A stretch of 64,000 nucleotides of DNA from Candidatus Uhrbacteria bacterium (GTDB lineage Bacteria; Patescibacteriota; Patescibacteriia; 2-12-FULL-60-25): the NCBI GenBank assembly GCA_003576745.1, contig QEVR01000002.1, positions 62,001 through 126,000 of the forward strand. The letters are read 5' to 3'. The notes beneath the pieces were generated by a model that had not been told where the DNA came from, searched no databases, and saw only the letters and a program-made list of their open reading frames with translations. Made by a program: the position numbers and the translations under genes. Within the stretch, counting starts at the first letter, position 1. Each line of letters starts with the position of its first letter. Shown here piece by piece: positions 1 to 64,000 of the stretch.

Positions 1-1095
1 ATGCATCTCTTTGAGGGCTTCCTGCGTCCATGAGAGCAGGTTCACGACTTTATCATCGTCCCGGAATATGGTGATGCCGAATATCGCGTTTAGTACCTGA
101 TCATCGATAAGATCCTCCCGGATATTGCCTTTTTGCGTGCAGTTCCGGTAATGGTTGCAGTGTCCGTACCAGTGTCCTTTGTGCGTCTCCCAGGTAATCT
201 GACAGTCGCATTCCTTGCATCTGAAAACACCCCTGAATAAGGGATTGTGCCGGCGGTGTTTCGGTGCCGAAAGATTGCGGAGTATGGTCTGAACTTTATT
301 GAAAAGCTCTTTGGTGATGATCGGCTGGTGATTGCCCTGGGTCAGCTGGTTGCGCCAATTGTTCATGCCGTAATAAAACGGCTCGCACAGAAGCCGGTGG
401 ATGTGGGCTTTATACACTTTGCGGCCGCTGCGGCTTCGCATGCCCAGTTCGTACATTTTTTCGGTGATGGTTTTTACCGAGTATTGTCCGGAAGCATACA
501 GCTCGAACAGTTTTATGACGAGCGGAGAAGTTTCCTCGTCCGGTACGTGGATTTTGCGTCCTTTCTCGCCGACGGTTTTATAACCGAGCGGCGGCTTGGC
601 CGGCAGCCAGCCCTGCGCCAGTTTTTCTTTCTGTCCCTTCTTTACGTTTTCGGAAAGCAGCCGGATATAGTATTCGGCGGTGGCGACTTTCACCCGCCAC
701 ATAAACCATTCGTGGGACCGCGAGTCTTTCTGCAGAATGCAGTTTTCTTTTACGAGATGGATTTGCCGGTCGTAGTCCTCGACGACCCACTTGTCGATCT
801 CGATGGCTTCCGAGAAATTTCTCGTCAGCCGGTCGGTGGTTTCCACGATGGCCACCCTGATTTTTTCTTTTTTGATATGGTCCAGCATTTCGTGGAAAAT
901 TTTCCGCTGGACTCTGCCGCTTGCGGACTCCTGGATGGCGAATACTTTCACCAGATTGAGTCCGCCCCGTTCGGCATACTCCCGAAGGAGTTTTTCCTGA
1001 GCCGGAAGCGAATAGCCGGTATCCTCCTGATCTTTGGATGATACCCGGGCATATCCCACGGCACGGCTTTGTTCGTCTTTCATTGTCATGGTCAT
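1..1095 (-). CDS. Serine site-specific recombinase (3' end beyond window)
   Basis: The reading frame is open from an ATG at 1095 to the window edge, about 365 residues, so the C-terminus is missing. The N-terminal resolvase domain begins GYARVSSKDQ, with the probable catalytic serine at residue 19 and the usual DRLTR motif near residue 94. A Recombinase domain follows, with YYIRLLSENVKKG and PPLGYK motifs, and then a zinc ribbon with four cysteines (CKEC...CNHYRNC). This architecture belongs to large serine recombinases that integrate and excise mobile elements. Two nearby ATGs (1089, 1083) are alternative starts, and I see no clear Shine-Dalgarno. It is the likely integrase of the element that includes the small minus-strand genes to its right. 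Confidence 0.93.
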   Translation of the reverse strand, partial: MTMTMKDEQSRAVGYARVSSKDQEDTGYSLPAQEKLLREYAERGGLNLVKVFAIQESASGRVQRKIFHEMLDHIKKEKIRVAIVETTDRLTRNFSEAIEIDKWVVEDYDRQIHLVKENCILQKDSRSHEWFMWRVKVATAEYYIRLLSENVKKGQKEKLAQGWLPAKPPLGYKTVGEKGRKIHVPDEETSPLVIKLFELYASGQYSVKTITEKMYELGMRSRSGRKVYKAHIHRLLCEPFYYGMNNWRNQLTQGNHQPIITKELFNKVQTILRNLSAPKHRRHNPLFRGVFRCKECDCQITWETHKGHWYGHCNHYRNCTQKGNIREDLIDDQVLNAIFGITIFRDDDKVVNLLSWTQEALKEMH

Positions 1096-1192
1096 ATTTG
1101 TTATTAATTGTTAATGGTTCGATTGTGACCTTTGGTACCCAGAACCCTATACTAATTTTCGGCACAAGCTAAGCAGTAGTTGCCCACAGCGG

Positions 1193-1729
1193 TTATTCTC
1201 CGGTTTCGAGCCATTTGTTTATTATCTGGGCTTTGGCATCGGGATATTGGTTACGTGCCAAAGCCAGTTGCATTTCGTATGGGATAAATTCCCAACGTTC
1301 GGACGGCGACATGTCTTTGAAATTCAGCTTACTAAGTTCAATCCTGTCTTTCGGATGACCTTCGACGCGATCCAGCAGCTCTTTGATGGCGGCCAGCTTC
1401 ACTCCGTCATTTTGGCTTCCCATAAGAGCGACCAGCATCTCATTGGCCAGACGGAAATTCTGCTCACGGACACGTACTCCGGCTTTGCGGATTATGTCCA
1501 CGGTTTCCTGGTGAATCGCATCCATTTCCTGCTCATAAAGCCGGTAGGTTTCCTGCAATGTTCCGGACTGCCTAAACCAGTCTTTAATCGTTTGCTCAGT
1601 GAATTTGGCTTTTCTACTTTTTTCAAACCGGTGATTGATATCCTCGGCGATATTTTGGTAGGAATAGCCCTTATATTTCAGCTCGAGCGCGCGCTCATGG
1701 TATTTGGTTATGTGTTTCAGCTTGGCCAT
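1193..1729 (-). CDS. HTH protein, terminase-small-subunit-like
   Basis: This 178-residue protein starts MAKLKHITKYHERALELKYKG and continues YSYQNIAEDI, a helix-turn-helix pattern seen in phage terminase small subunits and transposase-like regulators. A second segment (FTEQTIKDWFRQSG) looks like a recognition helix. The C-terminal half is helical (IKELLDRVEGHPKDR), as in many small terminase subunits. It lies between the recombinase and other small element genes on the same strand, so a role in element packaging, partition or regulation is plausible. I recognise the fold type rather than a named family. Confidence 0.6.
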   Translation of the reverse strand: MAKLKHITKYHERALELKYKGYSYQNIAEDINHRFEKSRKAKFTEQTIKDWFRQSGTLQETYRLYEQEMDAIHQETVDIIRKAGVRVREQNFRLANEMLVALMGSQNDGVKLAAIKELLDRVEGHPKDRIELSKLNFKDMSPSERWEFIPYEMQLALARNQYPDAKAQIINKWLETGE

Positions 1730-1752
1730 AAAAGTGGAGTTTAGTGGACTTT

Positions 1753-1944
1753 TTATTCCCTGATCGTGACGATGAGAATCGGCTTTCCGGTTATCCGCTC
1801 TATGATGTAAGCGGCCGCATGTGCCCGTACCTCTGCATCTTTGCTTTCCAAAAGCGAGATTAGGACTTCCGCCGCTTTTGGCATGTTCTTTCGGATAATC
1901 TCATCAGCGATTTCAATCTCTGTTTTCTTTTTGTGCTTGGTCAT
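1753..1944 (-). CDS. Small HEAT-like helical protein
   Basis: A 63-residue protein, starting MTKHKKKTEIEIADEII, contains one predicted helical hairpin resembling a single HEAT-type repeat (PKAAEVLISLLESKDAEVRAHAAAYI). It precedes the HTH gene on the same strand with a 23 bp gap, which suggests co-transcription. It is short and I know no specific function; it may be an accessory to the HTH protein. The helical pattern resembles part of that protein's C-terminal half (KLAAIKELLDRVEG). Confidence 0.5.
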   Translation of the reverse strand: MTKHKKKTEIEIADEIIRKNMPKAAEVLISLLESKDAEVRAHAAAYIIERITGKPILIVTIRE

Positions 1945-1949
1945 AGATT

Positions 1950-2534
1950 TTAGTAATTACGTTTATGCCGATTCGATGAGAACGACATCTTGGCAACGAG
2001 ATCGGCTTTCATCTCGTTTATTTTCTTGACTTGGTTTTTGCCGTTAATTTCTTTATTATTTTCTTTAATTTCTTTTAAATCCTTAGCTTCTATAACATCG
2101 CCGTCCGATGCGGTGTGCATGCCGTGCCGTTCGGCATTTTGTGTTGATCGGTCTCCATCCTTCGTCAGATGTAGGACGGAGAGTAAGGTGATGCTTCGGG
2201 GCTTGAACCGGGCATTATCGCCGCGGCTTTTACTTACGGATATGAATGCCCATTCCTCGAGCTTATCCAGACACTTCTTGATCGTCCGCCAATCTTTGAG
2301 CCCTGAATACGTCCGGAGCAAGCCATTCGGTGCTTCTATGTTTTGGTTCGCGCGGTCGGAGGCAATCTCGGTCAGTGCTACGTACATGGTTCTCAAATTA
2401 CGGAACATTTCGTCGCTTATATGCTTCAGCCGGAGTTCCGTACGCATGTATCGAAAAGCAGGCTTGTCTTGGTAGGCAAAGGGCACCTCGCGGTAGTCGC
2501 GGACTTTATGCTTTTTCTGGTTTGGCGTTTGCAT
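1950..2534 (-). CDS. Winged-helix replication/regulatory protein of the mobile element
   Basis: I place the start at the ATG at 2534 (MQTPNQKKHKVRDYREV) rather than 2576, because the longer form runs further into the upstream gene. The protein is about 194 residues. The middle part (residues ~35-125) has the pattern of a winged-helix domain, including LRTYSGLKDWRTIKKCLDKLEEWAFISVSK read in pieces, similar to plasmid or phage replication initiators and DnaD-like proteins. The tail is charged and low complexity (KEIKENNKEING). A role in replication or copy control is an inference from fold and context. Confidence 0.55.
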   Translation of the reverse strand: MQTPNQKKHKVRDYREVPFAYQDKPAFRYMRTELRLKHISDEMFRNLRTMYVALTEIASDRANQNIEAPNGLLRTYSGLKDWRTIKKCLDKLEEWAFISVSKSRGDNARFKPRSITLLSVLHLTKDGDRSTQNAERHGMHTASDGDVIEAKDLKEIKENNKEINGKNQVKKINEMKADLVAKMSFSSNRHKRNY

Positions 2535-2712
2535 AGGATGGTTTCGGCCGGCCTTCCGCTCGGGCATCCTCGGCATAGAGCCGCATGAGGAGATCGCCCA
2601 GGCCGGTCAGATTGAAAGCGATCTCGTACAACTCCTCATCGGTGGGATTCATATCCCAGTCGTTTTTCAGGATGGACCGGAGTTTGTCCATCGTTTCTTG
2701 TTTTAATTTCAC
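2506..2712 (-). CDS. Small hypothetical protein of the mobile element
   Basis: A 68-residue acidic-then-basic protein (MKLKQETMDKLRSILKND...). It contains a short helical segment (TDEELYEIAFNLTGLGDLLMRLYAE) and a lysine-rich end. It overlaps the start of the winged-helix gene and is 5 bp from the DUF5659-like gene upstream, so the three look co-transcribed. Small proteins of this kind with a helical LTGLGDLL-type core are common in CPR mobile regions, but I cannot name a family or function. Confidence 0.5.
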   Translation of the reverse strand: MKLKQETMDKLRSILKNDWDMNPTDEELYEIAFNLTGLGDLLMRLYAEDARAEGRPKPSYANAKPEKA

Positions 2713-2717
2713 AGGTC

Positions 2718-2960
2718 TTAGTCCTCGGCATAAATCCGCACCTTGACCTGTTTGAGCTGGTTAAAGAACGCCTGCGGTTCTACCGTAAGCTCGCGACTCC
2801 AATATCGCTTCACCAGAGAATCCAAGTCCGGGCTCTTGCCGAAGCAGAAGAGCACCTTGTGCGGATTTCCCCGATCCACGACCTCAAGAGAATCAGGAAT
2901 AAATAATAAAAGCACCGCGACCAATGCCAGGTCGGCGGTTTTGAAATAATTGATGTCCAT
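2718..2960 (-). CDS. DUF5659-like small protein
   Basis: This 80-residue protein begins MDINYFKTADLALVAVLLLF and continues with a small beta-rich part (HKVLFCFGKSPDLDSLVKRYWSRELTVEPQ) and a C-terminal QAFFNQLKQVKVRIY segment. The order (KT-DL-LAA-like hydrophobic helix, a conserved F, then Y/W and a terminal K..L) matches what I remember of DUF5659, a family of short proteins in candidate-phyla mobile elements. Its function is unknown. It is the first gene of the co-directional group 2960 to 1193. Confidence 0.5.
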   Translation of the reverse strand: MDINYFKTADLALVAVLLLFIPDSLEVVDRGNPHKVLFCFGKSPDLDSLVKRYWSRELTVEPQAFFNQLKQVKVRIYAED

Positions 2961-3044
2961 ATGTTGGCATTTTCATCATCATTAATTTTCCTCTCACACG
3001 ATTTCAGTTTGCCGGTCGGTGTCCGTCTCTTGGAATAATGTCCT

Positions 3045-3109
3045 GGTGTAGTTGGCAAACAAAAAAGAGCCGTAATTAAGGCTCTCCCGTTGAAGTTATT
3101 AACTACACC
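3045..3109 (-). terminator. Intrinsic terminator inside a larger inverted repeat
   Basis: On the minus strand AGAGCC (3085-3080) pairs with GGCTCT (3071-3066) around an 8-nt loop and is followed by TTTTTT, a good intrinsic terminator for the gene at 3120-3809. A second, outer pair surrounds it: GGTGTAGTT (3045-3053) and AACTACACC (3101-3109) are perfectly complementary. The outer arms could form a long stem or act as a protein site. Confidence 0.75.
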
Positions 3110-3119
3110 GACTGTTACG

Positions 3120-3809
3120 TTATTGTATTTTGATTTTGTATTGCGGATTCAAACGGTATCCGTTTCCGTCCCGGCCGATAATAAGATCAGGTATGCCGAT
3201 CCGGTTTTTGGCTTTTCTATTTATTTCCAGCTTGGAATTTCTGATGGCCTGATTAGTGGTGCCTACCAGTGCCGCCAGATCGGCGGTCTTGATATAGCCC
3301 CTGCTCGAGCACAAAACCTTTATAAGTTTTTCCCGCATTTTTTCTTTATTCATCGGGTAACACTTTTTGTTATCCGAATCCAAATACAGATCGCCGTCCG
3401 GGGATAGACAGAGCACGGTTTCCTTAGTTTTCTTTTCTCCCTGCTTGGACCGTATCTTTTGGCCCTGCTCATAAAAACCCTGGGCTATGTCACGGCCGAT
3501 CTGCAAAGCTGTCTGCTTGCCGACTCGCAGTTCATCTTTCAATCTGGCGATGGTCTTGCTGGTTTCTTTTTCGTAGTTTTCAAGTCTGGCATCGGTCTTA
3601 TTGATCCTCTCCTGCAATTCCACAATCTTAGCCTCAAGGCGTTCGATAATTTCATCCGGATTTTGGATACCCGAATTTTCCAGAGCCTTTTTTACAATGC
3701 CTTTGGTAACGCCAAGCGAAAATCGCATCGTGGTACTCATCCCAACGGACCGGTTGACGTTGAATTTGTACTTGGTGGCCAGTGCGGCCTTTTTCATTTT
3801 CATAGTCAT
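3120..3809 (-). CDS. Coiled-coil plus winged-helix DNA-binding protein
   Basis: The frame allows starts at 3818 and 3809; I prefer MTMKMKKAAL at 3809, although neither has a convincing Shine-Dalgarno. Residues ~45-100 form a heptad-like coiled coil (IIERLEAKIVELQERINK..., then KTIARLKDEL). The C-terminal ~80 residues (REKLIKVLCSSRGYIKTADLAALVG and IPDLIIGRDGNGYRL) look like a winged-helix domain of the OmpR-type DNA-binding fold, with the wing ending in a GYRL motif. It probably binds DNA as an oligomer. It is divergent from the abiE operon, 102 bp away, so it could regulate either side. Confidence 0.6.
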   Translation of the reverse strand: MTMKMKKAALATKYKFNVNRSVGMSTTMRFSLGVTKGIVKKALENSGIQNPDEIIERLEAKIVELQERINKTDARLENYEKETSKTIARLKDELRVGKQTALQIGRDIAQGFYEQGQKIRSKQGEKKTKETVLCLSPDGDLYLDSDNKKCYPMNKEKMREKLIKVLCSSRGYIKTADLAALVGTTNQAIRNSKLEINRKAKNRIGIPDLIIGRDGNGYRLNPQYKIKIQ

Positions 3810-3842
3810 TTTTGGCACATGGCTTTTCCACCATGCTCGGCC

Positions 3843-3871
3843 TTGTGCTTATCTCAAGTATATCATATAAT
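3843..3871 (+). promoter_or_regulatory. Sigma70-type promoter of the abiE/defence operon
   Basis: TTGTGC (3843-3848) and a perfect TATAAT (3866-3871) are separated by 17 bp, upstream of the AbiEi start at 3912. It is the only strong promoter-like match I noticed ahead of the ten-gene plus-strand run. Confidence 0.65.
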
Positions 3872-3874
3872 TGA

Positions 3875-3905
3875 ACTGGAAATAACCTTAAACGATTATT
3901 CCAGT
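3875..3905. promoter_or_regulatory. abiE operator: Inverted repeat, candidate AbiEi operator
   Basis: ACTGGAAATAA (3875-3885) and TTATTCCAGT (3896-3905) are complementary apart from one extra A in the left arm. The repeat lies between the promoter's -10 box and the AbiEi start. Characterised AbiEi antitoxins bind inverted repeats at their own promoter and repress it, so this is a natural operator candidate. Confidence 0.55.
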
Positions 3906-3911
3906 CCATAT

Positions 3912-4511
3912 ATGGATAAAAAACCCGTAAAAGGTGAATATTTGGAGGTTTTATTGCGATCTCCCCGGACCGTCTTTTCGACCAAAGACGCAGCTTTGAT
4001 GTGGAGTGAGGAAAAGGAGCAGACCGTAACGGCCAGGTTGAACAAATACGTTAAGGCCGGAAAATTGATCCGCATCAGACGCGGCATTTACGCCAAGGAC
4101 AATAATTATGACCGCTTTGAGATGGCGACCAAGATTTACACGCCTTCGTACATCAGCTTTGAGACGGTCTTGACCCGGGCAGGAATAAATTTTCAGTACT
4201 ACGATTCAATTTTTGTCGCGTCATATGTAACCCGCGCGATCGAAGTCCCCGGACAAAAAATCTCTTTCATCCGGATGAAAGATTATGTCTTGAGCAATAC
4301 GGCCGGCATCGAGCACGCCGAAGGATACTCCATCGCCGGCAAAGAACGCGCATTTTTGGACAGAATTTACATCAGCAAGGACTATCACTTTGATCATTTG
4401 GATGTCTTGGATTGGGACAAGGTTTTCGGAATTTTGCCTGTTTATAACAACAAGCGGATGGAGAAAAAAGTCCGGGAATATTTCGGACATTATAAAAGCA
4501 CAAAAATATGA
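3912..4511 (+). CDS. abiEi: AbiEi antitoxin (type IV toxin-antitoxin)
   Basis: The 199-residue protein starts MDKKPVKGEYLEVLLRSP. The frame stays open far upstream, but that part is antisense to the neighbouring gene and not coding. The N-terminal ~60 residues form a winged helix (VFSTKDAALMWSEEK, then RLNKYVKAGKLIRIRRGIYA), the usual AbiEi DNA-binding domain. The C-terminal domain has the family pattern YTPSYISFETVL and AGKERAFLD. AbiEi represses its own promoter and counteracts AbiEii without a stable complex. The stop overlaps the AbiEii start in ATGA. Confidence 0.88.
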   Translation: MDKKPVKGEYLEVLLRSPRTVFSTKDAALMWSEEKEQTVTARLNKYVKAGKLIRIRRGIYAKDNNYDRFEMATKIYTPSYISFETVLTRAGINFQYYDSIFVASYVTRAIEVPGQKISFIRMKDYVLSNTAGIEHAEGYSIAGKERAFLDRIYISKDYHFDHLDVLDWDKVFGILPVYNNKRMEKKVREYFGHYKSTKI

Positions 4512-5203
4512 CACTGGATTACTCAAAGCATAAAAATATTCTGCTTCAGATTTTGAAGGACATCTATTCCGATACTTCCATTGCGCCGCATTTGGGTTTC
4601 AAAGGCGGAACGGCCGCTCTCTTGTTTTACGATTTGAGCCGTGATTCGGTTGACCTGGATTTTGATTTGCTTGACGAAACCAAAGAGCAGGCGGTGTTCG
4701 AAAAAATACAGAAGATAGTCGCAGGTTACGGGAAAGTCATCGACTCGCGGATTAAACGGTTTAACCTGATAAACATCATTTCCTACGACACCAGATCGCA
4801 AAACATCAAAGTCGAGGTTAACCGGCGTGATTTCGGATCAAAGTACGAACTGAAAACCCTGCTTGGAATCTCCATGCTGGTTATGGTGCGCGAGGATATG
4901 TTCGCCCACAAGCTTATGGCCATGCACGAGCGCGTCGGCAAGACGAGCCGCGACGTGTATGATGTCTGGTTTTTCCTGAAGAACAATTGGCCGATCAACA
5001 GAGAGATCGTTGAGCAGCGTTCCGGTAAAATGTTCAAGGAAGTTCTGCAGATCACGGCAGAGCAACTGGAACAAATGGACAATAAGAACATTCTGATCGG
5101 CCTGGGAGAATTCCTGACCGAACCGCAAAAAGACTGGGCCCGGGCAAAGCTGCGGACCGAGACGATCTTTCTGCTGAAAGCCCGTTTGGAGAGCGAAAAA
5201 TAA
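4508..5203 (+). CDS. abiEii: AbiEii toxin, nucleotidyltransferase
   Basis: This 231-residue protein carries the nucleotidyltransferase signature GFKGGTAALLFYDLSRDSVDLDFDL (read in two parts, residues ~28-52), with the SxDLDF metal-binding aspartates. The family pattern continues with LKTLLGISMLVMVREDMFAHKLMAM and RDVYDVWFFL, typical of AbiEii/AbiGii toxins. Related enzymes inactivate cell components by nucleotide transfer (tRNA in the MenT toxins). The overlapping antitoxin upstream supports the call. The next gene (Mod) starts 9 bp after the stop, so the toxin may be co-transcribed with the restriction system. Confidence 0.88.
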   Translation: MTLDYSKHKNILLQILKDIYSDTSIAPHLGFKGGTAALLFYDLSRDSVDLDFDLLDETKEQAVFEKIQKIVAGYGKVIDSRIKRFNLINIISYDTRSQNIKVEVNRRDFGSKYELKTLLGISMLVMVREDMFAHKLMAMHERVGKTSRDVYDVWFFLKNNWPINREIVEQRSGKMFKEVLQITAEQLEQMDNKNILIGLGEFLTEPQKDWARAKLRTETIFLLKARLESEK

Positions 5204-5212
5204 ATCAAACAT

Positions 5213-7735
5213 ATGCCAAGGAAATCGCCAAAAAAACAAGAAAAGGAAATAAAGATCGAGGCTTACTCGCATGCCGGTAAGAAGCGCAAGAATAATCCGC
5301 CGGTAGGTCTGGTTTCGAGTCAGACGGATAAGCTCAACGGCTATACCAAGTACGCGCACGATCCGTACATCGATCCGTATTTGAGCTGGGCCGGAAAAAA
5401 GGAAGGCCAGGAAGTGAATGTGCGCAACATAAGTTTGCACGTGCATGAGCGCATAGATTCTACGCGCGTTATTCGTGCATTCCTGAAAAAGAAAACCGAA
5501 CCGCGTCAGCAGCAACTTTCGCTGTTCCAGTCGCAGGAAAACACATTGCCGCTCGGCAAAGCTTTTGAATTTTACAGCCACGATCAGGACTGGACGAACC
5601 GACTTATCGCCGGTGATTCACTTTTGGTCATGAATTCGCTTCTCAAAAAAGAAGGCATGGCCGGAGAAGTGCAGATGGTCTATATCGATCCTCCCTACGG
5701 AATCAAATACAACTCAAATTTTCAGCCATTCATCAACAAGCGCGAAGTCAAAGACAACAACGACGCCGATATCCCGGCCGAACCGGAAACCATCAAAGCA
5801 TTCCGTGATACCTGGGAGCTCGGAATCCACAGTTATCTGACATATTTATACGACCGCCTTCTGCTGGCCAAAGAACTGCTGAACGAATCCGGCAGCTGCT
5901 TTGTACAGATAAATGATGAAAATGTCCATCACGTGAAAGAAATAATGGACGAAGTTTTCGGTAAGGATAACTTTGTAAGTTTAATTTCATTTGCCACAAC
6001 GAGCGGTTTTCAATCCAGTACTCTCTCCAGAGCTGGAGATTATGTCTGCTGGTACGCCAAAGATAAAAAGAAAATTAAATATCGACCTCTTTACCTATCA
6101 AAGGTTCTTGGCGAAGAAGGTGCGACCGGTTATGACTCCGTTGAATTGAAAGACGGCGCAATAAGATCGTTGACAAAAGAAGAAATAAAAAATCCAAGCA
6201 TACTCCCGGAAGGTTCAAGATTATTTGCAAAAGCAGATCTGACAAGTTCTGGTAAGGCCGGCGTTGATCAGGCTTTTGAGTTTGAGGGGAAAACTTATCG
6301 ACCAAACCCAAATTCCCATTGGAAGGCAAATTATCCCGACGGTATGCAGAGATTGGCTAACGCTAATCGTTTAGTAGTCGTTGGAAACACATTGCGCTAT
6401 AAGCGATATTTCGATGATTTTTCTTTATATCCGATAAACAACTTTTGGTCTGAACAGTTGTCTGAACAAAATAAGACTTATGTTGTTCAGACTTCAGAAA
6501 AAGTTATTGCTCGCTGTCTTTTGATGGCTACCGATCCGGGCGATCTTGTCATTGATCCGACGTGTGGATCAGGAACTACTGCATTTGTTGCGGAAAAATG
6601 GGGACGTCGCTGGATTTCCTGTGATACATCTCGTGTCTCAATCGCGCTTGCGAAGCAACGTCTGATGACGGCATATTTCGATTATTACAAACTGGCGCAT
6701 CAGGGAGAAGGTGTTTCCAGTGGATTCGAGTATAAGAAAGTTCCGCATATTACTCTTGGCAGCATCGCCAATAACGAACCGGCGGCAGAGGAAACTTTAT
6801 ACGACCAACCGGTTATGGATAAATCCAAAGTCCGCGTAACCGGACCGTTTACGGTTGAAGCTCTGCCATCGCTTCGCACTAAGCCGTTTGACGGTAAAGA
6901 GCCGAAGGTTGCGGCACAAGGAGAAGAGATCGCGCGGACCGGCGAGACGGCCAATCAGGCCGTATGGCGTGATGAGCTTAAGACGAGCGGTATCCGCGCA
7001 ACCGGAGGCAAGACCATAAACTTCTCGCGTATAGAACCAATGGCCGGAACGCGGTTTATTCATGCTGAAGCGGAAATTCTGGATGAAAAAGGTACAAACA
7101 AGAAAGCAGTCATCAGTTTCGGACCGGATTACGGCGCGCTCGAGCAGCGGCAGGTTGAGGAGGCCGTCAATGAGGCGCGTAAGCTTGCCGACAAACCCGA
7201 CTTTATAATCTTTGCCGCATTTCAGTTTGATCCGGAAGCTGCCAAAGACATCGATCATATTCAGTGGCCGGGCGTTACGGTGCTTAAGGCGCAAATGAGT
7301 GTCGATCTCCTTACGGCTGATCTGCGAAAGAAGCGGTCGTCCAATCAAAGCTACTGGCTTATCGGCCAGCCGGATGTTGAGGTTGTGAAAAATAAAGACG
7401 GCACATGTAAAGTCATCGTCCGCGGCTTTGATTATTACAATCCGGTAACCGGAGAGATTGATTTTGGCGACACAAGGCGCATTGCCATGTGGATGCTCGA
7501 CAGCGATTATGACGAGCAAAGCATCCTGCCCGAGCAGGTATTCTTCCCCATGAAAGACCCGAAGCACGATTGGACTGCGCTGGCCAAGACTCTGAACGGC
7601 GCAGTGGATCAGGATTTGATCGAGCTCTTCACCGGAGTCGAGTCTTTGCCGTTTGCCGCGGGAGAGCATAAAAAGATCGCTGTGAAAATCATCGACGACC
7701 GTGGCATTGAAAGCTTTGTTATCAAAAACCTATGA
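5213..7735 (+). CDS. Type III-like DNA adenine methyltransferase (Mod)
   Basis: The 840-residue protein has motif IV DPPYGIKYNSN at residue ~159 and motif I DPTCGSGTT at ~448, the motif order of beta-class N6-adenine methyltransferases such as type III Mod subunits. The segment between them (residues ~200-430) would contain the target-recognition domain. An unusually long C-terminal part (residues ~500-840) is shared with Mod proteins paired with BPTD_3080-type restriction enzymes, as far as I recall. It overlaps the Res gene by 4 bp (ATGA). It should set the methylation that protects host DNA from Res. Confidence 0.9.
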   Translation: MPRKSPKKQEKEIKIEAYSHAGKKRKNNPPVGLVSSQTDKLNGYTKYAHDPYIDPYLSWAGKKEGQEVNVRNISLHVHERIDSTRVIRAFLKKKTEPRQQQLSLFQSQENTLPLGKAFEFYSHDQDWTNRLIAGDSLLVMNSLLKKEGMAGEVQMVYIDPPYGIKYNSNFQPFINKREVKDNNDADIPAEPETIKAFRDTWELGIHSYLTYLYDRLLLAKELLNESGSCFVQINDENVHHVKEIMDEVFGKDNFVSLISFATTSGFQSSTLSRAGDYVCWYAKDKKKIKYRPLYLSKVLGEEGATGYDSVELKDGAIRSLTKEEIKNPSILPEGSRLFAKADLTSSGKAGVDQAFEFEGKTYRPNPNSHWKANYPDGMQRLANANRLVVVGNTLRYKRYFDDFSLYPINNFWSEQLSEQNKTYVVQTSEKVIARCLLMATDPGDLVIDPTCGSGTTAFVAEKWGRRWISCDTSRVSIALAKQRLMTAYFDYYKLAHQGEGVSSGFEYKKVPHITLGSIANNEPAAEETLYDQPVMDKSKVRVTGPFTVEALPSLRTKPFDGKEPKVAAQGEEIARTGETANQAVWRDELKTSGIRATGGKTINFSRIEPMAGTRFIHAEAEILDEKGTNKKAVISFGPDYGALEQRQVEEAVNEARKLADKPDFIIFAAFQFDPEAAKDIDHIQWPGVTVLKAQMSVDLLTADLRKKRSSNQSYWLIGQPDVEVVKNKDGTCKVIVRGFDYYNPVTGEIDFGDTRRIAMWMLDSDYDEQSILPEQVFFPMKDPKHDWTALAKTLNGAVDQDLIELFTGVESLPFAAGEHKKIAVKIIDDRGIESFVIKNL

Positions 7736-10434
7736 GCCAGAAACATATCGACAAACTGATCGTCAACGACGCATACACCGAGCCCACGCATCACTGGGCG
7801 TATTTGCGCGAAAAACAGGAATTTGAATTGCGCGAAGGACGCCGCAAAGCCGGATACTGGAAACTCTCCGGTGTCGGCCGCAAAGGAACAGACGATCTCG
7901 GCGAATTCGTGGAATTGGCTTTGGTCAATCAGGTCCGGCCTCGTGTTGCGGAATGGAAAGCAAAAGGTTATCCGAATGTAACCGGTACGACGAGAAAACT
8001 TTTGGAATTCTGGAACGATACGACCCAGCGTCAGTATCCGTTTTTCTGGTGCCAACTTGAAGCAATCGAGACGGCGATCTGGCTTACCGAGGCCTCCCCG
8101 AGCGAGAAAACCGGTATCACCATTCCGGTTGAGGATGAAGGATGGCAGCGGCAATGTCTCAAAATGGCAACCGGGACCGGCAAAACGGTAGTCATGTCCA
8201 TGCTTATCGCCTGGCAGGCTTTGAATAAGATCGCAAACAACGGCGACGCACGATTTTCAAAAAATATTCTTATTATCGCTCCCGGACTTACCGTGCGTGA
8301 CCGTTTGCGTGTTTTGAAACCGGAACGGGAGGATAACTTTTACCAGAAATTCAATATCGTGCCATCCTCGATGTGGCAGGAACTCTTGGACGCAAAAATT
8401 GTCATCGAGAACTGGCATACCCTCGCGCCGATCAATGAAAACTACGGACCCAAGGTTGTGAAGAAGGGACCGGAAAGCGACGAAGCATTTACGCGCCGGG
8501 TTGTGCCTGATTTCGGCGGTGCGCAGAATATTTTGGTCATCAACGACGAAGCGCATCACTGTCACCGTCCTTCTTTCGACGAGGAGAAAGAGGAACAGGA
8601 AAAAGCGACCATCTGGATCAGCGGCATTGACCGTATTCACCGGGCCCGGGGGCTCTTGCGCGCATACGACCTCACAGCTACTCCCTTCCGGCCGACCGGC
8701 AGGAATAATCAGGGTGAGCAGCTCTTTACCTGGATCGTGAGCGATTTCGGGCTGAACGATGCCATTGAAAGCGGACTGGTTAAAACTCCGAAAGTTGCCG
8801 TGCGCGACGATGCGTCTATCGGTGCTGATTTCAAATCAAAACTTTTCCATATTTATCCTGAAGTCAAAGATGATGTAAACCGCAATGTCGATCCGCAGGA
8901 AGGATTACCGGATTTGCTCACGCAGGCAATCGATATTCTCGGCGCGGACTGGCTTAAGGAAAAAGAGGACTGGCAAAAATTGCGTCCGACCATCAAAACG
9001 CCGCCGGTCATGATCATGATCTGCAATAAGACCAATACGGCAGCGCGGATCGAATACGCCATAAAAAACGGTCATGTAATTACCCGCGAACTTTCCGATA
9101 AGGAAGGACTGCTTCGCATTGACCAAGATGCGCTGGATAAGGTTGAAGCGGATGAGGCCGGAGAAATGACAAAGAATAAGCGCGAGCTTGCCGAATCCAT
9201 CCGCGAGAAAGTGAATACCGTCGGCAAAGAAGGCAAACCCGGTGAAAAAGTGCAGTGTGTCATCGGTGTAAACATGCTCTCGGAAGGTTGGGACGCGCAG
9301 ACTGTTACCCATATTCTCGGTATACGCGCATTTACCAGCCAGCTTTTGTGTGAGCAGGTTGTCGGCCGCGGATTGCGCCGGATTTCCTACGACAACCTTT
9401 CCGAGCCGGAGTACGTGACCGTATTCGGCGTGCCGTTTACCTATCTGCCGGTCGAAGAAAAACCCGGACCTCCGCGACCGCCGGTTGCCAAGACCAAAAT
9501 AGAACCCATTACCGATCGGAAGGCTCTCGAAATCCGCTGGCCGCACGTTTTGCGCGTGGATTACAAGCTCAATTATTTCCTTGAGCTTGATTGGGACAAA
9601 CTGACGCCGCTTGAGCTTTCTCCGGAAGAAACCCGAACGGTCGTTGAAGTCGCGCCGGTTATCGACAATAAACCCGATCTAACCAAACTTACCGAACTTG
9701 ATCTGAAGAAACTCGGCGATGAGAAAAGATTCCAAACTGTTAAATTGCAGGCGGCCGTCCGTTTGCGCGAACGGTTCGCCAAAAACTGGGACGGTGATCC
9801 GGCCAGCCATATCAGCCAGCTTCTGCGGATGATCGACGAATTTACAGAATCAAAGAAGCTCGTCATAAAAGTTCCGAAATTTGAACATACGGAACTGCTT
9901 CGGCGTATTGTGGTTGCGCTCAACATTCAGCGAATTGTTGAACATCTTTCGGCTTTTATAAAAAGCTCGAGCACGGAAGATCCGGTTGCCATATTTGATT
10001 CCGTGCGTCCGGTACGCAGCACCGCCACAGCTCCGGTCTGGTACACGAGCAAGCCGACGCAGCCGGTTCTAAAAAGCCAGATCAGCCACATCGTGATTGA
10101 CAGCAAATGGGAAGGCAGTACGGCATTCGAGTTGGAACGCGACCGCATCCCCGGCCTTGTGTCCTGGGTGAAAAATGATCATCTCGGTTTTGAGATTTAT
10201 TACCTCTGGAAAGGCAAAGTCCATACGTACTACCCGGATTTCATCATGAAATTCGAGGGCGACAGATATGTGATGATGGAAGTCAAAGGACAGAAGACCG
10301 AGCAGGATGAAGCCAAATGGGCGGCCGCCGAGGAATGGATTCGCGCCGTCAACCTTACCGGCAATTTCGGCACATGGAAATTTGCCGCAATCGAAAAGCC
10401 GAAGGATTTGTTTGAGGCCGTTAAAGATATCTGA
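7732..10434 (+). CDS. Type III-like restriction endonuclease (Res), BPTD_3080-type
   Basis: This 900-residue protein is a superfamily 2 helicase-nuclease. Walker A (MATGTGKTVVMS) lies near residue 145, the DEAH box (INDEAHHCH) near 270, and motifs V/VI (SEGWDAQTV, EQVVGRGLRR) near 510-545. A PD-(D/E)xK nuclease follows at the C-terminus: YYPDFIMKF near residue 834 and MMEVKGQK near 847, with K850 as the motif lysine. The enzyme would translocate on DNA using ATP and cleave unmodified targets. It is translationally coupled to Mod and followed 2 bp later by vsr. Confidence 0.9.
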   Translation: MSQKHIDKLIVNDAYTEPTHHWAYLREKQEFELREGRRKAGYWKLSGVGRKGTDDLGEFVELALVNQVRPRVAEWKAKGYPNVTGTTRKLLEFWNDTTQRQYPFFWCQLEAIETAIWLTEASPSEKTGITIPVEDEGWQRQCLKMATGTGKTVVMSMLIAWQALNKIANNGDARFSKNILIIAPGLTVRDRLRVLKPEREDNFYQKFNIVPSSMWQELLDAKIVIENWHTLAPINENYGPKVVKKGPESDEAFTRRVVPDFGGAQNILVINDEAHHCHRPSFDEEKEEQEKATIWISGIDRIHRARGLLRAYDLTATPFRPTGRNNQGEQLFTWIVSDFGLNDAIESGLVKTPKVAVRDDASIGADFKSKLFHIYPEVKDDVNRNVDPQEGLPDLLTQAIDILGADWLKEKEDWQKLRPTIKTPPVMIMICNKTNTAARIEYAIKNGHVITRELSDKEGLLRIDQDALDKVEADEAGEMTKNKRELAESIREKVNTVGKEGKPGEKVQCVIGVNMLSEGWDAQTVTHILGIRAFTSQLLCEQVVGRGLRRISYDNLSEPEYVTVFGVPFTYLPVEEKPGPPRPPVAKTKIEPITDRKALEIRWPHVLRVDYKLNYFLELDWDKLTPLELSPEETRTVVEVAPVIDNKPDLTKLTELDLKKLGDEKRFQTVKLQAAVRLRERFAKNWDGDPASHISQLLRMIDEFTESKKLVIKVPKFEHTELLRRIVVALNIQRIVEHLSAFIKSSSTEDPVAIFDSVRPVRSTATAPVWYTSKPTQPVLKSQISHIVIDSKWEGSTAFELERDRIPGLVSWVKNDHLGFEIYYLWKGKVHTYYPDFIMKFEGDRYVMMEVKGQKTEQDEAKWAAAEEWIRAVNLTGNFGTWKFAAIEKPKDLFEAVKDI

Positions 10435-10436
10435 TT

Positions 10437-10853
10437 ATGGACAGACTTACGCAAAAACAACGCAGTGAAAACATGTCCCGCATCAAAGGAAAGAATACGG
10501 GCCTGGAAAAGACGTTCAAAAAAATCGTCCGCAGTTCCGGAATAAAAGGTTTCAGGTCACATGCGAATGTCGCCGGGAAGCCGGACATATATTTCCCGAA
10601 AGCAAAAATTGCCGTTTTTATCGACGGTTGCTTTTGGCACGGCTGCCCGCGATGCGGTTCCTTGCCGGCTACAAACCGGAACTTCTGGAAAAAGAAGATT
10701 GAACGCAATATATCGAGGGACAAAACCGTACGCACCGAACTGCGCAAATCAGGAATCAAGGTCGTAAGATTTTGGGGTCATGAGATAAACCGTAACCCCG
10801 GCCGATGCTCGGAAAAATTATCCGCGGCATTTTCCGGTTTAAGCGGAATATAA
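10437..10853 (+). CDS. vsr: Very short patch repair endonuclease (Vsr)
   Basis: The 138-residue protein is complete and has Vsr hallmarks: RLTQKQRSENMSRIKGKNT at the N-terminus, KPDIYFPKAKIAVFIDGCFWHGCP in the core (catalytic Asp in FxDGCFWHGC), and IKVVRFWGHEI near the end. Vsr nicks next to T:G mismatches created by deamination of 5-methylcytosine, so it usually accompanies a C5 methyltransferase. Here the Dcm-type gene lies 4.2 kb downstream in the same operon, separated by two signalling-type genes. Confidence 0.93.
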   Translation: MDRLTQKQRSENMSRIKGKNTGLEKTFKKIVRSSGIKGFRSHANVAGKPDIYFPKAKIAVFIDGCFWHGCPRCGSLPATNRNFWKKKIERNISRDKTVRTELRKSGIKVVRFWGHEINRNPGRCSEKLSAAFSGLSGI

Positions 10854-10857
10854 ATTT

Positions 10858-13575
10858 ATGCAAAGAAACTGCCTGGTGCTTACACAATCAAGGGAAAACA
10901 GCGAATACAACGACTTTGTCGGGCGCTTTTATCATTTCCCGGGTAAGTACATCAGCCAGTTCAAAAATACACCGGTTGAGTTTGTCTATTATGAACCGGC
11001 AAAGAGCGGCGAGGGCGTCTATTTCGGCTACGGTAAAATTCTGGCACAGCCGACAAAGGACAAGAAAGACGCCGATCATTATTTCGTGGAGATTACCGAC
11101 TATAAACCGTTTGTCGAGCCGGTACCGTTTAAGGACGATAAGGGAAAAATCCGTGAGTCGGCATCGCCTCACTACAACGCCCAGAATGCAGTGCGTAAAA
11201 TTCCGCCCTTGCTGCTGGACGAAATATGTCTGGACGGAAAAATCAGATTGAACTTCAGAGCGGATGCGCATCTTATCAAAGTCCTCGGAGAGCAGCTTAT
11301 CGCTTCGGAAAAAGTCGGTATCCTGGAGCTCATCAAAAACGCATATGACGCTGGTGCATCGTATTGCCGTGTACGTATTGAAAATATTCCCTCATTAAAA
11401 GCGGTCGACAAATCCGAATATCTTTTCCCGGACCTGCCTGGCCCGGTAATTGTGATCGAGGATGACGGTTCCGGTATGACACGCGATGTAATCGAGAACG
11501 GCTGGTTGCGTCCGGCTTCAACGATAAAGACCGCGGTTAAAGAAAGCATAAGGCAAGAGCGGCAAAAAGCAGCCGCAGAGGGCAAGCTCGGATCGTATGA
11601 CAAACTGGTTTCGGAAATAAAAAAGGAACGCGGCGGCCGGATCCCCTTGGGAGAAAAGGGTGTCGGAAGATTTGCGTCACACCGGCTCGGACGCCGATTA
11701 TTGCTTAAAACAAAAGTGAGTGAGCTCGATTACGAATATCTGCTTGAAGTTGATTGGGATAAGTTTGAAGCCGGAGAAGACGGTGCAAAAGATTTGGAAA
11801 CCGTCGGAGTAAGTCTGACACGTCAAAGTCCGTCGCGTGATTACGGCAAGAAGGGATCAGGAACACAATTGGTTATTTACGGCAGCAGAGACGGATTCAC
11901 ATGGGATGCGGAGACCGTGGAAGAGCTGCACCGTTCCATCAAAAGTCTGAATTCTCCGAATCCGTCACCGAAAAATACAAAGGCCGGACAGGGTTTTAAT
12001 GCATACCTGGAATGCCCCCAGATAGGTATGTTGCCAAGCGATAATCCGACGGACGCATTTCCGGCGACATTTTCGTTTGACGGCCTGGTGGATGAAAACG
12101 GTATCATGGAATACTCTCTGAAATTTCAGCCGCCCAAAACCGTTCCGATGTCTGCGGAGGAAACTGAAGAAAAGAACTATGACCTGCGTAAAGCGAAACT
12201 CGATTACTGGGCGAAGCAGGACGGAGACGGATTGCGTAAACCGGAATGCGGACCTTTCTATATGCACGTTGAAGTCTGGTACCGCAAGGACCCGTGGATC
12301 AGCAGTACAGGACCCGAAGGAAAGGATTTCATAGATTACCTGACTAAATTCGGCGGTATTTCCATATTCCGCGACGGCATCAATATTTTCCCCGCAGAAT
12401 GGGGTGCGGAAACTGATTGGCTGGATTTAAGCAAACGGCATATCAAACAAGGCTTCAGAATATCTTATTACAACATTCTGGGGAATCTGGAAGTCGATCA
12501 GGCAAAAAACATCGATCTTATCGATAAAACAAACCGTGAAGGCCTGATAGAAAACAGGGCATTTAAAGATTTGACGCAGCTTGTACACGCCGTCGTTGCC
12601 ACGGTCATAGAGACAAAATTCATAGGCAAACGCGACGAATATAACGATCTGACGGAAGACATTGTCCGTGATCCGAAAGCCCTGAAGGATTACGCAAAAC
12701 AGGGAGCTGCTTTGGTGGGACAGATCAAAGAAAAATATCCGGTCGATGAAGACCCGTATAAAATACTTGATCCGATCGGCAAAAAAAGCGAGCGCGGAGA
12801 AAAATTGGTCAACCTGTCCAACTCGCTGAAAAATCTGCAAAAGAGCATTGACCTGATTCAGGAGGCACAGGATTTGCTGACCGAGCAGGCGGGATACGGC
12901 ATGGCGGTCGCGGTGTCGGTGCATGAAATCGCCAAAATCGCCGCAAACTTTTATGCAGGCGTGTCGCATATGTTGAAGTCCGAGAAGCCAGATTTGGAAA
13001 AGCTGAAAAATCTCAAAGAGGCTTCCGCTTCCCTGCAGTCCGAGCTGAAACGGCTTAGCCCGCTCCGTGCAATAAAAAACGAAGCGCAGGCCGAATTTGA
13101 AATAACCAAACCGATCGGATACGTAGTCGATGTATTCCGTTCACGGCTTGAAAAAATCGGCATAGACGTTGAGGTAAACGCCAAGGAGAGTTTCCCTGTA
13201 TACGGACGTTACGGCGCTCTTATTCAGATATTCTCCAACCTGTTCGACAACAGCTCTTACTGGCTGGGAATGGCGGCACGCAAAAACCGCAAAATAAAGA
13301 TCCGCATCGATCCCAAACATCGGACGGTAACCGTAGCCGATTCGGGACCCGGAATCGACGAAGTTATAATGCCGTATCTGTTCCAGCCGGGTTACTCCTT
13401 GAGAGTGCCGCCGAGCGGTCTCGGCCTTTATATATGCAAGCACTACATGCAAAGCATGAAAGGAGACATCTATCTCACCACGGACCGGGAACGGATATCG
13501 GCCATGACCGGCGCGCAATTTACCCTTGATTTCGGCAAGGTTGCATCCGAACGTCCGATCAGCGAAAAGAAATAA
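10858..13575 (+). CDS. Sensor protein: EVE-like domain, Hsp90/MutL-type GHKL ATPase and histidine-kinase-like module
   Basis: A 905-residue protein with two separate GHKL ATP-binding sites. Residues ~1-90 (SEYNDFVGRFYHFPGKYI, VYYEPAK, YFGYGKI) resemble the EVE/PUA-like domain found in front of some HNH restriction enzymes. Residues ~135-340 are a MutL/Hsp90-type ATPase: N-box ELIKNAYDA (N161), DDGSGM (202-207), GEKGVGRF (265-272). Residues ~650-905 look like a histidine kinase core: H-box SVHEIAK (H689), N-box FSNLFDNSS (N794/N798), DSGPGI (828-833), F-box LFQPGYS, and SGLGLYICK. No membrane segment is apparent, so it is probably cytosolic. The next gene encodes a receiver-like protein, which suggests phosphotransfer. 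The role in defence is inferred from its place between vsr and dcm. Confidence 0.85.
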   Translation: MQRNCLVLTQSRENSEYNDFVGRFYHFPGKYISQFKNTPVEFVYYEPAKSGEGVYFGYGKILAQPTKDKKDADHYFVEITDYKPFVEPVPFKDDKGKIRESASPHYNAQNAVRKIPPLLLDEICLDGKIRLNFRADAHLIKVLGEQLIASEKVGILELIKNAYDAGASYCRVRIENIPSLKAVDKSEYLFPDLPGPVIVIEDDGSGMTRDVIENGWLRPASTIKTAVKESIRQERQKAAAEGKLGSYDKLVSEIKKERGGRIPLGEKGVGRFASHRLGRRLLLKTKVSELDYEYLLEVDWDKFEAGEDGAKDLETVGVSLTRQSPSRDYGKKGSGTQLVIYGSRDGFTWDAETVEELHRSIKSLNSPNPSPKNTKAGQGFNAYLECPQIGMLPSDNPTDAFPATFSFDGLVDENGIMEYSLKFQPPKTVPMSAEETEEKNYDLRKAKLDYWAKQDGDGLRKPECGPFYMHVEVWYRKDPWISSTGPEGKDFIDYLTKFGGISIFRDGINIFPAEWGAETDWLDLSKRHIKQGFRISYYNILGNLEVDQAKNIDLIDKTNREGLIENRAFKDLTQLVHAVVATVIETKFIGKRDEYNDLTEDIVRDPKALKDYAKQGAALVGQIKEKYPVDEDPYKILDPIGKKSERGEKLVNLSNSLKNLQKSIDLIQEAQDLLTEQAGYGMAVAVSVHEIAKIAANFYAGVSHMLKSEKPDLEKLKNLKEASASLQSELKRLSPLRAIKNEAQAEFEITKPIGYVVDVFRSRLEKIGIDVEVNAKESFPVYGRYGALIQIFSNLFDNSSYWLGMAARKNRKIKIRIDPKHRTVTVADSGPGIDEVIMPYLFQPGYSLRVPPSGLGLYICKHYMQSMKGDIYLTTDRERISAMTGAQFTLDFGKVASERPISEKK

Positions 13576-13580
13576 AACAT

Positions 13581-15029
13581 ATGCGTTACTCCGTCTGCAT
13601 TATTGATAACGATATTCCGGCCGCCGGGACACAGGCTCAGGCATCGGGGATAAAAGATTCCGAACTTTTGAATGCGTCAAACCTGCAGCTTCTCTTGAAT
13701 CAGGAAACGTGGACGGATGAAGTGATCAAAAACCTTACACAGACCCTGTTGGATCAGAAAGATACGGATGGCATAAGTCCGAAGTGGGAAGTTTTCGCTT
13801 TTACCAATCCGTCATTTTACATAAACACAATAGATAACGGATTTTTCCGTTCCGATCTGGTGGTGTTCGATTGGGAGTATCCCGGTGCGCAGGCCGGTTC
13901 CGGTACCGACTCGGAAAGCATACTCAAGGAAATTCTCGACAGAACATTTTGTCTCGTTTTTATATTTTCAAAAGCCGACAAAAAAGCCGAGATCGAAGCC
14001 ATCCTCGCCAAGCCGGAATTCCAGCAGTACAAGGAACGTCTTGAGTACCTAGACAAAACGGTAGGCGGAGTCGATCAGACAAATACACTTCTTCAAAAGG
14101 CCGAACAGATGTATGCGAATAATTTTTCGTTCAAATTCGCAAGTACTCTACGGAAAAAGGCCGTACAAAGCGCCGACAAGATTCTGTCGGACATGGGTAA
14201 GGCGTCATTGAACGATGTCAAAAACCACATCGTCGTAGGAGACGGCGGTAAAAAGGATTTTGTCGATTTTCTCACTGAGCGGTTCAGAACCTCTCTCGCC
14301 GGAAAGGAAATTTATGATCTGGTCGATGAAATTCCGGAACCTGCAGCAGGCACGCCCGCGCCGGATGAATCGTTGGCGGCAAAAGTCTGGTCGTATCGTC
14401 TTTATTTTCACCAACAGACAGGTGATGAAATGGTCAGACGCGGCGACATCGTCAAAATAAACGGCAATTATGCCCTGGTATTGTCAGCTGACTGCGATTT
14501 GGGCTACTTCTGGAAGAAAAATCTTGGTATAATAAATACGGTGGCGTTGCATGAAATCGACCAGACCAACTCCACACTTAAGGATTGGCTTACGCTGTGC
14601 GTAAAGCCCAATAAAATTCCCGGCAAGATTTCGAGTCTGTTGGGAAGAATCGGCGAGCTGTCCGAAGGTCCCTTTGTGCTCCCGTTCGTTCCGTTAAACG
14701 GCGGTACAAAAAATTTTATTGCCGTCCCGAAAGATCTGGTATCGACCAGAATAACGTTGCCGTCGGGATGGAGCAGCTTCACGGACAGACAGAAAAAAGA
14801 AGATCCGATGAAATATTCTTATTGGTCCGGAGCCGAAAGACTTTGCACCATATCGGAACCTTTTCTTACTCCCGTCATCCAGCACGTTTTGAATACTATG
14901 GGAGGCAACGGTGTTCCGGACTATCCGGAACACATGAAAGATATTTTGAAAAAAGTTCTTGACGATTTTACTGCCGCAGGAGCTGTCGCTTCCAAGCCGG
15001 CAACATCGTCAACCCCGACAGCAGTATGA
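13581..15029 (+). CDS. Receiver-like partner protein with unknown C-terminal effector domain
   Basis: The 482-residue protein begins YSVCIIDNDIP, where D9 and D11 fit the acidic pocket of a response-regulator receiver. SDLVVFDWEYPG places a candidate phosphoacceptor at D97, S130 (FIFSKAD) fits the conserved Ser/Thr, and K149 fits the conserved lysine. The spacing between D11 and D97 is longer than usual (about 86 instead of 45 residues), so this is an atypical receiver. The remaining ~300 residues match nothing I know; they contain SYRLYFHQQTGDEMVRRGDIV and LVLSADCDLGYFWKK, and end in a Ser/Thr/Pro-rich tail. The start is 5 bp after the kinase-like gene and the end overlaps dcm by 4 bp. Confidence 0.65.
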   Translation: MRYSVCIIDNDIPAAGTQAQASGIKDSELLNASNLQLLLNQETWTDEVIKNLTQTLLDQKDTDGISPKWEVFAFTNPSFYINTIDNGFFRSDLVVFDWEYPGAQAGSGTDSESILKEILDRTFCLVFIFSKADKKAEIEAILAKPEFQQYKERLEYLDKTVGGVDQTNTLLQKAEQMYANNFSFKFASTLRKKAVQSADKILSDMGKASLNDVKNHIVVGDGGKKDFVDFLTERFRTSLAGKEIYDLVDEIPEPAAGTPAPDESLAAKVWSYRLYFHQQTGDEMVRRGDIVKINGNYALVLSADCDLGYFWKKNLGIINTVALHEIDQTNSTLKDWLTLCVKPNKIPGKISSLLGRIGELSEGPFVLPFVPLNGGTKNFIAVPKDLVSTRITLPSGWSSFTDRQKKEDPMKYSYWSGAERLCTISEPFLTPVIQHVLNTMGGNGVPDYPEHMKDILKKVLDDFTAAGAVASKPATSSTPTAV

Positions 15030-16051
15030 AAAAATATTTTGCAATAGATTTATTTTCCGGTTGCGGCGGCCTGTCCCAAGGACTGAGGACTGCCGGGTTT
15101 GAAGTGGCGGCCGCTTTTGACAACGACAAGGATTCCGTTGCGACTTATAAACTCAATCATCCCGATACAAAAGTATTTGAAGGCGATATCCGCGATGTGA
15201 ACACGGCCGACGTGAAAAAAATCCTGAACGGAAGCCCGCTTCATCTTTTGGCAGGTTGCCCGCCGTGCCAGGGGTTTTCATCCATGCGCCGGCTCAACAA
15301 GAAACGCAGCAAGCGTGACAATCGGAATAATCTGGTTTTGGAATATCTGCGTTTTGTAAAGGAACTGAAGCCGCTTACGATCATGATGGAAAATGTTCCC
15401 GGTCTGGTTAATTACACGCAATTTAAATACGTAGTCCGGGAATTGGATAAGCTGGGGTATAACCCGAAATTTAAGCCGGTAAGCATCCAGCAATACGGTG
15501 TGCCGCAGCGACGCAAGCGGCTGGTGGTTGTCGGATCATTGCTCGGGGATATCGATATCGCGCCTGCGACCGGAGAAAAAGTCACCGTGCGGGACATGAT
15601 AGGCCATTTAGAGTCCGTAGCAAAAACAAAAGATCCTGTTCACAAAATAGTCGCGTCTCATACTCAGGCGGTCATGGAGCGCATAAAGGCCACACCTAAG
15701 AACGGAGGCAGCCGCAACGATTTGCCCAAAAAATTCGAACTCGAATGTCATAAAGGAAAAGATGTCGGATTCAATGACGTGTATGGCAGGCTGCGCTGGG
15801 ATGATTACTCCACAACAATCACCGGCGGTTGCCTGAATCCGTCAAAGGGTCGTTTTCTGCACCCGAAAGAAAATCGCGCCATCACGGCCCGGGAAGCGGC
15901 ACTGCTGCAGACATTTCCGCCAGAGTATAAGTTTCCGGAAGATGCCAGCAAAACATCGATTGCTCTTCAGATCGGCAATGCTTTGCCGCCGAAGTTCAGC
16001 TACGTTCAATCGGCAAATATCATGAATCACCTGCAGGCTGCGGGGATATAA
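15026..16051 (+). CDS. dcm: DNA cytosine-5 methyltransferase (Dcm family)
   Basis: This 341-residue protein has all main C5 methyltransferase motifs: DLFSGCGGLSQGL (motif I, residues ~5-17), AGCPPCQGFS (motif IV, catalytic Cys of PCQ near residue 80), MMENVPGLV (VI), QYGVPQRRKRLVVVG (VIII), and QIGNALPPKF (X). Between VIII and X lies a target-recognition region of ~130 residues. It methylates cytosine C5 in a sequence I cannot predict. Its deamination products would be substrates for Vsr in the same operon. It overlaps the receiver-like gene by 4 bp. Confidence 0.95.
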   Translation: MKKYFAIDLFSGCGGLSQGLRTAGFEVAAAFDNDKDSVATYKLNHPDTKVFEGDIRDVNTADVKKILNGSPLHLLAGCPPCQGFSSMRRLNKKRSKRDNRNNLVLEYLRFVKELKPLTIMMENVPGLVNYTQFKYVVRELDKLGYNPKFKPVSIQQYGVPQRRKRLVVVGSLLGDIDIAPATGEKVTVRDMIGHLESVAKTKDPVHKIVASHTQAVMERIKATPKNGGSRNDLPKKFELECHKGKDVGFNDVYGRLRWDDYSTTITGGCLNPSKGRFLHPKENRAITAREAALLQTFPPEYKFPEDASKTSIALQIGNALPPKFSYVQSANIMNHLQAAGI

Positions 16052-16062
16052 TTTCCCCCCGT

Positions 16063-16371
16063 ATGCAGGCCGAATCAAAACAACAAATTCTGGAACGGCG
16101 GAAAGAGATCGAGCAGGAGCTTGTGGAAATGCTCAGGGAAACCGAAAGTGATTTTACTTTGGATCATGTCCGGGATGCTATTTTTAACGAGAAAGAGAGC
16201 GACGACATGATGAAGGTCGTGGCCATGTTCGATCGCGGTGGTGACGCTACTGAGATTGAAAATGTGCTCGAGCTGGTCAGTGATGCCTGGAATTACTTTC
16301 CGCACAAAGTCCTCGGCGGTATCTCTCCGGCTGAAAAATTATTAGAGCATCGTAACAAATCAGGGAATTGA
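16063..16371 (+). CDS. Small helical hypothetical protein
   Basis: A 102-residue, mostly helical and acidic protein, starting 11 bp after dcm. The C-terminal segment DAWNYFPHKVLGGISPAEKL resembles a short motif seen at the end of various small proteins and of some integrases (a W/N-x-F-PHK-LGG-SPAE pattern). I cannot name a function. The position makes it the ninth gene of the defence run. Confidence 0.6.
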   Translation: MQAESKQQILERRKEIEQELVEMLRETESDFTLDHVRDAIFNEKESDDMMKVVAMFDRGGDATEIENVLELVSDAWNYFPHKVLGGISPAEKLLEHRNKSGN

Positions 16372-16376
16372 AAAAT

Positions 16377-16841
16377 ATGACCGGATACAAACACACGCAA
16401 ATTGGTTACCTGATGCTGGTTATTACGCTGGCTGTACTGGTATTTTTTTCATGGCTGCAAATTACGGCACGAGCTGAACCTCCCTCAGTTGATTCTGGTG
16501 CGAATTTTGCCGTTACCGCCATAATGGCATCCATATTGTTTATACTGGCGTCGTTTGTGACACTTAATGTCACTATTGAGGAACGGTTTTTGAGAATCCG
16601 TTTTGGTTGGGGTATTTTCCGCAAAAAGTTTCCGATCACCGAGATCGCCACAGTCAGGAAGGTAAAAAATCATTGGTATTACGGTTGGGGCATCCGATTG
16701 TGGTTCTGGCCGAAGATGTGGATTTTTAATATCTCCGGCTTTGACGCGGTCGAGCTCACCATGAAAAACGGAAAAATCTATCGTATCGGTACCGACGAGC
16801 CGGACATTCTTGAGGAATCTCTGCTTAAGTTTGTGCATTGA
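16377..16841 (+). CDS. Membrane protein with bacterial PH-like domain
   Basis: I take the ATG at 16377 (MTGYKHTQIGYLML) over a TTG 9 bp upstream. Two hydrophobic segments (residues ~8-26 and ~44-64) are followed by a domain of about 85 residues with LNVTIEERFLRIRFGWGIFRKKFPITEI, a pattern of small bacterial PH-like membrane domains. It ends at a strong terminator and is the last gene of the run. Its role is unknown; a membrane partner for the defence operon is possible. Confidence 0.6.
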   Translation: MTGYKHTQIGYLMLVITLAVLVFFSWLQITARAEPPSVDSGANFAVTAIMASILFILASFVTLNVTIEERFLRIRFGWGIFRKKFPITEIATVRKVKNHWYYGWGIRLWFWPKMWIFNISGFDAVELTMKNGKIYRIGTDEPDILEESLLKFVH

Positions 16842-16846
16842 AGGCA

Positions 16847-16882
16847 AAAGTTAAAGCCGCTCGATTGGGCGGCTTTAACTTT
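16847..16882. terminator. Strong bidirectional hairpin terminator
   Basis: AAAGTTAAAGCCGC (16847-16860) and GCGGCTTTAACTTT (16869-16882) form a perfect 14 bp stem with an 8-nt loop. The stem's own T-rich 3' arm serves as the tail. It closes the defence operon and directly touches the left inverted repeat of the IS256 element. Confidence 0.75.
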
Positions 16883-18175
16883 GGGTGCGGGATTTTGGCG
16901 TCCGACCGGATAAGTTAATTAATGTCGGTCAGCGGACGGGGTGATTAAAAATGCACCCGATCCGGAAAGAGAATGTTGAGTTGAGCCATAACCTCGCCCC
17001 AATTTCTCGTTGTAAGTACCCACGCCTGCGTTATGTCCGCCTGCGCCAGCCAAAGCAGTTTGATCAGGGCATCATCATGCGGGAAGACCGTCGTGGTCTT
17101 TGTCACCTTGCGGAATTGCCGGTTCAGGTTCTCTATCGCATTGGTAGTATAAACCATGCGACGGACTGGTTCCGGATATCCGAAGAACGGAGCAAGGTCA
17201 GACCATCGGGTTTCCCAGCTCTTGAGGTAGGAACGGTACTGCGGCCATCGATCCATCATCGCTTTGAGCGCATCCATTCCGGCTTCCTCTGTCGGAGCCG
17301 TGTAAACGGATTTGAGCTCGTCACAGAACCGTTTCTTGTCCTTGTGCGGAATGAACATGATGGTGTGTCTGATCTGATGCGCGATGCAGACCTGAACATC
17401 CGCATGCGGAAAGACCGCCTTGATGGCTTCCGGGAATCCTTTCAGGCCGTCGACGCAGGCTATCAGGATGTCGTCCACGCCGCGGTTCTTCATGTCGCTT
17501 AAGACGTGCATCCAGAATTTTGCCCCTTCGGATTCGCCGACCCAGATACCCAGAACTTCTTTCTGCCCGTACTGGTTTATACCAAGCACGATGTATGCGA
17601 CCTTTGATGCGATCTTTCCGGCATCGCGGACTTTGAAGTGCAGGCCGTCAAGATATACGACCGGGTAGCAGGCCGACAAGGAACGGGTTTGCCATTCTTT
17701 AACCAATGGAAACACTTTGTCCGTGATTGCGGATATTGACGGTTGCGCGATTTCTATCCCGTGCATATTCTTAAGGTAGCTTGAGATGTCGCGCGTCGTC
17801 AGACCCTTTGCGTAGAGTCCGATTGCCATCGCTTCGGTGTCGCTGTTGACCACGTCATACCACGGCGTGATTACACTGGCATCCGCGACTTCGGCTTTGC
17901 GGATGGCAAAGAGCTTTTCCTTAGGAAGCGGAATCCGTTTCTGCGGTGTTTCCGCCTGGACGGGTGATTCACTCCGCATCTCCACAGTTTTGGCCTCGGT
18001 GTCTTCCGGAGCACCGGCTCCGGCAAGCGCGGGAGCGATCAGTTCCTGCGCGAACGCCGCGATATCCTCGGGCGTTTTTAATTCCTTTATTCTTTTCTGG
18101 TATTCGGCATACGATAATACGTTGTTTTTCATAGATTTTTTGATTGTCGGCCGTCAACCAAAGTGCCCCGCACCC
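16883..18175 (-). mobile_element. IS256-family insertion sequence
   Basis: The transposase gene is flanked by inverted ends: GGGTGCGGG (16883-16891) on the left and CCCGCACCC (18167-18175) on the right. A further TTTGG match lies a few bases inside each. That gives an element of about 1.29 kb, normal for IS256. I see no 8-9 bp target duplication immediately outside, so the insertion may be old, may have recombined, or the ends may be slightly misplaced. Confidence 0.7.
16945..18132 (-). CDS. IS256-family (mutator-type) transposase
   Basis: The 395-residue protein has the family's usual length. The DDE motifs are visible: VVYLDGLHFKVRD (first Asp, residue ~165), ILIACVDGLKGFPEA (second Asp, ~230) and TTNAIENLNRQFRK (the Glu, ~335). 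Other family motifs such as GLTTRDISSYL and QVCIAHQIRHT are intact, so the enzyme looks functional. It would catalyse cut-and-paste or copy-out transposition of the surrounding element. Confidence 0.95.
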   Translation of the reverse strand: MKNNVLSYAEYQKRIKELKTPEDIAAFAQELIAPALAGAGAPEDTEAKTVEMRSESPVQAETPQKRIPLPKEKLFAIRKAEVADASVITPWYDVVNSDTEAMAIGLYAKGLTTRDISSYLKNMHGIEIAQPSISAITDKVFPLVKEWQTRSLSACYPVVYLDGLHFKVRDAGKIASKVAYIVLGINQYGQKEVLGIWVGESEGAKFWMHVLSDMKNRGVDDILIACVDGLKGFPEAIKAVFPHADVQVCIAHQIRHTIMFIPHKDKKRFCDELKSVYTAPTEEAGMDALKAMMDRWPQYRSYLKSWETRWSDLAPFFGYPEPVRRMVYTTNAIENLNRQFRKVTKTTTVFPHDDALIKLLWLAQADITQAWVLTTRNWGEVMAQLNILFPDRVHF

Positions 18176-18176
18176 G

Positions 18177-18286
18177 TAAGCAATTTTGCTTAATTTTTAC
18201 AGGATCGGGCAATATTTCCGAGGATGGCGCAGGACTGGCCGGGCAAACCGGATTTTGCTTAACTTTTCGGAAATTAAGCAAATCTT
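18177..18286. repeat. Palindromes with repeated TTTGCTTAA core
   Basis: TAAGCAA-TT-TTGCTTA (18177-18192) is a perfect palindrome starting one base outside the IS end. About 70 bp further, GATTTTGCTTAA (18251-18262) faces TTAAGCAAATC (18274-18284). Direct copies of TTTTGCTTAA(T/C)TTTT also occur at 18185 and 18254. The rest of the stretch to 18396 contains two CCCCGGGG-type blocks and no gene I can support. It could be a recombination site or the remains of an element end. Confidence 0.5.
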
Positions 18287-18396
18287 TTCAACGGTTCAAT
18301 TTTGGGCAACGCGACGGGTCAGGTTTGCAGATGGGTACAAACGTCTACCCCGGGGACAAAGCTCGCCCCCGGGGCAAACAAACGGCAAATTCGGGG

Positions 18397-18603
18397 TTAC
18401 CGTCCGGCGGGTTGGGCCGGTTCTTTGTATAATGGGCTGGAGCAGTCGAGCGGCTTCGGGTACAGCGGATCGGGGCAGCCGTTTTCGATAAGCAATTCGC
18501 GCATTTGCTTGATGGTTACGGTCGGATACTTGTAGATTTCGACCCAATCGAGCTTCAGAAAATCGTCTCGGAGGGCGAGCCAGACAGGAGAGGCAGACGT
18601 CAA
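18397..18603 (-). CDS. Small ORF, paralogue of the ORF at 18687-18839
   Basis: The frame from a TTG at 18603 encodes 68 residues; the true start is uncertain. Residues ~7-37 (PVWLALRDDFLKLDW, then VEIYKYPTVTIKQMRELL) match the neighbouring ORF with mostly conservative changes (D/N, Y/F, T/S, I/L, K/Q), which indicates a translated sequence rather than chance. The C-terminal 30 residues are unique and proline-rich. The family is unknown to me. Confidence 0.45.
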   Translation of the reverse strand: MTSASPVWLALRDDFLKLDWVEIYKYPTVTIKQMRELLIENGCPDPLYPKPLDCSSPLYKEPAQPAGR

Positions 18604-18622
18604 AACGTCTGCTTTTCCTTTT
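18593..18622 (+). terminator. Hairpin with T-rich tail at 5' end of the minus-strand ORF
   Basis: GCAGACGT-CAAA-ACGTCTGC is a perfect 8 bp stem followed on the plus strand by TTTTCCTTTT. It looks like an intrinsic terminator read rightward. A second, diverged copy with the same CAAA(A) loop is at 18804-18830. Confidence 0.6.
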
Positions 18623-18686
18623 GTAGAGCGGTTTTCGAGAGATGGGTAAGAACAGGGCAGAACTATCTACCCCAGCCGATACGATT

Positions 18687-18839
18687 TTATTGGACGAGAG
18701 CTAAAAGCTGCCTCATCTGTTGGAGAGAAACGCTGGGATATGGGAACATTTCAGCCCAGTTAAGAGTTCGTAGTTCTGCCCGCCACGCGAGCCACATGGG
18801 ATGAACGGACGCAAAACGTCCGTTTTTCTCTTTATTCAT
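18687..18839 (-). CDS. 50-residue small ORF, paralogue of 18397-18603
   Basis: ATG at 18839 to TAA at 18687 encodes MNKEKNGRFASVHPMW followed by LAWRAELRTLNWAEMFPYP and SVSLQQMRQLLALVQ. About 30 residues align with the neighbouring ORF (W-L-A-x-R, L-[DN]-W-x-E, YP-[ST]-V-[ST]-[IL], QMR-[EQ]-LL). No Shine-Dalgarno is visible and the function is unknown. Its start lies head-to-head with the YdeI-like gene. Confidence 0.45.
   Translation of the reverse strand: MNKEKNGRFASVHPMWLAWRAELRTLNWAEMFPYPSVSLQQMRQLLALVQ
18804..18830 (+). terminator. Second hairpin with T-rich tail
   Basis: AACGGACG-CAAAA-CGTCCGTT forms an 8 bp stem followed by TTTCTCTTT on the plus strand. Compared with the copy at 18593, stem bases differ but pairing is kept. 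It lies just before the YdeI-like gene. Confidence 0.6.
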
Positions 18840-19110
18840 GGAAATTGCTAACATGAGCATGATGAAAAAAGAGATCGCAAACGGCGTGGTACATAGCATG
18901 CCGATAGATTTACGGAACGCCCTTACCGCTTCTCCGAAGGCAAAAGCGGCATGGGAGGACATTACACCGCTTGCGCGCAATGAGTGGATCTGCTGGATCA
19001 CATCGGCCAAAAAGCCTGAAACGCGAACGCATCGCATCAAGAGGACGCGCGCGGAGCTTATCGAGGGAATTCGCCGGCCTTGTTGCTGGCCCGGCTGCCC
19101 TCATCGTTGA
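18838..19110 (+). CDS. YdeI/OmpD-associated family protein (short form)
   Basis: The protein contains MPIDLRNALTASPKAKAAWEDIT, PLARNEWICWITSAKKPETR and RRPCCWPGCPHR (each quoted in part), the signature of short YdeI-family proteins of about 80 residues. The frame gives 90 residues from 18838; starts at 18853, 18859 or 18862 are equally likely and would avoid the overlap with the opposite ORF. The family is linked to bacteriocin or peptide resistance in some bacteria, but the biochemical role is unclear. The cysteines in the tail may bind metal. Confidence 0.85.
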   Translation: MEIANMSMMKKEIANGVVHSMPIDLRNALTASPKAKAAWEDITPLARNEWICWITSAKKPETRTHRIKRTRAELIEGIRRPCCWPGCPHR

Positions 19111-19214
19111 GACTCAAAGAATTCAGAGAGTACGAAAGTTTCTTTTTTTGCTTGCGCCTCATACGTAACCGCAAGCGCACCCATCAATCCGATCATCATC
19201 AGCTGCGGACAAAG

Positions 19215-19718
19215 TCATTTCACGTCTTGGATGGAATAGAGGACGGTCCCGCTCTCTGTTTGAACATTCACCGTTTCGCCTTTTTTACGTCCCATAAGGG
19301 CCGATCCGAGCGGGGACACATAGGAAATGCGGCCGCGGGCGGCATTAACCTCCTGGGAACCGACAATAGCGTATGTCTTTTTTGATTTGTTGACCGAAAG
19401 GGTAACCACGGAGCCAATATCAATCTGTCCGCTTTTCGGTCTTTTGATGATCATGGCGTATGTTAACTTTTCGCGGATTCGATGTATGCGAGCTTCGATG
19501 CGGGATAAACGGGAACGCGCCTCCTGGTATTCGGCGTTTTCCGATAAATCTCCCTTTTGCACGGCCTGCGACACGTCCTGAATGGCCTCTGGACGCTCTT
19601 TCGTATCCAGACGTAAAAGATCACGCTCGAGCTTCCGCTTCCCCTCGGGTGTGAGATATATGGGTTCATCACTCGTATCGCGTCGAAGTTCGTGCGATTG
19701 GCGTTTTGGCAGGCGCAT
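19215..19718 (-). CDS. greA: Transcription elongation factor GreA/GreB
   Basis: This 167-residue protein is close to the usual length plus a ~15-residue basic N-terminal extension. Residues ~18-90 form the coiled coil with the acidic tip motif GDLSENAEYQ, which enters the RNA polymerase secondary channel. The C-terminal domain has IGSVVTLSV and SYVSPLGSALMGRKKGETV, the FKBP-like part. It stimulates RNA cleavage in backtracked polymerase. It is a stand-alone gene read leftward. Confidence 0.93.
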   Translation of the reverse strand: MRLPKRQSHELRRDTSDEPIYLTPEGKRKLERDLLRLDTKERPEAIQDVSQAVQKGDLSENAEYQEARSRLSRIEARIHRIREKLTYAMIIKRPKSGQIDIGSVVTLSVNKSKKTYAIVGSQEVNAARGRISYVSPLGSALMGRKKGETVNVQTESGTVLYSIQDVK

Positions 19719-19834
19719 GAGCCGTATCGTATCGGGGATGCCCTTTCATGCAAAGTCCGGCGTAACGACTCCCGCGCGTATCTGTATATTTGCCTCGGAA
19801 CGTGTTTGCTCAATCATCTAACAAGAAAAATGCT

Positions 19835-20467
19835 ATGAAGAGAACGAAACGTTTCGCGCTTTCCGCCGCTATCCTCTCCTTTCTTCTTACCGCCGCGCTT
19901 CTTTCCCCGTCATTCGCATATGCTATGCCGGGTCCGTCGGCAGGAATTTCTCCGCGTATCGGAAAACACATGCAGGGCAAAAAGCTCGGGACATTCCGAA
20001 ACAGAAAGGATATGCGGCGCCAATTCAAAGCGGTACACGACGCCATAGAACGCGGTGACTACGAAGCATGGGCCGCGCTCATGAGCAGCCGGCCGAATGC
20101 TGACACTGTCGTTAACAAAGAAACCTTCGAAAAACTGCGGGAGATGCACGCGCTCCTGAAAGAAGGGGATAGGGACGGCGCGAGAAAAATCGCCGAAGAA
20201 CTGGGCATGATGCGTTTTACCGACAAAAAACAGCTACGCGACTTTTTCCGACAGATTCATGATGCCGTCAAAAACAATGACTATGACACATGGGCAAAGC
20301 TCATGAATGAGCACCCAAAACACGGGATGGACACGAGCCTGGAAGCATTTGAACGAACGAAACAACACAGGGGACATGCAATGCCTCACAGTCCAAAGCC
20401 CACGCATCCTCCGTTTATGCCGCATCCGGCATTCCCGGATGGAACCCCGGGACCTGCCCTGCAATGA
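19835..20467 (+). CDS. Secreted protein with two internal repeats
   Basis: I start at MKRTKRFALS (19835), which gives a clean signal peptide ending near SFAYA, rather than at an upstream ATG at 19790. The mature part has two copies of a ~23-residue helical unit: RRQFKAVHDAIERGDYEAW (residues ~61-79) and LRDFFRQIHDAVKNNDYDTW (~134-153), each followed by A-x-LM. The pattern (F..IHDAI..GDY..W..LM) resembles exported DUF3106/CpxP-like helical proteins common in CPR genomes. The C-terminus is rich in Pro and His (HPPFMPHP). Metal binding is possible; the function is unknown. Confidence 0.75.
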   Translation: MKRTKRFALSAAILSFLLTAALLSPSFAYAMPGPSAGISPRIGKHMQGKKLGTFRNRKDMRRQFKAVHDAIERGDYEAWAALMSSRPNADTVVNKETFEKLREMHALLKEGDRDGARKIAEELGMMRFTDKKQLRDFFRQIHDAVKNNDYDTWAKLMNEHPKHGMDTSLEAFERTKQHRGHAMPHSPKPTHPPFMPHPAFPDGTPGPALQ

Positions 20468-20470
20468 TCC

Positions 20471-20500
20471 GCAAAAAGCCCCGTCCATCGGGGTTTTTGC
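20471..20500 (+). terminator. Intrinsic terminator
   Basis: GCAAAAAGCCCCG and CGGGGTTTTTGC pair around a 5-nt loop, with a U-run on the 3' arm, four bases after the stop of the secreted protein. Confidence 0.85.
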
Positions 20501-20590
20501 TTGGCTGATGTCCCACGGTAGATGTGATATGCTGAAACACGGCCATAAAAACACGACGGTACGAGTAGTTTGTGGCCGGCCATTTCCCTG

Positions 20591-21067
20591 ATGGTCAAAT
20601 ACTTCTTCCTGAAAAATGTACGCGGGAAATATATGCCCGAACACGTTCCGCCCGTAGGACGGAAAAAAGCCGAACCGAGCATTGCGCAGGTTCGCGAGCA
20701 ATTACAACAAGCGGAACGCCGCACCAAACGCGTTTCTGTTTCAAGGGATGATGCGGAAAAAGAATGGAGGGCATGGCAAGAACTGAAAGGCGAAATGAAC
20801 ACTCTCCCGCCCGAGACCTTGCGCGTTCCTGATTCCATTGTAACCAAACTCAAGGAATCGCGCGGGCTCGGCACACGAACGCTTACGCAAGACGAAAAAG
20901 GGATCGTGCACGATGTTTTGTCGGCGTATGCGCTTGCCGGCAGGCCGCTTTCCGTTGCGGCAAAGGAATTGCGCGATTATGTCGATCCCGAGCTGGATAT
21001 GCCACCGTCGATTGATTGGGAACAAATGAATCAGCTAATCGCTATTCTTGAAGAGAAATCCACATAA
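20591..21067 (+). CDS. Hypothetical protein, helical, cytosolic
   Basis: The start is uncertain. I use ATG 20591 (MVKYFFLKNVRGKYMPEH); ATG 20633 (MPEHVPPVGRKK) is equally possible. The body is a charged coiled coil (SIAQVREQLQQAERRTKR) followed by a helical domain (LTQDEKGIVHDVLSAYALAG). I do not recognise it. It is 5 bp upstream of phosphoglycerate mutase, so the two are probably co-transcribed. Confidence 0.6.
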   Translation: MVKYFFLKNVRGKYMPEHVPPVGRKKAEPSIAQVREQLQQAERRTKRVSVSRDDAEKEWRAWQELKGEMNTLPPETLRVPDSIVTKLKESRGLGTRTLTQDEKGIVHDVLSAYALAGRPLSVAAKELRDYVDPELDMPPSIDWEQMNQLIAILEEKST

Positions 21068-21072
21068 CGCGT

Positions 21073-21780
21073 ATGAGCTATCTTGTCCTTGTCCGTCATG
21101 GAGAATCGCGCTGGAATCTCGGAAATAAATTTACCGGCTGGGTAGATGTTCCACTAAGCGAAAATGGCGTACATGAAGCTATTCGGTCGGCAAGAGATCT
21201 GAAACAGATTGATTTTGATGTGGCGTTTACGTCAAAACTGGAACGGGCAAAATCAACATTGCTTATTATCCTTTCCCAGCAGAACCGGACCGGGATTTTT
21301 CTCCACGACGAAGACAAAAAGCGTAAATATTATCAATGGACAAAACATTCGAATAAACATAACGGGAAAGAGATTCCCATCCATACGTCGGAATTGCTGA
21401 ATGAACGCTATTATGGAGCCCTTCAGGGTATGGATAAGGATGAGGCGGAAAAAAAGTACGGAAAGGAGAAACTCTTCCATTGGAGAAGGAGCTATACCGG
21501 GCGTCCGCCGAAAGGCGAAACACTCAAGGAAACGTTCGAACGCATGTTCCCGTATTATCGGCGCGAAATAGACTCTCTTCTAAAAAAAAATAAAAACGTG
21601 CTTCTTGCCGGACATGGAAATACGCTTCGCGCCATCATGAAATATCTCGAGAAAATCGATGACCACGACATTCCGTTTTTGGAACTGCCGGAAGGGAAGC
21701 CCATCATATATGAATCCAAGCGCGGAAAATGCGTTTGTCTGAATCCGCACGAATACAGCTTTGAGCGGCCTTTGCGGTAG
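21073..21780 (+). CDS. gpmA: 2,3-bisphosphoglycerate-dependent phosphoglycerate mutase
   Basis: The 235-residue protein has the histidine phosphatase motif LVLVRHGESRWN (phospho-His at residue 9), NKFTGWVDVPLSENG, NERYYGALQGMDKDEA and LLAGHGNTLRAI (second catalytic His), all typical of dPGM. It interconverts 3- and 2-phosphoglycerate in glycolysis. The region after the lid (RRSYTGRPPKGET) differs slightly from the classical RSFDVPPP form. A repeat copy begins right after its stop codon. Confidence 0.95.
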   Translation: MSYLVLVRHGESRWNLGNKFTGWVDVPLSENGVHEAIRSARDLKQIDFDVAFTSKLERAKSTLLIILSQQNRTGIFLHDEDKKRKYYQWTKHSNKHNGKEIPIHTSELLNERYYGALQGMDKDEAEKKYGKEKLFHWRRSYTGRPPKGETLKETFERMFPYYRREIDSLLKKNKNVLLAGHGNTLRAIMKYLEKIDDHDIPFLELPEGKPIIYESKRGKCVCLNPHEYSFERPLR

Positions 21781-21940
21781 TGGAGAGTAGGGTTGCGTGG
21801 CTGCGTAGGACGTAGTTGCGTAGGGCGTAGGGGGAAGAGGACGTGGTTGCGTAGGGGGAGCATAATTCTCCCCGAACCCCATAACTCATAACCCGTAACG
21901 TTTCCCTTTGCCCTTTGCCCTTCCTAATTGCTAAGAGCTC
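21781..21940. repeat. Composite intergenic repeat, copy 1
   Basis: Reverse-oriented copy: CGTAGGACGTAGTTGCGTAGGG units, the hairpin GGGGAG-CATAATT-CTCCCC at 21855-21873, an ATAACCCGTAACG stretch and a TTTGCCCTTTGCCC stretch, ending in CTAATTGCTAAGAGCTC. It is a near-perfect inverted partner of the copy at 27727-27860 and starts at the first base after the gpmA stop. Confidence 0.85.
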
Positions 21941-21949
21941 CTACAGAAT

Positions 21950-21977
21950 TTGGAACTTGCTCCATACCTGATATGCT
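21950..21977 (+). promoter_or_regulatory. Sigma70-type promoter
   Basis: TTGGAA (21950-21955) and TATGCT (21972-21977) are 16 bp apart. Transcription would start within a few bases of the ATG at 21985, so the mRNA would be nearly leaderless. The upstream ATG at 21973 lies inside the -10 box, which argues for 21985 as the start. Confidence 0.5.
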
Positions 21978-21984
21978 CTCGCGT

Positions 21985-22692
21985 ATGGCGAAAAGAGAGA
22001 ATCCCTATATCAGTCTTATAGCGAATATTGTCCTTCCGACAATCGTTTTGACGCGTCTTTCGGTGGATGGACTCCTTGGCCCAACCTACGGGCTCCTTGC
22101 GGCGCTCTCGTTTCCCATAACATACGGCGCTCTTGATTTTTGGAGGAGAAAAAAAGTGAACTTTTTCTCCGCGCTGGGTCTTGCGAGCGTTCTTCTTACC
22201 GGCGGCATCGGGCTGCTTAAACTTGATCCTCAATACATCGCGCTCAAAGAGGCGGGCGTGCCTCTGCTCGTCTCCTTCGCTGTTTTTGCATCGATGAAGA
22301 CAAAATTTCCGATCGTAAAAAGTTTTCTACAAAAGCTCATGGACTATGATAAGGTGCAAACAGCTCTGGAAGAACGAAAGAACACGGAGGCGTTTGATCG
22401 CCACATGACATTTGCGAATCATTTATTCGCAGGAAGTTTTCTTGTCTCAGCGGCCTTGAATTTTTTTCTTGCAAAATGGATTGTCGTCAGTGCGCCGGGA
22501 ACAGAAGCATTCAATGCGGAGTTAGGAAAAATGACGGCCTTGAGCTTTCCGGTCATCGCCCTTCCGATAACGCTCATGATGGCATTCGTCCTGTACGGCA
22601 TCATATCAAAAACCGAACAATTGACCGATTTGAACATGGAGGATTTCTTTTTTGGAGCCAAAGGGAAGGAAAAGGAGGGGAGTGTCTCATGA
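21985..22692 (+). CDS. VC0807-like integral membrane protein
   Basis: The 235-residue protein starts MAKRENPYISLIANIVLPTI and has about six hydrophobic segments. The pattern LSVDGLLGPTYGLLAALSFPITYG and ALGLASVLLTGGIGLLKLDPQ (read in part) matches the VC0807-type family of membrane proteins with unknown function. The C-terminus is cytosolic and charged (FFFGAKGKEKE). The stop overlaps the ATG of the next small gene. The start is chosen because of the promoter position. Confidence 0.75.
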   Translation: MAKRENPYISLIANIVLPTIVLTRLSVDGLLGPTYGLLAALSFPITYGALDFWRRKKVNFFSALGLASVLLTGGIGLLKLDPQYIALKEAGVPLLVSFAVFASMKTKFPIVKSFLQKLMDYDKVQTALEERKNTEAFDRHMTFANHLFAGSFLVSAALNFFLAKWIVVSAPGTEAFNAELGKMTALSFPVIALPITLMMAFVLYGIISKTEQLTDLNMEDFFFGAKGKEKEGSVS

Positions 22693-22916
22693 TTGCCTCC
22701 GCTACCGCCCTCACGCGTTTCCGCATGGGAGAAACCGTAACGAAAACAGGATGGTATCTTTGCGTACCCTGCGGTTACCTGCAAGAATTTTCTGCGGGTA
22801 ATACGTTTACTACCTGCGAGGTATGCCGTGCAGGGACGGATGACGGACCGGAAGGGTATACAGATAAAGAAAACGAATTTTGGGAATTCATTCAGGTGAC
22901 GGGAAGCAAAACGTGA
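22689..22916 (+). CDS. Small zinc-ribbon protein
   Basis: This gene of 75 residues starts in an ATGA overlap with the membrane protein. It has a CxxC pair (LCVPCGYLQEF) and a second CxxC pair (TTCEVCRAG), a zinc-ribbon pattern related to rubredoxin-like or small C2C2 proteins. GWYLCVPCGYLQEFSAG precedes GPEGYTDKENEFWEFI. It is soluble and may be a metal-binding partner of the upstream membrane protein. Confidence 0.7.
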   Translation: MIASATALTRFRMGETVTKTGWYLCVPCGYLQEFSAGNTFTTCEVCRAGTDDGPEGYTDKENEFWEFIQVTGSKT

Positions 22917-23190
22917 GAATAAGAGCTTGGGAGCGGGTTACGGTGAAGATTGCAGCTGGCAGCTAGCTGATGGCAATGTACAAAAGCGAATAGGGATGGG
23001 GGGTTGGTGGTGAGTGGCTGGTGATTAGGGATGTTAAGTGGGGAAAGGTTCGTGGGTCCGTAAGATCGTAGGCCATATGCTGTTCGCGCCTTGACCCGTC
23101 CTACGCACTACGACCAGTTCCGCGCCCTACGCAACCCTACTTCTTCCTCCTTCCTTCCTTACCCCGTCCCGATAACGGCCGACCTCATAA
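22917..23190. repeat. Degenerate composite intergenic repeat, copy 2
   Basis: The gap between the zinc-ribbon and RRM genes holds partial modules: GGGTTACGGTGAAGATTG, TGGGTCCGTAAGATCGTAGG, CCGTCCTACGCACTACG and GCCCTACGCAACCCTAC. No hairpin of the GGGGAG type is present. I see no gene in it. Confidence 0.65.
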
Positions 23191-23196
23191 ATATAA

Positions 23197-23225
23197 AACA
23201 TCCCGGCGAACCGGGATGTTTTTTT
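23197..23225. terminator. Bidirectional intrinsic terminator
   Basis: AACATCCCGG-CGAA-CCGGGATGTT is a perfect 10 bp stem with a stable tetraloop. T-runs lie on both sides (plus strand TTTTT, minus strand TTTTAT), so it can end the RRM gene (leftward) and transcripts arriving from the left. Confidence 0.85.
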
Positions 23226-23229
23226 GCTC

Positions 23230-23490
23230 TTAGCGGTTGTCCGCTTTCGGGCGGGCGATGTTCACAACGATGTTGCGACCTCCGAGGTCTGTGTTGTTGA
23301 ACATATCGACCGCCTTCTGAGCCTCTTCGTCAGAGCCGTATTCGACGAAGCCGAATCCTCGGCTGCGTCCGGTCATGCGGTCCGTCGGAATATAGACGGA
23401 TGTCACATTTCCAGCCTGAGCGAAGTGATCGCGGAGCTCGTTTTCCGCTGTAGAAAACGGAAGACCTCCGACGAAAACCTTGTTGTTCAT
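23230..23490 (-). CDS. RRM-type RNA-binding protein
   Basis: The 86-residue protein is a single RNA recognition motif: RNP2 KVFVGGLPF at residues 4-12 and RNP1 RGFGFVEY at ~44-51, with the usual spacing. The C-terminus is short (NIARPKADNR). Such small bacterial RRM proteins resemble cyanobacterial Rbp proteins and act as RNA chaperones, often at low temperature. It is monocistronic with its own terminator. Confidence 0.93.
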   Translation of the reverse strand: MNNKVFVGGLPFSTAENELRDHFAQAGNVTSVYIPTDRMTGRSRGFGFVEYGSDEEAQKAVDMFNNTDLGGRNIVVNIARPKADNR

Positions 23491-23639
23491 GGTGGCGTGA
23501 TAGGGGAATTAGATAAAGATCATTACCCTTCTCACACGCGTTTGTTCGAACGTTGAAACGTTGACACACTCGACGTAGAACGGGGGATTTGATCGGCAAG
23601 AATATAGCACAATACCCATAAAACGTCAATAGACAGTGA

Positions 23640-24060
23640 CGCTCGCAGAGCCCTGCACCGGGATGCGAAGAGTACGTAGGACGTGGTTGCGTAGGATGCG
23701 GAATAGGGAGTGGGGAGTAGGATGTAGGGGCGCGGCATGCCGCGCCCTGTAGGACGTGGTGTGTAGGGGGAGCATGATTCTCCCCGAACCCCGTAACCCG
23801 TTCCCTTTGCCCTAGGTCTGTAGGATCGTAGGTTCGTAAGATCGTAGGTTCGTAAGTAATGTGCTGTTTATTAAAAACACGAAACTCTTGACCCTAACTC
23901 TAGAACCCTAAAACTCTGGAACACTTGACGGCCTCATTGCCAATAGCGAACAGCTCCCACCTACAATCTTCCCCATAACCCATAACCCGTTTCCCTTAGC
24001 CCTTTTTGCCCTCTTTTCCCAATTGCCAATATCTCCAAGCTACAATCTTTCCATGGACTC
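23640..24060. repeat. Composite intergenic repeat, copy 3 (long)
   Basis: This copy carries nearly all modules: TACGTAGGACGTGGTTGCGT, the palindrome GGGGCGCGGCATGCCGCGCCC near 23726-23747 (a 20-base core), the hairpin GGGGAG-CATGATT-CTCCCC (23767-23785), GGTTCGTAAGATCGTAGG units, a CTGTTTATTAAAAACACG segment, CTAAAACTCTGGAACAC and CCCATAACCCATAACCCG. Its right half is about 80-90% like the copy at 57890-57990 by eye. The gap from 23491 to 24118 has no gene I can support. Confidence 0.8.
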
Positions 24061-24118
24061 GTAATCCGTTCTCCCTTTTTGACGTGATTCGTAATACAAA
24101 ACTTGTTATACTGTATCC

Positions 24119-25123
24119 ATGCCAGCGGCCGCGTACGATATATTGAGTATTTTTGTTGCTTTCGGAGGATTTCTTGTTTCGTTTTATCTGACAACAAAAA
24201 AGCGCGAACAAAAAACGTTTGTCTGCCCGCTCAAGGCGAAATGCCACGAAGTCATCCACAGCGAATACGCCTCGTTCATGGGCGTAAACGTAGAATGGAT
24301 AGGCATGGCATATTTCGGCCTCATCGCGCTTATCTACGCCGGTCGGCTGTTATTTCCGGCTTTGCATGCTCCGGGCATATTGTTCGCCCTTATCATCGTA
24401 ACCATGCTGGCGGCATTATTTTCGATCTATCTCTTTTACATCCAACTCGTTCTTCTGCGGCAGTGGTGTTCATGGTGCCTTTTGACAGAAGCGCTCTCCA
24501 TTGGGCTTTTCATCCTTACGATGGTCATTGCCGATGCGCATGTGACGTTTCTCTTCGCGTCGTTCCGAAGAATCATCGAAACCATCCACGCGTTCGCGTT
24601 CGCGCTCGGGGTTGGCGGCGCTACCATTACGGCGTATTTCTTTTTCCGCTTCTTAAAGAATTTCAAAATCAGCGTGAAGGAAGCGGAAATGCTCCGAGCA
24701 TTGTCCCAAGTTACGTGGACCGCGCTTGCACTGCTCATTGTGTCCGGCCTGGGACTCATGCTGCCGTATTCGTCCGTGTATATATCGAGACCCGCATATA
24801 TCATCGAAATTATCGTCATCCTCGCCATTCTCGTTCTGGAAACACTCATGAGTCTCACCATCTCTCCGAAACTGGTAAGAATCTCCTTCGGAAAGAAACA
24901 CGAACACAAACCCGGCGAACTGAAAAAGCTGCGGCTGTTGGCATTCGGACTCGGCGCAGCTGCGATTGCCTCATGGTATTTCGCGTTCGTTTTGAACGCC
25001 TTTCAGGACGTACAGCTGTCTTTGACGGCTTTCGCCGCCATATATGCCGCCATCCTCGGCATCGCCGTTCTCTGGAGCCGCTGGGTGGAATACCGATATA
25101 CCAAACGCGCGGAATTCGCCTGA
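24119..25123 (+). CDS. VKOR-family membrane disulfide oxidoreductase with C-terminal membrane extension
   Basis: Residues ~1-140 form a vitamin K epoxide reductase-type domain: loop cysteines C36 and C42 (VCPLKAKCHEVI), a following SEYASFMGVNVEWIGMAYF pattern, and the CxxC active site C117-C120 (QWCSWCLL). It would re-oxidise a thioredoxin-like partner using quinone, in periplasmic disulfide formation. The remaining ~190 residues add four or five more membrane segments of unknown role and no obvious thioredoxin domain. The start is ATG 24119, seven bases after a TATACT box. It is 6 bp upstream of the permease gene. Confidence 0.85.
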   Translation: MPAAAYDILSIFVAFGGFLVSFYLTTKKREQKTFVCPLKAKCHEVIHSEYASFMGVNVEWIGMAYFGLIALIYAGRLLFPALHAPGILFALIIVTMLAALFSIYLFYIQLVLLRQWCSWCLLTEALSIGLFILTMVIADAHVTFLFASFRRIIETIHAFAFALGVGGATITAYFFFRFLKNFKISVKEAEMLRALSQVTWTALALLIVSGLGLMLPYSSVYISRPAYIIEIIVILAILVLETLMSLTISPKLVRISFGKKHEHKPGELKKLRLLAFGLGAAAIASWYFAFVLNAFQDVQLSLTAFAAIYAAILGIAVLWSRWVEYRYTKRAEFA

Positions 25124-25129
25124 TGACGC

Positions 25130-26416
25130 ATGAAGACCTTTGACGGGAAGGCTCTCCGAAAGAACGGCTTTCTTTCCCTGCCGCGCGACATTACTCTTGC
25201 CCTGTTCCTGGCTATTCGAGCCGTAAAACGCGCAAGTCTCGGCACAAGTCTTCTCATTATCTCCATTCAAATTCTAACGGTTCTGAACCTGCTTCTCGTG
25301 AACGGAATCCTCGTAGGACTCATTGAGGGATCGGAAACCACATACCGCTTGAGTTATTCGGGCGATATTTTCATTTCTCCGCTTATAACGCGCGACCGGG
25401 TTGAGAACACGGAACAGATTATGAACGATCTTCGGCATGACCCTGATGTGACCTCCATTTCAAGACGGTACACGGCGTCGGGATTCATTGCGTCCGTGCC
25501 GGCGCGTTCGAATCTTAAAGACGTCCCTAATGAAACGGGAACCACCATCGTAGGGCTCAATCCCGCAAATGAGAATAGTGTGACAAAACTCGACGAGCAG
25601 ATTATCGCCGGACGCTGGCTGGAACCCACCGACACGAACGGCATCGTGCTTGGCAATCGTCTCCTCCAGCAGTATTTCGATGTACCGATTGAACGCGGCA
25701 TCTTGCGCAATGTCGAGCTTGGCGACAAGGTTACCGTAAGCTTCGGAACGAGCACGCGCGAATTCCGCGTGATCGGCATCGTTTTCAGCAAAATCGACCC
25801 TGTGGCGAGGCGCGCCTATATCCTCGATCGCCAGCTTCTTGCCCTTACGGACAAATTTAATCTGAATGCCGGCGAAATCGCCATTTCACTTCAGCCGGGC
25901 GCGGATCCGGAAGCCTGGGTCAACCGCATGAAGGCGAAGCATTATGGGAGCGGAGCCAGCATAAAAACGGCGCGCGAAAGTATGGGGAGTTTCTTTTCGG
26001 AAGTCACGGGAACCTTCGCGCTTATCGCGAATATTATCGGCGGCATCGCGCTGCTCGTAGCCGCCGTCACCGTCTTTATCATCACGTTTATCAATGCTGT
26101 CACGCGCCGTAAATTTATCGGCATTCTGAAAGGCATCGGGGTTACCGAGCGTTCCATAGAAATCGCGTATGTCCTTCAAGCTGTCTTCTATGCCCTGGTC
26201 GGCATCGGGGTAGGTGTAGCCATGATCCTGGTACTTGACCCGTATTTCGATAAAAATCCCATAGACTTCCCTTTTTCCGACGGAATTTTAAGTGTAACAA
26301 CGAGCGGTATTCTTATCAGAAGCGGCATTCTTCTGGCTGTCACGTTCATTGCAGGTTATCTTCCCGCCAGACGCATTGTGCATGGAAATACATTAGATGC
26401 AATTTTGGGGAGGTAG
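25130..26416 (+). CDS. ABC transporter permease, FtsX/LolCE/MacB type
   Basis: The 428-residue protein has one N-terminal membrane segment (ASLGTSLLIISIQILTVLN, residues ~34-52), a large extracytoplasmic domain (~60-280), then three C-terminal membrane segments with the FtsX-family pattern (NIIGGIALLVAAVTVFIITF, RRKFIGILKGIGV). It should pair with the ATPase gene downstream at 26526, from which it is separated by 109 bp including a partial repeat. Transporters of this class move lipoproteins, peptides or drugs by mechanotransmission; the substrate here is unknown. Confidence 0.88.
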   Translation: MKTFDGKALRKNGFLSLPRDITLALFLAIRAVKRASLGTSLLIISIQILTVLNLLLVNGILVGLIEGSETTYRLSYSGDIFISPLITRDRVENTEQIMNDLRHDPDVTSISRRYTASGFIASVPARSNLKDVPNETGTTIVGLNPANENSVTKLDEQIIAGRWLEPTDTNGIVLGNRLLQQYFDVPIERGILRNVELGDKVTVSFGTSTREFRVIGIVFSKIDPVARRAYILDRQLLALTDKFNLNAGEIAISLQPGADPEAWVNRMKAKHYGSGASIKTARESMGSFFSEVTGTFALIANIIGGIALLVAAVTVFIITFINAVTRRKFIGILKGIGVTERSIEIAYVLQAVFYALVGIGVGVAMILVLDPYFDKNPIDFPFSDGILSVTTSGILIRSGILLAVTFIAGYLPARRIVHGNTLDAILGR

Positions 26417-26480
26417 GAAGTGGGAAGTAGGGAAGGCGTAGGATGAGTGGGGAATAGGAGGGAAGATACCGTGAGGCTTA
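26417..26480. repeat. Short partial repeat module
   Basis: Immediately after the permease stop lies GGAAGTGGGAAGTAGGG, then GGCGTAGGATGAGTGGGG, in the same style as the longer composite repeats. It is only about 60 bp and separates two genes that are probably functionally linked. Confidence 0.5.
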
Positions 26481-26525
26481 TTCCATAGCCGGACGAACGA
26501 TCAGAAAACGCAAAACACGCGAAGT

Positions 26526-27227
26526 ATGAAGGAAACGCTCATCAAGGTAAAACATCTCGTCAAAAACTACCAAAGCGGACATATTGTCACGAAAGTTTTA
26601 AAAAATTTGACGTTTGACGTGTATAAGGGGGAATTCCTCTCCGTCATCGGACCGAGCGGCTCCGGAAAATCAACGCTTCTCTATCAGCTCTCCCTGCTCG
26701 ATCGACCGACATCCGGCAGCATTCATTACGGCAAACTCTGCGTTACCGATCTCGGATCCAAAGAACGGACGGCACTCCGTTTGAATTATCTCGGTTACGT
26801 TTTTCAGGAATACGCGCTTCTCCCCGATTTAACGGCAATCGAAAACGTGATGGTTCCGAATATCATGCGCGGCTTTGGAAAAGCCGTGGCAAGAGAAATG
26901 GCGAAAGCGGCTCTCGAAAAGCTAAACGTAGGTCACCGCCTCGATAATCTTCCCGGCCAGCTCTCCGGCGGGGAACAGCAGCGGGTAAGTATTGCGCGCG
27001 CCATTGCGCATACGCCGGCGATTCTGTTCGCCGATGAACCAACGGCAAACCTCGATACGGTAAATTCCGATCAGGTAATGGATGCGTTTCTTGATTTGCA
27101 TTATCATGGCCAAACCATCGTGATGGTGAATCACGAGCAGGAGTATGCGAAAATTGGTGACCGAATAATGCATCTCCTCGATGGAAGTATAGAAAGATTT
27201 GAACCATCACATCATAAAAAACGCTAA
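26526..27227 (+). CDS. ABC transporter ATP-binding protein, LolD/MacB type
   Basis: The 233-residue ATPase has Walker [10 protein letters not shown] (residues ~42-50), Q-loop [13 protein letters not shown], signature LSGGEQQR, Walker [13 protein letters not shown] and the switch His in [10 protein letters not shown]. The length and QEYALLP/EPTANLD pattern match the LolD/MacB/FtsE group. It partners the permease upstream. Start at ATG 26526 is well defined. Confidence 0.93.
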
Positions 27228-27231
27228 TCAT

Positions 27232-27705
27232 ATGAAAACTCCAAACCTTCTTCTCGTATTCCTCCGCATGTCTTTAGGATGGGTCTTTTTTTGGGCGGGC
27301 ATTTCCAAGGTCGCTGATCCGACCTGGTCAGCGGGCGGGTTCCTGCAAAAGGCCGAAACCTTCCAGAGCTTTTTTGCCTGGTGGGCGAGCCCTGCCATGC
27401 TCCCCGTAACGAATTTCCTAAACGAATGGGGACTGCTTCTTATCGGCCTCTCGCTTATTACCGGCCTTTTCGTCAGGCTATCGTCCTTTTTTGGAATATT
27501 GCTTATGGCGCTGTATTACTTTGCGCGCCTAAAATTCCCATACCCGGACGCAAACAGTTTATTCGTTGACTCGCATGTGATTTATGCGCTTCTCCTCGGC
27601 TATTTTATTGCCACGCGCGCCGGCCGCGTGTACGGTTTGGACGGAAAACTCCAAAAGCTCAAGCGATGGAAGAACATAAAATGGACAGGAGTATGGCTTG
27701 GATAG
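27232..27705 (+). CDS. DoxX-family membrane protein
   Basis: I start at MKTPNLLLVFLRMSLG (27232), 4 bp after the ATPase stop. The 157-residue protein has four membrane segments, with the DoxX pattern LRMSLGWVFFWAGISKVADP at the N-terminus and NEWGLLLIGLSLITGLFVRL in the middle. DoxX proteins are small quinone- or thiosulfate-related membrane proteins in some organisms, and here the neighbouring VKOR gene suggests a link to envelope redox. Function is inferred weakly. Confidence 0.8.
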   Translation: MKTPNLLLVFLRMSLGWVFFWAGISKVADPTWSAGGFLQKAETFQSFFAWWASPAMLPVTNFLNEWGLLLIGLSLITGLFVRLSSFFGILLMALYYFARLKFPYPDANSLFVDSHVIYALLLGYFIATRAGRVYGLDGKLQKLKRWKNIKWTGVWLG

Positions 27706-27935
27706 GCGCGGAAAGATTGTGGGTGAGAGCTCTTAGCAATTAGGAAGGGCAAAGGGAAACGTTACGGGTTATGGGTTCGGGGTTCGGGGTTCGGGGAGAA
27801 TTATGCTCCCCCTACGCAACCACGTCCTCTTCCCCCTACGCCCTACGCAACTACGCACTTTCAGCATACCTCACGACTCACGACCCATATCTCACGACCC
27901 ACGCCCCACGTCCTACGCAACTACGTCCTTCGTAA
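27706..27935. repeat. Composite intergenic repeat, copy 4
   Basis: The stretch 27727-27860 starts GAGCTCTTAGCAATTAGG, continues with GGGCAAAGGGAAACGTTACGG, three GGTTCGGG units, the hairpin GGGGAG-AATTATG-CTCCCC (27793-27811) and CTACGCAACCACGTCC units. It is the inverted partner of copy 1. Extra CACGACCCAC and CTACGCAACTACGTCC units run up to the start codon at 27939. Confidence 0.85.
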
Positions 27936-27938
27936 CCT

Positions 27939-28643
27939 ATGAAAACCCTCAAACCAATCCTCCCCATACTCGTGACCGCGATCGTTCTCATCGGCGTCGC
28001 CGTTACTCTGATTGCCCTGAACGTACGCCAGCAGATTTCGCTGCCACCGCAATACCCCATGGCGGCCGTAACATCGTTCGATGAATGCGCCGCGGCTGGA
28101 TATCCGATTTTAGAAAGCTATCCTGAACGATGCCTGACGCCGGACGGGCGCAGTTTTACGCGCGACATCGGAAACGAACTTCCGTATACAAACATGATTC
28201 AGATTGACCACCCCCGACCGGGTATATCGGTAACATCGCCGCTTACGATAAGCGGTCGAGCGAGAGGAACATGGTATTTCGAAGCCAGTTTTCCGGTTCA
28301 GCTTTTGGATGCAAACGGGGAAACGCTTGCCATTGAACCCGCACAGGCAGAAGGGGAGTGGATGACCGAAGATTTCGTACCTTTCGCCGTGGAGCTCGTA
28401 TTCGATGCAAAAACAGCAACAGGAACGCTCATTCTTATAAAGGATAACCCCTCCGGATTGCCCGAATACGATGCACAGGTTGAAATACCCGTCCGTTTCG
28501 GAAAAACGTCATCCACGGAAAAACCGTCGGACCAAATATGCATACAAGTGATCGCGACTGCGAAAAATCCGGAGACCGGAGAAGTACGCGACTTTCCGAC
28601 GCCATGCGATGTGCCGGAAGGATGGGAGACTATTGCGCCGTAG
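27939..28643 (+). CDS. Secreted protein with Gmad2-like immunoglobulin domain
   Basis: The 234-residue protein has one N-terminal membrane anchor (ILPILVTAIVLIGVAVTLIA). A short motif follows, FDECAAAGYPILESYPERC, that is common in CPR exported proteins. Residues ~85-165 (RPGISVTSPLTISGRARGTW, DANGETLAIEPAQAEGEW) match the Gmad2 domain, an Ig-like fold found in spore and surface proteins. A C-terminal CIQVIATAKNPETGE segment with a second cysteine pair ends the protein. It is a surface protein of unknown binding partner. The repeat sequence ends four bases before its ATG. Confidence 0.78.
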   Translation: MKTLKPILPILVTAIVLIGVAVTLIALNVRQQISLPPQYPMAAVTSFDECAAAGYPILESYPERCLTPDGRSFTRDIGNELPYTNMIQIDHPRPGISVTSPLTISGRARGTWYFEASFPVQLLDANGETLAIEPAQAEGEWMTEDFVPFAVELVFDAKTATGTLILIKDNPSGLPEYDAQVEIPVRFGKTSSTEKPSDQICIQVIATAKNPETGEVRDFPTPCDVPEGWETIAP

Positions 28644-28790
28644 GACTTAGGAGAAACGGGTTATTGGTTACTGGTTACTGGTTACGGGGTTCGGGTTACG
28701 GGCACATGGCTTACTGCCCATGGCCCACGTCCTACGCAACTACGCACCCTTTCCCCCTACGCAACCCCAACGTAACGCCCATAACACTAT
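28644..28790. repeat. Composite intergenic repeat, copy 5
   Basis: Modules: TTGGTTACTGGTTACTGG, GGGGTTCGGGTTACGGG, CCCACGTCCTACGCAACTACG, CCCCCTACGCAACCCC. The GGGGAG hairpin is absent. It begins at the stop codon of the Gmad2 protein and ends just before a TATAAT box at 28795-28800. Confidence 0.75.
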
Positions 28791-28794
28791 TCTG

Positions 28795-28800
28795 TATAAT
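28795..28800 (+). promoter_or_regulatory. -10 box upstream of 28830 gene
   Basis: A perfect TATAAT lies 29 bp before the ATG at 28830. The -35 position falls in the repeat (GTAACG) and is weak, so the call rests on the -10 box only. Confidence 0.35.
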
Positions 28801-28829
28801 ACACACGTAAAATATCCTTAACCAAACAT

Positions 28830-29510
28830 ATGTTTCTACCAGCATTAACAGCTGGCGTAATGAGTCTCGCGCTCATTCAAGGCCAGCCATCTCAAATGCC
28901 TACCCTACTGCAGGGTATGGACGTTGTTGCTTCACCCACTGTTCGTGAACGACTCATGGATCGCCGCGAAGAATTCTTAAAGCGTTGGGAGGCAGTAAAA
29001 GAACGACGTCAGGACAAACTCCAATCGATGCGGGAACGCCTCAAAGAAAGGCTTGAGAACGTCCCGGACGAACGGAAGCAGGTAATTGCGGAAAATCTCG
29101 CGGAACGCCTGAATGCCGTGAACGATACGCATGCGAACAATGAGCTTCGTTTTCTTGAAAAGAACGAAAACCTTCTCGGCAAAATCGAGGAACGCGCATC
29201 AGCCCTCAAAAACAAGGGAGCCGATATCTCAGCGGTCACGACCGCGATAGCGAACGCACAAGGAGACATTTCGAATGCTAAGGAGGCCGTGCTTGCACAA
29301 AAAGATAAGGTGTACAGCCTTGATCAGAATAGCACGGAGCCCATCGGCAAAACCTTTGCCGGTCTTGTGAGTCAAATGAACAGGGATCATCAGGCGCTTC
29401 GGAACGATTCGCTCAAAACAGCGAAAAATTCCGTACGTTCTGCACTTATGGCCTTGAAAGATGCGGCAAAAAGTTTCAACGACGCTTCAGCGGAAGGGGA
29501 TGAAGAATAA
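28830..29510 (+). CDS. Exported coiled-coil protein
   Basis: This 226-residue protein has a short hydrophobic N-terminus (MFLPALTAGVMSLALIQGQP), probably a signal sequence. The rest is long, strongly charged helix: repeated RxRLKERLEN, NEKLLGKIEE-like heptads, and DAAKSFNDA at the end. The pattern resembles exported helical proteins with unknown roles that are frequent in CPR. It is followed 4 bp later by a lipoprotein gene, suggesting an envelope unit of two genes. Confidence 0.7.
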   Translation: MFLPALTAGVMSLALIQGQPSQMPTLLQGMDVVASPTVRERLMDRREEFLKRWEAVKERRQDKLQSMRERLKERLENVPDERKQVIAENLAERLNAVNDTHANNELRFLEKNENLLGKIEERASALKNKGADISAVTTAIANAQGDISNAKEAVLAQKDKVYSLDQNSTEPIGKTFAGLVSQMNRDHQALRNDSLKTAKNSVRSALMALKDAAKSFNDASAEGDEE

Positions 29511-29514
29511 TTCT

Positions 29515-29778
29515 ATGAAACAATTCGCCGCATTCCTTGCCGTGGCCGGTCTTTTGACCGCCCTAGGACAAGGGTGCCTCTCGCCTTCCTCATCACAACC
29601 GCAGTCCCTGCCGACGCCAGCCCCCGGAGCTGTAGAGCCCGTTGCGGAGCGCGTTGTTCCGGAAAAAACTCAAGAATCGGATGTGGATGATTTAGAAGCC
29701 GAACTTGAAGGAGAAAAGCTTGAACCGATTGAAAACGATATCAAAGCTCTGCAAGAGCAAGCGAATCAGCTCTACTGA
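29515..29778 (+). CDS. Small acidic lipoprotein
   Basis: From ATG 29515, 87 residues: MKQFAAFLAVAGLLTALGQGC is a signal peptide with a plausible lipobox (LGQGC, lipidated C21). The mature part is Pro/Ser-rich (SQPQSLPTPAPG) and then acidic helix (VDDLEAELEGEKLEPIEND). It is likely anchored at the outer face of the membrane. An upstream in-frame start at 29461 lies inside the previous gene and is unlikely. Function unknown. Confidence 0.72.
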   Translation: MKQFAAFLAVAGLLTALGQGCLSPSSSQPQSLPTPAPGAVEPVAERVVPEKTQESDVDDLEAELEGEKLEPIENDIKALQEQANQLY

Positions 29779-29787
29779 TTTCGCACG

Positions 29788-29812
29788 AAAGCCCGGGATA
29801 TTCCCGGGCTTT
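29788..29812. terminator. Intrinsic terminator hairpin
   Basis: AAAGCCCGGG and CCCGGGCTTT pair around ATATT, nine bases after the lipoprotein stop. The T-tract is weak (CTTTAC). Confidence 0.75.
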
Positions 29813-29905
29813 ACGGAACATTGATTAAAATTTCATTGCAGTGTTTTCGCGTATCATAATTCATCATCTGCAACCTGCAGGAATGTTATTGACAAAGAAT
29901 TCGAA

Positions 29906-30427
29906 ATGATGTTCAACTTCGGTGTCGTCATGGATCTTCAGGAAGTTCACGACAGGCTCTTTCAGTTTTACAGACGAAACACACTGGTATTCGGTGAGAC
30001 GTCTTTTCAAGAAAGCATTCTGCGCGCCCTGATTTCGCATTGCGAACGCGGGCCGATCCTGCCCATTCCCGCAGCGGACTTTACGGAAGAGCTGTCCCTG
30101 GCGCGAGGATTCTTCCCTGTTCTCTACGTGGAGTTCGACTACACGTTTCGGAAGGACGTGCACGCGCGCGCTGCCTTGAACCTGTTTCACGATGAAGAGC
30201 AAAAAACACCGCGTGAATTTTGCCATACCTTCTCGGTGTTCTATCTCGACAAGCCGTTTCTTGACCGGATACGAGAGAAACTCCTTCATCGCATGATGGA
30301 CCGCGGTCCCGTGGTCTGCTACGAAGATTCCCTCGGACTGCAGATCGTCTTTCCCTTCCGAAAAGGAGAGCGTCTGCGTCACCTGCATTACGCCTTAGAT
30401 CCTATCGGCTCGATCGGATCGGCCTAA
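29906..30427 (+). CDS. Hypothetical cytosolic protein
   Basis: A 173-residue protein with no membrane segment and no motif I recognise. The first 9 residues (MMFNFGVVM) may be dispensable; MDLQEVHDRLFQFYRR at 29930 is an alternative start. Visible blocks are RALISHCERGPILPIP and YVEFDYTFRKDVHARAALNLF. A terminator follows immediately, so it is a single-gene unit. Confidence 0.62.
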   Translation: MMFNFGVVMDLQEVHDRLFQFYRRNTLVFGETSFQESILRALISHCERGPILPIPAADFTEELSLARGFFPVLYVEFDYTFRKDVHARAALNLFHDEEQKTPREFCHTFSVFYLDKPFLDRIREKLLHRMMDRGPVVCYEDSLGLQIVFPFRKGERLRHLHYALDPIGSIGSA

Positions 30428-30430
30428 GAG

Positions 30431-30457
30431 AGCCTTGCCCGTCGGGCGGGGCTTTTC
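30431..30457 (+). terminator. Intrinsic terminator
   Basis: AGCCTTGCCC-GTC-GGGCGGGGCT with a TTTT tail, four bases after the stop of the preceding gene. Confidence 0.8.
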
Positions 30458-30477
30458 CATTTTAAAACACGTTTGCG

Positions 30478-30606
30478 AATGGGAAAGTACGTAGGACGTA
30501 GGGGGAAGAGGACGTGGTTGCGTAGGGGGAGCATAATTCTCCCCGAACCCCATAACCAATAACCGGTAACCCGTTTCTTTAGCCCTTTGCCCTGGATCCC
30601 GATATT
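30478..30606. repeat. Composite intergenic repeat, copy 6
   Basis: Reverse-oriented copy with ACGTAGGACGTAGGGGG, hairpin GGGGAG-CATAATT-CTCCCC at 30526-30544, AACCGGTAACCCG and TTAGCCCTTTGCCC. It starts about 20 bp after a terminator. Confidence 0.8.
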
Positions 30607-30658
30607 GCCTTCCATCCCTGTTGCCAAAACAGAAAATATCACATACTACACGTGAACT

Positions 30659-31381
30659 ATGGACGTCCGAATCAACAAATACCTCGCAGAACAGGGATAT
30701 TGCTCCCGTCGCGAAGCTGACCGCCTGATCCAGGCCGGAAAAGTGCTGATTAACGATCGGCCCGCAAAGCTTGGCGATGTTGTTCAGGAAGGAGACAAGG
30801 TCAATGTGAAAGGACGGGCGGAAAGCAAACGCGAGGGGCCGGTGTATATTATGCTTCATAAACCGGTCGGCTATATCACAACCGCGGACCGCAGGAGCAA
30901 ACAGAATGTCATGGAACTCGTACGCATCAGCAGGCGCGCGTATCCCGTCGGCAGGCTGGATGTGGCGTCCTCCGGACTGCTGATTATCACGAATGACGGA
31001 GAGCTTGCGAATCGGCTCATGCATCCGAGTTTCGAACACGAGAAAGAATATGCCGTGGAAGTGAACAGCGATTTCGATGAACGGAGCATTCGGTTGCTCC
31101 GTCATGGCGTTGATTTGGACGACGGAAGAACGCTCCCGGCAAAAGCAACACAAACAGGCCCGCGCACCGTTCGTCTGACCGTGCGCGAAGGCCGCAACCG
31201 TCAGATTAGGCGCATGATGGAAGCGCTCGGGTATGAAGTCGTTTCACTTATGCGTATTCGCATCGGGGAGCTCAAAATGCAGCATCTCCCACCTGGACAG
31301 TGGCGGTATTTAAAACCGTCAGAAATTAGATTACTTCGTTCGGCAAAGAGGCAAAGAGGAGAGAAAAGGGCTAAGGGCTAA
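30659..31381 (+). CDS. RsuA/RluB-family rRNA pseudouridine synthase
   Basis: The 240-residue protein has an N-terminal S4 RNA-binding domain (RINKYLAEQGYCSRREADRLI, residues ~3-50) and a PseudoU synthase domain with GRLDVASSGLLIITNDG, where the Asp of RLD (residue ~101) is catalytic, and the RxxREGRNRQIRRM motif typical of RsuA/RluB/E/F. It would modify a uridine in 16S or 23S rRNA; I cannot say which. The last residues (RQRGEKRAKG) and the stop codon are formed by the start of a GGGCTAAGGGCTAAGGG repeat, so the C-terminus may be repeat-derived. Confidence 0.9.
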   Translation: MDVRINKYLAEQGYCSRREADRLIQAGKVLINDRPAKLGDVVQEGDKVNVKGRAESKREGPVYIMLHKPVGYITTADRRSKQNVMELVRISRRAYPVGRLDVASSGLLIITNDGELANRLMHPSFEHEKEYAVEVNSDFDERSIRLLRHGVDLDDGRTLPAKATQTGPRTVRLTVREGRNRQIRRMMEALGYEVVSLMRIRIGELKMQHLPPGQWRYLKPSEIRLLRSAKRQRGEKRAKG

Positions 31382-31610
31382 GGGCTAAGGGGAACGAGTT
31401 TTGGGGATCGGATCTAGGATCTGTGGTGAACACCATATGACCTACGGTCTTATGAACCTACTGTCCAAGGGCTAAGGGAAAAGGGAACGGGTCGGGACGC
31501 AGGGCTTATGGCTCACGGCCCATAACCCATGGCCCATACCTCACGACTCACGCCCTACGTCCTACGAAACCACGCAACCTACCTTCTCACTCCCTACTTC
31601 CTGGCACATT
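31362..31610. repeat. Composite intergenic repeat, copy 7
   Basis: Starts inside the pseudouridine synthase C-terminus with GGGCTAAGGGCTAAGGG, followed by TACGGTCTTATGAACCTAC, CCCATAACCCATGGCCC, CTCACGACTCACG and CCTACGTCCTACGAAACC. The GGGGAG hairpin is missing. Confidence 0.75.
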
Positions 31611-31639
31611 CCCTGTCCTGCTATACTCCCTTCAAATCC

Positions 31640-33367
31640 ATGGAGGCGTTTTTTGAAATAAGCTTCATTATCGTCATCGCGGCGGCTGTCGCGCTGGTGT
31701 TCCAGTTGCTCCGTCAGCCGCTCATTCTCGGACACATCATCACGGGCATACTCGTGGGGCCTGCGGTTCTAAACATCATTAAGTCACAAGAAACGCTTAC
31801 CGTTTTTTCGCAACTCGGGATCACCGCGCTGCTCTTCATTGTCGGATTGAGCCTGAATCCGCAAGTCATGCGCGAGGTTGGCAAGGTGTCGCTCATCACC
31901 GGAATCGGGCAGGTAGTGTTTACGTCGATTTTCGGCTATTTCATCGGACGTGCCTTCGGCTTCAGCGCAATTATTTCGATCTATCTTGCCGTCGCCTTTA
32001 CCTTTAGCAGTACGATTATCATTTCCAAGCTTCTATTCGATAAAAAAGACACATGGAAGCTCTACGGAAAAATCGCCATAGGATTTTTACTCGTCCAGGA
32101 CGTGCTCGCCACCTTCTTTCTCATCCTCGCGTCCGCGGCAAAAGGACAGGGCAGTATGTTCGCAATCGCGATGGACGTCGGTCTAAAAGCAATCCTGATC
32201 GGAAGCATTCTGTATATCATGGCCGCCTACGTTCTCCCCCTGCTTACAAATGTCTTCGCGAAATCCCAGGAATTCTTGTTTCTTTTTACCATCGGCTGGG
32301 GAGTGGGGCTTGCGGCAATCTTCTATGGCTTAGGTCTCTCCATAGAACTCGGAGCGCTCGCGGCCGGTGTCACGCTCGCGGCTTCGCCATACCACTATGA
32401 AATAAGCGCAAAAATGAAAATTTTGCGTGATTTTTTTATCGTGACATTCTTTATCCTTCTCGGGTCACAACTCTCCCCTGCAAACCTGTATCAGTTCCTG
32501 TGGCCGGCGATCGCGTTTTCCGCCTTTATTCTCATCGGGAATCCGCTCATCGTTATGGTTCTTATGGGCCTGCTCGGCTACAACAAAAAAACGGGATTTT
32601 TGGCCGGATTGACCGTCGCACAAATCAGCGAATTCTCCCTTATTCTCATCATTCTCGGCATCAAAGCGTCTCATATCCCTTCGGAAATCCTTTCTCTCGC
32701 CACCATCGTCGGCATCGTCACCATTTCGTTTTCTACCATCATGATCCTGTATTCGGAATCCCTGTATGCATTTTTCGAACCGATTCTAGGGGTATTTGAA
32801 CGAAAACGGACGCACCGTGAACGGGGGACAATGGAGCGATTCGACATCATTTTGTTCGGATGTCACCGCGTTGGCAGCGATTTTCTGCCGTCGCTAGAAA
32901 AATCAAAAAAATCTTTCTTGGTCGTCGACTTTGATCCAGCTATCATCCGACACCTTGCGGCGTGCGGCATTCCGAACCGATACGGCGACGCGGAAGACAA
33001 CGAGTTTTTGGATTCCCTCAATTTAAAAAAAACCGAATTGGTCATTTCGACGCTGCCGGATTTTGAAGCAAATATGTTCATTGTGAACAAGGTACGGAAG
33101 GCAAACCCGAATGCCATGCTCATTGCCCTTGGTCATACCATTCCCGAAGCGGAAGAACTTTATGCGGAGGGTGCCACCTATGTCATTCTTCCGCATTATA
33201 TCGGAGGGAATTACGCGGCGATGCTTGTAGAGAAACACGCGGGAAACCTTAAAAAATTCGCCGTCGAGCGCCAAAAACACCTTAAGCACCTCCTTCAACG
33301 AAAAGCGCACGGTTGCATTGTGCGTATGCACGAAGGCGCCAAAGGGCAGGGATTTGTGGAGTTTTGA
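31640..33367 (+). CDS. KefB-like cation:proton antiporter with TrkA-N domain
   Basis: Start at MEAFFEISFIIVIAAA (31640); the upstream part of the frame is repeat sequence. The 575-residue protein has about 12 membrane segments with family motifs RQPLILGHIITGILVGP, FIVGLSLNP and AFTFSSTIIISKLL (residues 20-150). A cytosolic Rossmann-type TrkA-N domain follows (FDIILFGCHRVGSDFLPSLEKS and FLVVDFDPAIIRHL, residues ~400-510). It probably exchanges K+ or Na+ for protons and is gated by NAD(H)-like ligands. A TATACT box lies at 31622-31627. Confidence 0.92.
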   Translation: MEAFFEISFIIVIAAAVALVFQLLRQPLILGHIITGILVGPAVLNIIKSQETLTVFSQLGITALLFIVGLSLNPQVMREVGKVSLITGIGQVVFTSIFGYFIGRAFGFSAIISIYLAVAFTFSSTIIISKLLFDKKDTWKLYGKIAIGFLLVQDVLATFFLILASAAKGQGSMFAIAMDVGLKAILIGSILYIMAAYVLPLLTNVFAKSQEFLFLFTIGWGVGLAAIFYGLGLSIELGALAAGVTLAASPYHYEISAKMKILRDFFIVTFFILLGSQLSPANLYQFLWPAIAFSAFILIGNPLIVMVLMGLLGYNKKTGFLAGLTVAQISEFSLILIILGIKASHIPSEILSLATIVGIVTISFSTIMILYSESLYAFFEPILGVFERKRTHRERGTMERFDIILFGCHRVGSDFLPSLEKSKKSFLVVDFDPAIIRHLAACGIPNRYGDAEDNEFLDSLNLKKTELVISTLPDFEANMFIVNKVRKANPNAMLIALGHTIPEAEELYAEGATYVILPHYIGGNYAAMLVEKHAGNLKKFAVERQKHLKHLLQRKAHGCIVRMHEGAKGQGFVEF

Positions 33368-33605
33368 TTTAGGGCAAAGGAAGGGGAACGGGTCTCGGGT
33401 TACGTGATTCGGGTCTAAAATGAAACCGCTTACCTACAAACCTACGGTCTTACGGACCTACGAACGTACTGGCCCAAGGGCAAAGGGTTAAGGGCAAAGG
33501 GAACGTGTTACGGGTTATTGGTTATGGGGTTCGGATAGAATCATGCTCCCCCTACGTCCTACGCAACTATGTACTCTTCCCCCCGACGTCCTGCGCGACT
33601 TCTGC
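33368..33605. repeat. Composite intergenic repeat, copy 8
   Basis: Modules: GGGCAAAGGAAGGGGAACGGG, GTTACGTGATTCGGG, TACAAACCTACGGTCTTACGG, GGGCAAAGGGTTAAGGGC, a damaged hairpin (GGATAG-AATCATG-CTCCCC) and CCCCTACGTCCTACGCAAC. It is between convergent genes. Confidence 0.75.
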
Positions 33606-33632
33606 ATTATTCCTGATTCGTGCAAGATATTT

Positions 33633-34415
33633 CTAAAACTCAAGCTTGAGTCCGACCGGACAATGGTCGGAGCCATGGACATCAGAAAGAATGAACGCAT
33701 CACGGATGTTTCGTTTCAGTTCATCGCTCACGAAAAAATAATCGATTCTCCAACCGACATTCCGTTCCCGAGAACGCGTTTTCATATCCCACCAGGAATA
33801 ATGCTCTGGACCTTCATGAAATAGTCGGAACGTATCAAGATACCCGCGTTTTACGAGCGCATCGATCCAGGCACGTTCGACGGGCATAAAGCCGGATGTC
33901 TTTTCATTTTCTTTCGGACGCGCGAGATCAATCTCCGTATGAGCGGTGTTTACGTCCCCGCACAATATGACGGGCTTTTTCTTGCGAAACGCCTCTATAA
34001 GGCGAAGAAACCGCTCGTAAAAATCCAGTTTATATTTCAGACGATGTTCGCCGGACCCGCCGTTCGGGAAATACACGTTAAAAAGATAGAATGGCTCATA
34101 TTCAAGCATCACGACTCGTCCCTCCTCATCTAGCAACGGCTCCCCGAAATGCATGGTGGCGAGAAGAGGGGAAACACGGGTATATGTCACCGTACCGCTA
34201 TAACCTTTTTTTCTGTCCGAGCTGTTCCAATAGGATTCATACCCGTCCGGATGAATGAGCGATTCCGAAAGCTGCTCCACATGCGCTTTTGTTTCCTGCA
34301 GGGCGGCAATATCAGGCCGCTCTGTACGAAGCCAGTCCAAAAAACCCTTCCGTGAGGCAGCACGGATGCCATTGACATTCCAAGAAATGAGCGAATACGT
34401 TTTTCGTCCTGCCAT
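33633..34415 (-). CDS. xthA: Exodeoxyribonuclease III / AP endonuclease
   Basis: The 260-residue protein has the EEP nuclease fold: SWNVNGIRAASRKGF (Asn of the first metal site), DIAALQETKA (catalytic Glu), GYSGTVTYTR, CGDVNTAHTEIDLARP (Asp/Asn pair), and a C-terminal GWRIDYFFVSDEL and DVHGSDHCPVGL (catalytic Asp/His). It repairs abasic sites and 3' blocked ends. Length is normal. It is read leftward, toward the repeat. Confidence 0.95.
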   Translation of the reverse strand: MAGRKTYSLISWNVNGIRAASRKGFLDWLRTERPDIAALQETKAHVEQLSESLIHPDGYESYWNSSDRKKGYSGTVTYTRVSPLLATMHFGEPLLDEEGRVVMLEYEPFYLFNVYFPNGGSGEHRLKYKLDFYERFLRLIEAFRKKKPVILCGDVNTAHTEIDLARPKENEKTSGFMPVERAWIDALVKRGYLDTFRLFHEGPEHYSWWDMKTRSRERNVGWRIDYFFVSDELKRNIRDAFILSDVHGSDHCPVGLKLEF

Positions 34416-34449
34416 AGGCCATAATCCTATCTGAAAACCCTCAAAAACA

Positions 34450-34476
34450 AAAACCCTCCTGTCGAAGGAGGGTTTT
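34450..34476 (-). terminator. Intrinsic terminator
   Basis: On the minus strand AAAACCCTCCT-loop-AGGAGGGTTTT is followed by TGTTTTTG. It overlaps the stop of the small membrane gene at 34476 and separates it from xthA. Confidence 0.85.
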
Positions 34477-34700
34477 CAGGAAGGATCGCCATCGTTTTTT
34501 GGACGAGATCTCTGAATGCGCACGCCGGCCATGACCGAAATGACCACCAAGGCGACAATGAGGAGTTCCCCGCTCGTTGCCCCCAATACCATCTCACGCG
34601 GATAGAGCGCGAAAAGCGTAAAGGTCGCGGCAACCGCGACGGTATATTCTAGGCCAGGGCGCGCCGCAGCGAAGAATGCGCGAAAATTCACGGCAAACAC
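34476..34700 (-). CDS. Small membrane protein
   Basis: A 74-residue protein with two hydrophobic helices (YTVAVAATFTLFALYP and LLIVALVVISVMAGV) and a charged end (RSRPKNDGDPS). No family recognised. It overlaps the end of the upstream gene (34688) by 13 bp, so they probably share a transcript. Confidence 0.55.
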   Translation of the reverse strand: MFAVNFRAFFAAARPGLEYTVAVAATFTLFALYPREMVLGATSGELLIVALVVISVMAGVRIQRSRPKNDGDPS

Positions 34701-35128
34701 TCCTCAAGCTCGTAGTAAAGCCGGTACGACGCGTCTGAGCGGAAGCTCTGCTTCAAAGGGTCCCGAATGCGGTCCTCGAGGAACTTCGAAACGTCTTGGC
34801 ATTCCGTTTCACCGGTGATGTCCGCAGCACCTGCGAAGCGGAATCGGAGGCCGCATGACACCATAAGAAGCGGATTGAGCACGTCCAGCACGAGCGCGTG
34901 GCATCGACGAAGTGTTTGGCCAATCTCCGCATCTCGCGGAATGACCTCTTCGAGGCAGATGAACGGATTACACCGGGAAGCGTCCACGCGCTCCAGCCGA
35001 AAAACGATACCCTGGTCGATGTAGACAAAATAGAAGTCGCCGGGTCTGCATGTCTCGAAAGTACTGAGAATATGCTGTTCCATGAAAATGTCCCGGCACG
35101 AGCTTACGGGAACTCGACGCATTGTCAA
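34688..35128 (-). CDS. Hypothetical cytosolic protein
   Basis: Up to 146 residues; a start at 35083 (MEQHILSTFETCRPGDF) would give 131 residues and seems at least as likely. The central part is a mix of strands and helices (VDASRCNPFICLEEVIP, RRCHALVLDVLNPLL) with five cysteines. It does not match a family I know. It is divergent from the exported protein at 35159. Confidence 0.55.
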   Translation of the reverse strand: MTMRRVPVSSCRDIFMEQHILSTFETCRPGDFYFVYIDQGIVFRLERVDASRCNPFICLEEVIPRDAEIGQTLRRCHALVLDVLNPLLMVSCGLRFRFAGAADITGETECQDVSKFLEDRIRDPLKQSFRSDASYRLYYELEECLP

Positions 35129-35158
35129 GAATGATGAACACTATTACTATCCTTGCGT

Positions 35159-35854
35159 ATGAAACAATTCGCCCTCCTGCTCGTGTTCGGTTCCCTGGTC
35201 GCCATGGGATATGCCCTGCAACGAAACGGATTTTTCACCACGTCAACAGAGCAGTTTCAACGCTCCGTCGAGGCTCCGACCTCAATCTCGGAAAGCACAA
35301 AGGACGTCGGAGAGGGGCGGCCGGCAGCCGAGGAGGAACAATCGGATGATCAAGAAACAGCGGCAACGGCAATAGCGGCATCGCAGTATTCCCAAGGCGA
35401 TAATGAGGACGCTCAGGATGGAATTGAGCAGAAAAAAAAGCCAGGAACGACGGAAACTTCCCCTGACGAGACGGTTGTAACGTTATCACCGGATACCGAA
35501 CGTATCCGAAGCATCGAAAACCTCGGCAGCGCAGATGCAAAAACGAGCATGGAATACGACCATGCCGGTACGGAGCTCATTCTTTATGCAGAGCTTCTCA
35601 CGGACGGAATATCGCTCGAATGGAACGGAACGCAAAACGATGCGTTCGTCTCGTATGTCATTGTCCGATCCACATCGGATGAAAACCCGTATTATCCAAA
35701 AACAGATGCCATCGCGACGCGAAACGACCGATCGATGACGACATACGCGGACGCGGACGCAAAGGCGGGTACGGATTATTTTTATCGCATCTGCTATATG
35801 CGTTCGCATACTGCGCGTGCGACCTGCGGAAATATTTTGAAAATTACGTATTAG
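35159..35854 (+). CDS. Secreted protein with fibronectin III-like end
   Basis: Start at ATG 35159 (MKQFALLLVFGSLVAMGYAL), which gives a signal peptide or anchor. Residues ~30-120 are a low-complexity acidic linker (EEEQSDDQETAATA). The C-terminal ~90 residues (LILYAELLTDGISLEWNG, YVIVRSTSDENPYYPK, TDYFYRICY) have the pattern of a fibronectin type III or similar beta domain, with a cysteine pair at the end. It is probably a surface protein with a stalk and one binding domain. Confidence 0.68.
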   Translation: MKQFALLLVFGSLVAMGYALQRNGFFTTSTEQFQRSVEAPTSISESTKDVGEGRPAAEEEQSDDQETAATAIAASQYSQGDNEDAQDGIEQKKKPGTTETSPDETVVTLSPDTERIRSIENLGSADAKTSMEYDHAGTELILYAELLTDGISLEWNGTQNDAFVSYVIVRSTSDENPYYPKTDAIATRNDRSMTTYADADAKAGTDYFYRICYMRSHTARATCGNILKITY

Positions 35855-36065
35855 CGTAGGGCGTAGGGGGAGCATCATTCTCCCCGAACCCCTTCCCTTT
35901 GCTCTTGTGTCTGTCGTTCGTAAGTCCATAGATCCTGCGCTGTTTATTAAAGACACGCAACCTTTCCCAACCCCAGAACCTTAAAATTCTGGAACGCTTG
36001 AACGGTCCCAGTACCAATTCCCAATTGCTCATTGCCAATAGCCCCCCTCTCTGAATTTTCAAATC
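35855..36065. repeat. Composite intergenic repeat, copy 9
   Basis: Begins at the stop of the secreted protein: GCGTAGGGCGTAGGGGG, the hairpin GGGGAG-CATCATT-CTCCCC (35867-35885), a TCGTAAGTCCATAGATCC unit, CTGTTTATTAAAGACACG (as in copy 3), TTAAAATTCTGGAACGC and CAATTGCTCATTGCCAATAG. The rest of the gap to 36174 holds nothing I recognise. Confidence 0.78.
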
Positions 36066-36174
36066 CCCTTGACGCATTGCCTTTTCCAGCGTATCGTCTT
36101 GCGCCTCCCCGAAATGGAAGCACTGGATACTCGGAACGCACGTTGCACAGCCTACAAGGAAGGAACGGAACGCA

Positions 36175-37464
36175 ATGCAGATACACCCAGCCCGTTCGCG
36201 GAACCCTGAAAACATCCAGAGGGAAAAGGATGGTGAAGGAATCCCGCCTGTTTTGTCGCCGGTCTCACCGCATCCGCAGAGTTGGCCGCCTGAAATTCTG
36301 CGCTTCCTCGATCAGGAGCGACAGGAAAGCGCCGCATTCGTGAAAAACGAACCCGTCCGATCGGCGTGGCTTGCCAGACACCTGTTCCGCCCGAGCGCGG
36401 ATTTGTGCGTGGACGGGAGGGTCTCGGACTTCTCCGAAGCCCTGGGACTCCCCATCGGTATCCTGAAGCCGTATCGCTCCGCCGGTGCCAAGAGTTCGTC
36501 GCTCGAATCGTACATTTACGCTGTACGTCTGCGCGACTTCAACCGCAAAATCCGGGCTGTACGTCTGGAGAACGGCGAGATGCATCGTATGTCGCAGCTC
36601 CACTTTGCCACCGTGCATTATTCGGCGAGCCATCCGGATCACTCCTGCGCCGCGTGGGGAAATCACACGGGCAGAGCCGAATTCGCCATGCAGGAGCATG
36701 CGGCCGCGCTCAATGCAGACTTTGCCGGAAGCATTGTCTCGCTCGTAACGCTCATCGACACGGACCTGGACGCCCTCACGATTCTCGCGCCGCGCGGAAA
36801 ACTGCAGACAGCGGAAATCGCGGACATGCGGATGGAAGGGGACGATCTCCTTCAGGCGATTCGCGGACATCTGCTTGATCTGTTCCCGTACAGCTGGGAG
36901 CCGCTCGCAAGGTTGCCGCAGGATCATCAGGAAGCGTTCCATCATGAGCTCGCGGTCCTCGTACACGCAAATGTCGAGTTTGTCCGGAACGTGAAGTCCA
37001 CGGGACGTCCCGTAGAGCTTCTGGAGCACCAGGAACGCCTCATCTTCATCGGCAGGCCCGGCGAAACCCGCGAACACAACACGACATTCCTCATCGGCGA
37101 CTTCGAAAAAGAGGCGCTCAAAAAGGACTTCGCTATCGCGCTCGCCATCGTCGCCAAGAATCTTCTTCGTGACGCCATCCGGTCCGGCAATGAGAACTGG
37201 AAAATTCCCGTCGTCATCAGCGTTCCCTACGATGAAGACGAGCGCGAGCTCACCGTCCGGTACGCGCGCGGCATTCGGCACACGCTCGAGAGGGAGGGGA
37301 CGAATGTCCCCGAAATCGGTCTGAATCTCCTCACCCACGCCAAGAACATCCAAGACGATTTCCCGGAATGGGTCATCGATCACTGCAGCCGCATCGGCGA
37401 ACGCATTTCCTGGTGCGTCACCGTGAACGACCGGAAAACGAGATCCTTCATCCCCGTAGACTAA
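36175..37464 (+). CDS. CsoSCA-like (carboxysomal-type) carbonic anhydrase
   Basis: The 429-residue protein has the beta-class carbonic anhydrase zinc pattern: CVDGR at residues 78-82 (Cys, Asp, Arg), then H148 and C158 in TVHYSASHPDHSCAAWG. The following LVTLIDTDLDALTI (residues ~190-203) matches the conserved GLDTDTDAI-type segment of CsoSCA, as I remember it. The C-terminal half (~220-429) would be the degenerate repeat of the catalytic domain seen in that family. CO2 hydration is therefore likely. I see no RuBisCO or carboxysome shell gene in the window, so the physiological use is unclear. The start is ATG 36175; a terminator follows. Confidence 0.78.
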   Translation: MQIHPARSRNPENIQREKDGEGIPPVLSPVSPHPQSWPPEILRFLDQERQESAAFVKNEPVRSAWLARHLFRPSADLCVDGRVSDFSEALGLPIGILKPYRSAGAKSSSLESYIYAVRLRDFNRKIRAVRLENGEMHRMSQLHFATVHYSASHPDHSCAAWGNHTGRAEFAMQEHAAALNADFAGSIVSLVTLIDTDLDALTILAPRGKLQTAEIADMRMEGDDLLQAIRGHLLDLFPYSWEPLARLPQDHQEAFHHELAVLVHANVEFVRNVKSTGRPVELLEHQERLIFIGRPGETREHNTTFLIGDFEKEALKKDFAIALAIVAKNLLRDAIRSGNENWKIPVVISVPYDEDERELTVRYARGIRHTLEREGTNVPEIGLNLLTHAKNIQDDFPEWVIDHCSRIGERISWCVTVNDRKTRSFIPVD

Positions 37465-37470
37465 ATCTCA

Positions 37471-37502
37471 AAGCCCGTCCGGACGCATATCCGGACGGGC
37501 TT
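37471..37502. terminator. Intrinsic terminator
   Basis: AAGCCCGTCCGGA and TCCGGACGGGCTT form a perfect 13 bp stem with a 6-nt loop, then TCTTCT, seven bases after the CsoSCA-like stop. Confidence 0.85.
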
Positions 37503-37512
37503 CTTCTAACCC

Positions 37513-37541
37513 TTGTTCGGCGGAGGAAGAAACGATAGACT
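37513..37541 (+). promoter_or_regulatory. Sigma70-type promoter
   Basis: TTGTTC (37513-37518) and TAGACT (37536-37541) with a 17 bp spacer, nine bases upstream of the GTG at 37551, again implying a very short leader. Confidence 0.45.
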
Positions 37542-37550
37542 GGCGATATT

Positions 37551-37904
37551 GTGATAAAGACGCTCGGAACAGCCGTCCTCCTTTCCTTCGGGCTTATGGT
37601 TTTGCCATGCCCGAAAGGAGCAATGGCGCAGGAAATACATGGCCGGCACCTTACCGTGGCAGCGTTTTCGCAATTCCATACAATTTCCACGGAAGTTACG
37701 TGTTGCGTACGCCCCCACTCTCCAGCCCCTGTTGCCGAGAGCGTTCTCCCGGCTCCTTTTTCATCCGAACGCGTGCCGGCCGCCGTGACAGGTTCCTATC
37801 CCGTTGCGAATAACTTGATCGCATTCATCCGTCCCGCACGAGAACCCTGCACATATCCGACGTATACGAAATTCGAATGCAGGCATGGTGTGAAACGCGA
37901 ATAG
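37551..37904 (+). CDS. Small secreted Cys-containing protein
   Basis: From GTG 37551, 117 residues with a clear signal peptide (IKTLGTAVLLSFGLMVLP...AMAQ). The mature part has four cysteines (TCCVRPH, EPCTY, FECRH) and is rich in His and Pro. It sits 43 bp upstream of the copper operon and may bind metal, but this is a guess from context. No family recognised. Confidence 0.6.
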   Translation: MIKTLGTAVLLSFGLMVLPCPKGAMAQEIHGRHLTVAAFSQFHTISTEVTCCVRPHSPAPVAESVLPAPFSSERVPAAVTGSYPVANNLIAFIRPAREPCTYPTYTKFECRHGVKRE

Positions 37905-37947
37905 AGCGCCCCGCGTTTGGCGTTGCTATTCTTAAGCGATTGATCGT

Positions 37948-39309
37948 ATGGCCACTCTTTATTGGCGCGTGACTGGCATGACATGTCCGTCATGCGAACG
38001 CATTATTGAACAAGAACTCCTCGCGCTTCCGGGTGCCGAAGAGGCGGAAGTTTCGCTCCGACAGAGGAGGGCGGCTGTCCGTTTCTCGGACGGCGCGGAC
38101 ACCCCGAATCTCCAGCATCTCTATCAAACATTGAAACAACATGGATATGCGCTTACGCCGGAATCCGAACGCGCAGAGTATCCGCAGATAGATTGCGCGA
38201 TTCCGGTACGAACCCCGATCCGCCATCGCATACGCCGAGCGCTCGTCGCGCTCGCGCTCACGGGGCTCGTCGCTCTTCTCATCTGGAAACCGCTCACCGC
38301 GTCCATTCCATCTATTTCAAGCGGGTCATCCTTCGGCGCCATGCTGTTCTTCGGTATTCTGGCATCCGTATCATCCTGCCTTGCCGCAACCGGTGGATTT
38401 CTTCTCGCGTATACGGCAAAGACGACAACGGCGCTTCAAGCCGTCGCCGTTCATATGGGCAGACTCGCGGCATTCGTCCTTGGAGGCGGCGTTCTCGGCG
38501 CGCTCGGGAGTTCGCTCCCCTCGCTTTCCGGAAGCGCGTACGGCGCGCTCGCCCTCGTGCTCGGCATCGGCTTTCTCGTGGTAGGACTGAATCTGCTCGA
38601 CCTCTCGCCCTCGCTTGCATCTTTCGGCGTACGTCTCCCAAAACGGGTTTCCGGTATTGCCGATCGGTTGCAACAATCGAAAAAACCGTATGCGCCGTTT
38701 GCCGTAGGAGCCGCGACCTTCGTGCTCCCGTGCGGGTTTACGCAAACCGCTCAGGCGCTCGCGCTCGCATCCGGCAGCGCAGAGAGCGGCATGCTCATGC
38801 TCGGAGCATTCGCCCTCGGCACTCTTCCCGTCCTTACGGGCGTCACAGCATTCGGACGAGCGGCCGGCGTCGCAAAACAGCAGGTATTCCGGCTCGCAGC
38901 CGGGGCCATGCTCTTTTTCTTCGCGTTCGGACAAATCGACGGAGGTCTGACACTCCTCGGGTCGCCCGTTACGCCTGGGACTTTCCTCTCCCGTACAGCG
39001 CCAAAAAACGCCTCGGCGGCCACGGCGCAAAAAAAGGACGGCGAACAGCTCGTCCGTATGACCATTGCCAACGGCACATATCAGCCGAATAATCTTATTG
39101 TCCAGGCCGGCGTTCCGGTACGCTGGGAAATCGAGGGGCAGGATATCTACGGTTGTGCCAGCGACATCACCATCCCGTCATTGGGAATCTATTCGCGCCT
39201 GAACAAAGGAAAAAACATCCTTGCATTCACGCCGCCGGACAGGCCCGGAACGATTCCCTTCAGTTGTGGAATGGGAATGATTCGTGGAACCATAACCGTC
39301 GTGAACTAG
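37948..39309 (+). CDS. HMA - SafE-like transporter - cupredoxin fusion protein
   Basis: The 453-residue protein joins three modules. Residues 1-70: HMA metal-binding domain with GMTCPSC (C13, C16). Residues ~95-345: about seven membrane segments of the SafE/DsbD-like family with [14 protein letters not shown] and [19 protein letters not shown] (conserved Cys). Residues ~365-453: a cupredoxin-like beta domain, with Cys and Met ligands in YGCASDI and FSCGMGM. It probably passes Cu(I) or Ag(I) across or to the membrane surface. It starts the copper operon, one base before CopA. Confidence 0.85.
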
Positions 39310-39310
39310 T

Positions 39311-41530
39311 ATGAAGAGAATTTCCATCCCCATACGTGGCATGCACTGCGCAAGCTGCGCGCTCACGATACAAAAATCCTTGGAGGCCGTTCATGGCGTA
39401 TCTGCCGCAAGCGTAAATTTCGCCACGGAACGAGCGAATATTGAGTTCGACGAATCGCTCGCGGCGCGGGAGCATCTTGAGAATGCCATTCGGGAAAGCG
39501 GCTATGACGTCGTTGAAATGGAAACTGTCCCGGAGCCGGAACGGATACATGCCGGGCACGCTACCAGCGGGTCAGGGCATACGGGTCACGACGGTTATAT
39601 TGGGAGAAACGGAATCATCGCCGCGCTCATTCTCATGATCCCGCTTCTTACGAGCATGTTCATCCGACCGGATATCGGCATATTGTTCGGCTACCCCGCG
39701 TTTGACATCGTCTCGCTTGCCATTGCCTGGACGCTTGTTGCCTGGTTCGGACGCAAATTCCACATAGGAACACTTCGGGAGCTCAAACATGCCAGAGCAA
39801 CCATGGACACGCTCGTGTCCGTGGGAACGGGTGCGGCGCTCCTCTGGAGCACGTATGCAATGTTCGCCGGCGGGGAAGTGTATTTCGAGGTCGCCGGCAT
39901 CATTATATTCTTCCTTTTGCTGGGAAAATACCTAGAAGCACGACAACGAATGAAAGCCGGCGCCGCCATCCAGGCGCTGCTCGGCCTGCACGCCAAGCTC
40001 GCGCATCGCGTTACATCCACCGGGGAAATTGAGGATGTCGATCCAAGCATCCTCCGGCCGGGAGATTCCTGTCTGGTCAAACCTGGGGAGAGAATCCCCA
40101 CGGACGGGATCGTGGTCGACGGACATTCGAGTATTGATGAGTCCATGCTCACCGGAGAACCCATTCCTGTCGAGCGCGAAAAGGGCGATCAGGTATACGG
40201 CGCAACTGTCAACGGGACGGGAACATTCACCATGAACGTAACCGTCGAGCCCGGAAAATCGGCTCTCGACGCCATTGTCGCGACCGTCGAACACGCGCTC
40301 TCGACAAAATCGCCCGTTGAGCGGCTGGTTGATACGATCTCTTCCGTCTTTGTTCCCGTGGTCATTCTTCTTGCGGCCGCAACCTTAATCGTCTGGCTGT
40401 TTCTGACGCAAAACCCCGGAGAAGCCATCCGCCATGCCGTCGCCGTCCTTATCGTGGCATGCCCGTGCGCGCTCGGTCTCGCAACTCCCGCCGCGATTAT
40501 GGTCGGCACGGGGGCGGGCGCAAAGCGAGGCATTCTCGTGAAAGACGGAAGCGCACTCGAAGCGGCACGCGACATCAATATGGTCATTTTCGACAAAACG
40601 GGCACACTCACCGAGGGAAAACCGAGCATCAGCGACGTTATCGAGAATCGCGAAGCGCCGGGCGGAAAACGACTTGATCTGCTTCGCGTTGCCGTATCGC
40701 TCGAGTCGACATCAGAGCATCCGTTGGCCTCCGCGGTTCTGCGATACGTTAAAGAACACGCGCCCGCGGAGATTGTTCCGGAACGAATCAAGGATTTTCA
40801 GGCGATAGCCGGAAAAGGCGTTCAGGGGATGTTTGACGGCAACAGAGTGGCTCTTGGAACCGAGGCATATATGCACGATCTGAATGTCATGATCCCGAAA
40901 GATCTCGAAACGAGCATCGCTGATCTTCGTCGCCACGCGAAAACTGTGATCTTCGTATCTCGGGAAAAAACGCTTCTCGGAGTTCTCGCCGCCGTCGACA
41001 GCATAAAAGACGACGCCATAGCCGCAGTAAAAAAACTTCAAGAAAACGGCATCGATGTCGCGCTCCTTACCGGCGACCATCTCGCGACGGCGAATGCCGT
41101 TGCGGAAACGCTCGGCATTCGAACGGTTTTCTCGGATGTTTCCCCGACAAACAAAGCCGAAATCGTCAAGTCCATGCAACAGGATGGAAAACGCGTCGCC
41201 TTTGTCGGAGACGGACTGAACGATGCGCCGGCTCTTGCTCAGTCCAACCTTGGAATTGCCGTGGGAACCGGAACGGACGTCGCCATTGCCACGGGACAAA
41301 TCGTGATTATGGGAGGATCGCCCATGAAGGCCCCAGATGCCATTCAGCTCGCGCGGACCACTTTCCGCGCCGTTAAACAAAACCTGTTCTGGGCCTTTAT
41401 CTATAATATCGTTCTCATTCCTCTCGCCGCGGTCGGTATTGTGAATCCGATTCTGGCATCATTTGCCATGGCCATGTCGAGCGTAAGCGTCCTCACGAAC
41501 AGCTTGAGAATATCGCGCAAGATGCGGTAG
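39311..41530 (+). CDS. copA: Copper-translocating P-type ATPase
   Basis: The 739-residue protein begins with an HMA domain (GMHCASC, C13 and C16). It has the CPC transmembrane metal site ([12 protein letters not shown], residues ~382-393), phosphorylation motif DKTGTLTEG (Asp ~427), TGE in the actuator ([10 protein letters not shown]), the HP motif (SEHPLA) and [10 protein letters not shown]. All functional residues are present. It exports Cu(I) or Ag(I) from the cytosol using ATP. It is one base downstream of the fusion transporter. Confidence 0.95.
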
Positions 41531-41541
41531 GATACGCTCTT

Positions 41542-41697
41542 ATGGTTGGACCTATACGCATCGAAGGGCAGGAATTGTATAAATGCGCCGTTTGCGGGCA
41601 TTTTTACGAAACAAAAGAGCTTGCGGATCAGTGCGAAGCCTGGTGCCGTGAGCATGAATCCTGCAATACCGAAATCATCAAACAAGCCGTTCAATAA
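41542..41697 (+). CDS. 51-residue Cys-rich peptide of the copper operon
   Basis: ATG 41542 to TAA 41695-41697 encodes a peptide with YKCAVCGHFYE (CxxC), DQCEAWCREH (CxxxC) and HESC, i.e. five cysteines and three histidines. It starts 11 bp after the copA stop, so it is likely the last gene of the operon. It could be a small zinc/copper-binding protein, possibly a metallochaperone or treble-clef-like fold. I recall similar short proteins next to CopA in CPR genomes but cannot name a family. Confidence 0.65.
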   Translation: MVGPIRIEGQELYKCAVCGHFYETKELADQCEAWCREHESCNTEIIKQAVQ

Positions 41698-41872
41698 GCG
41701 TAGGGGAACGGGTTACGGGGTTCGGGGAGAATTATGCACCCCCTACGCAACCACGACCTACGCAACTACGTACTCTTCCCCCCTACGCCCTACGCACCAC
41801 ACGTCTTACGCACTCTTCGCATCCCGCATCCCGCTCGCCGCATGGCCCAAGCCCTACGTCCTACGCAAACAA
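41698..41872. repeat. Composite intergenic repeat, copy 10
   Basis: Starts at the stop codon of the Cys-rich peptide: GGGGAACGGGTTACGGGG, a damaged hairpin (GGGGAG-AATTATG-CACCCC), CTACGCAACCACGACC, CTACGCAACTACGTAC, CCCTACGCCCTACGC. It ends against a leftward terminator. Confidence 0.8.
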
Positions 41873-41896
41873 AAAACCGATGCAAGAATGCATCGG
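41871..41896 (-). terminator. Intrinsic terminator (minus strand)
   Basis: Minus strand: CCGATGCA-TTCT-TGCATCGG then TTTTTT. It ends the lipoprotein gene transcript and touches repeat copy 10. Confidence 0.8.
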
Positions 41897-41925
41897 AATC
41901 GTTAAGACAAAGAAAGGGCGTCGGG

Positions 41926-41957
41926 GGCGGGGATGATCCATTCTGACCATCCCCGCC
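41926..41957 (-). terminator. Second hairpin downstream of the lipoprotein gene
   Basis: GGCGGGGATG and CATCCCCGCC form a 10 bp GC-rich stem nine bases after the stop at 41967; the T-tract downstream is weak (CCCTTTCTTTG). It may back up the terminator at 41871. Confidence 0.55.
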
Positions 41958-41966
41958 ACGAACGAA

Positions 41967-42413
41967 CTACTCGCCGATCTTGATGTTCGTGACGACCGCC
42001 ATGGGGTTGCGGTCGCGGAACTCTGCGAAGTAGCCACGGCCGAGCGAATCGCAGCGCTCTTCGACCACGGCGCCGTTCATACGGTGTTCGCGGCCGAAGT
42101 CCAGAGCCTCGTCGCGGCTGTCGAAACGTGCGCCGCGAACCTCGAAGTAGCATGAGCCCTGATTTCGCGCAGAGAAGCGCGACTTCGGGGCGGACTGCGC
42201 GACAACCCGATGCCGAGTGGTATTCGGCGCCGGAGCCCCTTCCACGATGGTGATTCCGTGCATGGGGGCAAACACCGGACTTTCCGCAGACGCCTTCTCG
42301 AGGACCGGAGCAGAAGGTGCCGGAGTCTGAACGGATCCGCCGCACGCGACCGAACCGAGTGCCAGGATGGATGCGAAAATGAGGCCGATCTTGTGATTCT
42401 TGGAAAGGTTCAT
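41967..42413 (-). CDS. Lipoprotein
   Basis: The 148-residue protein has a signal peptide with lipobox (ILALGSVAC, Cys ~24). After a Pro/Ala-rich linker (TPAPSAPVLEK) comes a ~65-residue domain with GSCYFEVRGARFDSRDEAL and RCDSLGRGYFAEF, containing one cysteine pair. Such a small alpha/beta domain in the periplasm could be an SPOR-like or protease-inhibitor-like fold, but I cannot decide. It has its own terminators. Confidence 0.75.
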   Translation of the reverse strand: MNLSKNHKIGLIFASILALGSVACGGSVQTPAPSAPVLEKASAESPVFAPMHGITIVEGAPAPNTTRHRVVAQSAPKSRFSARNQGSCYFEVRGARFDSRDEALDFGREHRMNGAVVEERCDSLGRGYFAEFRDRNPMAVVTNIKIGE

Positions 42414-42629
42414 GATGATTCTCCCTGTTGCTGCTTGCTGTTTTGGCGGACTTTATTGCGTTCTGCCCGCCGAAAAATCCATTATTTGGACGACTTGGGG
42501 ATTCTCGCCTCCCGCATCGTTGACACAAATGTAGCATAAACTTGACATCTTGTCAAGTCTCCTTGGCATAATATTTAAAAAATAGCTTAATTTAGGCAAA
42601 AATCTCACTCTTCTGCGATTAACAAACGC

Positions 42630-42830
42630 TCGGGTCTCGGGCTACGAGGATCGGGGTTCGAGTCTTATGATGAAAACGCTTACATACGGACGTATGGATT
42701 CAAGGACAAAGGGCAAAGGGAACGGGTTTCGGGGAAGATTGTGCTCCCCCTACGCAACCACGTCCTACGCAACTACGTACTCTTTCCCCCTACGCCCTAC
42801 GCACCACCTCCTGCTGCTTATTCACCTTTA
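42630..42830. repeat. Composite intergenic repeat, copy 11
   Basis: Modules: CGGGTCTCGGGCTACGAGG, TACATACGGACGTATGG, AAAGGGCAAAGGGAACGGG, an imperfect hairpin (GGGGAAGATTGTGCTCCCC), CTACGCAACCACGTCC, CTACGCAACTACGTAC, CCCTACGCCCTACGCACC. The rest of the gap 42414-42894 is AT-rich promoter-like sequence near the lipoprotein start. Confidence 0.8.
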
Positions 42831-42849
42831 TCATTAATAAACCTGATTT

Positions 42850-42877
42850 AAAAAACCGCCCGAGCAGCTCGCGCGGG
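42850..42877 (-). terminator. Intrinsic terminator (minus strand)
   Basis: Minus strand: CCGCGCGAG-CTG-CTCGGGCGG then TTTTTT, with one mismatch in the stem. It lies just after the stop of the gene at 42895. Confidence 0.75.
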
Positions 42878-42894
42878 AGGAGAAGCGCGGCCGA

Positions 42895-43560
42895 TCAGGC
42901 GGAAAGAAGTTTTTTAACGAGGCGGAGAATGCCTTCGTCGCGCGGCCCTCGAATTCGAATCTGCGATTCTGAACTCGAGCTAAGGTCGTACGGGGACGGC
43001 GGAATGGATGAGTCTTGTATCGTACGGTCGGTTATGGACCGAGCCTCGTGCGGACTTACGCCGTAATCCTGGACGAGACGCTCGGCAAATGCGCCTTCGT
43101 TGTCCGGCTTCAGCGGAAGCACGCGAAACAGAATGTCGACGCGCGGAATCCGCGATACCCACCGTTCATAGCCCTCGGCGGTCATGCCGATGAGCGCGAC
43201 GGATCCGAGAGGTTTGAGTGCCGCCCGAATCTCGCGCACATGTACGTAATAGCGTTCTTCGGCTACGCCATAGAACGTAAGCAGGTCTCCGAATGAGAAC
43301 GTGTGGAGAACGCTCACATCGAGGCTCTTGTACCATGCGGCTTCTGCCGAAGAAACGGGCCTATTCGTGTACGTTCGCACCGGTTTCAGACGACGAGGAT
43401 GTGATGCGTATAAGCGCTGTAATTGGTAATCAACACCGGAGTATTGATTACCGACGAGAATGAGAACGGAACCTGCGCGCAAATCCAGCGTATTCTGACC
43501 CAACATTCCGACAGGAATATATTTCCAGCGACGAATAAAACGGTCAAGTGGATGAGCCAA
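42895..43560 (-). CDS. Guanylate-kinase-like protein, probably non-catalytic
   Basis: The protein is 221 residues from 43560, or 203 from ATG 43506 (MLGQNTLDLRAGS). SVLILVGNQYSGVDYQLQRL is in the P-loop position of guanylate kinases but lacks the GxxGxGK[ST] lysine. LKPVRTYTNRPVSSAEA resembles the S-x-TTRxPR GMP-binding stretch, and VAEERYYVHVREI the G-Y/ERYxx segment. I read it as a degenerate guanylate kinase fold that probably binds rather than phosphorylates; other P-loop relatives are possible. Confidence 0.45.
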   Translation of the reverse strand: MAHPLDRFIRRWKYIPVGMLGQNTLDLRAGSVLILVGNQYSGVDYQLQRLYASHPRRLKPVRTYTNRPVSSAEAAWYKSLDVSVLHTFSFGDLLTFYGVAEERYYVHVREIRAALKPLGSVALIGMTAEGYERWVSRIPRVDILFRVLPLKPDNEGAFAERLVQDYGVSPHEARSITDRTIQDSSIPPSPYDLSSSSESQIRIRGPRDEGILRLVKKLLSA

Positions 43561-43633
43561 GCAACATTTTGTGCGCTATGCTGTATTACAGCATCAAACG
43601 CATTCTTCCCTTATAGAACCAACGAACGTGAAT

Positions 43634-44917
43634 ATGTCCATATCATCAAAGAATCTTTTCGCGGCGGCCCTTGCCGGAATGGCAGGCAGCCTTGCGGTTA
43701 TCGGTAGTATCGTGTTCATCGCTTCCTATCAGCCGACATGGATCGCTCAAGCCCTGGGAATCCCGTCCATGAGAAATACGTCGAATCTTTCGACGAATGG
43801 TACATCGAATAAGGCGATCTCCTTGGACGACCTCAAAGAACTGGATCGAGAGCAATTAATAGAAAATGTTGTGGAACGCGTAAGTCCCGCCGTTGTTTCC
43901 ATTACCGTTCAACGAGAAGTTTCAATGGCTCCGGCTGAAGATATTCCATTTTTTGATCCGTTTGAGGATTTTTTCGGGATGCCGAATCCGTTCGGAAGCC
44001 CATTCCAAAATTCGCCGCAATCGGATACGGATCGAAAGGAGCGGGTGGATGTTGGCGGAGGAACCGGATTCCTTATATCGGGTGACGGCTATATCGTAAC
44101 GAACCGTCATGTGGTCGAATCGCGAAATGCAACCTATGCCGTAATGACGGGCGATGGAACGGAGCACGACGCAACCGTCATCGCAAAAGATCCCGTACTC
44201 GATATTGCAATCCTGAAAATCGATGCAAACAACCTTCCATACCTTCAATTCGGAGACTCGGATGGCGTAAAAGTAGGTCAAACAGCTATCGCCATCGGCA
44301 ATGCGCTCGCGGAATTTCGAAACACCGTCTCCGTCGGGGTCATTTCCGGCATCGCTCGTTCCATTCAGGCCGGAGACAATCAGGGCAATGTTGAGCGCTT
44401 GGAGAATGTTCTTCAAACGGATGCGGCGATTAACCCAGGCAATTCCGGCGGTCCGCTATTGGATATCCGAGGAAATGTTATCGGCGTAAATGTTGCCATG
44501 GCCGGCGGCTCGGAAAATATCGGATTTGCGCTTCCATCGAATATTGTTCGAGAGGTTGCGGAATCCGTACGGACAAACGGGAAGATCATCCGTCCGTTTT
44601 TGGGCGTCCGCTATGTTCCCATTACAAAATCACTCAAGGAAAAAAACGGGCTTTCCGTGGATTATGGCGTTCTCGTCTTGCGCGGTGCAGATGAAACCGA
44701 GCTTGCCGTTACGCCGGGATCTGCAGCTGACAAAGCAGGCATCGTAGAACATGACATTATCCTGAACGTTGACGGACAAAATATAGACGATACGCACACA
44801 CTTGCCTCTCTCATCCGCTCAAAGCATGTCGGGGACCGTATTACTTTGAACATTTTGCACAAAGGAGAGGAAAAGTACGTCACAGCTGAATTGCAGGCAT
44901 ACCCGGATGGGGAGTAG
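43634..44917 (+). CDS. HtrA/DegP-family serine protease with PDZ domain
   Basis: I take MSISSKNLFAAALAGMAG (43634) as start, giving 427 residues and one N-terminal membrane anchor. The trypsin-like triad is complete: H159 (VTNRHVVE), D190 (PVLDIAILK), S271 (NPGNSGGPL). A PDZ domain follows (residues ~310-420, GVLVLRGADETELAVTPGS, ENDIILNVDGQ-like). It should act outside the membrane on misfolded proteins. The low-complexity NPFGSPFQNSPQSD linker between anchor and protease is typical for DegS/HtrA-like forms. Confidence 0.93.
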   Translation: MSISSKNLFAAALAGMAGSLAVIGSIVFIASYQPTWIAQALGIPSMRNTSNLSTNGTSNKAISLDDLKELDREQLIENVVERVSPAVVSITVQREVSMAPAEDIPFFDPFEDFFGMPNPFGSPFQNSPQSDTDRKERVDVGGGTGFLISGDGYIVTNRHVVESRNATYAVMTGDGTEHDATVIAKDPVLDIAILKIDANNLPYLQFGDSDGVKVGQTAIAIGNALAEFRNTVSVGVISGIARSIQAGDNQGNVERLENVLQTDAAINPGNSGGPLLDIRGNVIGVNVAMAGGSENIGFALPSNIVREVAESVRTNGKIIRPFLGVRYVPITKSLKEKNGLSVDYGVLVLRGADETELAVTPGSAADKAGIVEHDIILNVDGQNIDDTHTLASLIRSKHVGDRITLNILHKGEEKYVTAELQAYPDGE

Positions 44918-45130
44918 GGAGCAGGGAGTAGGATGTAGGGGCGCGGCTTGCCGCGCCCCGTAGGTCGTGAGGCATGGGTCGTGCGCCCTTTCTCTTTACT
45001 CATCAGTTCCAGGGTTCCAGAATTCTAGAGTTTCTCTTTCCCAACCCCAGAACCCTAAAACTCTGGAGCTCTTGAACGGCCCCATTGCCAATTGCCAAAA
45101 GCCAATAACTCATAGCTCTTTCAACTCATT
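44915..45130. repeat. Composite intergenic repeat, copy 12
   Basis: Begins at the htrA-like stop: GGGAGTAGGATGTAGG, the palindrome GGGGCGCGGC-TT-GCCGCGCCCC (44939-44960), AGGGTTCCAGAATTCTAGAG, CCAACCCCAGAACCC, CTAAAACTCTGGAGCTC, GGCCCCATTGCCAATTGCC. It shares the palindrome module with copy 3. Confidence 0.8.
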
Positions 45131-45164
45131 CCATCTGCGACTTCGTGCTATACTGTTGAACGGT

Positions 45165-46019
45165 ATGCCGAAAGGGAGGGGATCCCAAACAAACAGCGAT
45201 CCGCGCGCGTCCGTATGGGCAGCGCTCACGATCGCTGCTTTTCCGCTCGTAGCGCTTTCCATGAGCTGGATGGGTATTCATCCGCTTGTGAGTTTCTTGC
45301 TGGGCGCTCTGGCGAGTCTCTTGGTATTGCTTGTTGAAGGAATGTTCCGCCGCCGTTTGTGGATTTCCGAGCCGGCCATTGCCCATGTGCTCGGCGATCC
45401 CATGTTGGGATATCGCATGCTTATTGTTCTCGGAATCATTCTTCTCGTCTTTGAAACATTCCTCCTTGCGGGTTTTTTGACGAATCCGTCATTCGACAAG
45501 CCAATCGTCCGTTTTATCCTGAACCGCCAATGTGTTCAACCGGAAAATGCCCTGTTCGCGCGACTCTGTGCGACGAATGCCGTTCCACCCGAGTATGCGG
45601 GCATTAATGCTGCGGAAGCGGCCATACGCGATGAAGCCGTAAAACGTTATTTTCCTGATGGCGGCCTCGTGACGTGCTCGACCATTAAACTCGGCGAAGA
45701 AATCGAACCGCTCCTGTACACCCATAGCGCCATCGTTCGATGTGATCGGTGGGTGGTCGGAAAAATTGCCGGTCATCCCGTTTCGGTCCAAACGGTTCAG
45801 GCGACGATCGTGGCCAGATTACGGATCCGACAGGATGGCAGTTATTACGTTCAGGCATGGAATGACAATCCTTCATCCGCCGAATGGTCATCCATCGGAC
45901 AGGGGATTGCGCTGACATCGCTCGACCGCCAGCGGAAATTGGCTTCCGACGGGCATATTGCCGATATCCTCGCTATGGAAAATTTCCGCCGCGTCATGGA
46001 ATATCTTTCAAGCAAATAG
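45165..46019 (+). CDS. Membrane protein with large soluble domain
   Basis: Start at MPKGRGSQTNSDPRA (45165), 10 bases after a TATACT box (45149-45154). The 284-residue protein has two or three N-terminal membrane segments (WAALTIAAFPLVALSMSWMG, SFLLGALASLLVLLVEG, RMLIVLGIILLVFETFLLAG). A soluble C-terminal domain of about 150 residues follows, with cysteines in RQCVQPE, RLCATN, VTCSTI. No family recognised; a receptor or assembly factor is possible. Confidence 0.68.
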   Translation: MPKGRGSQTNSDPRASVWAALTIAAFPLVALSMSWMGIHPLVSFLLGALASLLVLLVEGMFRRRLWISEPAIAHVLGDPMLGYRMLIVLGIILLVFETFLLAGFLTNPSFDKPIVRFILNRQCVQPENALFARLCATNAVPPEYAGINAAEAAIRDEAVKRYFPDGGLVTCSTIKLGEEIEPLLYTHSAIVRCDRWVVGKIAGHPVSVQTVQATIVARLRIRQDGSYYVQAWNDNPSSAEWSSIGQGIALTSLDRQRKLASDGHIADILAMENFRRVMEYLSSK

Positions 46020-46045
46020 CGGCGGGAGCGTGATACACTTGGAAC

Positions 46046-47398
46046 ATGAACGTAACGGTCCACGGCGCCGCTCGAGAAGTGACGGGTTCGTGCTACCGCG
46101 TCGAGACGGCAAAGACGCGCCTGCTTGTGGACTGCGGCATGTTCCAAGGCAGCGCGTACAATGATGCAAAAAATTTTCGCGAATTCGGATTCGATACCAA
46201 GGACGTGGATGCCGTCGCAATAACGCATACGCATCTTGATCATGTCGGACGGCTCCCCAAACTCGTAAAGGAAGGTTTCCGCAAAACAATATATCTTACC
46301 AAGCCGACCAAAGAACTGGCTCGCATCGTGCTTGCTGACGCGGAAAAAATCATGGAAGAGGAATTCGAACGCGAATACCGTCCGAAACTCTATGAACGAA
46401 CCCACATGGAGCGCGCCTGCGAACTCATGCGCGGCGTGGATTACTCCCGCTGGGTCACCGTCGGCGATCTCCGTTTCCGCTTCCGCGATGCGGGGCATGT
46501 GTTCGGAAGCGCGTTTGTGGAAGTTGAACAGAGGGGAGGGGCCCGGGTAGTATTTTCCGGCGATATCGGAAATATCGACGTGCCAATTTTGCGCCCGACG
46601 GCGCAAATCGGATCATCGGATGCCGTGTTCATCGAATCCACCTACGGCGACCGAATCCATGAGGATGAGCGCACGCGAATGAACACATTACGGCAAGCCG
46701 TTCTCACGACGGTAAAAAATGGAGGAGTCTTGATTGTTCCCGCCTTCGCGGTGGAACGGACGCAGGACTTGCTGTATTTCATGAATCATCTTGTCGAAGA
46801 AGGAAGCATGCATCCGGTAAATACCTATCTGGACAGTCCGATGGCCATCAGAGTCGCAGAGGTCATGAAACACTATCCGGAATATTATGACCGGGACGCC
46901 CTGCGACTCGTGAGCGTTGGAGACGATTTTTTTGACTTTCCTGGGCTGCGGACGACCATGACGAAGGAAGAATCAAAGAGCATAAATGAGGCTCCGAAAC
47001 CAAAAATTATCATTGCCGGCGCAGGGATGATGAACGGCGGACGCATTCAGCATCATCTGATCCGCTATCTCAGCGACCGAAAAACGACTGTGCTTATTAT
47101 CGGATATCAGGCGGAAGGCACGCTCGGCCGTAAGCTTTACAACGGAGAAAAACGCGTACGCATTCTCGGAGAGAGCGTAGACGTTCGGGCGTCCATTATA
47201 AGCATTGGCGCTTTTAGCGCTCACGGCGACCAACGAAAACTCGTGAACTGGATCAAACACGGAAAAGCGCCGGCCAAACGCGTGTACTGCACGCATGGCG
47301 AAGAACACGCAGCCGTCGCGCTCGCAACGCGTATCAACGAAGAACTCGGCATTCCTGCGGACGTTCCGCGTTTTGAAGAAACCGTTGCCGTCGAGTGA
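46046..47398 (+). CDS. MBL-fold beta-CASP metallohydrolase (RNA-processing type)
   Basis: The 450-residue protein has the metallo-beta-lactamase signature THTHLDHVG (HxHxDH, residues ~57-62), DCGMFQG at the N-terminus, DAGHVFGSAF (His of motif 3) and FSGDIGN (Asp of motif 4). The beta-CASP insert includes STYGDR and VFAVERTQDLLYF-like elements; the final SAHGDQRKLVNWI and VYCTHGEEHA carry motif A-C residues. It resembles YshA/CPSF-73-type RNA exonuclease proteins acting on RNA. It is translationally close to the GH1 gene (1 bp). Confidence 0.92.
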   Translation: MNVTVHGAAREVTGSCYRVETAKTRLLVDCGMFQGSAYNDAKNFREFGFDTKDVDAVAITHTHLDHVGRLPKLVKEGFRKTIYLTKPTKELARIVLADAEKIMEEEFEREYRPKLYERTHMERACELMRGVDYSRWVTVGDLRFRFRDAGHVFGSAFVEVEQRGGARVVFSGDIGNIDVPILRPTAQIGSSDAVFIESTYGDRIHEDERTRMNTLRQAVLTTVKNGGVLIVPAFAVERTQDLLYFMNHLVEEGSMHPVNTYLDSPMAIRVAEVMKHYPEYYDRDALRLVSVGDDFFDFPGLRTTMTKEESKSINEAPKPKIIIAGAGMMNGGRIQHHLIRYLSDRKTTVLIIGYQAEGTLGRKLYNGEKRVRILGESVDVRASIISIGAFSAHGDQRKLVNWIKHGKAPAKRVYCTHGEEHAAVALATRINEELGIPADVPRFEETVAVE

Positions 47399-47399
47399 T

Positions 47400-48557
47400 A
47401 TGCCGGTTTTTCCGAAAGGTCCCTTCGTGGTTGGTGCGGGTATTTCCGCGCATCAGACCGAAGGAGGAAACACCTTCAGCGACTGGTGGCGATTCGAACA
47501 AACCGTCTTGCGCAAGAGAGGCGACGATGTTTCCGGTGACGCCGTGGATCATTGGCATCAATACGCGGACGACATCGGATTGCTTTCCGACGCAGGACTG
47601 AACGCATTCCGATGTTCGCTTGAATGGGCAAAAATCGAACCGAAAGAGGGCTTCTACGATCAAAACGCTATCGAACATTATCGGCATGTTCTCCGCCGAT
47701 TGCGCCAACGAAGAGTCTTTGCCTGCCTCACGCTGTGGCATTTTACTCTTCCGACCTGGGCCGCGGATCACGGAGGAATGGAGCATCCCGAGGTACGGAG
47801 GGCTTTCGTTCGATTCGCAAAAAGGATGTGCAGGGAGTTCGAAGGCGAGGTTGATCTGTGGCTTACGATGAACGAACCGATGGTCTATGCCATGAAGGGG
47901 TATCGCTGGGGCGAATGGCCGCCGGGCATACGCTCATTCACCCGCACATGGCGGGTCATCATCTTGCTCGCATTCCTCCATCGCCGCGTGTATCGAGTAT
48001 TCAAAGAATGCACGCATGTGCCTGTCGGATTCGCAAAAAGCTTCATCAGTTTCCATGTAGGCCGGCGGCATGCGCTCCACGATCGCATCATTGCCTGGTG
48101 GAAGAATGTCGTCTGGAATGACGCCTTTTTCTGGCTCACGATCGGATCAAACGATGCGATAGGCGTGAATTATTATATTGGTGAAACGGTCGGATCCGGC
48201 GGGCGGAAACAACCCACGGATGATATGGGGTGGGCGATATGGCCGGAAGGATTTCGCCTCGCGCTCCTGCGAGCAACAAAACACGGTCTCCCCATATACA
48301 TTACGGAGAATGGCATCGCCACGGAGGACGATGGGCGGAGGATCGTATATATCCGGAAGCACCTTGCAGCTTTGAAAGACGTCAAAGAACGCGCGGATAT
48401 CCGAGGATATTTTTACTGGTCCCTGCTGGACAATTTTGAATGGGATAAAGGATTCGAAAAAAGATTCGGACTTATCGCCGTCGACAGATCAACCATGCAG
48501 CGAATCCCGAAGCCCTCTCTTGCCGCTCTTGGTCGAATGGCAAAAACCATGAGATAA
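47400..48557 (+). CDS. Glycoside hydrolase family 1 (beta-glucosidase-like)
   Basis: Starts at ATG 47400, one base after the upstream stop. The 385-residue protein has the GH1 motifs: GAGISAHQTEGGN at the N-terminus, acid/base E159 in LTMNEPM (usual TFNEP) and nucleophile E303 in ITENGIA. LLDNFEWDKGFEKRFGL near the end fits the family C-terminus. It is about 60-80 residues shorter than typical GH1 enzymes, with shortened loops. It is likely an intracellular beta-glycosidase; the sugar cannot be inferred. Confidence 0.93.
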   Translation: MPVFPKGPFVVGAGISAHQTEGGNTFSDWWRFEQTVLRKRGDDVSGDAVDHWHQYADDIGLLSDAGLNAFRCSLEWAKIEPKEGFYDQNAIEHYRHVLRRLRQRRVFACLTLWHFTLPTWAADHGGMEHPEVRRAFVRFAKRMCREFEGEVDLWLTMNEPMVYAMKGYRWGEWPPGIRSFTRTWRVIILLAFLHRRVYRVFKECTHVPVGFAKSFISFHVGRRHALHDRIIAWWKNVVWNDAFFWLTIGSNDAIGVNYYIGETVGSGGRKQPTDDMGWAIWPEGFRLALLRATKHGLPIYITENGIATEDDGRRIVYIRKHLAALKDVKERADIRGYFYWSLLDNFEWDKGFEKRFGLIAVDRSTMQRIPKPSLAALGRMAKTMR

Positions 48558-48565
48558 TACGCGCA

Positions 48566-49501
48566 ATGAATGCATTTCCTTTTTGGGCTCTTTGGGCCGT
48601 TCTCGGCCACATCAGCAATGGCGCCGCTTTCGTCATTGATAAGACCCTGCTTCAAAAAAGTTTCCGTCAACCGGCAACCTATGCCGGACTCATCGGCCTT
48701 CTCGGCATTCTGGCCGTTGTGCTGCTTCCGTTCGGCGTCCATGTGCCGTCGAATCACGGATGGATACCCATTCTCATTTCGGGCGGCACATTCCCGCTGG
48801 CGTTGTGGTTTTTTTTCATTGCGCTCGCAAAAGGGGAGGCGACGCGGGTGGTGCCCGTGGTAGGTTCGCTTATTCCGGTGCTTACGCTTATTGCAACGAG
48901 CACGTTCCTCGGAGAGCGCTTCGGGAGCGCGCAGCTTGGCGGATTCGCCCTGCTTGTTGTAGCGACCATTCTGTTGAGCGGCGCCGGCGGCAAAGCCAAA
49001 GGAACGCTCCGAGCATCCACAGTCGGCGCGGCCGTGATATCTGCCGTAGTATTTACGATATCGTTCGTCACCGTAAAAGTTGGATATGATGCGGAGGGTT
49101 TCATCACGACATTCGCGCTTTCCCGTTTTGCCGGCGTCATCGCGGCTATTGCCATTTTGGCGTGGGATGAACGTGCGTACATGGAAATCCGGAACGTCCT
49201 TTTTCCCGGCCAAACACCTGCAAAACAGCTTCGAGGGAAACGCCTCGCGTTTTTGCTTGTCCTTTTTGCGCAGAGCCTCGGCGCCGCGGGGTTCGTAATG
49301 GTCCAATACGCCATTTCCCTTGGAAGCGCAGCGCTCGTGAACGCGATGCAGGCCGTCCAGTACGCATTTCTTGTATTTGTCGCCTTCTTGTTCGCTAAAA
49401 AAGCGCCTGACCTGCTTGGAGAAAATCTGACGCCGGCGGTCGTGGCGCGAAAACTCGTCGCAATCTGCTTTGTCGCCGCAGGCTTATGGCTTATCGTCTG
49501 A
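48566..49501 (+). CDS. EamA-family transporter
   Basis: The 311-residue protein has about ten membrane segments in two EamA halves (FPLALWFFFIALAKGEATRV and MVQYAISLGSAALVNAMQAV are the paired signatures). Such permeases move metabolites such as amino acids, sugars or nucleotide sugars. The neighbours are glycoside hydrolases and a ROK kinase, so a sugar-linked substrate is a reasonable guess. Its last 16 bases overlap the next gene. Confidence 0.88.
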   Translation: MNAFPFWALWAVLGHISNGAAFVIDKTLLQKSFRQPATYAGLIGLLGILAVVLLPFGVHVPSNHGWIPILISGGTFPLALWFFFIALAKGEATRVVPVVGSLIPVLTLIATSTFLGERFGSAQLGGFALLVVATILLSGAGGKAKGTLRASTVGAAVISAVVFTISFVTVKVGYDAEGFITTFALSRFAGVIAAIAILAWDERAYMEIRNVLFPGQTPAKQLRGKRLAFLLVLFAQSLGAAGFVMVQYAISLGSAALVNAMQAVQYAFLVFVAFLFAKKAPDLLGENLTPAVVARKLVAICFVAAGLWLIV

Positions 49502-50523
49502 AGGAATTCGCCGAGCTCCATTTTATGCGCGCGCTGAACGCGCTTATTCTTTTAGGGTGTTTGGCCGCAATCGTGGCGGCAACGTTATGGGTCGGCGTTC
49601 CGATGCAGACATCGGGTTCCATCCGGGCGGGTGTAACATTCAGCTCCGTATATGCGCAGGAGCTCGGCATAAACTGGCGGAATACGCTCGCCGCTTCACT
49701 CGATGATCTCGGAGTCCGATATTTCCGCATTCCCGTGTATTGGAAGGTTGTTCAGCCGGAAGAAAACCGCTTTGATTGGGCAACCATCGATTACCAAATG
49801 GATGAAATCGCCATGCGTGAGGGAAAAGTGCTCCTTGCCATCGGCGCAAAACTGCCCAGATGGCCTGAATGCTGGATTCCCGACTGGGCGACTTATAAAG
49901 GCCCGGCAGGGGAGCGTGCGGCGCGTCTCGCCTATATGGAACAGGCAGTAAGGCGCTACAAAGATCATCCGGCTCTTGCCGCCTGGCAGGTGGAAAACGA
50001 GGCCTTATTCCCATTCGGACTTTGCCCAAAGCCCAACCGCTCGTTTTTGAAAAGAGAGATCGAATTCGTCAGAAGTCTGGATATTGCGCATCCCATCGTG
50101 ACAACGGATTCCGGCGAACTCTCCACATGGTTTTCTGTGGCGCCGCTGCCGGACAAGCTGGGATTCAGCGTCTATCGCGTCGTGCGGACCTATGGCGGCT
50201 TTGTATGGCACTATACGTTTATTCCGCCGTACTGGTATGCACGGCGAGCGCTCTACGTGTCGCCGTTCGTGAGCGAGATTTTTGTGTCCGAATTCCAAAT
50301 GGAGCCATGGTCTGACGATTCGCTGACCGTCACCCCGCTCACCGAACAATTCCGGACATTCGATGCCGATCAAATGCGGAAAAATTTCGATTATGCGGAG
50401 CGCATGCGTATTCATGAAATCTATTTTTGGGGCGTTGAGTGGTGGTGGTGGATGAAGACGACGCAGCAAGATGACAGATTCTGGAAAACGGCAAAAACAT
50501 TCTTTGAACGGCATGCGCCGTAA
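49486..50523 (+). CDS. Membrane-anchored TIM-barrel glycoside hydrolase
   Basis: The start may be ATG 49486 (overlapping the EamA gene) or ATG 49525 (MRALNALILLGCLAAIVAAT). Either gives an N-terminal anchor and an exported catalytic domain. Visible barrel motifs are RYFRIPVYWKVVQPEENRFDW (typical of family 5/42-like clans), acid/base candidate Glu in WQVENEALF (residue ~167) and nucleophile candidate Glu in VSEFQMEPW (~270). The family cannot be fixed from sequence alone. It acts on extracellular or cell-wall sugars. Confidence 0.7.
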   Translation: MAYRLKEFAELHFMRALNALILLGCLAAIVAATLWVGVPMQTSGSIRAGVTFSSVYAQELGINWRNTLAASLDDLGVRYFRIPVYWKVVQPEENRFDWATIDYQMDEIAMREGKVLLAIGAKLPRWPECWIPDWATYKGPAGERAARLAYMEQAVRRYKDHPALAAWQVENEALFPFGLCPKPNRSFLKREIEFVRSLDIAHPIVTTDSGELSTWFSVAPLPDKLGFSVYRVVRTYGGFVWHYTFIPPYWYARRALYVSPFVSEIFVSEFQMEPWSDDSLTVTPLTEQFRTFDADQMRKNFDYAERMRIHEIYFWGVEWWWWMKTTQQDDRFWKTAKTFFERHAP

Positions 50524-50674
50524 GGAGGAAGGGCAAAGGGAACGGGATTCGGGGAGAAGTATGTCCCCCCTACGCAACTACCTCCTACGCAACTACGTAC
50601 TCTTCTCACCTACGCAACCACCTCCTACGCAATTTCCCGCATTCCACATCCCTCACGACCCACGTCCTACGTAT
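50524..50674. repeat. Composite intergenic repeat, copy 13
   Basis: Runs from the stop of the hydrolase to the base before the ROK start codon region: GGGCAAAGGGAACGGG, an imperfect hairpin (GGGGAGAAGTATGTCCCCCC), CTACGCAACTACCTCC, CTACGCAACTACGTAC, CCACGTCCTACG. Only GTAT separates the last module from the ATG at 50675. Confidence 0.82.
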
Positions 50675-51580
50675 ATGAAACGCTTCAGCATCGGCATTGA
50701 TATCGGTGGCACGAAGATTGCCGGCATATTATTGAACAAATGGACGGGCGCATGGGTGTTTTCCGAAATCCTGACCAGGCACGCATGGTCTCCGAGAGAT
50801 CTTCGGGATATTGTCCATTCTATGGTAGAGGAGGTGGCCGTTAAGGGGGGCGCGGACTTCCGTCAGATAGGATCCATCGGTGTGGGTGTTCCGGGTGTCG
50901 TGGATGAACGGGGACGGATCAAAAAGGTTCCCAACCTACCCGCTCTCGAACGGGTTGATGTTCTGCGCCTGTTTCCTGGCATAAAACTCACCGTCTGGAA
51001 TGACGCCGCATGCGCGGCCTTTGCGGAAGCAAAGCTCGGTCATCAACGGGCATCCGTACTCGGTGTGCATTTGACGCTCGGCACGGGGCTTGGAGGCGCC
51101 GTCCTGGAGCGGGAACGCCGTCGTTTTCCGATGCGGGATATTTTGCAAGTGCAAAAAATTGAAATTGGGCATATCGGTGCCAATATGGCGGCGGCCGCAG
51201 AGGAACATCCGGACGAACCGTATGAACTGGAGGCGTTTTGCAGCAGAGCGTTTTTTCGCCGCTCGTCCGCGAAGCATGTGCAAACGCTGTATGAGGATGC
51301 GAAACGCGACCGAAACAGCGATGCCTCCAGCACCTTTCTGCGATTCGGCGCGCATGTCGGATCATTGCTCGCGACGGTTGATACGCTCTTTCAGCCGGAA
51401 ACGATTACTCTTGGCGGGGGGCTAATGGCGTATTATGACGCATTCAAGCCATCCATGATGCGCGTGTACCGCCGCAGAAAATTCCTTCCTGGCCAGCCAG
51501 CTCGCATTCGACCTTCGGCCTTCGGTCCCGAAGGAGGTGCGCTTGGTGCGGCGTTGTATGGTTCCATAGCTGCGGGCTAA
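50675..51580 (+). CDS. ROK-family sugar kinase
   Basis: Start ATG 50675 (MKRFSIGIDIGGTKIAG); the upstream open frame is repeat sequence. The 301-residue protein has the phosphate 1 motif DIGGTKIAG, catalytic Asp D110 in NDAACAAFAEA, and GTGLGGAVL. The EIGHIG histidine of the ROK zinc site is present but the usual CxCGxxGC cysteines are missing. It phosphorylates a hexose or amino sugar with ATP; glucose is the default guess. Context with GH1 and another hydrolase suggests it works on released sugars. Confidence 0.9.
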   Translation: MKRFSIGIDIGGTKIAGILLNKWTGAWVFSEILTRHAWSPRDLRDIVHSMVEEVAVKGGADFRQIGSIGVGVPGVVDERGRIKKVPNLPALERVDVLRLFPGIKLTVWNDAACAAFAEAKLGHQRASVLGVHLTLGTGLGGAVLERERRRFPMRDILQVQKIEIGHIGANMAAAAEEHPDEPYELEAFCSRAFFRRSSAKHVQTLYEDAKRDRNSDASSTFLRFGAHVGSLLATVDTLFQPETITLGGGLMAYYDAFKPSMMRVYRRRKFLPGQPARIRPSAFGPEGGALGAALYGSIAAG

Positions 51581-51584
51581 AAAG

Positions 51585-51617
51585 AGCCGACCCTGTTACG
51601 GGTCGGCTATGTTTTTT
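51585..51617 (+). terminator. Intrinsic terminator, used from both sides
   Basis: AGCCGACCC-TGTTAC-GGGTCGGCT followed by ATGTTTTTTT. It ends the ROK gene and lies at the end of the convergent gene at 51607. Confidence 0.85.
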
Positions 51618-52392
51618 TATCGCTTTTTGGGTTTTCATCGTCAGAATCGTGATCCGACGACGCCCTCTCCTGAAACGGGGCCAGAATCTCCTGTACCGCC
51701 TTAAAGCGGCTCGTAGAGCGGGATAGACGCACGCGCTCGCTCCTCCTTGGCTTCTCCGAATCCTGGGTATATTCGGGATACGTACCGGCCAAAGGGGGCG
51801 GCGGAGACGTGGGCGACGTATGAATGAACGGGGCGGAAGAACCGGGCTCCGGCGGCAGAATGCTGTCGGTAGCGATACGGGCCTCTAAAAAGGCGCGCAA
51901 ATTCCGGGCCTGCACCTTCGAAGAGCTGGACGCCGGCCATCGCAGAAGGAAAAAGGAGCCATATGAGGTCCCCCAAATCCTTTCTGTAAAGGAAACGCCG
52001 CTAAAACGCTGGAAATCCTGTTCCGCGGCATGACCTTCGATAAGCAGGACGGATCGGGAATCCATACCGACCGGAATTTTAGGAACTTTGTAAGCGAGTT
52101 CGGAAAGGTACGAACGCAGAAACTGATCCGACTGAACGCGCCAAGGGAGGACGAGGACAACACGCGTCCGTCCCGCAAACTCGCCGATCCAGCGCAGCAC
52201 CCTGTCCGAGAATCGCTGGAACAGCACCTCGTCGGAAGGGCGGGCATTCGCTCGCATTTCGTCCACGGTAAGCCTTGGCTCGATGGCCCGACTCATATCG
52301 ATATGCGCATAGATGAGCACCTCCTGAAGGTACTCATCGAACGCCTTCTCCGGTCTTCCGCGAGGGAAAAAGGGGATGTATTCCTGTTCCAT
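51607..52392 (-). CDS. Hypothetical protein with low-complexity C-terminus
   Basis: The 261-residue protein starts MEQEYIPFFPRGRPEKAF. Residues ~1-165 seem folded (RVVLVLPWRVQSDQFLRSYL, SVLLIEGHAAEQDFQRF) and contain a hydrophobic strand-helix pattern. From ~175 onward it is Ser/Pro/Glu-rich and probably disordered, ending SDDENPKSDKKT. No family recognised. The stop region lies within the shared terminator. Confidence 0.6.
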   Translation of the reverse strand: MEQEYIPFFPRGRPEKAFDEYLQEVLIYAHIDMSRAIEPRLTVDEMRANARPSDEVLFQRFSDRVLRWIGEFAGRTRVVLVLPWRVQSDQFLRSYLSELAYKVPKIPVGMDSRSVLLIEGHAAEQDFQRFSGVSFTERIWGTSYGSFFLLRWPASSSSKVQARNLRAFLEARIATDSILPPEPGSSAPFIHTSPTSPPPPLAGTYPEYTQDSEKPRRSERVRLSRSTSRFKAVQEILAPFQERASSDHDSDDENPKSDKKT

Positions 52393-52521
52393 GCCTCACT
52401 CGGTGTCTGAAAGGAACGAGACCCAAACACAAGCATAGCGTAGCATCCTTGGCAAGGCATCCGCCAATACCCGGAAGCTCTTCGCGCCGGGGAGCGCATA
52501 TGATACAGTCCTGCGCGTTCT

Positions 52522-53103
52522 ATGAGAAAAGAAGCTGTTTTCGATATTGAAACAAAGAATACCTTCCAAGATGTAGGCGCGTATGACCCGTCTCTCTTAG
52601 AGGTATCGCTGGTCGGCGTATATTTTTATGAAACGGATACGTTCGAGGCTTTTTTGGAGGAGGGCCTCCCATCGCTCTGGCCGCGACTCGAACGATGCGA
52701 CCGCATTATCGGCTATAACTCGAACGGATTCGATATTCCATGCTTGCAAACGTATTACACGGGCGATTTGCGCCGCATTCCATCCCTTGATCTTCTCGAG
52801 GAAATCCAGAAGCATCTGGGGTTTCGCATTAAGCTGGACGATGTTGCGCATGCCACGCTTGGCGTCGGAAAGAGCGGACACGGGCTCCAGGCCGTTGAAT
52901 TCTGGAAAAAGGGCGAAATCGACAAATTGAAATCGTATTGCCTTCAGGATGTAAAAGTAACGAGGGACGTATACGAGTATGCGCTCGAGCACAAGGAGGT
53001 AAAATTCGCGGACCGTAGCGGAATCGTCCAGACCATTTCCCTCCCGATTGAACCTGTTTTGCATGCGCAGAACCCCGGAATTAATCTAAGTCTCGGGCTC
53101 TGA
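52522..53103 (+). CDS. DEDD-type 3'-5' exonuclease (RNase H-like)
   Basis: The 193-residue protein has FDIETKN (D8, E10), IIGYNSNGFDIPCL (second Asp) and LKSYCLQDVKVTRDVY (Tyr-x3-Asp), the DEDDy pattern of DnaQ-like/YprB-type exonucleases. There are no accessory domains. It probably trims nucleic acid ends in repair or RNA processing. It is read rightward as a single gene. Confidence 0.85.
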   Translation: MRKEAVFDIETKNTFQDVGAYDPSLLEVSLVGVYFYETDTFEAFLEEGLPSLWPRLERCDRIIGYNSNGFDIPCLQTYYTGDLRRIPSLDLLEEIQKHLGFRIKLDDVAHATLGVGKSGHGLQAVEFWKKGEIDKLKSYCLQDVKVTRDVYEYALEHKEVKFADRSGIVQTISLPIEPVLHAQNPGINLSLGL

Positions 53104-53176
53104 AGCCACGAGAGCAGGTAAAGAGGGGAGGGAAGAGAGGATTTATCCACAGATTTCCAACTTGCATCATCCAAGA

Positions 53177-53192
53177 ACACAATATCTTGTGG
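53177..53192. promoter_or_regulatory. NrdR-box-like palindrome 1
   Basis: ACACAATATCTTGTGG fits the NrdR consensus (ACACWATATATWGTGT) with two or three mismatches. It lies just upstream of a TACAAT -10-like box (53193-53198) before the ribonucleotide reductase gene. Confidence 0.7.
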
Positions 53193-53208
53193 TACAATTC
53201 GTTTGCAA

Positions 53209-53224
53209 CCACAATATATTGTGG
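53209..53224. promoter_or_regulatory. NrdR-box-like palindrome 2
   Basis: CCACAATATATTGTGG, a perfect palindrome and near-consensus NrdR box. Its centre is 32 bp from box 1, about three helical turns, as in known NrdR-controlled promoters. Confidence 0.75.
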
Positions 53225-53385
53225 AAGCTGGGTCAGGGAAAGAAACAGCACAAACGGGTATCAAATACCCTGTTGTGGAGTTTTGATCTCAAGCAACGGT
53301 TCGCAGTTAAGCAATACTGCGTACCGATTATTATTCACGCTCGTTTATCTCCGCTCAAAAACAAATTCTTTACGCCTCTATACAT

Positions 53386-56300
53386 ATGAGCAGCAATGCC
53401 TTTTCCGGCGTCGAAAACAAGACGCAACTCGCTCAAGATGCCAAAGACCAGGCATCGAAAATTTGGGAATATGTCACATCCGTCCGCAGCGTAAAAAAAC
53501 GGGACGGACGCACAGAGGATTTTCATGCTGAAAAGCTCGAGCGCTCTATCCATGCCGCCTTCGAAGCCGGCGGCATGGAGAACGTATTCATGCTTCGCCG
53601 CGTAACGGCAAACGGCATTGCGCGGCTCGTGAAAAAATTCGACGGCATCCATGTTCCTTCTACCGATGATATCCGTGAAGCAGTCATCATGACGCTCATC
53701 GATACGAATTTAAGCCATATCGCAAAACGGTATATGGCAGCACGCGTAGATGCGCGCCAGATGTCGACGGAGCCCGCATACGGAAAAGGTGTTCGCGTCC
53801 GCCGTTTTTACACCAAGCCCGGCGTGCATCCTTATGATGAAATCGAGTGGGAAACGCGCGATGCCGTTATCCAAAACGCGAAAGGAGATATTGTTTTCGA
53901 ACAAAAAAACGTAGAGGTCCCGAAGCATTACAGCCAAACAGCGACGAATATCCTTGTTTCAAAATATTTCCGCGGAAGACTGGGAACCCCCGAACGGGAA
54001 ACGAGCGTACGGCAAATGGTCAGACGGGTGGCCAAAACCATCTCGGATTTCGGCAGATCTGGCGGGTATTTTCTTACCGAGGAGGACGCGAATGTATTTG
54101 AAGCCGAACTCACCAGCATCTTGGTAAACCAGCGCGCGGCCTTCAACTCCCCGGTATGGTTCAATGTGGGCGTAAATCCAAAGCCGCAATGTTCGGCATG
54201 CTTTATTAATTCCGTGCAGGATGACATGCGGTCCATTCTGAACCTTGCCGTTACCGAAGGCATGCTGTTCAAATACGGTTCGGGGTCAGGATCCAACCTG
54301 TCGAATCTCCGAAGCTCCAAGGAACGGCTGAACAATTCTTCCGGCAAATCCTCCGGCCCGGTATCCTTTATGAAAGGCCTCGATGCTTTTGCCGGCGTTA
54401 TCAAGAGCGGAGGAAAAACGCGACGGGCGGCAAAAATGGTCATTCTCGACGCGGATCATCCGGACATCGTGGAATTCACCTGGTGCAAGGCCAAAGAAGA
54501 AAAAAAGGCCCATGCGCTCATTGATGCGGGATATGACGGCTCCATCGACGGGGATGCCTATGCTTCCATCTTTTTCCAGAACGCAAACAATTCCGTCCGC
54601 GCCACAGACGAATTCATGCAGGCGGTGGTGAACGACGGGGAATTCTATACCAAATACGTTCTCGGCAAGGATCCCTGCGAGCGCTTTAAAGCGCGCGAAC
54701 TCATGCATCAGATTGCGGAAGCCGCCTGGGAATGCGGCGATCCGGGCATGCAATACGATACGACCATTAATGACTGGCACACCTGTGCCAATACCGACAG
54801 GATTTACGCTTCAAATCCCTGCTCGGAATATATGTTCCTCAATGATACGGCCTGCAATCTCGCTTCCGTGAACCTGATGAAATTCCGCACGGAAAACGGC
54901 GGCTTTGACGTAGAAGCCTATACGCACGCGTGCCGCATCATGATTACAGCGCAGGAAATCGTCGTGGACTATTCCAGTTATCCGACGCCGGCCATCGAGC
55001 AGAACTCTTGGGATTATCGGCCGCTAGGCCTCGGCTATGCGAATTTGGGCGCGCTTCTTATGAGCATGGGCATCCCATACGACAGCGAAAAAGGCAGGAA
55101 TCTGGCGTCGGCGCTCACGTCCATTTTGTCAGGTTCCGCATACGAGCAATCTGCGGCAATCGCCGAAAAACTCGGTCCTTTTCGCGGGTATGCAAAAAAC
55201 GAATCCTCCATGCTCCGCGTTATGCGCAAGCACCGCGATGCCGCCTACCGTATTGACGAAGAAGGCGTGCCGACGAATATCCTTTCGGAAGCGCGCGCCA
55301 GCTGGGACCGCGCACTCGCTGCCGGGGAAACATACGGTTATCGGAATTCGCAAATCTCCGTTCTCGCCCCCACAGGAACCATCGGTTTCCTCATGGACTG
55401 CCAGACCACGGGCATTGAGCCGCCGATCGCTCTCGTGTCATATAAGTGGCTTGTCGGCGGCGGCATGCTGAAACTGGTCAATGAAACCGTCCCGGAAGCC
55501 CTGCACGCGCTTCGATACACGGAGGCGGAAATCCGGGACATTCTGAACTATATCGACACCAATGACACCATCGAGGGCGCTCCTCACGTTAAGGAGGAGC
55601 ATCTTCCCGTGTTCGACTGCGCGTTCAAAGCTGCACGCGGCAAGCGATCCATTTCGCCCATGGGGCATGTTCACATGATGGCCGCTGTTCAGCCCTTTAT
55701 TTCAGGGGCCATTTCCAAAACCGTCAACCTGCCGGCCGAATCGACCGTGGAGGACGTCATGAATACCTACATCGAGGGATGGAAGCTTGGCCTCAAAGCG
55801 ATCGCTATTTACCGCGACGGCTGCAAGCGCGCACAACCGCTTACCACATCGAAAGAAACCTCGAAACATGAAACGAAATCCGAAACATCAATCACCGCGA
55901 ACGCGAACGCGACAATTGGACCCTCAAGCGTCGGAGAAACCTTCACCCCTCGGCGTCGAAGGCTTCCGGATGAGCGTCGGGCCATAACGCACAAATTCCA
56001 AATCGGCCCGCATGAAGGCTATATTACCGTGGGCCTGTATGAGGACGGAACGCCGGGCGAAGTGTTCATTACCATGAATAAAGAGGGGAGCACGCTTTCC
56101 GGCCTGCTCGACTCCTTCGCCACGGCCGTGTCCGTGGGCCTCCAATACGGCGTCCCCTTAAAGACCCTCGTAAACAAATTCGCCCACATGCGCTTCGAAC
56201 CATCCGGATTTACCCCGAATCCGCATATTCGCATGGCGAAATCCATTGTCGACTACATTTTCCGCTGGCTTGCTCTCAAATTCTTGTCTTCGGAAGAACG

Positions 56301-56580
56301 CCAGGCGCTCGGCCTCAAAGTAGAATCGGCAAGCCCAATTCTCGCGGAAGGCGATGCGGAAGCGGATATTGTTAAAGAATTCGTAAAGGAAGACGATCGC
56401 CAGGGCAATCTCCTTTCGCAAAACGTCATGAAAGATTCTGTGTCAGGCGTACAAAGCCTCACGGCCACCATCGATAATCAGGCTGATGCCCCGGCCTGCG
56501 ATACCTGTGGATCTATCATGATCCGAAACGCTGCCTGCTATAAGTGCCTGAACTGCGGCTCTACAAGTGGGTGCTCCTAA
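53386..56580 (+). CDS. nrdJ: Adenosylcobalamin-dependent (class II) ribonucleotide reductase
   Basis: The 1064-residue protein has an N-terminal ATP-cone (KKRDGRTEDFHAEKLERSI, residues ~40-125) for allosteric control. The catalytic core has FNSPVWFNVG, PQCSACFINSV (first redox Cys ~269), YGSGSGSNLSNLRS, the radical-site motif NPCSEY (C479, E481), and TGTIGFLMDCQTTGIEP. Residues ~820-870 are a low-complexity linker, and the C-terminus has a zinc-ribbon-like CDTCG...CYKCLNCGSTSGC carrying the mobile redox cysteines. It makes deoxynucleotides with B12 as cofactor, independent of oxygen. The leader of 280 bp contains two NrdR boxes; a terminator follows. Confidence 0.95.
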   Translation: MSSNAFSGVENKTQLAQDAKDQASKIWEYVTSVRSVKKRDGRTEDFHAEKLERSIHAAFEAGGMENVFMLRRVTANGIARLVKKFDGIHVPSTDDIREAVIMTLIDTNLSHIAKRYMAARVDARQMSTEPAYGKGVRVRRFYTKPGVHPYDEIEWETRDAVIQNAKGDIVFEQKNVEVPKHYSQTATNILVSKYFRGRLGTPERETSVRQMVRRVAKTISDFGRSGGYFLTEEDANVFEAELTSILVNQRAAFNSPVWFNVGVNPKPQCSACFINSVQDDMRSILNLAVTEGMLFKYGSGSGSNLSNLRSSKERLNNSSGKSSGPVSFMKGLDAFAGVIKSGGKTRRAAKMVILDADHPDIVEFTWCKAKEEKKAHALIDAGYDGSIDGDAYASIFFQNANNSVRATDEFMQAVVNDGEFYTKYVLGKDPCERFKARELMHQIAEAAWECGDPGMQYDTTINDWHTCANTDRIYASNPCSEYMFLNDTACNLASVNLMKFRTENGGFDVEAYTHACRIMITAQEIVVDYSSYPTPAIEQNSWDYRPLGLGYANLGALLMSMGIPYDSEKGRNLASALTSILSGSAYEQSAAIAEKLGPFRGYAKNESSMLRVMRKHRDAAYRIDEEGVPTNILSEARASWDRALAAGETYGYRNSQISVLAPTGTIGFLMDCQTTGIEPPIALVSYKWLVGGGMLKLVNETVPEALHALRYTEAEIRDILNYIDTNDTIEGAPHVKEEHLPVFDCAFKAARGKRSISPMGHVHMMAAVQPFISGAISKTVNLPAESTVEDVMNTYIEGWKLGLKAIAIYRDGCKRAQPLTTSKETSKHETKSETSITANANATIGPSSVGETFTPRRRRLPDERRAITHKFQIGPHEGYITVGLYEDGTPGEVFITMNKEGSTLSGLLDSFATAVSVGLQYGVPLKTLVNKFAHMRFEPSGFTPNPHIRMAKSIVDYIFRWLALKFLSSEERQALGLKVESASPILAEGDAEADIVKEFVKEDDRQGNLLSQNVMKDSVSGVQSLTATIDNQADAPACDTCGSIMIRNAACYKCLNCGSTSGCS

Positions 56581-56594
56581 CGGGAAATAGAAAA

Positions 56595-56622
56595 AAAACC
56601 CGCCATGTCAATGGCGGGTTTT
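56595..56622 (+). terminator. Intrinsic terminator
   Basis: AAAACCCGCCAT and ATGGCGGGTTTT pair around GTCA, 14 bases after the nrdJ stop. Confidence 0.85.
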
Positions 56623-56709
56623 CGAATTCTCTCCCATTGTACCAGTCATCGACAAATAATGGCGATTAGGCTATGCTTTTATAAAAATACGCCTGAATAA
56701 AGCGAAAAT

Positions 56710-57099
56710 ATGCCATTAAATGTTTGCCTCATCGGCTCCATGCGGAATTATGACCATATCCTGAATCTTGCCAAAGACCTTCAGGATGCCGGTCACCGTG
56801 TTTCCGTACCGGTCGACCTCTCTGAAAGAGGCTATAGCGACCGCACGAAAATGAAAGCGGAATTCATGAAAAACATGTTTGAGAGCATACGAAGTTGTGA
56901 TTCCATTTTGGTGGTCAATGATATCGACAGGGGAGGCTATTCGGGATATATTGGACCGAATACGTTTTTACAGCTCGGTCTCGGTTTTTCGCTCGGAAAA
57001 ACCCTGTACTGCCTGGAAAACTGGGATAAGAGGCTCCCATACAACGAGGAGCTTGAAGCGATGAATATCCGACAATTGGACATAAAATTGCCGCATTAG
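56710..57099 (+). CDS. Nucleoside 2-deoxyribosyltransferase-like protein
   Basis: The 129-residue protein has NVCLIGSMRNYDHILNLAKDL, then SCDSILVVNDIDRGGYSGYIG and NTFLQLGLGFSLGKTLYCLE. This strand-G-S and N/D-x-x-x-GGYIG-x-x-T-x-x-ELG pattern resembles the nucleoside 2-deoxyribosyltransferase/DUF4406 superfamily. The catalytic Glu position is not certain. It could recycle nucleosides or cleave nucleotide bonds, which would fit its place after ribonucleotide reductase, but the terminator between them means it is a separate unit. Confidence 0.6.
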   Translation: MPLNVCLIGSMRNYDHILNLAKDLQDAGHRVSVPVDLSERGYSDRTKMKAEFMKNMFESIRSCDSILVVNDIDRGGYSGYIGPNTFLQLGLGFSLGKTLYCLENWDKRLPYNEELEAMNIRQLDIKLPH

Positions 57100-57129
57100 C
57101 TCCCGCACGTTTTCGCACCGCCTATCTAC

Positions 57130-57726
57130 ATGCTGCAGACCCTGTTATTTGTCACGGTCGTCCTCTACGGTGTCCTCCTCGCGTTTTTGTGGGGATGGAG
57201 CATTCTCCATGCCTACACGACCCCAAAAGAGGCTTTTTCGCGGCGAGGGCTCTGGACCCTGTCCCTGCTCATCAATCCGGCCGCAACAATGTGGTACTGG
57301 TATATCTGGCGGCGTTGGGCTTTCTGGGCGCTCTTCGGTCCAGCGCTCGCCTTTATGACATTCATCCGCCCGACGCTTGAGAGTCTTATTCAGGCGTTCG
57401 TCGCGCGCGATCTCGCCAATCGATTCGTTGATCTCGGAACGATTTTTCTGGATCGTATTTTATTTCTTATACCGCTTCCCATTCTGGTTCCGCTCGCCGT
57501 GTTTCCCTTTCTTCAGCGCTTGGCCGCGCTCGCGCATCTCGGAGGGAATGATCAGCTCACAGCTTCGGACAGAAACGATCAGGCGATTTCTTTCGCGCTT
57601 CCGTTTGTGGGATTCGGCGCTGCCATGGCGTATTGCTATAAATGGAGAAGGGGATGGGCTCTGCTGGGCCTCGGCTGGTTCACCCTGCTCTCTGGTGTAC
57701 TGTGGTCGTTTGTACGGTATGTCTGA
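57130..57726 (+). CDS. Membrane protein of unknown function
   Basis: The 198-residue protein has about five membrane segments (LLFVTVVLYGVLLAFLWGWS at the N-terminus; AFWALFGPALAFMTFI; ILFLIPLPILVPLAVFPFL; WALLGLGWFTLLSGVLW). Aromatic-rich loops (WYWYIWRRW) stand out. It shares no motif that I recognise. It follows the upstream gene by 30 bp. Confidence 0.65.
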   Translation: MLQTLLFVTVVLYGVLLAFLWGWSILHAYTTPKEAFSRRGLWTLSLLINPAATMWYWYIWRRWAFWALFGPALAFMTFIRPTLESLIQAFVARDLANRFVDLGTIFLDRILFLIPLPILVPLAVFPFLQRLAALAHLGGNDQLTASDRNDQAISFALPFVGFGAAMAYCYKWRRGWALLGLGWFTLLSGVLWSFVRYV

Positions 57727-57744
57727 CACGAACCGTGATGGATG

Positions 57745-58000
57745 TGCGGGAAGTTGCGTAGCCCTGAGTTATGAGTCGTTGGCCGTTATGGGTTATGGGG
57801 GCCGTGCGCCCTTTTTCTTTACTCATCAGTCTAGGGTTCCAGGGTTCTAGAGTTTCTCTTTCCCAATCAGAGTTTCTCTTTCCCAATCCAATCCAAGAAC
57901 TCTAAAACTCTGGAACTCTTTAACGGCCCCATTGCTAATAGCTAACTGCTCCCACTTACAATTTTTCCCATAACCCATAACCTGTTTCCCTTAGCCCTTG
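57745..58000. repeat. Composite intergenic repeat, copy 14
   Basis: Modules: GTTATGGGTTATGGGGGCC, AGGGTTCCAGGGTTCTAGAG, a tandem 20-base duplication (AGAGTTTCTCTTTCCCAATC twice at ~57851-57890), CTAAAACTCTGGAACTC, GGCCCCATTGCTAATAGC, CCCATAACCCATAACC and TTTCCCTTAGCCC. It ends inside the end of the DoxX-like gene. Confidence 0.8.
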
Positions 58001-58416
58001 GTTCTGACGAAAAACGAATTTCCCCGGTCTGAAAACCACTCTTTCAATGTCTTCGGCCATCCGAGAAGAAGAAGCAAGGCGAGCGGCGCCCCCCAGTTGG
58101 CCCACCGTTCGATAAAATCCCAAATAGGCTCACCGACAATTGGACGAAGTAGGGCCGTCCAAAATCCCCAAATCGCCATCCACAACACAGCAATTCTCAC
58201 GGGATAAAACAACACCAGTACGGCAATCACGATATCAAGAAACCCAACGGCAAAAAGAATCTGCGCCGCCAGCGAGGGGTCGGAAATGCCGAATACCTGG
58301 AACCATTGTATCCAAGCCGGCTTTCCCTGAACGGCAAAAACGCCGTGGCCCAAAAACTCGCCGGCAACGGCGATACGCAAAACCCATTCGATGTTCTTGG
58401 CTTGAGATACATTCAT
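57991..58416 (-). CDS. DoxX-like small membrane protein
   Basis: The 141-residue protein has four membrane segments, with RIAVAGEFLGHGVFAVQGKPAW at the N-terminus and LFAVGFLDIVIAVLVLFYPV in the middle, a DoxX/MauE-like layout without strong motif support. The stop lies where repeat copy 14 ends. It is followed (on the minus strand) by nothing recognisable. Function unknown. Confidence 0.65.
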   Translation of the reverse strand: MNVSQAKNIEWVLRIAVAGEFLGHGVFAVQGKPAWIQWFQVFGISDPSLAAQILFAVGFLDIVIAVLVLFYPVRIAVLWMAIWGFWTALLRPIVGEPIWDFIERWANWGAPLALLLLLGWPKTLKEWFSDRGNSFFVRTKG

Positions 58417-58433
58417 GGGAAGGTGGGGGATTA

Positions 58434-58706
58434 TTATTCTTCTTCTCCGATCATGGCAAAATCTAGTTCCGGCTCTTCTGCAAGAAGCGCATGCTCCATT
58501 TCCTCCAGCTCTTCAAGACCGTCGCGGTCGAGATCGTCTGAAGGATCAGCTTCTGGCAACGCATCCGCAATTGCGGCTTGGCCAGCTTTCATTTCTTCTT
58601 CTTCGTCCCTGCTGAAAGATTCAAGTTCTTCCTTATTGAGGCTATTCAGCCCCTGGGGGTCCCATTCCTCCTCCACGGGAGGCGTCTCGGGATTGAGTCG
58701 CGCCAT
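58434..58706 (-). CDS. Small acidic protein
   Basis: Start at MARLNPETPPVEEEW (58706) is preferred over 58730. The 90-residue protein is extremely acidic (DEEEEMKAGQ, DLDRDGLEELEEMEHALL) and mostly helical or disordered, ending in MIGEEE. It may be a regulator or nucleic-acid mimic, or simply a disordered linker protein. It is 17 bp upstream of the DoxX-like gene. Confidence 0.5.
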   Translation of the reverse strand: MARLNPETPPVEEEWDPQGLNSLNKEELESFSRDEEEEMKAGQAAIADALPEADPSDDLDRDGLEELEEMEHALLAEEPELDFAMIGEEE

Positions 58707-58879
58707 ACGTTCAAAACAAAGGAAAGACAAATTTTTTTAAGCTGGCAGGAAGATAACAATGTGGTTCCTCGTTGTGAAGAGGGGTTTATCAACAGGGAAA
58801 AATTCATGAGGTCCGATAGCTATTTTCTTCGTCCTTGAACTTCATCGTCCTCCGTGGCACTCTCGGTTCTAACCTCCCT

Positions 58880-59938
58880 ATGGATTACCTCTTGTTGATC
58901 CTCCTTCTTGTTCTCCTTGCCGCCGTTCTCTGGTTCGGATTCCGTCTTCAAACATTCTTTCGGCAACGGGAGGAGAAACCCGATGCGCAGGCGATGCTTG
59001 TTTTACAAAACGAAATCAACCAGCTCTCGAAATCCCTTGATGAACGCATGGGACATACGCAAACGGCGGTACAACAGCATTTTCATGCGACGACCGGAAT
59101 TGTTCGCGACGTTACGGAGAAACTCACGAGAATGGAAGAAACATCGAGGCAGGTGCTGGACGTTACGTCCCAATTAAAGAATCTCCAGGACATGCTCAAA
59201 AATCCAAAACAACGCGGAATTCTCGGCGAATATTACCTTGAAACGCTTCTAAAAAATATTCTGCCGCCGGATGGATATCAAATGCAATACGGATTTACAG
59301 ACGGCGAAATCGTGGATGCGGCCGTTTTCGTGAAGGACAAAATCGTGCCCATCGATTCAAAATTCAGTCTGGAAAACTACAACAGGCTTGTGGAGGAACA
59401 GAATCCTACAGAACGCGATCGGTTAGAAAAACAATTCGTCAATGATTTAAAGCTCCGCGTACAGGAAACGGCAAAATATATCCGTCCGAACGAGGGGACT
59501 ATGGATTTCGCGTTCATGTTCATTCCTCATGAAGCAATTTACTACGATTTGCTGATAAATAAAATCGGGGCCGTGCAGGATGAAACCGAAAGCATTTTGC
59601 AGAGGGCGGCGGCAAAGTACCACGTCATTATCGTTTCCCCGACATCATTCCTTGCCTATCTGCAGACCGTCCTGCAGGGTCTGCGCGCTTTAAAAATCGA
59701 AGAACAGGCACAGGAGATACGAAAACGCGTCACGGACCTTGGAAGGCATCTCGGAGCTTATGATGCGTATTTGAAGAGCCTTGGAAAAAATCTCACGACA
59801 ACGGTCAATCAGTATAATCTGGCATCGAAAGAGTTCGGAAAAATCGATAAGGATGTTTTGCGCATCACCGGAGAATCCAATACCATTGAAACGCTCCTCA
59901 TCGAGAAACCGGCGGAAGCAGGGGAGCCTGACGCATGA
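58880..59938 (+). CDS. rmuC: DNA recombination protein RmuC
   Basis: From ATG 58880, 352 residues: an N-terminal membrane segment (YLLLILLLVLLAAVLWFGF), a coiled coil (residues ~40-110) and the RmuC nuclease-like domain with GILGEYYLETLLKNILP, VDAAVFVKDKIVPIDSKFSLENY and FMFIPHEAIYYDLL. RmuC is a PD-(D/E)xK-like protein that limits inverted-repeat recombination. That is notable given the many inverted repeats here. The end overlaps the next gene by 4 bp. Confidence 0.92.
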   Translation: MDYLLLILLLVLLAAVLWFGFRLQTFFRQREEKPDAQAMLVLQNEINQLSKSLDERMGHTQTAVQQHFHATTGIVRDVTEKLTRMEETSRQVLDVTSQLKNLQDMLKNPKQRGILGEYYLETLLKNILPPDGYQMQYGFTDGEIVDAAVFVKDKIVPIDSKFSLENYNRLVEEQNPTERDRLEKQFVNDLKLRVQETAKYIRPNEGTMDFAFMFIPHEAIYYDLLINKIGAVQDETESILQRAAAKYHVIIVSPTSFLAYLQTVLQGLRALKIEEQAQEIRKRVTDLGRHLGAYDAYLKSLGKNLTTTVNQYNLASKEFGKIDKDVLRITGESNTIETLLIEKPAEAGEPDA

Positions 59939-60621
59939 ACGGTGACGCATTCACGCCCAGTCCTGAAGGGCAGGGACATTCGCCTCGAAAAGCCCTGGCC
60001 GTGCTTGGAAATGTCCTGGGGATTCCGTTTTTTCTTGTGCTGAACGCCGTGATTTTTTCTATCCTCATCGTTCAAATCCTCTACATGCCGAACATGCGCG
60101 ATCGCTTGGTTGACGTCCAGCCGCATCGGACGGCCATTATCCTGGGAGCATCCGTGCTTCGTGATGGAACGCCCTCGGACGCCCTTCGAGATCGCATTCT
60201 TTCCGGCGTGGATTTATACAATGCCGGGCTCGTGGAAGAGCTTCTCATGACAGGGGATGACGGCGCATTCCATATAGACGAAATCAGCTCCATGAAGGAA
60301 ACCGCCATGCGCGCCGGTGTTCCGGAACAAAAGATTTTAACCGACGGACACGGATACCGCACCTATGAGTCGTGCAAACGCGCAATCGAAGTCTATGGCG
60401 TTTCGGACGCCATTGTCGTGACCCAGCGCTTTCATCTCGGACGCGCGCTGTTCCTTTGCAATGAGCTCGGTGTCGACGCGATCGGATTTGTCGCAGATCG
60501 ACAAACCTATATCCGCAGCCGGTATTTTTGGATACGCGATCTCGCCTCAAGCGCAAAAGCTTTTTATGACGTATATATACAGCCGCCGAAACCTCCTGTC
60601 AGCTGGACCGGTGGTTCATAG
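59935..60621 (+). CDS. SanA/YdcF-like DUF218 membrane protein
   Basis: The 228-residue protein has one membrane segment near residues 25-50 and a DUF218 domain with AIILGASVLRDGTPSDALRDRI, VDLYNAGLVEELLMTGDDG, and YESCKRAIEVYGVSDAIVVTQRFHLGRAL (read in parts). These match the SanA/YdcF group involved in envelope integrity. The ATGA overlap suggests coupled translation with rmuC. Confidence 0.88.
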   Translation: MNGDAFTPSPEGQGHSPRKALAVLGNVLGIPFFLVLNAVIFSILIVQILYMPNMRDRLVDVQPHRTAIILGASVLRDGTPSDALRDRILSGVDLYNAGLVEELLMTGDDGAFHIDEISSMKETAMRAGVPEQKILTDGHGYRTYESCKRAIEVYGVSDAIVVTQRFHLGRALFLCNELGVDAIGFVADRQTYIRSRYFWIRDLASSAKAFYDVYIQPPKPPVSWTGGS

Positions 60622-60815
60622 TACGAATTTATAGAGAGAGGGCTAAGGGGAGCGGATTACTGGGCAAAGGGAACGGGTTACGGGGTTCGGGGTTCGGGGA
60701 GAATTATGCTCCCCCTACGCAACCACGTCCTACGCAACTACGTATTCTCCCCCTACGTCCCACGCAACCAGCAACTTTACTCCCACTTCCTGCTTCTCCC
60801 CCCGTACGTAATAAG
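60622..60815. repeat. Composite intergenic repeat, copy 15
   Basis: Modules: AGGGCTAAGGGGAGCGG, GGGCAAAGGGAACGGGTTACG, two GGGGTTC units, the hairpin GGGGAG-AATTATG-CTCCCC (60696-60714), CTACGCAACCACGTCC, CTACGCAACTACGTATTC, CCCTACGTCCCACGCAACC. It ends against a minus-strand terminator. Confidence 0.85.
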
Positions 60816-60818
60816 AAA

Positions 60819-60841
60819 GCCCCCACCACAAAGGCGGGGGC
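60819..60841 (-). terminator. Intrinsic terminator (minus strand)
   Basis: Minus strand: GCCCCCGCC-TTTGT-GGTGGGGGC then TTTCTTATT, with one wobble pair. It ends the gene at 60888 and touches repeat copy 15. Confidence 0.78.
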
Positions 60842-60887
60842 GAGTTTATTCCTGCAAGACAGGAAAGATGCGAAAGGGGGACGCCCG

Positions 60888-61445
60888 TTAGTTGGGCGGG
60901 GGGATCGGCGTATTCGTCGCCGACTGGACCGCGCTGAGACTCCTCATGACTTCGCGCGATGCCGAGGGTGAGTCTTCCGGTTCCGCCGATCGGGCGGCGA
61001 GCCTGATGCCGCCGAGACCGTCCTCCGGAAGCTTGTCCCAGGCGAGCAGGTGATTGCTGCTGAACTGCTCCTTACCGGCGGCCGCCTGTTCCTTGGCCAC
61101 GTTCTGCAAAACGTCATCCGCCCATCCTCGCAGCAAGCGGACCATATTGTTCAAGCGCACGTCGGATGTGCTGGCATTCCCGAGCAGAGCGAGCTCTTCG
61201 GGAACCGTTCCGCGATGCCGATGAAGACGGTGGCACAGCGTGATGAGCGCCCAGCGCTGGGTCTTGGTGACCCCCGCGGTGCCGCTCACCTGACACACCG
61301 TGTAGGCGATGGCATAGAGCAGGTACAAGCCGATCACGTCGCGTTCGGCGGTGACTTCCTCTTCACCGCTCCCGTTTTCCTTCCTGCCGAGTACCGCTTC
61401 CGTGAACTGATCGAGCCACTTGGAGATGCAACCGTATCGAGTCAT
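60888..61445 (-). CDS. Hypothetical protein (start at 61445)
   Basis: The frame extends to 61655 but I choose ATG 61445 (MTRYGCISKWLDQFTEAV), because the longer version would cross the upstream terminator at 61537. That gives 185 residues. The body is helical (DVIGLYLLYAIAYTVCQ, RWALITLCHRLHRH) with a Ser/Pro-rich end. It resembles no family I know. It may share function with the gene upstream, which has a similar helical character. Confidence 0.6.
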   Translation of the reverse strand: MTRYGCISKWLDQFTEAVLGRKENGSGEEEVTAERDVIGLYLLYAIAYTVCQVSGTAGVTKTQRWALITLCHRLHRHRGTVPEELALLGNASTSDVRLNNMVRLLRGWADDVLQNVAKEQAAAGKEQFSSNHLLAWDKLPEDGLGGIRLAARSAEPEDSPSASREVMRSLSAVQSATNTPIPPPN

Positions 61446-61536
61446 TCTTTCTGCCCCATTCTGTGTGTGAGTGAACGAAAACCGCAAAAGCGGCTGCTGG
61501 AAGATACGGGAAATATGGGCATCTGTCAAGGCGAAC

Positions 61537-61569
61537 AAAAAACCCACCCTTCTGGTATCGGGGGTGGGG
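61537..61569 (-). terminator. Intrinsic terminator (minus strand)
   Basis: Minus strand: CCCACCC-loop-GGGTGGG then TTTTTT. It lies between the genes at 61618 and 61445. Confidence 0.75.
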
Positions 61570-61617
61570 AAGACGATCGTCCCGAGGAAAGTGTATCGGA
61601 ATTCTTCCGGATCCCTG

Positions 61618-62019
61618 CTAACCGCAAGGTGACGAACGATAGGGCTTCCGATCATCGGGATATTTGGCGCCGCAGTCCTGGATATTCTGGATCGCGCGCG
61701 ATATTGCCTGACGAGAGATATTCAGCATCAAGTTTGCGGGCGGCGCGCCCGAGGCGAATTGCACAAGCTCATCAGGCATGCGTACGCGAATCTGTACGCG
61801 ACCGAGCTCGAGCTTTATGCGCCGGCTGGCGGCGGAGAGCCGCCGAATAATATCGATCTTGCTCGACTCGAGCATATCATCCCAGCCGTACGCGAGCATG
61901 ATGCAGGTAGAAAGCTCAACAAGCCAACGGCGGAGCGTATCGTCATTGCTGGCAATAACCGCGTCGCTGAACGTATCAAAAGCTTCCTGTAGTCTTTCAT
62001 TTCTCTGATGAGGGAACAT
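61618..62019 (-). CDS. Hypothetical helical protein with strong ribosome binding site
   Basis: ATG 62019 (MFPHQRNERLQEAFDTF) is supported by an exact Shine-Dalgarno GGAGGTGA at 62021-62028, unusual in this window. The 133-residue protein is helical (TLRRWLVELSTCIMLAYGW, IRRLSAASRRIKLELGR) and ends with a basic, Ser-rich tail. Its partner may be the following gene at 60888-61445. I do not recognise a family. Confidence 0.7.
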   Translation of the reverse strand: MFPHQRNERLQEAFDTFSDAVIASNDDTLRRWLVELSTCIMLAYGWDDMLESSKIDIIRRLSAASRRIKLELGRVQIRVRMPDELVQFASGAPPANLMLNISRQAISRAIQNIQDCGAKYPDDRKPYRSSPCG

Positions 62020-62020
62020 T

Positions 62021-62030
62021 TCACCTCCCT
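62021..62030 (-). promoter_or_regulatory. Strong Shine-Dalgarno
   Basis: Minus strand AGGGAGGTGA ends one base before the ATG at 62019. Most other genes in the window lack such a sequence. Confidence 0.8.
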
Positions 62031-62053
62031 TCGGGGATGAAAGGAGCAGCGGG

Positions 62054-62082
62054 AGTATACAAGGCCTCATAACATTATTCAA
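62054..62082 (-). promoter_or_regulatory. Sigma70-type promoter
   Basis: On the minus strand TTGAAT (62082-62077) and TATACT (62059-62054) are separated by 17 bp, giving a leader of about 30 nt for the gene starting at 62019. Confidence 0.6.
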
Positions 62083-62573
62083 CCACCAGTCACCATACCC
62101 CACAGTAAGACGCGATGACGGTTCTTGTTGCCTTGTCATGCTCTACATATATCCGAATATACGCATTCACGAAGCGATGAATAACAATCGTGCGTCTATA
62201 AACCGGAGGTGTCTGGGGGGTTGGGATTCAAGGAGGGGAGGGAATATGTCTCGAGAAGGACCTGTGATATTGGAGCTTCTATGAATTTTGAAGATATTCA
62301 AACGCCGCGTGAATGTAAAAAATCTAAAATTCTTTACCAATAGAAGCGTTTGAACGAAACAGACGAATTGAATCTCTTCCGTCATTATCCAAAATGAACG
62401 GTCGGGGAGGGGAGGAAAAAATCGAAGCAATTGAAGGTAAAGAAGGTTTTTATATATTATTTGCGTCGCACAATATACCTTATACGACACGTAGGCTGAA
62501 AAAAATCAAATGAACTATATTAACCTTAGGTTCTTCGAATTTATGGATTCAGCAAACCGCATCGGTCAAGGCC
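62083..62573. other. AT-rich non-coding stretch
   Basis: Between the promoter of the 62019 gene and ftsQ I see no gene, no composite repeat module and no convincing hairpin. G-rich patches (GGGGGGTTGGG, GGGGAGGGG) alternate with AT-rich sequence, unlike the rest of the window. Confidence 0.5.
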
Positions 62574-63428
62574 CTATTTATAAAAAACTTTCCCGGGAAT
62601 GCGCGCATCCACGTATGAATTAATTCGAATGGAAGGATCCTTGAGCTTCATAAATGCATAGTAAGACGCAATTTGAGTCTGAAGAGGCTCTAAAAGGTCA
62701 AAATACACGTCATATGACTCAAACATGTTCAGCACAAGCTTTGTGGATGTCGTATAGTCCAGGATGGCATTCCGATACCCGAATCCTTCATCCTGGAGCT
62801 CTTCATAGGTATTCAACCACGTCCTCATTCGTTCTTCCGGGACGAATTCCTCACCGATCACCAATCTGGATGCATTCCGAATATTCAAAATAGAAAGGTC
62901 GTGATGAGCGTCTTTTGGGGGCTCCCGCAGGCGAGTCATAATGGGTTTCAAGGAATCTCCGATTATTTCATTCGTGATAAACCCTCTCCGATCAAGCATG
63001 AAAAACCGGTTTTGATTCAAAAGAATCAACGAAGATTTTCTTTCTTGTATCGTGAGTCGTAAAATATTCGGATAGATTTTATCCACAATCACGTTTTCCA
63101 AAAAAAATGCGTTCTTAAGCTCCTGCTCAAGTATTCTGGTATTTAGCGTTATCAGATTCTGTCTTTTCCATAGCCAATTCCCCTGCTCGTCCATGAGTTC
63201 ATAAACCAGTGCTTCCACCTCTCCCCTGTCGGCGGTCTCGGCGCCCTCTATACTAAGGCGCGATACCGTAAAGAGGCCTGAACCAAAAAAAACGTATACC
63301 CACCCGACGATAGCCATGCCTGCAAGAAGACCCACAACGGTTTTTCGCCGCGCGGATCTCGTATGGAGGCGATCCGTTACAAACGCTCCCTCTTCAGACG
63401 TTCTTGGAAGTCGTATGCGCCATGACAT
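62574..63428 (-). CDS. ftsQ: Cell division protein FtsQ
   Basis: The 284-residue protein has a cytosolic N-terminus, one membrane segment (VVGLLAGMAIVGWVYVFFG, residues ~31-49), then a POTRA-type domain beginning FTVSRLSIEGAE and NAFFLENVIVDKIYPNILRLTI, followed by a beta domain with LLNQNRFFMLDRRGFI. This is the layout of FtsQ/DivIB, a divisome protein. It starts 12 bp after the alr stop, so the two are likely in one cell-wall/division operon read leftward. Confidence 0.88.
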   Translation of the reverse strand: MSWRIRLPRTSEEGAFVTDRLHTRSARRKTVVGLLAGMAIVGWVYVFFGSGLFTVSRLSIEGAETADRGEVEALVYELMDEQGNWLWKRQNLITLNTRILEQELKNAFFLENVIVDKIYPNILRLTIQERKSSLILLNQNRFFMLDRRGFITNEIIGDSLKPIMTRLREPPKDAHHDLSILNIRNASRLVIGEEFVPEERMRTWLNTYEELQDEGFGYRNAILDYTTSTKLVLNMFESYDVYFDLLEPLQTQIASYYAFMKLKDPSIRINSYVDARIPGKVFYK

Positions 63429-63440
63429 GGCTTTCCTGCG

Positions 63441-64000
63441 TCACGCGACAAGGCGTCGCGGAATACGCGGGTTAATGCGCGCAAGCACCTCGTACTGAAT
63501 TGAACCAATTTTTGAACCAACGTCTTCCGCCCGTATCTCTTCCCTCCCCTGCTTACCGATAATCACAACGTCATCGCCCGCCTTTACCGCGGGAATATCC
63601 GTTACATCTGCCATGGTCATATTCATACATACGCGGCCGAGGACCTTTGCGCGCTTGCCGCGGATAAGAAGCGTGCCGACGGAAGAGAGTCTGCGATCGA
63701 AACCATCCCAGTAGCCGATGGGTAGAACGGCAATGCGGGTACGACGACCGACGGTTTCCGTGCATCCGTAACTCACCGAACTTCCTTTTGGAATTTCTTT
63801 TACCTGCGCCACCACGGTTTTCCAAGATAGGGCCGGCGTAAGAGGCACGCGGCGTTTGAACGTCTGCGCCGCGACCTGTGTTTCCTTGGACGGCCAATGG
63901 CCATACATAGCGATGCCGAGACGGATTACGTCATACCGAGTTTCCGGAAACAAGATGGCCGCGGCGCTCGATGCCGTATGCCGTACCGGCGGTTCAATAC
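63441..64000 (-). CDS. alr: Alanine racemase, 3' part (5' end beyond window)
   Basis: The open frame runs past the right edge, so the N-terminal PLP-lysine part is missing. The visible 186 residues cover the end of the barrel (ASSAAAILFPETRYDVIRLGIAMYG in parts) and the C-terminal beta domain: SVSYGCTETV with the catalytic Tyr, VLPIGYWDGFDRRL, GRVCMNMTMADVTD and SKIGSIQYEVLARINPRIPR. It makes D-alanine for peptidoglycan. It is coupled to ftsQ. Confidence 0.93.
   Translation of the reverse strand, partial: IEPPVRHTASSAAAILFPETRYDVIRLGIAMYGHWPSKETQVAAQTFKRRVPLTPALSWKTVVAQVKEIPKGSSVSYGCTETVGRRTRIAVLPIGYWDGFDRRLSSVGTLLIRGKRAKVLGRVCMNMTMADVTDIPAVKAGDDVVIIGKQGREEIRAEDVGSKIGSIQYEVLARINPRIPRRLVA

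Follow-up and report, generated by a model that had tools for sequence, protein, structure and literature searches.

What use does a cell without a detected carboxysome have for a CsoSCA-like carbonic anhydrase? The question is raised by one gene in the window, the whole stretch of 64,000 nucleotides of Candidatus Uhrbacteria DNA that was analysed, and it comes with a further puzzle: why a minimal cell in which neither carbamoyl-phosphate synthase nor biotin carboxylase was detected keeps a carbonic anhydrase at all. The genome comprises 1.06 Mb in four contigs and is 97% complete. An initial annotation had placed the DNA in a likely CPR genome, and it does share its genus with a Ca. Uhrbacteria MAG (contig MGEH01000037). 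Judged from sequence comparison and a predicted structure, the gene product is probably a zinc carbonic anhydrase of the CsoSCA2 ("non-cso") type that is soluble and works independently of any carboxysome.

The open reading frame begins with the ATG at 36175 on the forward strand and runs to a stop codon ending at 37464. It encodes 429 amino acids, and an orthologue in the same genus is 46% identical to its product. The features of the locus are as follows.

36156..36165, + strand: AAGGAAGGAA, a plausible ribosome-binding site 9 nt 5' of the ATG, read from the sequence
36175..37464, + strand: coding sequence of a CsoSCA-like (CsoSCA2-type) carbonic anhydrase, 429 aa, from homology, predicted structure and the same-genus orthologue
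36289..36378, + strand: short N-terminal domain of two predicted helices, codons 39-68, from the model
36385..36810, + strand: catalytic beta-CA domain, codons 71-212, from the model and a PF20686 match over 78-209
36406..36420, + strand: CVDGR, codons 78-82, with putative zinc ligand C78 and the predicted D80-R82 dyad, from conservation and alignment
36616..36618, + strand: putative zinc ligand His, codon 148, invariant in 23 CPR relatives and aligned with H242 of the Halothiobacillus neapolitanus (Hn) enzyme
36646..36648, + strand: putative zinc ligand Cys, codon 158, invariant in 23 CPR relatives and aligned with Hn C253
36919..37461, + strand: C-terminal pseudo-catalytic domain, codons 249-429, without a conserved zinc-ligand set
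37471..37502, + strand: 13-bp hairpin 6 nt 3' of the stop codon, with a T-poor tail, from folding energy against shuffles

CVDGR, H148, C158 and IDTDLDA (residues 194-200) are present in the order first noted, H148 and C158 both lying within HYSASHPDHSCAAWG. The His–Cys spacing had been described as one residue shorter than in CsoSCA, correctly: it is 10 here and 11 in the H. neapolitanus enzyme. Other members of this gene's own subfamily also have 11, and many other CPR relatives have 10. In an AlphaFold2 model of the protein (pLDDT 82, pTM 0.81), residues 1-31 are disordered, with pLDDT <50, and the N-terminal helices span residues 39-57 and 59-68.

Assignment to the CsoSCA family is supported by profiles and by fold. 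The protein matches PF20686 (CsoSCA_cat) with 26.2 bits (E 6.5e-6, cut-off 21.5) and scores 14.6 bits with TIGR02701, the equivalog for carboxysomal CsoSCA, far under its cut-off of 241. PF08936, the profile against which a search had been proposed, is now confined to the C-terminal domain (CsoSCA_C); it is not reached by the protein alone and is matched by 2 of the 23 relatives (best E 0.07). A profile built from the 23 CPR relatives finds the CsoSCA chains of the PDB with E about 1e-23 and spans both domains, other beta-CAs lying far behind in the same search (best E 6e-5). The model matches 8thm, 9g4t and 2fgy with Z scores of 29.7, 28.6 and 28.1 over 337-343 residues, from model residue 33 or 34 to 429; Z is 18.7 against a tandem red-algal beta-CA and about 10 against single-domain beta-CAs. 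C78, H148, C158, D80 and R82 align with C173, H242, C253, D175 and R177 of H. neapolitanus CsoSCA, the zinc ligands of which are given in PMC12646314, and the HYS and DTD motifs are retained along with the D-R dyad. Identity to characterised enzymes is about 20%.

The structural match starts at model residue 33-34, which corresponds to H. neapolitanus residue 125; thus the protein has neither the Rubisco-binding tail nor the greater part of the N-terminal domain. What the model shows in their place is the CsoSCA2 type of N-terminus, two short helices without hook insertion or Rubisco-binding tail. The C-terminal domain retains an H285-x-E-R...G motif common to carboxysomal CsoSCA, and H285 is the only conserved Cys or His of this domain in the 23-sequence alignment. 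A single zinc site, with one active and one defunct domain, would fit both the fold match over the two domains and the want of a ligand set in the second. The gene has the CsoSCA2 features examined and fails those of the carboxysomal enzyme.

Profile searches of the whole genome gave no match to the BMC shell domain and none to the RuBisCO large subunit, which indicates use outside a carboxysome and upholds the earlier view of an orphan gene. Absence in these searches means no clear match, as the fast first pass missed the carbonic anhydrase gene itself with PF20686. Pro_CA and Pro_CA_2, the other carbonic anhydrase families covered, likewise had no match in the genome.

The usual role of a cytoplasmic carbonic anhydrase in heterotrophs is to provide bicarbonate for biosynthetic carboxylases, and supply to carbamoyl-phosphate synthase, acetyl-CoA carboxylase or similar enzymes is accordingly the first alternative to be weighed. 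It is also one of two uses that the initial annotation suggested; for the other, an interaction with a host, the analysis gave evidence neither in favour nor against. The CPSase_L_D2 domain, common to carbamoyl-phosphate synthase and the biotin carboxylases, has no match in the genome despite positive results for all 14 controls, and supply to the main carboxylating enzymes is therefore unlikely, PEP carboxylase and PurK being outside this test. In the relatives, 20 of 41 family genomes give weak CPSase_L_D2 matches, which lie in frames of 303-461 aa; three of these matches were inspected and are of the D-Ala ligase or RimK type. TsaC, a bicarbonate user, is present in the genome, which speaks for the proposal; the lack of a detected ATP-grasp domain of the carbamoyl-phosphate synthase or biotin-carboxylase kind weakens it. 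As the main role of the enzyme, biosynthetic supply seems unlikely.

A soluble CsoSCA2-type anhydrase would work as follows. One zinc per chain would be held by C78, H148 and C158, with water as the fourth ligand, and the D80-R82 dyad would keep the aspartate off the metal, as in a type I site of the beta class. The zinc-hydroxide would hydrate CO2 reversibly, with bicarbonate as the product. A pseudo-dimer would be completed by the second domain, a degenerate copy in which no zinc ligands are conserved. With no Rubisco-binding tail and only a small part of the N-terminal domain, the enzyme would be free in the cytoplasm. Its role may be rapid equilibration of CO2, bicarbonate and protons, that is pH and CO2 balance, together with a supply of bicarbonate to what few users the cell has, TsaC being one of them.

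Dependence on RuBP can be considered from two positions. Where H. neapolitanus has D409, the Cyanobium enzyme, which depends on RuBP, has Lys469 (PMC11086599). E297 aligns with D409, hence with the Cyanobium K469 position, and is acidic like the H. neapolitanus residue, at about 20% identity; equivalence of R101 with R196 requires the alignment to be shifted by two residues. The places of the R196-D409 pair of H. neapolitanus are probably taken by R101 and E297, from which activity without RuBP would be predicted, at low identity; the enzyme would then probably be RuBP-independent.

The distance from characterised enzymes may leave room for a changed substrate, and a hydrolase of beta-CA fold acting on COS, CS2 or a similar compound is a second alternative. 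Hydrolases of COS and CS2 have the same fold and appear as weak matches in the 23-relative profile search, and the CPR family is strongly diverged. Set against this, the best full-length match is CsoSCA, the D-R dyad and the HYS and DTD motifs are retained, and sulfur genes were not seen among the neighbours. Such a function is very unlikely.

Relatives occur elsewhere in the CPR. There are matches in 17 of 57 related genomes and, by profile, in 15 of 380 genomes sampled across the phylum. An alignment-based profile scan of genome contigs yielded six Patescibacteria loci, where a single-sequence scan of the same collection gave no match; in viral contigs, plasmids and phages a search for the family also gave none. 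Where a locus carries a public name, it belongs to Ca. Uhrbacteria or to unnamed Patescibacteria, and in two genomes CsoSCA-like genes stand in tandem. At least four divergent subfamilies can be distinguished: A, to which this gene belongs (7 rows, support 100/100); B, with the motif CMDEK or CMDER; C, with CMDGRV...GCAGW; and D, mostly with CMDGRL...GC[AKR]GF. Further, more divergent subfamilies exist beside them. Across the 23 CPR sequences C78, D80, H148, C158, T196, D197, N266, H285 and G293 are invariant.

Three subfamily B sequences (L067, L068 and L069) have Lys in place of the dyad Arg, giving CMDEK, and have also lost the DTD motif's first Asp; their activity is possibly altered. The change to Lys, and the fact that one domain is already degenerate, could point to an inactive or regulatory CO2/bicarbonate sensor that has kept the fold and the zinc site; all catalytic residues are intact in the present gene, and we give this reading scant credence. 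A remnant of a lost alpha-carboxysome, to which the shared fold might point, has a negligible chance and was rejected: RuBisCO was found in 0 of 41 family genomes, the Uhrbacteria members lie outside the carboxysomal clade in a tree of CPR members with three carboxysomal sequences, and other CPR families retain several subfamilies whose active sites are conserved.

The chromosomal surroundings of the carbonic anhydrase gene were compared across the family. The gene is followed by a small ORF, an HMA/DsbD/cupredoxin protein and a Cu-type P-ATPase, in the same order in the same-genus locus L028; the small ORF at 37551 and its L028 counterpart have no clear relation (E 0.028). The two larger genes form a copper-handling pair at 37948-41527 of the window, a fused HMA-DsbD_2-cupredoxin membrane protein and a heavy-metal P-type ATPase. 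The hairpin at 37471..37502 (dG -26.3 kcal/mol, z -6.5 against shuffles) is absent from the listing of a consensus scanner and is the probable transcript end; its strength and its place after the stop codon suggest a transcript separate from the downstream genes. A functional link to the copper genes was not adopted, given this hairpin and the different slot occupied by relatives elsewhere. Elsewhere in the window, 3459-16048 holds a defence-like island of AbiEi/AbiEii, type III modification and restriction proteins, a Vsr nuclease and a cytosine methyltransferase, with an HATPase/receiver-domain pair between its genes.

In other Uhrbacteria genera a gene of subfamily A, B or C occupies a common slot upstream of mreB, flanked by tgt and a UvrD-PD(D/E)XK gene (L025, L026, L027, L030, L062, L066, L067, L068 and L069), some of these contigs stopping before one flanking gene. 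Members in the slot occur with or without Pro_CA_2. A Pro_CA_2 gene adjoins the CsoSCA-like gene in four Uhrbacteria genomes (L030 among them), or 4 of the 7 that have both; genome-wide co-occurrence is not significant (Fisher p 0.28), and it is the adjacency alone that is notable. Two subfamily D genes, in two distant CPR genomes, lie directly 3' of the ATP-synthase epsilon gene (L073:6122-7760 and L077:6387-8005, the latter after a gap of about 10 nt), an arrangement that hints at a proton or pH link. Upstream of another CsoSCA-like gene, L076:5023-5985 encodes a 321-aa protein with a Tat-like N-terminus and the beta-CA-like motifs CVEDR and HKECGA; the same protein in L024 has no Pfam match.

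A wider scenario may be sketched, though we hold it to be rather unlikely as a whole. The CsoSCA fold in Uhrbacteria and other CPR bacteria would be a cytoplasmic CO2/bicarbonate module that is old and diversifying, kept by cells that have hardly any bicarbonate consumers; its subfamilies would replace one another in one slot, some working with Pro_CA_2, in the service of pH or CO2 balance and not of biosynthesis, and carboxysomal CsoSCA would be a later recruitment. If the CPR forms are active and basal, they bear on the origin of the alpha-carboxysome enzyme.

That an orphan CsoSCA would be something new is not supported: stand-alone relatives were already known, from Uhrbacteria among others. 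The name CsoSCA2 was coined for homologues outside carboxysome loci in PMC9164163 (2022), which lists them in Uhrbacteria, with 3 genomes, and in five further CPR phyla and suggests that CsoSCA arose from CsoSCA2; PMC11086599 (2024) describes a "non-cso" clade that has a single zinc site and lacks the hook. The literature on CsoSCA2 yielded no functional follow-up or biochemical data on any member. The present gene supports the existence of CsoSCA-type enzymes not tied to carboxysomes and belongs to compact, diverse CPR examples of them; what is added is evidence against a biosynthetic role and a picture of the family in the CPR.

Compared with carboxysomal CsoSCA (H. neapolitanus 2FGY and 9G4T, Cyanobium 8THM), the protein shares the fold from the short N-terminal helices on, the active site, and a degenerate C-terminal domain with a GH-x-ER...G motif; it differs in lacking the Rubisco-binding tail and a cso operon, and in being shorter by about 90 residues ahead of the shared region. 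Pro_CA_2 (PF20393), a putative carbonic anhydrase, has similar beta-CA-like C-x-D-x-R and H-x-x-C motifs but is a single domain of about 125 residues. The closest likeness is to the CsoSCA2 or "non-cso" proteins (PMC9164163, PMC11086599), which also stand outside a carboxysome locus, keep the zinc ligands and dyad, have a degenerate second domain, and have an N-terminal domain cut to about 40 residues in two short helices. Unlike reported non-cso genes, this one was not seen near hydrogenases or permeases, and it belongs to a CPR set of several deep subfamilies, the CsoSCA2-type sequences compared here being those of the CPR. Beyond the prior reports are the CPR subfamilies themselves, at least four in number, the tgt-UvrD slot that three of them share, and the adjacency to Pro_CA_2 in four genomes.
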